Shown here in pieces: positions 1 to 26,918 of a stretch of 26,918 nt of DNA. This stretch comes from a virus. The position numbers and the translations under genes were made by a program. The notes under the pieces were generated by a model. The model made no database searches. It had not been told where the DNA came from and saw only the letters and a list, made by a program, of their open reading frames with translations. How positions within the stretch are numbered: the first letter of the stretch is position 1; each line of letters starts with the position of its first letter. The stretch covers positions 1 to 26,918 of IMG/VR virus record IMGVR_UViG_3300042879_001768; one strand, written 5' to 3'.

Positions 1-53
1 TGATACTTCGCTTCATCAATCTCGAATGTCGCAGTAATGGTTATTAATGACAT
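1..53 (-). CDS. Partial CDS, N-terminus of unknown protein running off the left edge
   Basis: The minus strand opens with ATG at 53-51 and reads MSLITITATFEIDEAKY before the window ends. The start overlaps the TAA of the preceding small gene by one base (TAATG), the junction style used throughout this genome, which supports it as a real start. Too little is visible to assign a family. Confidence 0.5.
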   Translation of the reverse strand, partial: MSLITITATFEIDEAKY

Positions 54-148
54 TATTTCTTTGGTTTTGGTTTACCACATCCTTTGGGCATAGTTTTATC
101 TTTAATTGGGTGAATAATACCGATTGATATTCCGTAATTCTCTGCCAT
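53..148 (-). CDS. Small hypothetical protein (31 aa), basic C-terminus
   Basis: A 31-codon frame starts with ATG at 148-146 and ends with TAA at 55-53. It is coupled on both sides by TAATG overlaps, with the DUF3310 gene upstream and the partial gene downstream. The product is hydrophobic in its first half and ends in a Lys/Pro-rich tail (GKPKPKK) after one Cys. I do not recognise a family. The double translational coupling is the main reason to believe it is expressed. Confidence 0.45.
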   Translation of the reverse strand: MAENYGISIGIIHPIKDKTMPKGCGKPKPKK

Positions 149-369
149 TATTTGCCTTTAAGTTTCTCAATCTCCCTTTCAATATACCACTTCGCTTTCT
201 CTAAATCCTCAATAAGATTATCCGTCTTGCGCCCGGCCCGTGCAACATACTTGATTACATTACCCAAGTTAAAGTTCAACTCCCACGCTTCGATAACGTT
301 GATGGCTTCATAGGTGCCGGTGTGGTAGTATTGTTTATTGTATAGGTAATCAATGTTATTGTCTTGCAT
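148..369 (-). CDS. DUF3310 family phage protein
   Basis: This 73-aa protein has the DUF3310 pattern: a Tyr-rich start with H16 and G18, then IEAWELNFNLGNVIKYVARAG (about residues 26-46) and IEDLEKAKWYIEREIE towards the end. DUF3310 proteins are small phage proteins, often encoded among nucleotide-metabolism and replication genes; some are linked to T7 gp1.7-like nucleotide kinase activity, but the biochemical role here is unknown. It lies between a glycosyltransferase (its ATG overlaps that gene's stop codon) and a 31-aa gene. The length fits the core domain with no extra domain. The family call is confident, the function is not. Confidence 0.8.
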   Translation of the reverse strand: MQDNNIDYLYNKQYYHTGTYEAINVIEAWELNFNLGNVIKYVARAGRKTDNLIEDLEKAKWYIEREIEKLKGK

Positions 370-932
370 TACTTATTCGTTCTAAATTGATAGTGATATA
401 ATTCCTTGTCAATCTTGACCTCACTTTGCAGCACCTTTGCATTGTGCATCGCAGTGGCATAGAGGTAATCTTCCCCGATTTTTATATCCGGGAATGGAAA
501 CTGAATTGCGATTGACCTCCGTACCGGTACAATGTGATTCGGGTATCGGTAATATGCCCCATCCTTCGCTTCATAGCCGTATTCCTTACTGATATACCAC
601 TTCCGCTCATCCTTGCCATTGGTGGTCATTATTCCGTTAAATACGATAACATCGGGATCCTGCTTTGCTGCTTCGAGAATGTCAGCGATATAGGTGGGTG
701 CAATCATGTCATCATCATCCACGAATACGATATACTTCCCGGTGGACTTGCCTATAAGATAGTTTCGTTTGCGGCCTGTACTCATGGCACCATTATCCGA
801 TTCGACAATGATTTCTACCTCATCAAGTAATTGAATTGGTAACCGTGCCTTTTGCTGCACTAATTCCTGCAATAGTCGGGTAAGATAACCCTCACGGCCT
901 TGGATGGTGCAGATTAGAATTGATAGGGTCAT
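369..932 (-). CDS. Family 2-like (GT-A fold) glycosyltransferase
   Basis: The 187-aa product starts MTLSILICTIQGREGYLTRLL, the usual beta-alpha-beta opening of GT2 enzymes. It continues with VESDNG (about residue 43-48) and KGKYIVFVDDDDMIAPTYI (about 64-83), where the DDDD run is the metal/nucleotide-sugar binding DXD motif. A later GEDYLYATAMHNA (about 152-164) fits the family's E-D catalytic region. It would transfer a sugar from a nucleotide donor; the acceptor (phage DNA, virion or host glycan) cannot be read from sequence. At 187 aa it is a minimal catalytic domain. It overlaps the upstream glycosyltransferase by four bases (ATGA-type junction), so the two are probably made together. Confidence 0.75.
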   Translation of the reverse strand: MTLSILICTIQGREGYLTRLLQELVQQKARLPIQLLDEVEIIVESDNGAMSTGRKRNYLIGKSTGKYIVFVDDDDMIAPTYIADILEAAKQDPDVIVFNGIMTTNGKDERKWYISKEYGYEAKDGAYYRYPNHIVPVRRSIAIQFPFPDIKIGEDYLYATAMHNAKVLQSEVKIDKELYHYQFRTNK

Positions 933-1693
933 ACATTCTCATTTGGGAATCCGGCGGCTGACCGCTTGATATAGGTTTGCTCATCTATGTGGTAATAACC
1001 CTGTGTATGCCGTAACTGGGCATCAATCGGCTCACCAGTCCATGCAGGATGGTAATGGTCGAAGATGCGCTCCGGCACATACTTCCACTTCCCTAACTTC
1101 TTCGCCACATCCATAGCTTCGTTATCGCACCATAGAGAGAAGTATTGCGGATGGTAGATGTAGTTAAATCTTTCATAGTAAGTCCTACCCATGATGCTCA
1201 TGGTAGGCAGCAGGTGATTAACCCTGCCATCCGGGAAATGGATAAACTGGTCAAGATTGTCAGCGAAAGCATTGATTATTTTAATGTCATAACCTGGAAC
1301 GAGAAACCTCATATCATCGCTCATATTCACCACTATATCGCCTTGCCATCCTTCCATACCCCTGTTGATAGCGTGTACTTTACTATTGCTTTTGCCGTGA
1401 GTGAAGTAGATATTTGGATCCCTTTGCAGTTCGAGGTAATGGGTAGAGTTCAGCGTTACATCATCATCATCATCAACCGTTATACCGATTGTGTAATCTG
1501 CTTTGTGGGAATATGCCTTAATGGTGGCAATGGCAGCAGTCATTTTTGTTGGCCTACTGCGAGTAGCGAAGTTGTAGTGTATTTTCATGCGTTCGGTTCG
1601 GTTTATACAAAGGTGGCAAAAACTTTTGGTAAAGTCCATCTGTAACCTGCACTTTAGTTTTCCACAACAGGTACAAATTTTCTCAATCGGCAA
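929..1693 (-). CDS. Glycosyltransferase-like protein with N-terminal cysteine cluster
   Basis: From residue 36 (MKIHYNFATRSRPTKM) the protein looks like a GT-A glycosyltransferase, with ITVDDDDDVTLN (about 70-81) as the DXD region and VVNMSDDMRF further on. The first 35 codons add a Cys cluster (CTCC, C, CHLC) typical of a small zinc ribbon. With the ribbon the start is TTG at 1693, overlapping the upstream gene by 11 bases; the first ATG with a clear domain start is at 1588. I prefer the long form because two CxxC-type pairs are unlikely by chance, but the start is uncertain. It is followed by a second glycosyltransferase with a four-base overlap. Acceptor unknown. Confidence 0.65.
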   Translation of the reverse strand: MPIEKICTCCGKLKCRLQMDFTKSFCHLCINRTERMKIHYNFATRSRPTKMTAAIATIKAYSHKADYTIGITVDDDDDVTLNSTHYLELQRDPNIYFTHGKSNSKVHAINRGMEGWQGDIVVNMSDDMRFLVPGYDIKIINAFADNLDQFIHFPDGRVNHLLPTMSIMGRTYYERFNYIYHPQYFSLWCDNEAMDVAKKLGKWKYVPERIFDHYHPAWTGEPIDAQLRHTQGYYHIDEQTYIKRSAAGFPNENV

Positions 1694-1961
1694 TGGGTGC
1701 TGAATTTGGGTCGGGGATGATTTGGATTATGGTTTGGACTGGTTGTTGGATGTCCGCCTCTACTTTTGTCGGTATGAGTTTCGATGCCAGGCGGTAGAAC
1801 TCTGTCGGGTTTGTCTTTGCCCATGCGGTCAGGTTATGTTGGTCATCTTCCTGCAATAAATCGAAAGCGGTAGCGAAATGCTCCCGTATTGATTTAGTAA
1901 CCTTGTTTGGTGAACCCTTCGGCCTACCATTCGGGTTGTTAGTATGTCCTTTCTTTGGCAC
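1683..1961 (-). CDS. Small-terminase-like / DUF5681-like DNA-binding protein
   Basis: The 92-aa product begins with a basic NPNGRPKGSPNKVTKSIREHF segment (about residues 9-29), the signature of DUF5681-type phage proteins. These often sit where a small terminase subunit would be, and carry an AT-hook-like GRPKGS core that suggests DNA binding. A helix with EFYRLASKLIPTKVEAD follows, as in many phage small-terminase-like proteins. The start is GTG at 1961, 22 bases downstream of a good promoter -7 element. It is the first gene of the leftmost operon and overlaps the next gene. No large terminase is in the window, so the packaging role is inference. Confidence 0.55.
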   Translation of the reverse strand: MPKKGHTNNPNGRPKGSPNKVTKSIREHFATAFDLLQEDDQHNLTAWAKTNPTEFYRLASKLIPTKVEADIQQPVQTIIQIIPDPNSAPIAD

Positions 1962-1982
1962 GTTGTACTTACTTGTTGTTTA

Positions 1983-2015
1983 CAAAGTTACCCATAACCA
2001 CCCGAAAGTACCAAA
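1983..2015 (-). promoter_or_regulatory. Bacteroidota-type promoter for the leftmost operon
   Basis: On the minus strand TTTG (2015-2012), a 21-base spacer and TAACTTTG (1990-1983) match the Bacteroidota sigma consensus TTTG...TAnnTTTG. It ends 21 bases before the GTG start at 1961. The -33 TTTG is part of a repeated CAAATTCTCA box, and two TTCTCA boxes lie directly upstream, so a box-binding protein would touch RNA polymerase. Confidence 0.65.
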
Positions 2016-2266
2016 TTCTCAATATTCTCATCAAAAACTCACCAAAAACCTCTATAACTTATTGATTATCATTGAAATACTCAAATTCTCACTATTTTCT
2101 CACTCTCTCTTTATCCATATAAGGATTATAGTATAAAGGAATATAGAGATATAAAATTATTATTTACTGAAAAACTCGAGAAAGTGAGAATATGCCTTCA
2201 TACACTATGGTTATCAATTAGTTACAAATTCTCACTCGGTGAGAATATTGAGAATATGAGTGAGAT
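2012..2266. repeat. Cluster of TTCTCA/TGAGAA boxes in an A+T-rich gene-free region (candidate origin or operator array)
   Basis: The 1962-2290 stretch has no gene. It carries TTCTCA at 2016, 2025, 2086, 2097 and 2229, and its complement TGAGAA at 2185, 2240 and 2249: eight boxes in about 240 bases. The 10-mer CAAATTCTCA occurs at 2012, 2082 and 2225. A 15-base inverted pair joins 2016-2030 and 2240-2254. An 8-bp perfect dyad with a 3-base centre, ATTCTCAC/GTGAGAAT, lies at 2228-2246. Between them 2111-2170 is only 11/60 G+C by count. This looks like iterons plus an unwinding region next to the primase/helicase gene, or an operator array for the promoter at 1983-2015. Confidence 0.7.
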
Positions 2267-2284
2267 TTTAATGGTAAAACCAAT

Positions 2285-2306
2285 AAAAAACCCCTCGTTA
2301 GAGGGG
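2285..2306 (-). terminator. Intrinsic terminator after the primase/helicase gene
   Basis: A 6-bp G+C stem (CCCCTC 2291-2296, GAGGGG 2301-2306) with a four-base loop is followed on the minus strand by six T (2290-2285). It starts seven bases after the stop codon at 2313 and ends the replication operon before the box region. Confidence 0.85.
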
Positions 2307-2312
2307 TATAGG

Positions 2313-4523
2313 TTACATCTTTTCATAAACTCCATGACTGACTCGTTTAAACATCTTGGCAAATTCCTGCCTTCGCATAGCATTGTGAAATCGCTTTGCT
2401 TTAACATTTAGTCGGGTACATAGTGCATCCAGTTCTTTGGTTGTGAATTTAGGAGGTAAATTATCTACAATCAGTCGAAGATCAGCCGGAAGTCCTGACT
2501 CATTCTCCTCATAGATTGAACCCAAAATATGCAAGGTAGATTCGGCATACCAACGGTACAACCTCCATGCCTGGTGTGCAACTTGTCGGGTGATAAGTGG
2601 TACCATAGGGTTCTGCATGATGGCAATCAGATGGCAGAATCGGGTATAATAAGCAGACATTTTTGCTTCTGCCCCGATTACATATTCCTCCAGAGAATTA
2701 GCAGTCCGGACATTACCATCCTTCATCTGTTGGCTATAATAGCTATCCATTATCGGCCTTGCTTCTTCGCTTATCATTATAGGTCGGGGTGGTTGATCCC
2801 CTTTACTAAATGCCTTATTATGCTTGTATAGTTCAAAGATTAGGTCATTCCATTCCTGGCACATCTTACGGCTTTTAGCGAATAAACTTACATTTTCACG
2901 CAGGTTGATGTAGTTAGATTGCACCATAAGGAACCTGGATGCAAACCCTGACTGGATGCGGTCGGCACCGAAAAGGTTTTTTAGCCGGGATGGCTGTGTT
3001 CCCATAAGTAGCGATATGTTAAGGGATTTCACTACCCTTTCCTTCGACCTGTCGGCTCTGATTTGAGTATAGCGGCCACCGGAAAACGCTTGGGTAAAGA
3101 ATGAAATAGCATCGTTATTGGCTTTATGCGCCCCTGCGTTGAGTATTGTTTCCGCTTCATCATGATAAACTCCCATACCGCCCTGCTGATCCTGCATAAG
3201 TCCGATATAACCCTCTGTAGTACCATCAACGGCAAATGGATGGAATCGCTTTGGATGCGGCTTGTTAAATGGCTCTTTTCGGCTATTGGCATCTGCTCTT
3301 TCAAGGTTCCAATGCTTTACTTCATCCTCATAGATTTTATCTTCTTTGGATAGCAGTTCCCGTAATGGTATCTCACACATCGCTTTGAATGCCGGTGTTT
3401 TACCAACTGAAACGGGTGCAATCATTAAAGCAAAAATGATGTTTTTTGTGTCCTCTGATATTTCGGAGGTATAGCAGTTACCTGCAAGTGATGCCACAGT
3501 CCATAACCCTGCGGTGGCAAGGAACTCGGGATTTAGTGATTTTTCTGCTGCTACTTCAAATAAAGATTTTTGCACAGGTAGTGGAAAAATATCGTAAGGA
3601 TAGGCAGTTTCATCCTTTACTATGCCTATGTGTTGTAGTACTTTCTCCCAATCACGGCCTAAATGATAGAAAAGCATAAAGGATGCAGGTAGCGACCATT
3701 CGGGATATTCCTCTTTGTTATGCCAATTCGGGAAGTTGTCCATAGATGCGGAGAATATCAGTACCCTTTTTGCCGCATGGTAGACCTTTGCGCTGATTCC
3801 TACAGATGCGCTTCCTTGCCTCCTGTAGGCCCTAAATTTGTCCGCTTTGCGATAATGGTAGTTAGGTATCGGAAATAGGCCGATAGCGGTCAGAATCGCC
3901 TCAAAGCTATCCTCTGTGATGTTTTTGTCATAATCCGATAGCTGCTGCTCATATCCTTTCGGGTAGTTGATGGCTTTTTTGGTCGGATCGTATGCCGGTT
4001 TATACTCGTTAAAGTACTGACTAACCTCTATTAGGTAGTTGTATTGCTCTACCGTTATTTCGTTAAGGTCAGCCATTGACTGGTGAAATTCGGTGTAACC
4101 AGGTGTAGGGTATGTGTACACTACCGGGCCGTTGCAGTATAGGGCGATTACCTCGTTTCCTTCCGGATTGGCAGCTAACTGCTGCTTCTTTGGTAGATGC
4201 TTGTAATACATCCATACATGATAGCCACCGTTTCGTGTTTGCTCTATAAATAGGTTGTTGAGTATTTCCGGTGCCTCATTGGTTACCATTGCCATCCACT
4301 TGTTGAAGATGTCTTTGTCTTTGGTATTCTTAAGGTCGAAGTCAAGGCACCCGTAATTGTTGCCGGTTAGTATCATTAAGCCGTTATCGGATGGCCTCAA
4401 TGTAAGGTCATCGGGATTTGACCAGTTGCGGTGTGATACGGGTTGTTTGTTGGTAGTATCCCATTCTATAGGGATCACTTTGATGCCGAGGTCGGTATAT
4501 TCGGCATAGGTTTCATGTATCAT
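2313..4523 (-). CDS. Primase-polymerase / DUF3987 helicase-like fusion protein
   Basis: The 736-aa protein joins two replication domains. The N-terminal part is a bifunctional primase-polymerase (Prim-Pol) domain, with YGCLDFDLKN giving the DxD pair (about D61, D63) and GGYHVWMY the conserved His (about H102). The C-terminal half is DUF3987-like, with a Walker-A-like APVSVGKTP (about 369-377), VDGTTEGYIGLM (about 432-443) and HDEAE (about 454-458) as Walker B. It probably makes primers and unwinds DNA at the phage fork. I chose ATG 4523 over the upstream TTG at 4553 because it has an A-rich Bacteroidota-style leader and the domain starts at once. It is the last gene before the terminator and lies next to the TTCTCA box cluster. 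Confidence 0.85.
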   Translation of the reverse strand: MIHETYAEYTDLGIKVIPIEWDTTNKQPVSHRNWSNPDDLTLRPSDNGLMILTGNNYGCLDFDLKNTKDKDIFNKWMAMVTNEAPEILNNLFIEQTRNGGYHVWMYYKHLPKKQQLAANPEGNEVIALYCNGPVVYTYPTPGYTEFHQSMADLNEITVEQYNYLIEVSQYFNEYKPAYDPTKKAINYPKGYEQQLSDYDKNITEDSFEAILTAIGLFPIPNYHYRKADKFRAYRRQGSASVGISAKVYHAAKRVLIFSASMDNFPNWHNKEEYPEWSLPASFMLFYHLGRDWEKVLQHIGIVKDETAYPYDIFPLPVQKSLFEVAAEKSLNPEFLATAGLWTVASLAGNCYTSEISEDTKNIIFALMIAPVSVGKTPAFKAMCEIPLRELLSKEDKIYEDEVKHWNLERADANSRKEPFNKPHPKRFHPFAVDGTTEGYIGLMQDQQGGMGVYHDEAETILNAGAHKANNDAISFFTQAFSGGRYTQIRADRSKERVVKSLNISLLMGTQPSRLKNLFGADRIQSGFASRFLMVQSNYINLRENVSLFAKSRKMCQEWNDLIFELYKHNKAFSKGDQPPRPIMISEEARPIMDSYYSQQMKDGNVRTANSLEEYVIGAEAKMSAYYTRFCHLIAIMQNPMVPLITRQVAHQAWRLYRWYAESTLHILGSIYEENESGLPADLRLIVDNLPPKFTTKELDALCTRLNVKAKRFHNAMRRQEFAKMFKRVSHGVYEKM

Positions 4524-4534
4524 GTTTTTTGGTT

Positions 4535-5257
4535 TTATGTGGTACAAGCGCAATCAAATGCAGGTGTTACTTCGTTTAGGTCTTTGTCTTTGAATAGGTT
4601 GTTTTGTGCTATGGATAGGAGTTGTTTGATAGTTACACCGGCAAGGTAAGTTCTGCCACCTGCATTTTCCTCATCTTTTACCCACGGCTCTGCAAGTTCG
4701 GGATAAGATGCTAATATATTTATAATGGCATTCTTTCCCTTCATAAAGCATAAAGTACAATTACCAAGTATTGAAGGTATTTCTAAATTGTATGGTTTAT
4801 TTGCCCAGTATTCATTAATTATTGGCTTTGTTATGCCATCATAATATAATGGATATTTATTATAAACTTTTTTAAACTTTTGTACTGCTCTGCTAACTCT
4901 TAATTGTTCATCTGCCCTAAACCCTATGAAATTATTAAACTCTCTAATACCTATTGAGCGCAGATACCTTTTGCAAGTATTTACTTTTAATTCAATAGTG
5001 CAGATTCTTTTCATTCTATTAGGAATGGCTTTATATTTTTTTTCTAATAGTAATGTATCAAATGGTGTTGCTGAATCTTTGTAAGATATTTTGATTACAG
5101 GTATATTTTCATGTGCTTCAAAGTCATGAATAAACTTATATGTTTTCGGATGCTCTCTGCCTGTATCGGTAAAAATCACTAAATCACCCGGCTTCCAATA
5201 ATGGATAACCATGTATGCAGATGTCTTGCCACCGCTAAAGTTAAATATGTTAATCAT
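4535..5257 (-). CDS. PAPS-reductase-like N-type ATP pyrophosphatase
   Basis: The 240-aa product opens with the PP-loop FSGGKTSAYM (S8-M16), a variant of SGGxDS, followed by VIFTDTGREHPKTYKF (about 27-42). This is the pattern of phage phosphoadenosine-phosphosulfate-reductase-family proteins. A Cys pair NCTLCFMKGK (about 166-175), an earlier RICTIELKVNTCKRYL and a CACTT tail suggest metal or thiol chemistry. The family adenylates substrates; proposed phage roles include DNA or tRNA modification and sulfur handling, and none can be chosen here. The gene is clearly more A+T-rich than its neighbours (4741-4800 has 15/60 G+C), so it may be a recent arrival. It ends 11 bases before the primase start. 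Confidence 0.8.
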   Translation of the reverse strand: MINIFNFSGGKTSAYMVIHYWKPGDLVIFTDTGREHPKTYKFIHDFEAHENIPVIKISYKDSATPFDTLLLEKKYKAIPNRMKRICTIELKVNTCKRYLRSIGIREFNNFIGFRADEQLRVSRAVQKFKKVYNKYPLYYDGITKPIINEYWANKPYNLEIPSILGNCTLCFMKGKNAIINILASYPELAEPWVKDEENAGGRTYLAGVTIKQLLSIAQNNLFKDKDLNEVTPAFDCACTT

Positions 5258-5300
5258 GTTTTTTGACTTATATGTCGGTCATTAAGGTCATATTTTCCCT

Positions 5301-5738
5301 TTAATGACTTGTAATCTGGTCGTAAATGTAGAAAAACTCTATCGGATTGCGAACAAAGAAATAGAATCCTCCTGCTGCTTGTTCCCGTGCTTGTTCGGCT
5401 AATTGTTCCTTTGATGGTCGGTCTTTGCCTACTTTTATTTCCAGTTTTACCGATTTGCCCCGTATAGTTGCCATTATATCAGCCGTTCCTTTGCGTGTTG
5501 TGGATGGGATGTATCTGCCCTGCAGGTATCTTCCTGCACTACTTACCCTTGTTGCATTGCCTCCAGTCCAGTTGATGTAGTTGATGCAGAATTGAGTTAG
5601 TCCGTTTGCCGTTTCCACTTTTGGGAAGTTAGCCGGCCCTGTGTAGAATCCATCCTTTACAACAGATGGTGTATGCTTTAAGGTATGCTGATAGTGGGCG
5701 GAGTTATAGCGGATCCGCCATTCGGGATGTTGTTTCAT
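5301..5738 (-). CDS. VRR-NUC / PD-(D/E)XK-type nuclease
   Basis: In this 145-aa protein the segment KGTADIMATIRGKSVKLEIK (about residues 83-102) gives the PD-(D/E)XK core: D87 and E100-I-K102. DRPSKEQ and QAREQAAGGFYFFVRN follow, as in VRR-NUC nucleases and Holliday-junction-resolvase-like phage proteins. It is expected to cut branched or structured DNA during recombination or packaging. Length fits a single VRR-NUC domain with a 60-aa N-terminal extension. The ATG overlaps the end of the methyltransferase frame by 35 bases; no better start exists downstream. A bulged inverted repeat (5279-5307) covers its stop codon. Confidence 0.8.
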   Translation of the reverse strand: MKQHPEWRIRYNSAHYQHTLKHTPSVVKDGFYTGPANFPKVETANGLTQFCINYINWTGGNATRVSSAGRYLQGRYIPSTTRKGTADIMATIRGKSVKLEIKVGKDRPSKEQLAEQAREQAAGGFYFFVRNPIEFFYIYDQITSH

Positions 5739-5780
5739 ATTGCTGAATTGCCTTAAATATCATTAAAACGACTTGCGGTA

Positions 5781-6884
5781 CTATTGCGTTTCCGGCGGCC
5801 TTGATTGATTCGTTTCTCCACTTTGAAAAGGTAATTCCGTCCAATCGGGAGGAAAGCCCATCATTTCGAGAACAAATCGGGGATTGAGTTGGGAAGTTTT
5901 GCCAATCTCTTGGGTTTTCATTAGTTCTCCTATCAACGATGAACGATTTAATTGACTTTCCGGAAATGTTGCATTTTTGCCCTCGTTTACTGTCGGTGTC
6001 GGCAGCATCCCCTGTTTGTGAAGAAGTGCCATTTTCCCCGATAACATATTCGCAGTTCCGTCCGACCTCAACTGACCCTTCCAGTCCCCTGCTATCGGTG
6101 TCGGCAACATCCCCATACTCATTGCCCGTGTGAGCGTTACCGAGTGCATACTCCCCTCCTTTACCTGGCTGCTTTTCATCGTTGCCGTTGCGTTGGTTGA
6201 GTCCATTGCCGTTGGGGTGGGGAGTAGTTGATTCCTCGCCATTTGTTTCAATGGCATTTGTAAATTCACTCCCTTGTCTGCCCATTTCTGCTTGTCCTCC
6301 TCCCATTTTTCCGGAGTCCTCGCACTGTTGTAATCGAACGCCGTTGGGGTGGGGAGTAGGCCTGGCATTTTCCCATTGCTCCAATCTTTTATCTGTCTTG
6401 ATAATGTTATTGTACGATTCTTTTCCTTTGCTTCCTCGCAAGTCATATTGCCCAACCCCCTTTTCCCTGCATCCCCTTCGCAAGTTGGAGTGCGCAACAA
6501 ACCAAACCCTATCTCTTCGGTGGGGAGCGTTGACGGATACAGCTGGCAATACATACGGCCATACTTCGTACCCCTCAGCTTCCAAGTCAGCTTGCACCTC
6601 GTGGAATACCAACCCTCCTGACCAATTAACAAGGCCGAGAACATTTTCGCCCACAACCCAACGTGGTTGAATTTCTCTAATTGCTCGCAGCATTTCCGGC
6701 CAGAGATGTCGTTCATCTTCTTTGCCTTTTCGTTTTCCGGCTGATGAGTACGGTTGGCATAGTTACGGGAAGCCACCCGTGAGGATGATGTCATCATTCC
6801 TCCAGTGGCTTCCGAATCGTTTTGAAAGTTCAGTATTAATTGTTTCATAAGTAAGTGTGTGAATGTCTTTGTGGTGATATGCAT
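5781..6884 (-). CDS. Overlapping LPTPT-repeat protein encoded in another frame of the methyltransferase gene
   Basis: A 367-codon frame runs inside the methyltransferase gene on the same strand, displaced by one base. The protein has a structured-looking part (MNDISGRKCCEQLEKF from residue 57, then GWYSTRCKLTWKLRGTKY and LYPSTLPTEEIGFGLL). Five TPT units follow (LLRTPTC, LLPTPTAFDYN, LLPTPTAMDST, MLPTPIAGDWKG, MLPTPTVNEG), and it ends with LNPRFVLEMMGFPPDWTEL. I recall this layout as a recurring hypothetical or methylase-associated phage protein type, but cannot search to confirm. Start candidates are 6884, 6848 (MKQLILNF) and 6716 (MNDISG). The six bases that stop the methyltransferase frame only add Asn-Tyr here. 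It may be a real dual-coded gene, or a shadow frame kept open by the codon use of the methyltransferase. Confidence 0.45.
   Translation of the reverse strand: MHITTKTFTHLLMKQLILNFQNDSEATGGMMTSSSRVASRNYANRTHQPENEKAKKMNDISGRKCCEQLEKFNHVGLWAKMFSALLIGQEGWYSTRCKLTWKLRGTKYGRMYCQLYPSTLPTEEIGFGLLRTPTCEGDAGKRGLGNMTCEEAKEKNRTITLSRQIKDWSNGKMPGLLPTPTAFDYNSARTPEKWEEDKQKWADKGVNLQMPLKQMARNQLLPTPTAMDSTNATATMKSSQVKEGSMHSVTLTRAMSMGMLPTPIAGDWKGQLRSDGTANMLSGKMALLHKQGMLPTPTVNEGKNATFPESQLNRSSLIGELMKTQEIGKTSQLNPRFVLEMMGFPPDWTELPFQSGETNQSRPPETQ
5994..6359. repeat. Direct repeats in the methyltransferase target-recognition region
   Basis: GCCGTTGGGGTGGGGAGTAG is repeated exactly at 6208-6227 and 6340-6359 (plus strand). 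A second unit, CGGTGTCGGCA(G/A)CATCCCC, occurs at 5994-6012 and 6096-6114. The copies encode HPNG and ADTDS-type units in the methyltransferase frame and LPTPT units in the overlapping frame. Confidence 0.8.
6760..6765 (-). other. Six-base TAACTA insertion splitting the Pro-Cys pair of methyltransferase motif IV
   Basis: Reading the minus strand, GGC TTC CCG is followed by TAA CTA and then TGC CAA CCG TAC. Removing TAA CTA restores GGFPCQPY, the invariant motif IV. The length is a multiple of three, so both this frame and the overlapping frame stay in register. Confidence 0.75.
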
Positions 6885-7000
6885 TAGGCCAATAGTATTC
6901 TAAAACTTTGTTACCGAAATCATTTATTTCGCAGGATACAATGTTTTTCCAACCCATCCATTCCGAGGCAAGATCAAAGCCACCCACTCCACTAAATAAA

Positions 7001-7429
7001 CTAATGTGGAGCATCTTTTTTGTTTTTTGTGTATTGATTATGATGTGGTGAATATAACCGAGTGTGTTCTGATTTAGATAAGCATTCTAAATTTTCAATT
7101 CTATTGTCATCCTTTTTACCATTGATGTGGTGAATATCAAATCCAATAGGTATTTTACCTCTTTCATTTTCCCATACATACCTGTGCATTAACTTTCTTT
7201 CATTAGTTGTTAAACTATAATAACCATTTGCTCTTAAAGTAAATTTCTTATTATCATAGAATTGCACTGGTTGAAAGTTAGGTCCTCTTAACTTAAATCC
7301 TCTTTGCTTAAATGCCTTAAAAACACATTGCCTTGAAACTCCTATTTTTTTAGCAACTTGTTCTAAAGACAATCCAAACAAATAATCTTGATAAGCATCA
7401 TCATAAATTAGTTTTTTTCTTTGTCCCAT
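7001..7429 (-). CDS. HNH endonuclease with N-terminal helix-turn-helix
   Basis: The 142-aa protein has a helix-turn-helix segment, GLSLEQVAKKIGVSRQCVFKAFKQRGF (about 19-45), then a HNH core with MHRYVWENERGKIP (81-94), DIHHINGKKDDNRIENLECLSKSEH (99-122) and the His/Asn metal ligands H100-H101, N109, N113 and H122. This is the architecture of free-standing phage homing-type HNH endonucleases, which cut DNA near their own insertion site. It is markedly A+T-rich (7201-7260 has 13/60 G+C) against the adjoining methyltransferase, suggesting it moved in recently. Its stop overlaps the methyltransferase start by 14 bases. A dyad with a -7-like TACATTTG lies just upstream. Confidence 0.85.
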   Translation of the reverse strand: MGQRKKLIYDDAYQDYLFGLSLEQVAKKIGVSRQCVFKAFKQRGFKLRGPNFQPVQFYDNKKFTLRANGYYSLTTNERKLMHRYVWENERGKIPIGFDIHHINGKKDDNRIENLECLSKSEHTRLYSPHHNQYTKNKKDAPH

Positions 7430-7442
7430 ACTTATATTTTAT

Positions 7443-7458
7443 GTTTACAAATGTAAAC
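7443..7458 (-). promoter_or_regulatory. Dyad GTTTAC-N4-GTAAAC with a -7-like element before the HNH gene
   Basis: A 6-bp perfect inverted repeat with a 4-base centre lies 14 bases upstream of the HNH start. On the minus strand it contains TACATTTG (7455-7448), matching TAnnTTTG. The nearest upstream TTG is about 25 bases away, longer than the ideal spacer, so promoter strength is uncertain; the dyad could be an operator on it. Confidence 0.4.
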
Positions 7459-7475
7459 CATAATTATTAGATAAC

Positions 7476-7670
7476 CTAATCAAGATATAACGCTCTTTTA
7501 TTCGGGTTACTTGAATCGTTCCCAATCTTCGATGGCAGGGGAAACATCAACTGGAACTGCTTTTCCGGCACCCATGCACCGCCAATGTAACGGTACCATT
7601 TGCCTTCTTTAAGCATAGCAGTAGTGTTAAGTCGGATGTCTTTGTTGCGGAGGTATTGGTGGATTGTCAT
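7476..7670 (-). CDS. Hypothetical protein (64 aa)
   Basis: A short frame from ATG 7670 encodes MTIHQYLRNKDIRLN followed by EGKWYRYIGGAWVPEKQFQ and a Pro/Ser/Asn-rich tail. A TTG nine bases upstream (7679) could also start it. The Trp/Tyr-rich centre suggests a small folded domain; I do not recognise the family. It lies after the terminator that closes the SSB-like gene and before the A+T-rich HNH gene, so it may depend on read-through. Confidence 0.45.
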   Translation of the reverse strand: MTIHQYLRNKDIRLNTTAMLKEGKWYRYIGGAWVPEKQFQLMFPLPSKIGNDSSNPNKRALYLD

Positions 7671-7677
7671 GTGGTAC

Positions 7678-7707
7678 AAAATTAAGGGGAAGGTATAACC
7701 CTTCCCC
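7678..7707 (-). terminator. Intrinsic terminator after the SSB-like gene
   Basis: An 8-bp perfect stem (7686-7693 with 7700-7707, GGGGAAGG/CCTTCCCC) with a 6-base loop begins seven bases after the stop at 7714. On the minus strand it is followed by TTAATTTTG, a weak T tract. It should reduce, perhaps not abolish, transcription into the downstream genes. Confidence 0.7.
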
Positions 7708-7713
7708 GTGTGA

Positions 7714-8004
7714 TTAAAAAGGTAAAGAATCGGAATAGTCCGGTGTTACTACCTTATTCTCGGCTGATTGTACCTGCTTATTTTCAGCAGGTGCTTTGAA
7801 GTTGCCAATGTAGGTAGCTTTGTTTCCGGCTTCCCTTTCATCTTTGGTTTGTTGTACCTGGATGGATCCGATGTTCTCATAGCGGTCAGGTACATCATTT
7901 ACCCACAGTTTAACATTGAGATACTTCTTTCCGTTTTTCCCTTCGGTTATTTTCTCCTTTGGGATGTCTGACAGGCAGATGCTGCCATTGTAATAATTAG
8001 CCAT
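7714..8004 (-). CDS. Single-stranded DNA-binding-like protein
   Basis: The 96-aa product starts MANYYNGSICLSDIPKEKI and has a Lys/Tyr-rich beta-strand pattern (KKYLNVKLWVNDVPDRYENIGSIQVQQTK). After a flexible linker it ends in DYSDSLPF, an acidic tip closing in Leu-Pro-Phe like the DDIPF tail by which bacterial SSBs recruit partners. The body is shorter than a classic OB-fold SSB (about 110 aa plus tail), so the call rests mainly on the tail, the context beside a RecT-like gene, and strand pattern. It would coat single-stranded phage DNA during replication or annealing. An intrinsic terminator follows directly. Confidence 0.6.
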   Translation of the reverse strand: MANYYNGSICLSDIPKEKITEGKNGKKYLNVKLWVNDVPDRYENIGSIQVQQTKDEREAGNKATYIGNFKAPAENKQVQSAENKVVTPDYSDSLPF

Positions 8005-8040
8005 AATAAAGCCGGATGTCGGTTGCCGGTGCCGTTAAGA

Positions 8041-8126
8041 GCCATGTATGGGAGTCGAACCCATATCCTCCCAATTAAGGGAACGTTACCATTTGCAGTA
8101 TTCATTCCTGCTTACGCCAACATGGC
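8041..8126 (-). tRNA. tRNA-like element, isotype not assignable
   Basis: On the minus strand the ends GCCATGT and ACATGGC form a perfect 7-bp acceptor stem (8 bp if the flanking A-T pair is counted). Immediately inside the 3' side is a canonical T arm, ATGGG-TTCGACT-CCCAT. The 5' part TGGCG..AA..GG resembles a D arm. The middle of 55 bases would suit a long-variable-arm tRNA, but no good 5-bp anticodon stem with U33 appears; the best hairpin (TTCC-CTTAATT-GGGA) would show UAA with a poor context. No CCA is encoded. It could be a divergent, degenerate or tRNA-mimicking RNA. It fills the gap between the genes at 8135 and 8004. Confidence 0.4.
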
Positions 8127-8134
8127 TGCCGTGC

Positions 8135-8608
8135 TTATTTCAACGTAACTGCCACACTTGTTGTGGAAGATTTACTCGGTGGATAATGTGTTTCAAGTTC
8201 GCCATTATCACCATAAAGAAGTACCTGCACTCCTGCTGCCGGAAGTCCTTTGTGGTATGTTTCAATGGCTTTGATTTCGGCTTCGATTGCCTTTTGCTGA
8301 TCGTATAGTGCTGCCAATTTACTATTCCCACATCCCGAATAATCATACTTCACCCCCACTTCCCGAATGTCAATCTTCGCAGTTTGGTAGTCGAATGATT
8401 TGCCATAACGCTGCGCTTCATCCAAGAGTATCGCCTTGTATGGTTCCAATCCGGTGAGTTGCTTAATTACTTCCTCCGCTGACTTCAATCGCAGATGCAG
8501 TTCAAGTGGATTGATGCGGCCATTGAGTACTTCATCAAAGATTTCCCGTACAAGTTGTGAGCGTTCTTCTTTCGTTGTGTGGTTGAATTTAATCAGTTCC
8601 ATTGTCAT
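8135..8608 (-). CDS. Hypothetical protein, helical, next to RecT-like gene
   Basis: The 157-aa protein is charged and largely helical (HTTKEERSQLVREIFDEVLN, LRLKSAEEVIKQLTGL). It has a likely coiled coil, LAALYDQQKAIEAEIKAIETY (about 98-118), and a Ser/Thr-rich C-terminus. I do not recognise a named family; similar small proteins often follow annealing-protein genes in Bacteroidota phages, so a recombination accessory role is a guess. The start at ATG 8608 overlaps the RecT-like stop by 20 bases; ATG 8602 is an equally good start. Confidence 0.65.
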   Translation of the reverse strand: MTMELIKFNHTTKEERSQLVREIFDEVLNGRINPLELHLRLKSAEEVIKQLTGLEPYKAILLDEAQRYGKSFDYQTAKIDIREVGVKYDYSGCGNSKLAALYDQQKAIEAEIKAIETYHKGLPAAGVQVLLYGDNGELETHYPPSKSSTTSVAVTLK

Positions 8609-9260
8609 TAGTGTTTAAAAGGTTAAAGGTATTTTGTTGTTCTTCGGTCAGTTGGCACTCTGTTCGCACCCAATCATACACGGTTACGGTACTGCCTTTG
8701 ATACATTCGCCATCTTGTATCTTAACGAGTGCTGACTGGAATTGATCGTTGGTGAGGATCCTTTTAGTAGGTTCTGCATCGGGCAGCGTTGGGAACTCCA
8801 TTTCTTCGGGAACGTACACCGGCCCTGCAAACACATCGGGAGTGTACCACTTTACACCGTTAGACATGGCCCGTGCGAATAGCATATTGCGTGGGAATCT
8901 CTCCAGGTTCTGTGTACCGGCTTTCTTGGCTTCTTCAATAGTGAAGGTGCTATTGCCGATAAGTTCCTTGCCCTCGTAAAAGTCAATAGAGCATTTCTTA
9001 TCGGTTTGTTCGATTACCCGGTAGTTGTACTTACCGGATGCCTTTACCATTGATGCCATAATGCCGGCCCCTATGGTTGGCTTACCTTTAATGATGTGGA
9101 TGCCCGACATTGCGGCAAAAGGTGCTATACCCAACTCGGCACCTGCTTGGATTTTAACGATTGCTTGAGCTGCTGACTTGATGTCGGGGAACATTCCCGA
9201 TTCTGCGAATGCCTTACCGATTGACATTATCTCGGTGGCCGTGTGTTTAATTAGATTCAT
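8589..9260 (-). CDS. RecT-like single-strand annealing protein
   Basis: The 223-aa protein has the conserved block of phage RecT-like recombinases: IMSIGKAFAESGMFPDIKSA (about 11-30), AIVKIQAGAELGIAPFAAMSGIHIIKGKPTIGAGIMASMV (about 33-72), NYRVIE, and RFPRNMLFARAMSNGVKWYTPDVFAG (about 125-150). Such proteins anneal complementary single strands in phage recombination. ATG 9260 is chosen because the domain starts there; the frame remains open upstream to 9347, but that stretch overlaps the divergent promoter and regulator gene. It is the first gene of the leftward replication/recombination operon and is divergent from the plus-strand regulator. No clear Bacteroidota promoter is visible for it on the minus strand. 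Confidence 0.75.
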   Translation of the reverse strand: MNLIKHTATEIMSIGKAFAESGMFPDIKSAAQAIVKIQAGAELGIAPFAAMSGIHIIKGKPTIGAGIMASMVKASGKYNYRVIEQTDKKCSIDFYEGKELIGNSTFTIEEAKKAGTQNLERFPRNMLFARAMSNGVKWYTPDVFAGPVYVPEEMEFPTLPDAEPTKRILTNDQFQSALVKIQDGECIKGSTVTVYDWVRTECQLTEEQQNTFNLLNTNDNGTD

Positions 9261-9296
9261 GTTAAATTGGTTTAGGATGTAAAATTGGGGTATTGT

Positions 9297-9327
9297 TTTG
9301 TAATTACCAAATATTTTTGTAGTTTTG
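9297..9327 (+). promoter_or_regulatory. Bacteroidota-type promoter for the HTH-like regulator
   Basis: TTTG (9297-9300), a 19-base spacer and TAGTTTTG (9320-9327) match the consensus. A second -7-like TATTTTTG overlaps at 9312-9319. The ATG of the regulator is at 9342, leaving a leader of only a few bases. Confidence 0.65.
9307..9319 (+). promoter_or_regulatory. Operator-like copy 1 (CCAAATATTTTTG) inside the regulator promoter
   Basis: This 13-mer lies in the spacer of the promoter at 9297-9327. It recurs in inverted orientation at 9525-9537 just past the regulator gene, as expected for an autoregulated operator. Confidence 0.5.
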
Positions 9328-9341
9328 TAGAAATATATTTT

Positions 9342-9521
9342 ATGCAAATCAAAGAATTATTACAAGGTCAGCACATCTTTAACGTATCGCAAATCGAAAA
9401 ACAAGCCGGCATCCGCAAGTTAAAAGTGCATGGATGGATAAGGGGCAAGGAAAAACTTTCACCCGATGAGGAATTGAAAATCAAGCAGTTATTAAAAAAT
9501 GCAACAAAATTGCAAAAATAA
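9342..9521 (+). CDS. Small HTH-like transcriptional regulator
   Basis: The 59-aa product MQIKELLQGQHIFNVSQIEK continues KQAGIRKLKVHGWIRGKEKL, a helix-turn-helix-like run: FNVSQIEKQAGI as the first helix and turn, then LKVHGWIRGK as the recognition helix. This resembles mini-Cro or single-HTH phage regulators. It is divergent to the RecT-like operon. Both flanks carry the same 13-base sequence in opposite orientation, one copy in its own promoter and one overlapping the -33 element of the next gene. This strongly suggests that the protein represses or times early genes. The size is at the lower limit for a DNA-binding protein, so it probably acts as a dimer. No enzymatic domain. Confidence 0.65.
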   Translation: MQIKELLQGQHIFNVSQIEKQAGIRKLKVHGWIRGKEKLSPDEELKIKQLLKNATKLQK

Positions 9522-9540
9522 ATCCAAAAATATTTGGATT
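9521..9540. promoter_or_regulatory. Operator-like dyad copy 2 (AATCCAAA-AATA-TTTGGATT)
   Basis: An 8-bp perfect inverted repeat begins on the last base of the regulator stop codon and overlaps the -33 TTTG (9533-9536) of the next promoter. It contains the inverted copy of the 13-mer at 9307-9319. It has no T tract, so an operator is more likely than a terminator. Confidence 0.5.
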
Positions 9541-9565
9541 GTATGTGTGAATAACTTTATCTTTG
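9533..9565 (+). promoter_or_regulatory. Bacteroidota-type promoter for the plus-strand early genes
   Basis: TTTG (9533-9536), a 21-base spacer and TATCTTTG (9558-9565) match the consensus, 20 bases before ATG 9585. The spacer holds TGTGAATAA (9546-9554), the complement of a perfect DnaA box TTATTCACA; a single such match is expected by chance in this much DNA. Confidence 0.7.
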
Positions 9566-9584
9566 TGTAACAAAACCAAAAAAC

Positions 9585-9776
9585 ATGAAAAAGAAAGAAT
9601 TGCTAAAGGAATTAAAAAGCAGCAAAAAGCTATACGCTTATATTACTTACAATGATGGTAACGGTGGATATTTCCAAATGGTAAAATCTGACTTTATTGA
9701 ATCTGTTTCAAAAATGGATGACAACAAAGAGTTCTATAACGTCAGCGTGACAGCAAGCACTATTTACATAGGTTAA
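9585..9776 (+). CDS. Hypothetical protein (63 aa), Lys-rich N-terminus
   Basis: The frame starts at ATG 9585 after an A-rich leader and a strong promoter. The product has a basic helical start (KKKELLKELKSSKKLYAYI) followed by a strand-rich part (YNDGNGGYFQMVKSDF, EFYNVSVTASTIYIG), so it probably folds as a small alpha/beta domain. No family recognised. As the first gene behind the operator-like dyad it is probably under control of the adjacent HTH-like protein. Confidence 0.65.
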   Translation: MKKKELLKELKSSKKLYAYITYNDGNGGYFQMVKSDFIESVSKMDDNKEFYNVSVTASTIYIG

Positions 9777-9824
9777 ATTCAAACGGGGTGCAGCATCCGA
9801 CAAACTGCAATAACCAAAAAAGTT

Positions 9825-10310
9825 ATGAAAAATCTTATTGATATTATTGACATAACAAACGAACCAAATTTAATTGAAAATATTATAACTCATAACCAAA
9901 CCCAAAATCAAATAACCATGACCAAACATTACAACGTCTACTTCCTCGAAACGGAAAGCCGCCTAACAGATGATCTTACCACTCTCGAAGAAGCGGAAAA
10001 TTTCATCGCTACAAAGTGTCCGGGATGGACTCGGGATCAGTTAGCTATTCGGGAAGAATACTGCATCTATGCCCATTCGCAGAGCATCGAAGCATTCAGG
10101 GAACTGCTGCACATGGATCCGACTACCACCTACAAAGTACCTGCTTCCATTTCCGGTACCAATGCCCCCAAAGAATGGTTCAACCATGAATGGTGGTTCG
10201 ATAGTTTGGAATCTGCGCAGCAGTTTATGTCCTACCTGGCGCATCTTTCGGTAACCCTTAACTGCCCTGCAAACATCGAATATAAGGACATGACAATCGG
10301 AATTGTTTAA
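9825..10310 (+). CDS. Hypothetical protein with Trp/aromatic-rich C-terminal half
   Basis: The frame encodes up to 161 aa. The first 31 codons are A+T-rich and of low complexity (Asn/Ile/Thr), whereas from ATG 9918 (MTKHYNVYFLETESRLTDDL) codon use becomes like the neighbouring genes, and that ATG is preceded by the same ATAACC-type leader seen before the next gene. The true start may therefore be 9918 (130 aa). The body has TTLEEAENFIATKCPGW and KEWFNHEWWFDSLESAQQFM, both resembling short loops found in small phage accessory proteins. I do not know the family. It lies in the plus-strand early cluster. Confidence 0.6.
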   Translation: MKNLIDIIDITNEPNLIENIITHNQTQNQITMTKHYNVYFLETESRLTDDLTTLEEAENFIATKCPGWTRDQLAIREEYCIYAHSQSIEAFRELLHMDPTTTYKVPASISGTNAPKEWFNHEWWFDSLESAQQFMSYLAHLSVTLNCPANIEYKDMTIGIV

Positions 10311-10330
10311 CCAATTAAAACCATAAACCA

Positions 10331-10519
10331 ATGACCACTATTATCTTTTCCACGATCAAACAAGCGCAGCAGTACGCTGAAAATTTGGAACTCCAGTATG
10401 AAAAGCACTTAAACCACATCATCTGCTATGATGATTGTGGGGAGATCAGCCATGTGTTAAAGTTCAAAAAAATGTTATCTTTGAACTCTACTCAAGCGGC
10501 TTCTCGCTTTTCATGTTAG
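10331..10519 (+). CDS. Small hypothetical protein (62 aa)
   Basis: ATG 10331 follows the preceding stop by 20 bases and a leader almost identical to that at 9918. The product begins MTTIIFSTIKQAQQYAENLEL and has YDDCGEISHVLKF; its last 14 residues look less protein-like and coincide with a -7-like element and hairpins. Family unknown. An intrinsic terminator starts 14 bases after the stop. Confidence 0.5.
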   Translation: MTTIIFSTIKQAQQYAENLELQYEKHLNHIICYDDCGEISHVLKFKKMLSLNSTQAASRFSC

Positions 10520-10563
10520 GGTTTTTTGGTTTCCCCCGGATGCTATGGCTCCGGGGGTTTTTT
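10461..10563 (+). ncRNA. Possible short RNA between an internal -7 element and a terminator
   Basis: TATCTTTG at 10476-10483 is identical to the -7 element at 9558-9565 and sits in an 8-bp inverted repeat (AGTTCAAA 10461-10468, TTTGAACT 10480-10487). A transcript starting near 10490 would have a small hairpin (AAGCG/CGCTT, 10494-10509) and end at the strong terminator 10533-10563, about 75 bases. No good -33 TTTG is visible, so this is tentative. Confidence 0.2.
10533..10563 (+). terminator. Strong intrinsic terminator in the plus-strand early cluster
   Basis: An 8-bp stem CCCCCGGA (10533-10540) with TCCGGGGG (10550-10557), loop of nine, followed by six T (10558-10563). It separates the genes at 9585-10519 from the membrane and DnaA-like genes, which must rely on read-through, antitermination or a promoter I cannot see. 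Confidence 0.9.
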
Positions 10564-10582
10564 ACCCCATAATTTAATCCAA

Positions 10583-10720
10583 ATGCGTTTCCTACTCAAT
10601 CTACTTGACAATATTGCCTATTTGTTAGTACTACTACTGCTCGGCATTTACCTGCTTATATTCAAAGTACCTGGCATTATTATAGATTTCATTGATGAGG
10701 AAATACTTAACTACGACTAA
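10583..10720 (+). CDS. Small single-span membrane protein (45 aa)
   Basis: ATG 10583 opens a 45-aa product with a long hydrophobic stretch, IAYLLVLLLLGIYLLIFKVP (about residues 11-30), and an acidic tail (DFIDEEILNYD). It is a predicted one-span inner-membrane protein. An upstream in-frame ATG (10526) would place the start within the terminator, so it is rejected. The stop overlaps the next ATG (TAATG at 10718-10722). Function unknown; small membrane proteins in early phage regions sometimes act on host targets. Confidence 0.55.
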   Translation: MRFLLNLLDNIAYLLVLLLLGIYLLIFKVPGIIIDFIDEEILNYD

Positions 10721-10884
10721 TGAAAATATCTTCTAAACTCGTGTACGATGTATATCTGTGCATGGCAAATCAACTTAAAAAAAATGAACGCATACGCAAT
10801 ACCCGGAATCAACCGAAAGCAAACAAATCTAAATTTAGCGGAGTATATTATAGATACCGTAGCAATGGACTGGAACATAGATAG
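10720..10884 (+). CDS. Possible small basic protein (54 aa) overlapping the DnaA-like gene
   Basis: ATG 10720 overlaps the upstream TAA (TAATG) and opens a 54-codon frame, MKISSKLVYDVYLCMANQL and a very basic second half (NERIRNTRNQPKANKSKF). It overlaps the DnaA-like gene in a different frame for 101 bases. The overlap junction is of the type used by real genes here, but no family supports it; only one of the two frames may be expressed in the overlap. Confidence 0.35.
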   Translation: MKISSKLVYDVYLCMANQLKKNERIRNTRNQPKANKSKFSGVYYRYRSNGLEHR

Positions 10885-11110
10885 AGAAAAGCTATTCGAA
10901 CCTACCAGGCAGCAGCGATATGTTATCCCAAGACATATCTGTATGTACCTACTCCGCAAAAAGTTAAAGATGAGTTATTGTGCAGTTGGCGGTATCTTCT
11001 TTCGGGATCATACCTGCATCATCCATGCTCAAAAGGTCATAACCAACTACATTGAATCAAGAGTAGATAACCCTATTAAAATATACCTAAATTCAAAATC
11101 ATGGCTATAA
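10784..11110 (+). CDS. Stand-alone DnaA domain IV-like DNA-binding protein
   Basis: In this 108-aa protein residues 45-82 (RYVIPRHICMYLLRKKLKMS, then GGIFFRDHTCIIHA) match domain IV of DnaA. The pattern is R..vlpRqi.mYL.R, a helix-turn-helix, and the RDHTTVLHA signature, here RDHTCIIHA at 74-82. Domain IV binds DnaA boxes; the AAA+ domain is absent, so it cannot act as a full initiator. It may guide replication, compete with host DnaA for boxes, or repress. ATG 10784 is chosen because the domain family normally has about 40 residues before the signature; a TM-like gene precedes it and the frame is open back to 10748. Confidence 0.7.
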   Translation: MNAYAIPGINRKQTNLNLAEYIIDTVAMDWNIDREKLFEPTRQQRYVIPRHICMYLLRKKLKMSYCAVGGIFFRDHTCIIHAQKVITNYIESRVDNPIKIYLNSKSWL

Positions 11111-11196
11111 TCGCAGCATTTATATTCGTTTTTACTTGCATCCTCGCCTATCAGTTAGGGCAGTATGAGGGTAAGTATGGGAAAGAGGATAAGTAA
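11101..11196 (+). CDS. Tiny membrane protein (31 aa)
   Basis: ATG 11101 overlaps the last ten bases of the DnaA-like gene. The product MAIIAAFIFVFTCILAYQLG is one hydrophobic span followed by a charged tail, QYEGKYGKEDK. It ends head-to-head against the minus-strand HEALH gene: the two stop codons lie in the 12-base palindrome AAGTAATTACTT (11191-11202). Function unknown. Confidence 0.45.
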   Translation: MAIIAAFIFVFTCILAYQLGQYEGKYGKEDK

Positions 11197-11430
11197 TTAC
11201 TTCTCTATCAACCTATAACCTTGTTTCCACAGGACATTAGTCAGTCGCTTTGATTTGCGAATGATAGCGGTTTCCGAATCAGTAGGGTATAGGATATGCA
11301 GTGCTTCATGTATGGTGATCTCTAACCGGTAGCGACCTTTCAGCCGTTCATCAATCTCAATGGTATTGTCATCAATATGCGCAAGGCCATCCGCTTTTTC
11401 CTTCCCCAACTTGCGCCTGACAACTTTCAT
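11197..11430 (-). CDS. Mini zinc-peptidase-like protein with HEALH motif
   Basis: The 77-aa product has ITIHEALHILYPTDSE (about 38-53), in which HEALH (41-45) is a HExxH zinc motif with a likely third ligand downstream, and ends KRLTNVLWKQGYRLIEK. Similar short phage proteins exist, related in pattern to SprT/ImmA-type peptidases but reduced to the core. It may be a zinc protease or only keep the fold. It is the last gene of the leftward late operon and has an ATGA overlap with the phosphoesterase gene. Confidence 0.55.
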   Translation of the reverse strand: MKVVRRKLGKEKADGLAHIDDNTIEIDERLKGRYRLEITIHEALHILYPTDSETAIIRKSKRLTNVLWKQGYRLIEK

Positions 11431-12413
11431 AATACCTTGCCTTTGAAGATTCGCTTATTACGGAACTCAAACTCATCCCCTGCCATGTCAACCATAGCAA
11501 ACCCATGATTCCATTTGTTGAGCGGCATATAGGCCGGATGTAGTTCCGAGAGGCACCCGATACTGAATGTGGTTACCATCTTCCCTGCTAATGTCGGTTC
11601 GGTATGCTCGGATGTTTGGTGATTATGGCCTTGAAAGCATGATACCTTTGAACGCAGGAATAACCCCCTTGCAGGGTTTACTGGTGCTGATATTCCCCCA
11701 ACGTATTCATGCCCGTGTATGCCCCACAAATGGCCAATCTGCATAGGTCTTTTATTGTCTATGATTTCTATACCTTCCGCCCTTGCTTTAAGGATATTGG
11801 CAAATTCAAATTCCTCTATCCCTACCAGTTCACTTGCCTTCTCCATTAGGAAATGCTCATAACGCTCTTCATGGTTTCCGGTTTTGAAATAAATCTTGCA
11901 GTTGAATGTCTTTTTTATGATGGCGAATAGTTCCTTAAAGGTATCGAGTTCCTGCTTAAAGTTGCGTTTCTTTGGATCCTTTACAAATCTGCTTAACCTA
12001 TGGCAGTCAATGGTATCTCCATTCAGTAGTATAGCATCCGGTTTTTCTTTCTTTGCAAAGTCAAAAGCAGCCGTTAATGCTTCAATGGAGTGATATGGTA
12101 CATGGATGTCAGATAATATAAGGATTCGCTTATGGCCTTTTATTTTGTACGGGGTGAAGTTTGCTTCATCCGAATCGGGCAAATTATACGGATTTTTTGG
12201 TCTGTCGGTTTTCATGTAGTATTCGGATTTATTTACTTTGTTAATATTTCCTTTTCCAAATTTACCTTCAATGTATCGAAGCATTGACCTTGCAGATTCA
12301 ATATCCTTAAATAGCAGATTATTCTCTGCATACATTATACGGGCAAGTTTCATTGAAGGCATCTTTGCCCCATACTTATCTCGATATTGTCTTGCTACAT
12401 CGCTTTTGGTCAT
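11427..12413 (-). CDS. Calcineurin-like metallophosphoesterase with N-terminal DNA-binding-like region
   Basis: The 328-aa protein has every metal motif of the family: SDIHVPY (D102, H104), NGDTID (131-136), GNHEE (179-183), GIHGHEY (231-237) and GHNH (262-265). The first 60 residues (MTKSDVARQYRDKYGAKMPS, then LARIMYAENNLLFKDIESARSML) look like a helix-turn-helix of the kind seen in phage phosphoesterases and terminase-like proteins. It would hydrolyse a phosphodiester or phosphomonoester, possibly nucleic acid, with two metal ions. ATGA overlaps join it to both neighbours. It lies at the end of the structural operon rather than with the replication genes. Confidence 0.85.
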   Translation of the reverse strand: MTKSDVARQYRDKYGAKMPSMKLARIMYAENNLLFKDIESARSMLRYIEGKFGKGNINKVNKSEYYMKTDRPKNPYNLPDSDEANFTPYKIKGHKRILILSDIHVPYHSIEALTAAFDFAKKEKPDAILLNGDTIDCHRLSRFVKDPKKRNFKQELDTFKELFAIIKKTFNCKIYFKTGNHEERYEHFLMEKASELVGIEEFEFANILKARAEGIEIIDNKRPMQIGHLWGIHGHEYVGGISAPVNPARGLFLRSKVSCFQGHNHQTSEHTEPTLAGKMVTTFSIGCLSELHPAYMPLNKWNHGFAMVDMAGDEFEFRNKRIFKGKVL

Positions 12414-12682
12414 AGATGTGCTTCAACTATCATTTCGGCTAAAGAAGTCCAATAGGTTACCCCTGCTTTCACTACCTTGCCTTGCAATATCCATAGTCCA
12501 GGTATATCAATATCGCCCACCGTTGTAGTGTATGTTATCTCATGGTTAGCTACAACGGTTGCACTCCATGACCCAGTTTGACCGGATGGCTTCTTATAGT
12601 AAATGTCAGCAGATGTCGGGTTGTGTAGATTAACCCCTTGCTCTGTGAGTTTTATCGTTACGTTGGTGCCGTTGTATATCAT
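12410..12682 (-). CDS. Small beta-rich virion/baseplate-like protein
   Basis: The 90-aa product has a pattern of beta strands (NVTIKLTEQGVNLHNPTSADIYYKK, SWSATVVANHEITYTTTVGDID, GLWILQGKV). It resembles small Ig-like or BppU-N-type domains that follow the tail-fibre genes in many phages: a YYKKPSG turn, then W-S-A and a GDI.IPG.W.LQ core. It probably decorates the virion or fibre. ATGA junctions on both sides show that it is translated with the neighbouring repeat protein and the phosphoesterase. Function by context only. Confidence 0.55.
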   Translation of the reverse strand: MIYNGTNVTIKLTEQGVNLHNPTSADIYYKKPSGQTGSWSATVVANHEITYTTTVGDIDIPGLWILQGKVVKAGVTYWTSLAEMIVEAHL

Positions 12683-13422
12683 GATTCAAAAGTTGATGTG
12701 ATAGTTACGTTATAATGATTTGATGCTTGTATAGTTACCGGTGTGCTTTGTTCATCTTCAATAGTAACGGTATTATTCTGTTGACTTGCAATACTTACCT
12801 GTGTAGTTTGCGCTGCTTGAATTGTTACGTTAGAATTGAACTGATACAAAGGTACTATCAGATTCGCATCGAAACCTGTCAGCACAAATGTACCACGTTC
12901 GGCCGTTAGTGTAGCATCCCCTTCTTTCTGTAATGCGGCATCGTTGCCGGTGAGTAGGTAAGTACCTTTGTCAGCCGTTAGTGTGCGAAGTATGTCAATG
13001 GTGGCAGCATTGCCTACAAGTGTGAATGTACCTTTGTCAGCGGCTATGTTGCGACTTGCTATAGTTGCGGCATCGTTTCCAGTAAGTACAAATGTACCTT
13101 TGTCAGCTGCAACTGACTTAACTACCTGAAAGTTGGCATCTATTCCGGTCAGTACAAATGTACCCTTATCGGCTGCGATTTGCCTTGATGCAATAGTACC
13201 TGCATTATTACCCGTTAGTGTGTAGGTTGCGGTATCGCCTACAATGGTCTTTCCTAACTGGAAATTAGCATCGCCACCGGTGAGAGTGAAGGCGGCAATT
13301 GTTGCAGCTATCTGAAAAGCACTTCTTAAATCTATTACGTTACCTGTCAGGGTATAGGTACCCCTATCAGCGACAATGGTATTGCCCGTTGCTCCCTGAT
13401 TACGTAATAGCGTTAAAAGCAT
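12679..13422 (-). CDS. Tandem-repeat virion protein (ADKGTFxLTGxDA units)
   Basis: The 247-aa protein is built from eight successive units of about 22-24 residues, most with the consensus ADKGTF.LTG.DA.., from residue 18 to about 190. A beta-strand tail follows (VTIQAAQTTQVSIASQQNNTV and VTIQASNHYNVTI repeats). The DNA repeat period is about 66 bases. Such GTF.LTG repeats occur in phage structural proteins and suggest an elongated beta fibre or decoration protein. The number of units could change by recombination. The start ATG 13422 overlaps the end of the 51-aa gene upstream by 23 bases. Confidence 0.65.
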   Translation of the reverse strand: MLLTLLRNQGATGNTIVADRGTYTLTGNVIDLRSAFQIAATIAAFTLTGGDANFQLGKTIVGDTATYTLTGNNAGTIASRQIAADKGTFVLTGIDANFQVVKSVAADKGTFVLTGNDAATIASRNIAADKGTFTLVGNAATIDILRTLTADKGTYLLTGNDAALQKEGDATLTAERGTFVLTGFDANLIVPLYQFNSNVTIQAAQTTQVSIASQQNNTVTIEDEQSTPVTIQASNHYNVTITSTFES

Positions 13423-13555
13423 TGTTCGCTTCTATTAGTTCTTGTTCAAGTTGTATAACACATTCAATATCCCCACGCTGCTTCGCTGCACCTATCAAAA
13501 GTTGAAGGTGGTTGATGCGCTTGCTCCATAGTTCCTTTTCTTCTGCCTGTGTCAT
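13400..13555 (-). CDS. Small helical protein (51 aa), too short for usual cut-offs
   Basis: ATG 13555 is two bases after the stop of the kelch-like gene and the frame ends at 13400 with TAA, overlapping the repeat-protein start by 23 bases. The product (MTQAEEKELWSKRINHLQLL and EQELIEANNAFNAIT) is almost entirely helical with heptad-like Leu/Ile positions. No family recognised; the tight spacing supports it. A small coiled-coil partner of the adjacent fibre proteins is possible. Confidence 0.55.
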   Translation of the reverse strand: MTQAEEKELWSKRINHLQLLIGAAKQRGDIECVIQLEQELIEANNAFNAIT

Positions 13556-13556
13556 A

Positions 13557-14990
13557 TTATTGGATTGCCATTTGTCTGAACATTAGAGTTGATGTGTTCA
13601 TCAACATATAAACGTACACTATAACCGTTGCTCCATCTTGATACTCAACATCAAAAGCAGTATCACCGACAATGGCAGCACCTTGTACCACCGGCATCGT
13701 GTTCCATCCATCCATCGCATTACCTGCTATATGGTATTTAAACCACCTGTTAGTAGCATCCTTTTGAATGTAGATATTGTCGCCATAATACGCATACTTT
13801 GTACCAGTTGTGAATGTTTCGGTAGCCGGAGCATACGTTACACCTGATACCCAAGTGTTAGCGGCTATGTCGTAATAGTCAAGTACAGCACCTGCTGCAC
13901 CTCTGAATGAGTAGATTCTGCGCCCGTTGATTATTGCATTTTCGGAAGTCCATGCAGAATTAGTTACACCCCATATCCAATGCCCTGACATCCCTGCTCC
14001 GGGTGCTGCTGCCCTTGCTGCACCGGGGGATAAGGTACTCCAGGTGTTGGCACCAATATCGTATCGGTATAAGGTAACTGCGTTGTTTCCCATGTAATAC
14101 AGGAAGTTATCATTTCCGGTAATCTGATATACGGAAGTTGCATCCGGTGTTGTAGTCCATGTTGCAACGGTGAGCGTGTCGGTCGTGTTTGCCGTAATAG
14201 TACGAATTTGCCCGGCTCCTGTTCCCGATACAATGCGTACCTGTGAGTTAATCCATTGGGATGCAGTCCATGTCTTTGTGTTATTTACAAGAGTTGTAGC
14301 CGTTGCGGAAGTTGCAGTACCGGAAGCAAGTGCTACATAATCCTGGTCATACCATGAAGGGGTTGCAATCAGTTTGCCATCGGTAGCAAGTGTAGCAGCC
14401 AATCCGGTAATGGTTAAGGTAGTCCATGTGTTGGTGGCATAGTCATATTTCCGGAAAGAACCTGCTGCTAATGTACCTGCACCGAGTACATACCATACCG
14501 GAGTGCATAAACGATATACGGTAGAAGCAGAAAATGCCGATGCCTGTGTTGCAACGGTTATAATTGCGTTAGTTCCAATAGTGTTAGAAACAATTTGCAA
14601 CGTAACCCCTGCGTTAGGGCCGGATAATATGTGAATAGAATACCCTGCTAAAGAACGGACAATAGTTTGGTTTGTTGTGATTGTCGAAGTAGTACCTGCC
14701 GTTGCAGTCAGCGATGAACCGATAGTTGTACCTGTTGACCATGCCCCTGCGGTAGCGGATGCCCCGGCTGATACCGACCCGGCTAATGCAGGCGAAGGAA
14801 GTTGCACCCATCCATCTTCATTAGGGTTATAAAGCCATGCAGTAGTTGCACCATTGACATATAACTGATTCTGCTTAAAGTGGCGAGAAGATGCGATGAA
14901 AGAACCTGCTGCAGATGCGGAAGGTGCAGGAGTTACTTGTTCCCATCTCTTAAGGTCTAATATCTGTCTATTTCCGTTTGTAGTTGGCAT
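13557..14990 (-). CDS. Kelch-like beta-propeller virion protein
   Basis: The 477-aa protein carries several kelch-like blades with the Y-D-x-x-x-N-T-W pattern: AWLYNPNEDGWVQLP, FRKYDYATNTWTTL, YRYDIGANTWSTLSPG, DYYDIAANTWVSG and FKYHIAGNAMDGWNTMP. Interleaved are two GTATSATATTLVNNTKTW-type loops (about 80-165 and 220-295). A six- or seven-bladed propeller for binding host surface glycans is likely. There is no signal peptide. Its start overlaps the preceding stop by one base (TAATG), so the surface-protein genes are translated in series. Receptor binding is inference from fold and position. Confidence 0.65.
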   Translation of the reverse strand: MPTTNGNRQILDLKRWEQVTPAPSASAAGSFIASSRHFKQNQLYVNGATTAWLYNPNEDGWVQLPSPALAGSVSAGASATAGAWSTGTTIGSSLTATAGTTSTITTNQTIVRSLAGYSIHILSGPNAGVTLQIVSNTIGTNAIITVATQASAFSASTVYRLCTPVWYVLGAGTLAAGSFRKYDYATNTWTTLTITGLAATLATDGKLIATPSWYDQDYVALASGTATSATATTLVNNTKTWTASQWINSQVRIVSGTGAGQIRTITANTTDTLTVATWTTTPDATSVYQITGNDNFLYYMGNNAVTLYRYDIGANTWSTLSPGAARAAAPGAGMSGHWIWGVTNSAWTSENAIINGRRIYSFRGAAGAVLDYYDIAANTWVSGVTYAPATETFTTGTKYAYYGDNIYIQKDATNRWFKYHIAGNAMDGWNTMPVVQGAAIVGDTAFDVEYQDGATVIVYVYMLMNTSTLMFRQMAIQ

Positions 14991-15421
14991 TATGTTACGT
15001 TTATATTTCTTCTTAAATTATCAGCGGTCATTCTTTCAAAGGATTGAACTTGTGAGTTCGCAGCCACACCGCCTATAGTGGCAAGGTTGGTTATGTTCCA
15101 TGTACCTCCCTGATTCGCAGTTACCGTACCAGATACAGGGGAAGTAACACCGGAAGGATCTACAAGCATACGGCCTGTGAGCGGGTTAACCTGTGCAAGT
15201 CCTATAGTCCGAGTCAGTGTCTGTATCGCCATCCGCATCGCTTCAATGGCTTCAATTAATTCACCATAAGCAGCTACGGGCATAGGGTTTGCATCGCTAA
15301 CATCATTAGCCACACCATCGCCACCCGTTACTGGTTTAATGCGTTGGTACAATATTCCGCCAATATCATCGGCTGCTATAGTTGCGCCACTACCCGGTGT
15401 ATATCCTACGTTATCTGCCAT
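14990..15421 (-). CDS. Virion protein, GATIAADDIGG family
   Basis: The 143-aa protein begins MADNVGYTPGSGATIAADDI and IGGILYQRIKPVTGGDGVANDVS, a motif I associate with virion-associated proteins found in many tailed phages. A helical segment (ELIEAIEAMRMAIQTLTRTIGL) and a beta-rich tail with ANQGGTWNIT follow. It is coupled by TAATG to both neighbours. It probably belongs to the fibre or baseplate periphery; function not known. Confidence 0.6.
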   Translation of the reverse strand: MADNVGYTPGSGATIAADDIGGILYQRIKPVTGGDGVANDVSDANPMPVAAYGELIEAIEAMRMAIQTLTRTIGLAQVNPLTGRMLVDPSGVTSPVSGTVTANQGGTWNITNLATIGGVAANSQVQSFERMTADNLRRNINVT

Positions 15422-15831
15422 TATTGAAGTGTTAAGAGTCCATTAGTGCCATCAAAGTCAACTGCCAAAGATTCACCGCTATTTAAAGTGAGAGCAGCAC
15501 CGTAATCATACCACCCAATCAAAGGCCCACCGGCAGCCGTAGAGTTGTAAACCACTATGTACCGGAATGGCCCAGTACTACCACCTGTAGATGTCAGGGT
15601 AATGTCATTGACTACCAACTTGTAAAGCCCGCCTGTCTGCGAAGATGCAGAAGTGGTAAGGTTACGGGTGGAAAGGTTGGTGTAGGTAATTTGCGTAATG
15701 TCCGCAAGTACGCTATTAGATGCAGTCGGAGCCACGTTTGATAAAGCAAGCGTTAACTGATTGCTTCCCAAGTTGTGGGTTCCTTCGGCTACTGCCTCTA
15801 CGAAAGAGTTAAATTTATTGAATACTGCCAT
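15421..15831 (-). CDS. Virion/tail-fibre-associated beta protein
   Basis: The 136-aa product MAVFNKFNSFVEAVAEGTHN then LTLALSNVAPTASNSVLADI, GGPLIGWYDYGAALTLNSGE and a LAVDFDGTNGLLTL end fits a small beta-sandwich phage protein often encoded next to GATIAADDIGG proteins. The WYDYG and D-F-D-G-T turns are typical of this type. It has no signal peptide, and follows the endolysin gene after 21 bases. Role in virion surface is inference. Confidence 0.6.
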   Translation of the reverse strand: MAVFNKFNSFVEAVAEGTHNLGSNQLTLALSNVAPTASNSVLADITQITYTNLSTRNLTTSASSQTGGLYKLVVNDITLTSTGGSTGPFRYIVVYNSTAAGGPLIGWYDYGAALTLNSGESLAVDFDGTNGLLTLQ

Positions 15832-15852
15832 GTTTATTAATTTAGCACAAAT

Positions 15853-16395
15853 TTACTCATTACTTTTCGATTTCAGCACCCCTGCAATCTTACGGGCAAT
15901 GCCCCACTTATTCGCTTGATATAGCTTCATATCGGTTAGGTTAGTAATAAAGCAAACCTCTATCAGTACCGTTTCTGCATCCGCTTTCATCCAAGCCAAA
16001 GACCTACGGGCGGTTAGTTTCTCCGGTCTAATTCCCCTATCCTTAAAGCCAACGGAAGTAAATATCTTCAGCAGGGATTCAGCCAATCCCTGCTCAAATT
16101 TGCTCACGTTATCGGGTACAATTACCTCACTACCCTTCGCTTCAGCGTTTGCCGATGCGTTCCAATGGATGTCAACTAAAATATCCCGTTTGGTGAACTT
16201 ACCACGCAGCCATGCAAGGGTTTGGGCAAGTGCATTTGAGTTGCTATCGGTAAGCGGTACAATGCCCTCTTTTTGCAGTTCAGCCACAATCATATCCCGT
16301 AACTCAATGGCTAAATCACGCTCAATGTAATTATTACCGGAAGCACCGGGATCGGCTCCACCATGCCCTGCTGATAGGATTATTTTTCTCGCCAT
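15853..16395 (-). CDS. N-acetylmuramoyl-L-alanine amidase (Amidase_3), endolysin
   Basis: The 180-aa enzyme has the full Amidase_3 site: LSAGHGGADPG (H11), IERDLAIEL (E25), VDIHWNAS (H77) and LIEVCFITN (E146). It hydrolyses the bond between N-acetylmuramic acid and L-alanine in peptidoglycan at lysis. It lacks a signal peptide and any wall-binding domain, so it needs a holin to reach the periplasm. The start overlaps the end of the spanin gene by 16 bases, and the holin candidates are just upstream, making a compact lysis cassette. Confidence 0.9.
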   Translation of the reverse strand: MARKIILSAGHGGADPGASGNNYIERDLAIELRDMIVAELQKEGIVPLTDSNSNALAQTLAWLRGKFTKRDILVDIHWNASANAEAKGSEVIVPDNVSKFEQGLAESLLKIFTSVGFKDRGIRPEKLTARRSLAWMKADAETVLIEVCFITNLTDMKLYQANKWGIARKIAGVLKSKSNE

Positions 16396-16838
16396 GATTT
16401 ATAGATTAAAAATGCTATAATACCCACAACTGATAAAGCTAACCAAAACGGCAATCGTTTAGTTTCCTTATTACGATACTCCGATTGACTAAATGCCGTT
16501 ACGCTGCCCGTTGCCTTTACGCTATCCCTACGGATTCCGTTAGCCACCTCTTTACTTGATGCCTTTACGTTCTCATAAATTATCCGTTTGCGAAGGATAG
16601 GAACGGTTGTATAGGTTGTATCGAATAGTTCTACTGTCTTTGTCTGAATGTCAATCCATTCCTGAAGTGTACGGGTAGTATCAATCACCGATACCCTCAT
16701 AGTATCGTAAACGTACACCGTTACCGTTTCGGTTTTCCCCTTTGCTTTTTTGGTTGTATTGCAGCCGAATATGATTAGCAGTAATGCTGCCAATCCGAAA
16801 ACAACGGGGAACCAATTATAGTTTTTGTTCTGGCTCAT
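16380..16838 (-). CDS. Unimolecular spanin (u-spanin)-like protein
   Basis: The 152-aa product has an N-terminal hydrophobic stretch (FPVVFGLAALLLIIFGC, about 10-26) ending in a lipobox with the +1 Cys at C26, then a charged, strand-rich periplasmic part of about 100 residues. One transmembrane helix (FWLALSVVGIIAFLIY, about 131-146) with a basic tail closes it. An outer-membrane lipid anchor plus an inner-membrane span in one protein is the topology of T1 gp11-type u-spanins, which fuse the two membranes at lysis. ATG 16838 (MSQNKN) is preferred over 16865 because it gives a normal signal peptide. It overlaps the preceding gene by 23 bases and the endolysin by 16. Confidence 0.7.
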   Translation of the reverse strand: MSQNKNYNWFPVVFGLAALLLIIFGCNTTKKAKGKTETVTVYVYDTMRVSVIDTTRTLQEWIDIQTKTVELFDTTYTTVPILRKRIIYENVKASSKEVANGIRRDSVKATGSVTAFSQSEYRNKETKRLPFWLALSVVGIIAFLIYKSWREK

Positions 16839-17076
16839 CAGGTACGATTGCATAGTGTTCACCATTTGCGAGAATTGCGGAGAATACCTCCAATAAGGTT
16901 GGCAGGAAAGCGATAATAGTTGCTACACTTGCCATCTGATGGTCATTGAGTTTGAATATCTGAAACACGGCTATAACGGTGGGGCCGGATAGCAGTCCGA
17001 TAACCCTTTTTGCCTTTCGGTACCATTTCGGAGCCGGCTTGTTTACGTTGGTTAAACTAATGTTTGTCTTTCCCAT
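16816..17076 (-). CDS. Membrane protein, holin-like
   Basis: The 86-aa product starts with a basic region (KPAPKWYRKAKRVIG) and has two hydrophobic stretches (VIGLLSGPTVIAVFQIF, about 25-41, and VATIIAFLPTLLEVFSAIL, about 51-69), then an acidic tail. Two spans, small size, position between a second small holin candidate and the spanin, and a 20-base overlap with both genes fit a holin or antiholin. No further signature is present. It would control the timing of amidase release. Confidence 0.6.
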   Translation of the reverse strand: MGKTNISLTNVNKPAPKWYRKAKRVIGLLSGPTVIAVFQIFKLNDHQMASVATIIAFLPTLLEVFSAILANGEHYAIVPDEPEQKL

Positions 17077-17230
17077 TTCTGTACTTATTTATGTTCACGA
17101 ATATCGTAACGAGTGCGCTGACTATGGTGCAGTAAGTTGCCAAATCCGATGCAGTTAGATGGCTGAATACCCAAAAGGTTAACGTTACAAGCAGTCCATT
17201 GATACCTGCATCATTTGTTTGGTGTTCCAT
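17057..17230 (-). CDS. Short holin-like membrane protein (57 aa)
   Basis: A 57-aa frame from ATG 17230 to TAG 17057 that is too short for usual cut-offs. It holds two hydrophobic stretches separated by a short turn (GLLVTLTFWVFSHLT and YCTIVSALVTIFVNI) and ends in a basic tail (NKYRNGKDKH), the layout of class II holins. It overlaps the next gene by 20 bases, and starts three bases after the stop of the upstream secreted-protein gene. This is the better holin candidate of the two; the other may be its partner. Confidence 0.6.
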   Translation of the reverse strand: MEHQTNDAGINGLLVTLTFWVFSHLTASDLATYCTIVSALVTIFVNINKYRNGKDKH

Positions 17231-17232
17231 TG

Positions 17233-17571
17233 CTAACGCTTAATCAGTTTGTAAAAGTTTAAGATGTAATCATCTATGAGTGTGTTATCCGTTCCCCACT
17301 CTTGCACTATTGATGCAGGGATAGGTACATTGCCATCGAATATCTTTTTTCCTTTTTTGTCGTATGCGACTACATAGGAATTGCAACCCTGTGCGGTATC
17401 TCTGCCAAGTCCGAACACTACCCAAGTAACTTGAGTAATGGTGTCCTTTGTCAGTTTGTTGAACTCTACAGGGTTTACCTGGATGGCAGCAGGTATAGTG
17501 TCTGCTTGTACTTGCACCTGAACGGGTGCGGTTACTGATAATGTGATTGCGGTTGCGATTGCGGTGAGCAT
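17233..17571 (-). CDS. Secreted hypothetical protein
   Basis: The 112-aa product starts with a signal-peptide-like stretch (MLTAIATAITLSVTAPVQVQ) and continues with a small domain (ITQVTWVVFGLGRDTAQGCN, SYVVAYDKKGKKIFDGNVPI, ASIVQEWG). A GCN Cys after the first quarter is single. I do not know a family. It lies between the tail fibre and the holin candidates, so it may act in lysis, superinfection exclusion or as a periplasmic fibre partner. No operon gap is present (14 bases after the fibre stop). Confidence 0.55.
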   Translation of the reverse strand: MLTAIATAITLSVTAPVQVQVQADTIPAAIQVNPVEFNKLTKDTITQVTWVVFGLGRDTAQGCNSYVVAYDKKGKKIFDGNVPIPASIVQEWGTDNTLIDDYILNFYKLIKR

Positions 17572-17584
17572 AGTATATTTTTTA

Positions 17585-19387
17585 TTAGTTAGATATTATT
17601 TTCCAGTTTGCGCCATCCGATATAATGTGTACTCTTGACCATTGTGTTGCAAGTGATTGAGTGGTTGCGCCATCAATGGTCTGTGAGCCGTTAGGGTCAA
17701 CGGTTATCGTACCCGTTCCGCTATTCTTAATTATGAGTATTCTTCCCGTATTACCTACTGCCGTGAAAAGGTTAACGGTAAAAGTTCCTGTTGTGCAGTC
17801 AATAAAATAATCATTTGTTGTAGCGGTGTAGGTTGTAGTACGGGCAAGGTATGCCTGTTCAAATCCATTGCCAGATATTGAACCGTTTACTTGTAATTGG
17901 TCTACTCCGTTGTCGGTAGTGGTATTGGCTAATACTCTACCTGCTGATGTAACTCTAACCCTTTCCGCACTATTTGTATAAAGTATCAAATTATTAGAGG
18001 CACCTAATGCACCAACTGCCATATCATTATTTGAACCTCCTGACAAAGCACCTGATGCGTTTCCTATTTGTCCGAATTGTTGCGAAGAACTATGAGCAAA
18101 TAAATTTATATTATTTGTTGATTGTGTTGTATAATTTATAATATTACTTCCTGTTGCTGCAAAACTTAAGGCATAACTTGACGGTGCAGTATTAATACCT
18201 ACTAATCCGTTTATTCTTGTATTTCCTGATATTGTTGCATCACCCCCCACCGTTGCATTGGTGGTTACGGAAAGGTTTGTTGTAGTTGCAAGAGTTGATA
18301 CATTCATACTCCCACTCACCTGCAATTTATCTACTCCATTATCGGTGTTGGTGTTGATTAATGCAGTACCATCTACTACCAATCTTGCAGCAGGTGCAGT
18401 ATAACTACCTATACTCATATTGCCTGCTGCGGTTATACGCATACGATGAGTAATAGTACCTAATACTGCATCTGCTCCGGATGAATTTGTAGGGCAATTA
18501 TAATATATCAAATCACCTGATTCATAACTAATTATTGATGCAGGGCCATTGTTCAAGTATCTCCAACCAGTACCAGGAATTACATAAGCATTATTTACTA
18601 ATGGGTATGCATCATTTGAACCACCCAAAAATGCTGATAAACTTTCTCCATTACCTGCTGTTCCTAATCGAATACCACCTGATGTTATATTAATCCTACT
18701 TGAAAATGTGCTAATTCCACTAACATTAAACGTACCGCCAACAGATGCGTTGCTTGTGGCTGATAAAGTTTGTGCAGTTGCTTTTGCTGATACATTCATA
18801 CTCCCACTCACCTGTAATTTATCAACTCCGTTATCGGTGGTAGTGTTTAGTAAAAGATTTCCCCCTGTTGTTAAATTCATTTGGGTTGCTGATGCCCAAG
18901 TACCAAAAGAAAATTGGTCGCTTCCGCTTATTACAATTGCCCTTGCCGTTTGTGATGTTCTATCCAATCTTATTTGGTCGCCAATGGAACTACTTATATT
19001 TAATTTTCCACTCGGACTTGTCGTACCTATCCCAACATTCCCCGATGGATTAATCGTCATAGCCACCGCAGATGCAGAATCAACTATTGATGAATTACCC
19101 AAAGCACTCGATGAAGTGAATTTAGGTATGTAATTAGTAGTACCACTTCCACTAATACCACCTCCACCTGCCCCTACTTTCTGCCAGGTTCTTTTGTACT
19201 TGATGTAAAGCGAACTATCAGCAGGGCGAATAAGTATCTGCGAACTATCGGCCGCAACTCCGGCAGCAGTATCTTTCGTAGGAATACCAATACCATTCAC
19301 ATATCTAACCTTACTACCCGTTAGCTGCCATTGAGCCGTAACTGATAGGGATAAAAGTATTGCACAGATTGTTAATAACTTTCTCAT
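17585..19387 (-). CDS. Tail fibre-like protein with repeat units and signal peptide
   Basis: The 600-aa protein begins with an apparent signal peptide, MRKLLTICAILLSLSVTAQW, unusual for a virion protein but common in fibre-like proteins of Bacteroidota phages. It continues with a glycine-rich hinge (GAGGGGISGSG, then TTNYIPKFTSSSALGNS). The bulk is repeated units with the core LQVSGSMNVS preceded by TTTDNGVDK, three times (near residues 180-200, 345-365 and 490-510), each followed by a strand-rich VGG.F..SG element. The end (TFTVNLFTAVGNTGRILIIK) is typical of fibre tips. No intramolecular chaperone is seen. It follows the tail-tip genes and probably binds the host. Confidence 0.65.
   Translation of the reverse strand: MRKLLTICAILLSLSVTAQWQLTGSKVRYVNGIGIPTKDTAAGVAADSSQILIRPADSSLYIKYKRTWQKVGAGGGGISGSGTTNYIPKFTSSSALGNSSIVDSASAVAMTINPSGNVGIGTTSPSGKLNISSSIGDQIRLDRTSQTARAIVISGSDQFSFGTWASATQMNLTTGGNLLLNTTTDNGVDKLQVSGSMNVSAKATAQTLSATSNASVGGTFNVSGISTFSSRINITSGGIRLGTAGNGESLSAFLGGSNDAYPLVNNAYVIPGTGWRYLNNGPASIISYESGDLIYYNCPTNSSGADAVLGTITHRMRITAAGNMSIGSYTAPAARLVVDGTALINTNTDNGVDKLQVSGSMNVSTLATTTNLSVTTNATVGGDATISGNTRINGLVGINTAPSSYALSFAATGSNIINYTTQSTNNINLFAHSSSQQFGQIGNASGALSGGSNNDMAVGALGASNNLILYTNSAERVRVTSAGRVLANTTTDNGVDQLQVNGSISGNGFEQAYLARTTTYTATTNDYFIDCTTGTFTVNLFTAVGNTGRILIIKNSGTGTITVDPNGSQTIDGATTQSLATQWSRVHIISDGANWKIISN
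17888..18852. repeat. Three imperfect direct repeats in the tail fibre gene
   Basis: Copies lie near 17888-17935, 18306-18362 and 18796-18852 (plus strand). The latter two share ACTCCCACTCACCTG followed by a nearly identical 40-base stretch. They encode the TDNGVDKLQVSG units and could recombine to change fibre length. Confidence 0.6.
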
Positions 19388-19388
19388 A

Positions 19389-20078
19389 TTATTGTACTAA
19401 AATTATAATTTTCTCACCTGCAAAGAAAGGAACACCTGAATCAACGGTCAGCGTACCACTACCAACAGTCCACACTACACCCGTACCTGGTGAACCACTA
19501 TAAGCAATAGTTTCAAAGGATGTACCACCCCTACTGCCATAAATCATTGTTTTACCTGCCCCACCTGGTATAGCAATCGAAGTTTCACCACCACCGGCAG
19601 TATATTGCAGCACCTGTGTAGTTGTACCCTGTATAACTATCCCCGTTGGCGTTACGGTGGTTCCTGCTAACGAATAAACCCCTGTACCCTGATAAGATAC
19701 CTGGTAAGTGGCAATGTCCTTATTTGCACCCGTAATGGTGAAGGATTGCAACCATGCCAACCCTGATACTATCACCAAACCACCTGCCGTGCCATTATCA
19801 ATAACGAACTTCAGCGATACCAACTCCCGATTCAGTTGGCTATTCAGCATAAACAAATACGAGTAATCATCTAACACAACAAGTCCATCCGCTTGTATTG
19901 ACCATGATGCGACATCGGGCCGGGATTCTCTGAACCAGGCACTACTAATATTGGTAGTTTCCATCGCATCCACCTCCACCGAAAAAGTGCAAGTCCTTGC
20001 ACACGCAATTAACGTATCGGTCATTGCGATTGAATTGTACCTGTATAGGTTAAGTTTCTGTCCGGTTACTGGTGTCAT
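19389..20078 (-). CDS. Tail-tube-related / Ig-like tail protein
   Basis: The 229-aa protein has an N-terminal part (ACARTCTFSVEVDAMETTNI then SSAWFRESRPDVASWSIQADG, WLQSFTITGANKDIATYQVSYQGTGV) resembling the TP901-1-type tail-tube domain. A beta-sandwich C-terminal domain (IAIPGGAGKTMIYGSRGG, VGSGTLTVDSGVPFFAGEK) follows. It may be an accessory tail or distal-tail subunit. It is coupled to the tail-tip gene by TAATG and precedes the fibre by two bases. A second tube-like protein, besides the major one at 24596-25036, would be an unusual arrangement. Confidence 0.5.
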   Translation of the reverse strand: MTPVTGQKLNLYRYNSIAMTDTLIACARTCTFSVEVDAMETTNISSAWFRESRPDVASWSIQADGLVVLDDYSYLFMLNSQLNRELVSLKFVIDNGTAGGLVIVSGLAWLQSFTITGANKDIATYQVSYQGTGVYSLAGTTVTPTGIVIQGTTTQVLQYTAGGGETSIAIPGGAGKTMIYGSRGGTSFETIAYSGSPGTGVVWTVGSGTLTVDSGVPFFAGEKIIILVQ

Positions 20079-22306
20079 TAGTTGTTCTTTGTGTTTATTA
20101 CAACGGGAGTAAAAGAAAGTACCGCATTTGCTATCTGTAACCCTGTACCGTTAATTGTGTTATTTACATAGTCAATAGTACAGGCACCCAACACAAACCT
20201 TGCTCCGCTAATACTTATCTTTCCCGATGGATCACTTACTGCAAAGTTATTGACTAAACCGATAATATAATTGCCTGACTGATTGAATAACCCATATTGA
20301 ACGAATTGTATGTTAACCTGTGGCTTACTTACGATATTATAAAGCTGCGATAACAAAAGATTGGCTAATGTAGTATAGGTAGTTGCACCTGAACCATATC
20401 TATAAAAGTTTATTAATGCATTGTTTGAAGTAGTAAGCAAAGATTGAGATTGAGTCCGGGAGTTTAATGTTCCATCAAAATAACAATTACCCAACTTTAC
20501 CTCTACTTGTTTTTTATATGGATTAGAATTAATAATATTTGTTACACTACGATTTGAATATAAAGATTCCAAGTTCAAAATACAATTAGCAATAAATGCA
20601 TCATTAAAGGCACCCGAAACGGCTTGACCTACATTAAAGCGAATAGTTAAATTTCCAGCAGCAGGAGCCGGACTTGACAATATAGTAACCCGTTGTAAAT
20701 TATTTACATCCCCCGTAGTTTCATATCTATAAACTCCGGCAGATGTACCTGGATTGTATAACCATTCAGGTTCTTCACCTGCTGCTTTTGCGTACTTGTA
20801 AAAGTTACCGCCACCTACATCTATCTTTATTTCAATATTGAGATAAGTTTGCCCTGCTCCACCCAATGGCACTAAATCAAAAGACAAATCTACCTTATCT
20901 CTTTCATCTATAAGTACAGCAGTTGATTCAATGTTTGTATTTGTACTGCCCGATGCAAGGTCAATACCTGTAACTCCAAACCTTGTATTTTGTTCTACCT
21001 TTCCACTTGTACCAATATTGGTAGTCCAATTATCAGGAGTTCCCAAAACAGGAGGTGAACCATAAACGGTCAACTTACTAAAATCACCATTGATAAGTGT
21101 ATTAAAGCAATAACTCAATTCACCCGTAACCTCCACCTGTGGGAATCCCTTTGTCAGTATCTTAACCTGACTATTTTCAACAAAGTAAAAAGGAGTAGAC
21201 ACATCATTGATATACGGCTGAATTGTATAATTGATTGACTTTGTGAATGTATTATCAGGGTCTGTATCTTGATTGGTTTGAAATACCCTTAAAGTATCGG
21301 ATGCCCTTTCATTTACGGATGTTATCCACCATTCGCCACCCGATTGATAAATCTGCGCCCCAAAAGAAGTACAAATAATTTCCAATATCTCATAGCAGTT
21401 AGCATAGGAACTAACCCCCGATTGCCAGTTGCATTGAGTAACATACATCTGCCGGAGAGCATTATTGGCTTCAGTCAACTGCGAAGTATAGTAATTGACT
21501 GCAAAATTAACTTTATATCCCCCTGGATAAAGAAGGTAAGTTAGGCAGTTGTTTATGGTTTTAACAATACTTTCAGTACTTGTAAGCAGCGGAACACCGG
21601 GTAAGTAGTTAACGGATTTTAACAAAGCAATGGCATCAACACAAAGAATATCTATAATAGTTCTACCTGTGGTAAATGGTAGCGTAATATTATCCATTAA
21701 TATAAACCCCTGCCATATAAAATAAGCCGTTCCTTGCGCATAAAACCGCACATGATACTTTCTGTCATCTGTAGAAAGAAAGTCCGGCCACGGGCCTGTA
21801 AATTCCGTAAAATCGGCTCTTATTGTAAATGTGGTCGGAAGCACCGGCTGAAATGGGTCATCACCGGAAGCAAGGCAATCTAAAATGAAAGGATTGGTGG
21901 ATGCGCCTATCGGGTAAACTGTTCCCCCTGTGTACCCCTTTTCCCAAATTTCAGCCGTAAAAGTTAACCCCGACTTGCCAATGGCTTGTAAAGTATATTT
22001 TTTCCCGTATGCAGGTGGTACTACTGCTGGTGGTATTTCAACAGGATCGCTTCCGGTACAAGTATCACCTTCGGTTGCGGTACTGAAATTAGGTGGAGGG
22101 GTCGGGATGCCGCCTATAAGAATGTGTGCCGTATAATCCCGGTCAACATCCATACAATACCCTGTATCAAAGTTTAACCTTGCAGTATTGTAACCAACTT
22201 CCACATCATCGCCACCGCAATCAACAAATGTGTAATATACAAAGCCATCATCGGAAGCATCCAAATCGGCCTGTATTACATCAATAACTAATCTTTTACA
22301 AGGCAT
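20078..22306 (-). CDS. Tail tip / baseplate hub-like protein
   Basis: This large protein (742 aa) follows the tape measure directly, the classic position of the tail-tip/hub protein. The N-terminal part has Cys-rich and beta-strand segments (DGFVYYTFVDCGGDDVEV, TFTAEIWEKGYTGGTVY), the middle holds a DUF-like domain with IRADFTEFTGPWPDFLST and FYAQGTAYFIWQGFILMDN, and the C-terminus is beta-rich with NQSGNYIIGLVNNFAVSD. No lysozyme or peptidase motif is evident. It would form the base of the tail that contacts the fibre proteins. Name by position rather than by a recognised family. Confidence 0.6.
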   Translation of the reverse strand: MPCKRLVIDVIQADLDASDDGFVYYTFVDCGGDDVEVGYNTARLNFDTGYCMDVDRDYTAHILIGGIPTPPPNFSTATEGDTCTGSDPVEIPPAVVPPAYGKKYTLQAIGKSGLTFTAEIWEKGYTGGTVYPIGASTNPFILDCLASGDDPFQPVLPTTFTIRADFTEFTGPWPDFLSTDDRKYHVRFYAQGTAYFIWQGFILMDNITLPFTTGRTIIDILCVDAIALLKSVNYLPGVPLLTSTESIVKTINNCLTYLLYPGGYKVNFAVNYYTSQLTEANNALRQMYVTQCNWQSGVSSYANCYEILEIICTSFGAQIYQSGGEWWITSVNERASDTLRVFQTNQDTDPDNTFTKSINYTIQPYINDVSTPFYFVENSQVKILTKGFPQVEVTGELSYCFNTLINGDFSKLTVYGSPPVLGTPDNWTTNIGTSGKVEQNTRFGVTGIDLASGSTNTNIESTAVLIDERDKVDLSFDLVPLGGAGQTYLNIEIKIDVGGGNFYKYAKAAGEEPEWLYNPGTSAGVYRYETTGDVNNLQRVTILSSPAPAAGNLTIRFNVGQAVSGAFNDAFIANCILNLESLYSNRSVTNIINSNPYKKQVEVKLGNCYFDGTLNSRTQSQSLLTTSNNALINFYRYGSGATTYTTLANLLLSQLYNIVSKPQVNIQFVQYGLFNQSGNYIIGLVNNFAVSDPSGKISISGARFVLGACTIDYVNNTINGTGLQIANAVLSFTPVVINTKNN

Positions 22307-22309
22307 AGG

Positions 22310-23917
22310 TTATGCGCTTAATGCTCTGAATGTATTCGTTCTACTTTGTGAAAGCCATATATCGTTACCTCTCACTACACCCTCCACCACTACTCTACTA
22401 TTTCCTCCACCCATCTGCGATGCGGATGCGATTATTGACCGCATTTGGTCGGGTCTTACAATGTGTTCTGTGCCGTGAAGCATTACCGGATAACCAGAAC
22501 GGGGGCCGGAAACGGTACCACCTTCGGAGAAGCCGAGTAGTTTGCCGAACCCTTTGAAGAATCCTGAACCTGCTTTAGCTGGCCCAAGTATAGATAATAT
22601 CCCCTGAAATATAGCTGCTTTTGCTGCTGCAAGTGCAATGTCAATAGCTAACCGCTTAAACATATCGCCCAACGCTTGACCGATATTCTGCCCGTTCATC
22701 ATAGCATTGGCAAGTCCAGTCAAGCTATTCATGGCAGTATTGGTAAGGTTATTAGCTAACTCCATGTTAGCAAGTTTCTGCTCTTCTAAATCATTATTTC
22801 GCTGAAGTATGTCATTATAAGCAGTATTTCCTTGTAGTGTTAGTTTAAGATTAGTTAGGTCTTTCCCCTTTTCTCTTTCCGGCATGATGGTACCTTGCCC
22901 CATCATTGCAAATTTCAAATTCTTGTATGCTTGTATCTGTCTTTCTAACTCTGCATTTTCTTCTTTTATTGATTCTAATACTGGTTTTTTTGTTTCTACT
23001 GACTTTGATTTCTCATCATTGTTTGTCTTTAGTTTAACAGTATTCTCATCAACAGTTTGAGAATACCTTGCCATCTCTTTATCAAGTTCAATAATCGCTT
23101 TCTTTTGATCTTGTGTTAAAGCTATTAATCTTGCGTCTAATGTTGCTTGTTGTTCTTTAACTGTGCGAATAGAAGCAGTAGCACCCATAGTTGCTCCACC
23201 TCTACCTGTTAAAACTGTTGGCCCTTGTATTTTTGCTCTTTCAGATGCTACTAATGCTTCTGCATCTGCTATTTGTTGTTCTAATAATAACTTTTCCTCT
23301 TGCTTTTTTGTTATTAAGTTAGATGCTGCTTGTGCTTTTGCTTTTTTTACTATTGCAGCAGATAAATTATCATATGCTTTAGCTGCCTTACCTGCTAATA
23401 TTTCTTCATCACTAAATCCTTTCAAATAATCACCATAAACATTCCTCAATTCTTTAACCGCATCAATTCTTACCCTCATTGGAAGGTTAGCATTAGTTGC
23501 AGTTCTAAATAATAAATCAAGTTGAGTTTTTTCAGCAGCTAATGATTTAACATATTCTTCATTAGCAGTAATTGCTTGTTTTAATTCTTTTCTATACCCA
23601 AAAAATCTGTTTGCCCAATTTTCAAATCCTTGCGCATTAATCTGAAATGCAGCAGTTACGGCTGAAATGGCTAAACCTAAACCACCAGCAGCAGGTAAAA
23701 TATTTGTGATGTTATTAGCAATCGCATTAAAACCATACGGCAAATCCTGTATAACCCTACTTACACCTGTAAAGTCCTTACCCATTTTTACAACCTTACC
23801 GCCCGTCTTACCTGCTGCTTTCTCAACCCCATCAAGAGATAGGATAGTTTCCTTCATCGCTGCAATGGCTTGCTTATTATCAGCCGTAAGGACTATTTTG
23901 AGTGATTCTTCTGCCAT
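22310..23917 (-). CDS. Tape measure protein
   Basis: The 535-aa protein lies immediately after the frameshifted tail chaperone. It starts MAEESLKIVLTADNKQAIAA, has a hydrophobic region (ILPAAGGLGLAISAVTAAF, about 70-88), long charged coiled-coil stretches with Lys/Glu/Gln (about 95-330) and a second hydrophobic stretch (LAIDIALAAAKAAIFQGILS) before a GG-rich SEGGTVSGPRSGYPVML end, all usual for tape measures. It sets tail length: by the family's rule of about 0.15 nm per residue the tail would be near 80 nm. Part of the coding region (about 22780-23640) is more A+T-rich than the rest. Confidence 0.85.
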   Translation of the reverse strand: MAEESLKIVLTADNKQAIAAMKETILSLDGVEKAAGKTGGKVVKMGKDFTGVSRVIQDLPYGFNAIANNITNILPAAGGLGLAISAVTAAFQINAQGFENWANRFFGYRKELKQAITANEEYVKSLAAEKTQLDLLFRTATNANLPMRVRIDAVKELRNVYGDYLKGFSDEEILAGKAAKAYDNLSAAIVKKAKAQAASNLITKKQEEKLLLEQQIADAEALVASERAKIQGPTVLTGRGGATMGATASIRTVKEQQATLDARLIALTQDQKKAIIELDKEMARYSQTVDENTVKLKTNNDEKSKSVETKKPVLESIKEENAELERQIQAYKNLKFAMMGQGTIMPEREKGKDLTNLKLTLQGNTAYNDILQRNNDLEEQKLANMELANNLTNTAMNSLTGLANAMMNGQNIGQALGDMFKRLAIDIALAAAKAAIFQGILSILGPAKAGSGFFKGFGKLLGFSEGGTVSGPRSGYPVMLHGTEHIVRPDQMRSIIASASQMGGGNSRVVVEGVVRGNDIWLSQSRTNTFRALSA

Positions 23918-23921
23918 TGCT

Positions 23922-24592
23922 TTATTTTAATGCTTCGTGTAATTTCTTCATATTTTCGATGAACTGCTCCTGTGTCAATCTCTCCCCTCTATCCGGCTGC
24001 TCATCTGTTGACAAAGGTAAGAAATCTGTTATGCTTTTTCGCCCCTTCGTATCGGTGTTCGTGCAGTACATCACATACGCTATCAATCTTGCCCTCTGCC
24101 ATTCAGCCAACTGCTTCGCTTCATACGCTTTCCTATAAAGCAAAAAATCTCGCCACCGAACCTGCCAAAACTGCTCAATAGTTAGGCCGGCTTCAATGGC
24201 GAGAATTATAACCTCATCCCAGGTCTTATCCCGGTGGTTTAACTTTTTTTTTCTTCCTCCGGTACGTTTTTATCAGCAGGTACATCCGGCACCATTGCCT
24301 TCATAGTGTACTGGATGAACTCTAACACCTGCGACCCCGTGAACTGCAATCCACCTCCCTCATCAATCAACTGCGATGCTTCCCTTTCGCTTATCACCTT
24401 GCCGGCTCCCTCACTTGCCGCCTGAATCATTGTGATTACATGCTTGAAAGTCAGCGTCTGCCCATCGTACATCTCCAACATCTTACCTATTGGCAAGTTG
24501 CCATTCATTTCGCAGAATCGGTGCATCGCCCAGTTATTCCAAAGTAAACTAACTGCGCCCGTTGAAGTTTTTAACTCAAATGCTACGGGCAT
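23922..24592 (-). CDS. Tail assembly chaperone, long frameshift product (gpGT-like)
   Basis: Joining the two frames at the slippery run gives a 223-aa protein: 116 residues of the short form, a -1 shift at A AAA AAA (24251-24245), and then KLNHRDKTWDEVIILAIEAG leading into FWQVRWRDFLLYRKAYEAKQ and a helical Lys/Glu-rich end to TAA 23922. The frame between 24245 and 24143 has no stop codon. This is the gpG/gpGT arrangement of lambda-like and other siphoviruses, in which the long form recruits the tape measure and the tail tube. The tape measure gene follows at once. Confidence 0.85.
24239..24592 (-). CDS. Tail assembly chaperone, short form (gpG-like)
   Basis: The 117-aa protein has a beta-strand start (MPVAFELKTSTGAVSLLWNN), then a helical body (MHRFCEMNGNLPIGKMLEMY, LQFTGSQVLEFIQYTMKAMV) and a C-terminal PEEEKKS. 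It ends at TAA 24241-24239 directly after the slippery run. Size and order (tail tube, this gene, frameshift extension, tape measure) define it as a gpG-type chaperone that keeps the tape measure soluble before tube polymerisation. Confidence 0.8.
   Translation of the reverse strand: MPVAFELKTSTGAVSLLWNNWAMHRFCEMNGNLPIGKMLEMYDGQTLTFKHVITMIQAASEGAGKVISEREASQLIDEGGGLQFTGSQVLEFIQYTMKAMVPDVPADKNVPEEEKKS
24245..24251 (-). promoter_or_regulatory. Programmed -1 ribosomal frameshift slippery heptamer A AAA AAA
   Basis: Nine A in a row (24252-24244) are read as GAA AAA AAA AGT TAA in the zero frame. The heptamer lets both AAA codons re-pair after a -1 shift, and the -1 frame opens into the 107-codon extension. 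The zero-frame stop comes right after one more codon. Confidence 0.85.
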
Positions 24593-24595
24593 AAA

Positions 24596-25036
24596 TTAGT
24601 ATGTCTTTGTTTGGGTAAGTGGAGCATTCTGTACCTGGAACTCCGCATCGAATTTCAGCAAGTCCTTATCTGTGGCATCCAATGAAAGCGAAGTAACAAA
24701 GATATTACCGCTATACACGATGTCGCCACTAACAGTAACTGCAGGGCCGAAACGGGCAGGGATTGAATCACGGTTAACAAGCATTTGATACAAACGGTCA
24801 TAGCTTTCACGGCTACCGCTACCTGTTTGGTCAATGGCATTACCACTGCAACTGATTGTCTGACTTACAGAATTACCGGGCAGTTGCTCATCGCCACATT
24901 TACTATCGGCATCAATGGCATCACGGGTGATCTCCATTGAATTGGATGTAAGGCAAGCAACAACAAGGAAAGTACCATTCCTGTCGAAGTCCAGTTGAAG
25001 GATTATGTCCCTCGCATTTACAAAAGTGTAACTCAT
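24596..25036 (-). CDS. Major tail tube protein
   Basis: The 146-aa product has the strand pattern of a TP901-1-type tail tube: DIILQLDFDRNGTFLVVACL (about 10-29), MEITRDAIDADSKCGDEQLPG, SYDRLYQMLVNRDSIPARFG, and VTVSGDIVYSGNIFVTSLSLDATDKDLLKFDAEFQVQ. It lies between the tail terminator and the chaperone gene, the usual place. Polymerised rings form the tail shaft around the tape measure. Length is at the short end of the family (about 150-200 aa). Confidence 0.8.
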   Translation of the reverse strand: MSYTFVNARDIILQLDFDRNGTFLVVACLTSNSMEITRDAIDADSKCGDEQLPGNSVSQTISCSGNAIDQTGSGSRESYDRLYQMLVNRDSIPARFGPAVTVSGDIVYSGNIFVTSLSLDATDKDLLKFDAEFQVQNAPLTQTKTY

Positions 25037-25038
25037 AT

Positions 25039-25455
25039 TTATTGTGTTTGTGAAATTATAAATTCATACCGCAAAATTACGCGAAAAGTGTTATCAAATG
25101 GATCCAAGTCCTCCAGGTTAGTTACCGATGCCAAAACCACATTCTTACAATCCCATCCCACAGGTAACACAACCACCGTATCACTATTCACCGCACCCAT
25201 TACCGCTTCCGCTATTTGCTCTGCTCTCTTGAACCCAAAGTTACTACTTTTAGTTGTTATATCTATGTTTACGGAAACCATGTTAATATAACCTTCTTTC
25301 CCTTGTTCCTGCCCGGATGTTCTACCAGTGATAGTAATGTATTCAGCCGGCTCATTGGCAGGCACCATAGCATCGTACACATCAACATAGGTATAGGCGG
25401 CAAGTTGGGTAACTAACCATTTCTTTATCTCTATGGCAGGGTTTTTCATTATCAT
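25039..25455 (-). CDS. Tail terminator / tail completion protein (DUF3168-like)
   Basis: The 138-aa product matches the tail-terminator pattern: NPAIEIKKWLVTQLAAYTYV, a Pro-Glu-Tyr strand (EPAEYITITGRTS), NMVSVNIDITTKSSN, FGFKRAEQIAEAVMGAV and a closing strand FRVILRYEFII. The family caps the tail tube and joins it to the head. Starts at 25455 (ATG), or two codons later at 25449; its ATG overlaps the upstream stop. Confidence 0.75.
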   Translation of the reverse strand: MIMKNPAIEIKKWLVTQLAAYTYVDVYDAMVPANEPAEYITITGRTSGQEQGKEGYINMVSVNIDITTKSSNFGFKRAEQIAEAVMGAVNSDTVVVLPVGWDCKNVVLASVTNLEDLDPFDNTFRVILRYEFIISQTQ

Positions 25456-26015
25456 TTGAAGTACCGTTTAAGACGTTTGATAAGTTTTGGTTTTTCCTGC
25501 TCGTATGCCGGGATGAAGAATGGTTGAGGTGCAATTCCGTTTTTTATAATACGGTAAGCAATGAATTGTGCCACATACAATAAATCGGCCTTCTTTGTGC
25601 TTTTCCTACCTGTATAAGAGTTTGTGATTTGTGCTAACTTCTTTTTTTGCACCCATCTTAATATCGCTTGTAGAAAATCATAATAATCGCCTTTGCCTTT
25701 GCCTCTAAATTGTGCTGCGTATGATTCCCACCCGGAAGGAATATTAACCTTTCTTTTTGTGCCAAACTCTACATAGGGCGCATATCTAACGGTGCTGAAT
25801 ACTGACTTAAATAAGTCATTGCTAATATCTACGTTGATGCTTTGCCTTAACTTTCCATCAAATCCCGGTGCCATTCTTTTGGCTGCCTTTTGTATGTTCA
25901 ATGCAGATGTTTTCAACTCCTTCGACAATACCTCTACTGACCGCTTATCCATTTGTTCAATGGCTTTCTGTATCTGCTTCACCCCCGATATGTCAAGTGC
26001 AAACCCCTGCGCCAT
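25452..26015 (-). CDS. HK97 gp10-like head-tail / tail component
   Basis: The 187-aa protein has the HK97-gp10 core: a helical N-terminus, ALNIQKAAKRMAPGFDGKLR (about 38-57), QSINVDISNDLF, VRYAPYVEFGTKRKVNIPSG (about 76-95) and QPFFIPAYEQEK near the end. A 50-residue insert (about 100-155) separates the EFGT and PFF motifs. The family acts at the neck between head-tail connector and tail terminator. It is flanked by a TAATG junction with the stopper gene and a four-base overlap with the terminator gene. Confidence 0.85.
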   Translation of the reverse strand: MAQGFALDISGVKQIQKAIEQMDKRSVEVLSKELKTSALNIQKAAKRMAPGFDGKLRQSINVDISNDLFKSVFSTVRYAPYVEFGTKRKVNIPSGWESYAAQFRGKGKGDYYDFLQAILRWVQKKKLAQITNSYTGRKSTKKADLLYVAQFIAYRIIKNGIAPQPFFIPAYEQEKPKLIKRLKRYFK

Positions 26016-26356
26016 TACTTAAAGATTTGTATTTCCAAATATTCATCCTTATTCTCAACATTCGTAATAGAATGGATGCTATACTGCTCACCACCTATCT
26101 CTAATCTATAGGTTTGATCAATGGTGAGGGGGTAGCGCACATAGACAGTAGCGGATGCCGTGTAACTTACCTGCGCTGCAATCAAAGAACGGCTATCGCC
26201 AAGCGGAATAAACATACCCCAAATGGTACCTACATTCGCATAGGTAACCGTATAACCCCCCTCACCATCGCTCACCTGTGTAGGTGCAAGTACACCAATC
26301 GGCTCATGCAGTAGTTCTGCTGACAGATAATTCGGTCTTGTACCCTTTAACCTCAT
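26015..26356 (-). CDS. Head-tail stopper-like (phage head-tail joining) protein
   Basis: From ATG 26356, in ATGA overlap with the connector gene, a 113-aa product reads MRLKGTRPNYLSAELLHEPI and GGYTVTYANVGTIWGMFIPL, then SRSLIAAQVSYTASATVYVR, YRLEIGGEQYSIHSITNVEN and KDEYLEIQIFK. This is the small beta-barrel pattern of gp16/HK97-gp9-type stoppers. The longer frame to 26398 is unlikely because it lacks such a junction. It seals the head after packaging and docks the tail. Confidence 0.75.
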   Translation of the reverse strand: MRLKGTRPNYLSAELLHEPIGVLAPTQVSDGEGGYTVTYANVGTIWGMFIPLGDSRSLIAAQVSYTASATVYVRYPLTIDQTYRLEIGGEQYSIHSITNVENKDEYLEIQIFK

Positions 26357-26883
26357 ATTATCGGACTTTGATGGGTGAACTGCTGACACGCTCTCCATGC
26401 TTTCTCACATATGCCCATACCTTCAGCACCTGCCCCCCTATTTTCGTACATATGATTCACCTGGTCAAGAATGGCAAATTTCAATGCAGCCGGAACATGG
26501 GTATAACCTACCGTATATTCGGCTCTCATGTTCTCTATCTGTGGAAAAGTAATACGGGGATAATTACCGCCTATGATTCGTTTGTCGGTCAAGATTGTAC
26601 CGGTATAGTCATCGTACAGGGTAATGTCGGATGTAATCGGGCCGTAAGGTAACTGATACGCACCGCCCTTATTACTGAACCATACCTTCACCTGCTTTGT
26701 TATTACGCTGATACCTGCAGCATCTTCGATTATCTTTCGGGCAGAACTAATCAGTTGCGAAACCTGTGCATCTTCGCTTGTATGGCTTACCCTAATGTAT
26801 AGTTTCGCTTCTGCAAGCGTTACCGGCTCCGCATAGCTTACTTCCGTTATTTGCGAATCTATCGTATAAGAGTAGTTACCCAT
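26353..26883 (-). CDS. Head-tail connector (gp6-like) protein
   Basis: The 176-aa product is a phage gp6-like connector: VTLAEAKLYIRVSHTSEDAQ (about 21-40), VSQLISSARKIIEDAAGISV, ITKQVKVWFSN, YQLPYGPITSDITLYDDYTG and a helical end AALKFAILDQVNHMYENRG. The domain attaches to the portal ring and starts the neck. It is the first complete gene on this side. The 35 bases right of it (26884-26918) hold no assignable gene; the upstream neighbour may be a head protein. Confidence 0.85.
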   Translation of the reverse strand: MGNYSYTIDSQITEVSYAEPVTLAEAKLYIRVSHTSEDAQVSQLISSARKIIEDAAGISVITKQVKVWFSNKGGAYQLPYGPITSDITLYDDYTGTILTDKRIIGGNYPRITFPQIENMRAEYTVGYTHVPAALKFAILDQVNHMYENRGAGAEGMGICEKAWRACQQFTHQSPII

Positions 26884-26918
26884 TGTTCAAAGTTTATTAA
26901 TTTGTCATGCGGCCTTAA

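Follow-up and report, generated by a model that had tools for sequence, protein, structure and literature searches.

Two reading frames at a phage methyltransferase locus

The DNA analyzed in this study (hereafter, the window) is the whole of a 26,918-nucleotide stretch from a virus, IMG/VR record IMGVR_UViG_3300042879_001768. Its minus strand carries a C5-methyltransferase gene, here called frame A, within which a second long reading frame, frame B, is nested in a phase one base downstream of that of frame A (Table 1). Frame A begins at 7014, and both of its halves match PF00145 and dcm; the C-terminal part carries motifs VI, VIII and X, the last as GNAIVPQ at 5793-5773. Frame B, read from the ATG at 6884 to the TAG at 5781, is matched by the PHROG family phrog_1008, and searches of Pfam and NCBIfam returned no match for it. 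Its conserved block at 6519..6611 overlaps the motifs of A up to VIII, and the 3′ arm of the RNA hairpin at 6768..6813 consists of the GGFP codons of frame A.

Table 1. Coordinates of the features at the methyltransferase locus in the window
Feature	Position	Strand	Basis
Frame B ORF, 367 codons, probable partner protein	5781..6884	minus	phrog_1008 E = 1e-27, openness, substitution pattern
Likely start of frame B, ATG (MKQLILNF...)	6848-6846	minus	
QLILNF near the N-terminus of B, resembling a beta-sliding-clamp-binding motif (QxxLF / QxxLxF)	6825..6842	minus	
Conserved block of B, WYSTRCKLTWK...QLYPSTLPT, predicted beta hairpin	6519..6611	minus	pLDDT 83-93 in compact relative
LLPTPTA-type repeats of B, four TPT and one TPI	5991..6500	minus	
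LNPRFVLEMMGFPPDWTEL, motif-IX-like block at the C-terminus of B	5832..5888	minus	B-like substitution pattern
N-terminal C5-methyltransferase part of frame A, 83 codons as far as GGFP (motif IV)	6766..7014	minus	PF00145
RNA hairpin directly 5′ of the stop, stem GGAAGCCACU/GGUGGCUUCC	6768..6813	minus	z = -5.97
CCG, presumed take-off codon (P-site tRNA-Pro)	6766..6768	minus	sequence
TAA in frame A that separates P from C in motif IV and opens the 6-nt insert	6763..6765	minus	
CTA, presumed landing codon, which would re-pair with tRNA-Pro via a middle G-U	6760..6762	minus	
C-terminal part of frame A, starting at TGC (6759-6757) for the catalytic Cys	5704..6759	minus	
HTH-HNH endonuclease gene, 14-base overlap with the start of frame A	7001..7429	minus	PF13392 E = 2e-18

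The original prediction described two open frames that share about 900 bases. The shared length is sound, since frame A, when read from an ATG at 6693 (6693-5704, 329 aa), overlaps frame B over 913 bases. The openness holds for B and fails for A, in which a TAA at 6765-6763, absent from that account, separates GGFP from CQPYS just before the catalytic Cys codon. The sequence blocks quoted for B are present; of the five TPT units ascribed to it, four are TPT and one is TPI.

Frame B as a second protein

The openness of frame B was assessed in 80 viral loci picked by frame A alone, 76 of which had a readable A, against permutations of A's synonymous codons over the region from motif IV to motif X; the loci had been ranked by their likeness to the dual-coded query, and the set is therefore no random sample of all methyltransferases. 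Across the 76 loci, the +1 frame contained 43 stops against 315.6 expected, and 41 of these were B's own terminal stop, which leaves two internal ones; the +2 frame of the same loci contained 1229 stops against 1333 expected. Taken individually, 73 of the 76 loci showed +1 openness at P ≤ 0.05.

Both frames also bear the mark of selection. Among 87 independent pairs, the rates of change at the three codon positions were 0.126/0.084/0.389 for the N-terminal part of A, which is single-coded, and 0.194/0.096/0.219 for the A/B overlap, and change at the four-fold sites of A fell from 0.486 in the single-coded N-terminus to 0.194 in the overlap; these rates therefore indicate purifying selection on both frames. 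Just before motif X, in the MMGFP block, the order of substitution is B-like, with A1 changing fastest.

QxxLF is a bacterial sliding-clamp-binding pattern. Close to the beginning of B it is present in 116 of 193 loci, where synonymous shuffles of A lead one to expect 14.1 (maximum 27); for a looser clamp-like form, the figures are 165 of 193 loci against 50 expected. The motif sits at two different offsets to A, and the copy in the window, QLILNF, is of the QxxLxF form. Second chains of actinophages carry QMDLF at yet another place. We infer from these patterns that B may bind the clamp.

These findings bear on the possibility, raised with the original prediction, that annotation pipelines repeatedly pick up a conserved shadow frame, open only through the sequence or codon use of A. 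Classical methyltransferase controls, which have no open B, are themselves mildly depleted of +1 stops (253 against 331.5 expected), so that the shuffles slightly overestimate the expected number; yet two internal stops against some 316 expected, the constraint on A's synonymous sites, the fact that the C-terminal half of B shares the enzyme's frame in loci with a closed A, and the two offsets of QxxLF make the shadow frame hardly tenable. Judged by its sequence, frame B is, to near certainty, a conserved dual-coded second protein. The first alternative of the original prediction, that many phages dual-code a second protein within the methyltransferase gene, is thereby borne out, and for a very large number of phages: the stops in B lie far below the rate set by A in A-preserving simulations, the codon rates reveal purifying selection of B's own, and its C-terminal half has homologues without an overlapping A frame in actinophages and Brevibacillus.

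A tblastn search with B retrieved 72 phage records. In phages of Bacteroides, Porphyromonas, Paenibacillus, Lactobacillus and Erwinia, B always lies in the +1 frame of the methyltransferase and is open to MG(F/Y)PxxW, and this arrangement recurs in Escherichia phage Bas71, Klebsiella phage KlebP_265 and Microcystis phage Mae-JY24; the methyltransferase of Clostridioides phage phiC2, when examined, had no such open +1 frame. Among bacterial genomes, 62 of 80 B-selected loci were dual by a simple pattern, and these belong to Firmicutes, Proteobacteria, Chlorobiota and other phyla. Paenibacillus phage Diva (KP296791) has frame B annotated as 'g49 internal gene', and this entry and phrog_1008 represent the same frame, annotated as hypothetical protein or DNA methyltransferase, found without an assigned function or a test of dual coding. 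A weak literature search, confined to papers available without subscription, found no published account of the nested frame.

Frame B and the missing motif IX

Classical enzymes of the phiC2 type carry motif IX in frame (11 of 21 by a strict pattern), whereas the same pattern detected classical motif IX in none of 301 dual A frames; these frames do not have the classical single-chain arrangement, in which motif IX lies in frame with motifs I-VIII and X. Frame B ends in LNPxFVExMMGFPxxWTxL, at the position where motif IX belongs, and the MMGFPxxW block is colinear with motif X in actinophages. By profile comparison, the C-terminal part of B is homologous to the LPTPT...WMMGWP region of the actinophage enzymes (99.1%, 1e-18). 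That B-like region is fused in frame behind motif VIII in 21 actinophage loci; in other actinophages, it lies together with motif X on a second chain, and A ends after motif VIII. Similarly, in a Brevibacillus locus (L307), A stops after motif VIII and B continues into an A-type motif X tail. These natural fusions and exchanges point to B as the second chain of a two-chain C5-methyltransferase, a role that the original prediction had not proposed and that we consider highly probable.

Profile and structure comparisons with known enzymes gave less. The profile of B itself yielded nothing useful or significant against classical motif IX or classical methyltransferases, and a search of B against the PDB gave no match; the B-like tail of actinophages aligned with classical IX-X profiles in a colinear but weak manner (E 0.22). 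The AlphaFold2 model of a compact B alone (89 relatives) reached a pLDDT of 61 and matched no PDB fold, which would not be surprising for a chain dependent on its partner. The model of the actinophage fusion matched HhaI (E 3e-13), but the alignment of about 163 columns shows the catalytic domain and not the folding of the B part, and the LPTPT region is of low confidence in this fused model. The middle region of A is long and variable in both frames.

Alternatively, B could have a function of its own, such as replisome binding or anti-restriction, and overlap the enzyme without being its subunit. The clamp-like N-terminus of B would suit such independence, as would the internal start codon, equipped with a Shine-Dalgarno site, that B has in Paenibacillus phage Diva and in C72C1. 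Nevertheless, the C-terminal module of B is fused to, or substitutes for, the C-terminus of the enzyme in actinophages and Brevibacillus, B appears where A is without motif IX, and M.EcoHK31I offers a precedent with motif IX on a small second polypeptide (PMC3404938); we therefore regard a separate role as unlikely.

In the actinophage loci L007, L442 and L447, the enzyme has the C-terminal part of B fused to it, and the N-terminal part persists as a separate open overlapping frame. In L353 (Streptomyces phage Darolandstone), the motif IX-like block and motif X lie in frame A and the LPTPT repeats only in B, with frame A arginine-rich in between.

Two known enzymes invite comparison. The small chain of M.EcoHK31I is reportedly nested, out of frame, within the coding sequence of the large chain (Lee, Kam and Shaw, 1995), and the nesting of the second chain would be a first point of likeness to the present locus. 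The large chain of that enzyme comprises motifs I-VIII and X and the small chain motif IX (PMC3404938), just as A here has motifs I-VIII and X and no motif IX; the likeness described is one of motif layout. Unlike M.EcoHK31I, the pair described here occurs in phages and bacterial genomes of many phyla. Its B chain is of greater length, contains LPTPT repeats and frequently has a clamp-like motif; in the window and related loci, a bypass-like element also splits motif IV of A. M.AquI is a split C5-methyltransferase whose second chain carries motifs IX-X (PMC3404938); it resembles the actinophage arrangement in having two chains, whereas motif X, on the small chain of M.AquI, is on A in the window. 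Dual coding across phyla would turn what was one restriction system's curiosity into a general design of phage methyltransferases and would explain many proteins filed as hypothetical.

The interrupted motif IV of frame A

Motif IV was uninterrupted in 241 of 247 loci, and the other six carried an in-frame insert of 6 or 9 nt in which the stop always came first. When sequences were scanned by pattern, with any codon allowed after the stop, the insert loci, including the window, came to 49 methyltransferase loci in 22 clusters, all with the order CCN-stop-(0 or 3 nt)-codon-TGC; locus counts are subject to shared ancestry, and we use cluster counts where possible. The take-off codon is CCG, CCA or CCT, and the stop (TAA, TAG or TAA-TGA) stands directly after it in the 49 loci, as CCN-UAA/UAG. 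The last codon before TGC is only ever CTA, CCA, CTG, CCT, CCG, TCA, CCC, TCG or CTT, that is, CCN, CTN or TCN in 22 of 22 clusters, and in many cases it is not identical to the take-off codon. It can pair with the take-off tRNA if G-U pairs are allowed: for a tRNA-Pro anticodon NGG with G-U at the first or second position, 12 of the 61 sense codons qualify, and the CTA of the window requires G-U at the middle position. If the ribosome moves 6 or 9 nt, leaving CCN for the landing codon, GGFPCQP is restored with zero extra residues.

On either side of the stop, changes at A-only positions number 110/54/355 and 72/52/154 per codon position within the window's cluster and 156/58/452 and 130/41/181 within another insert cluster, on the assumption that the members of a cluster inherited the insert together. 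From this position-3-rich change on both sides, A is judged to be still a working protein in the insert clusters. A clear B is missing in 12 of the 49 insert loci; dual coding and the insert are thus separable features. In one tandem pair of methyltransferase genes (L507:1-1650), the first has an open B and the second has the stop insert. Elsewhere (L011:309-2387, MT835926), an intein (CFDGDTLVLTSKG...VHN) occupies exactly the same P|C site of motif IV.

The insert is accompanied by RNA structure on its 5′ side, whereas structure on its 3′ side is the same as in the controls. The mean fold energy of the 60 nt before the stop was -25.8 kcal/mol in the insert loci against -9.7 in 414 others, and a minimum free energy below -18 was found in 45 of 49 against 19 of 414. 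Across 26 aligned hairpins, a set that left out a few loci whose hairpin could not be lined up, pairing was kept in 94.6% of pair cells, with compensatory pairs such as GC13/CG12 at one position and AU11/GC7/UA4/CG1 at another; the third, synonymous position of a Gly codon contributes one partner to each covarying pair. The covariation score was 0.283, against 0.134 in shuffled alignments (0/500) and at most 0.081 in slid ones, the slid control being biased towards the stem because members of this very set had been folded to find it. Less exposed to this bias is the comparison with the 414 other loci, in which an exact upstream complement of the seven bases GGNTTCC, which lie within the GGFP codons, occurred in 37 of 49 insert loci against 1 of 414.

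A gene resembling the HNH gene of the window lies just upstream in five of the six insert loci of the first survey and in 0 of 277 others. A search with the HNH protein found five loci at 66% identity or more. Each lies upstream of an insert of this kind, and in two of the five, both from one phage, the stop is TAG. By tblastn with both HNH forms as queries, which recovered real cases that an HTH pattern had missed, the gene was detected in 29 of 44 insert loci with enough upstream sequence, against 0 of 284 controls, and was undetected in the other 15. In five insert clusters, the HNH gene is nested inside the region of frame A itself.

This association would fit a view in which the stop renders A inactive, the insert represents a scar or a self-protective change beside a homing endonuclease, and only B or fragments of A matter. 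It would also fit that TAA is the usual terminator in the window (21 of 28 ORFs) and that no tRNA gene was found there, although the contig may be an incomplete genome, so that a suppressor tRNA could lie elsewhere. However, a scar needs neither frame-keeping, which every insert of the first survey shows, nor a restricted landing codon, a covarying hairpin or purifying selection on A-only positions on both sides within insert-sharing clusters; these features argue against the scar, and we consider inactivation of A distinctly improbable.

Still less probable, in our estimate, is readthrough of the stop by a near-cognate or suppressor tRNA, which would leave two or three extra residues in motif IV. 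The stops are indeed UAA or UAG, and a 5′ hairpin could stimulate recoding in general; the extra residues, however, would fall within a PCQ loop that hardly varies, some loci have the double stop UAA UGA, and the limitation of the second codon to CCN, CTN or TCN would be left unexplained. An assembly or sequencing error might be suspected in a single metagenomic contig such as the window, but the same architecture recurs in 49 loci and near-identical copies come from independent metagenomes (L336/L337, L138/L140), which makes an error scarcely credible. Two further candidates were rejected: a +1 frameshift from A into B at the stop, because tRNA-Pro on CCG-U or CCA-U cannot re-pair one base on, and reassignment of TAA, because TAA ends most genes in the window.

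Taken together, we think it very probable that the locus encodes a two-chain, dual-coded C5-methyltransferase with a stop bypass in A, a view drawn from sequence statistics: dual selection, motif complementarity, fusions, insert architecture, RNA covariation and continued selection on A. In the mechanism we propose, chain A would carry motifs I-VIII and X, and chain B, nested one base out of frame, would supply the motif-IX/target-recognition part missing from A; a putative clamp-binding tail, frequent on B, may tie methylation to the phage replisome. In the window and at least 21 other clusters, an HNH-associated insert of 6 or 9 nt places a stop in the middle of motif IV of A. With the hairpin abutting the take-off CCN and the stop in the A site, peptidyl-tRNA-Pro would let go, move 6 or 9 nt and re-pair with CCN, CTN or TCN, and translation would resume at the Cys codon to give full-length A with an exact GGFPCQP. 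The insert presumably also shields the site from the HNH endonuclease. Programmed stop-hopping or bypassing of this type, a miniature resembling T4 gene 60, is the likely route to full-length A. It is also likely that we are dealing with a natural in-frame stop-hop, kept or spread with HNH homing endonucleases, inside DNA that also codes for a further chain of the methyltransferase; the same 50 bases would then specify protein A, protein B and an RNA structure.

In T4 gene 60, a bypassed insert of 50 nt lies beside the mobA endonuclease gene and is thought to protect from cleavage (PMC5009743, PMC2988022). The A-site stop, the 5′ stem loop, the re-pairing landing codon and the linked 5′ HNH homing endonuclease are common to both systems (PMC5009743, PMC2988022). 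The present inserts differ in being 6 or 9 nt long instead of 50, in frame, presumably served by a Pro instead of a Gly tRNA that may land by G-U pairing, and spread over many phages, and their bypass is a prediction from sequence. In the synthetic stop-hops of Weiss et al. (1987), as cited in PMC5009743, matched codons flank a stop and 9 nt are decoded as one amino acid; the element described here differs in being natural and in having a conserved hairpin. Natural in-frame stop hopping was unknown as of 2016 according to a review (PMC5009743), and our own weak search of papers open to us without subscription found no published account of bypass in phages. If true, the element would be a compact natural recoding system with about 20 sequence variants, and its link to HNH genes would show how phage genes survive homing endonucleases.

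In five loci (L477, L487, L490, L497 and L499), an HTH-HNH endonuclease domain is located within the methyltransferase gene region itself, after motif III and before motif IV, immediately 5′ of the stop insert. A gene of the PAPS-reductase family is found near the dual methyltransferase in the window (4535..5257, minus strand) and also in L001, L002, L010 and L137, which include several unrelated phages.
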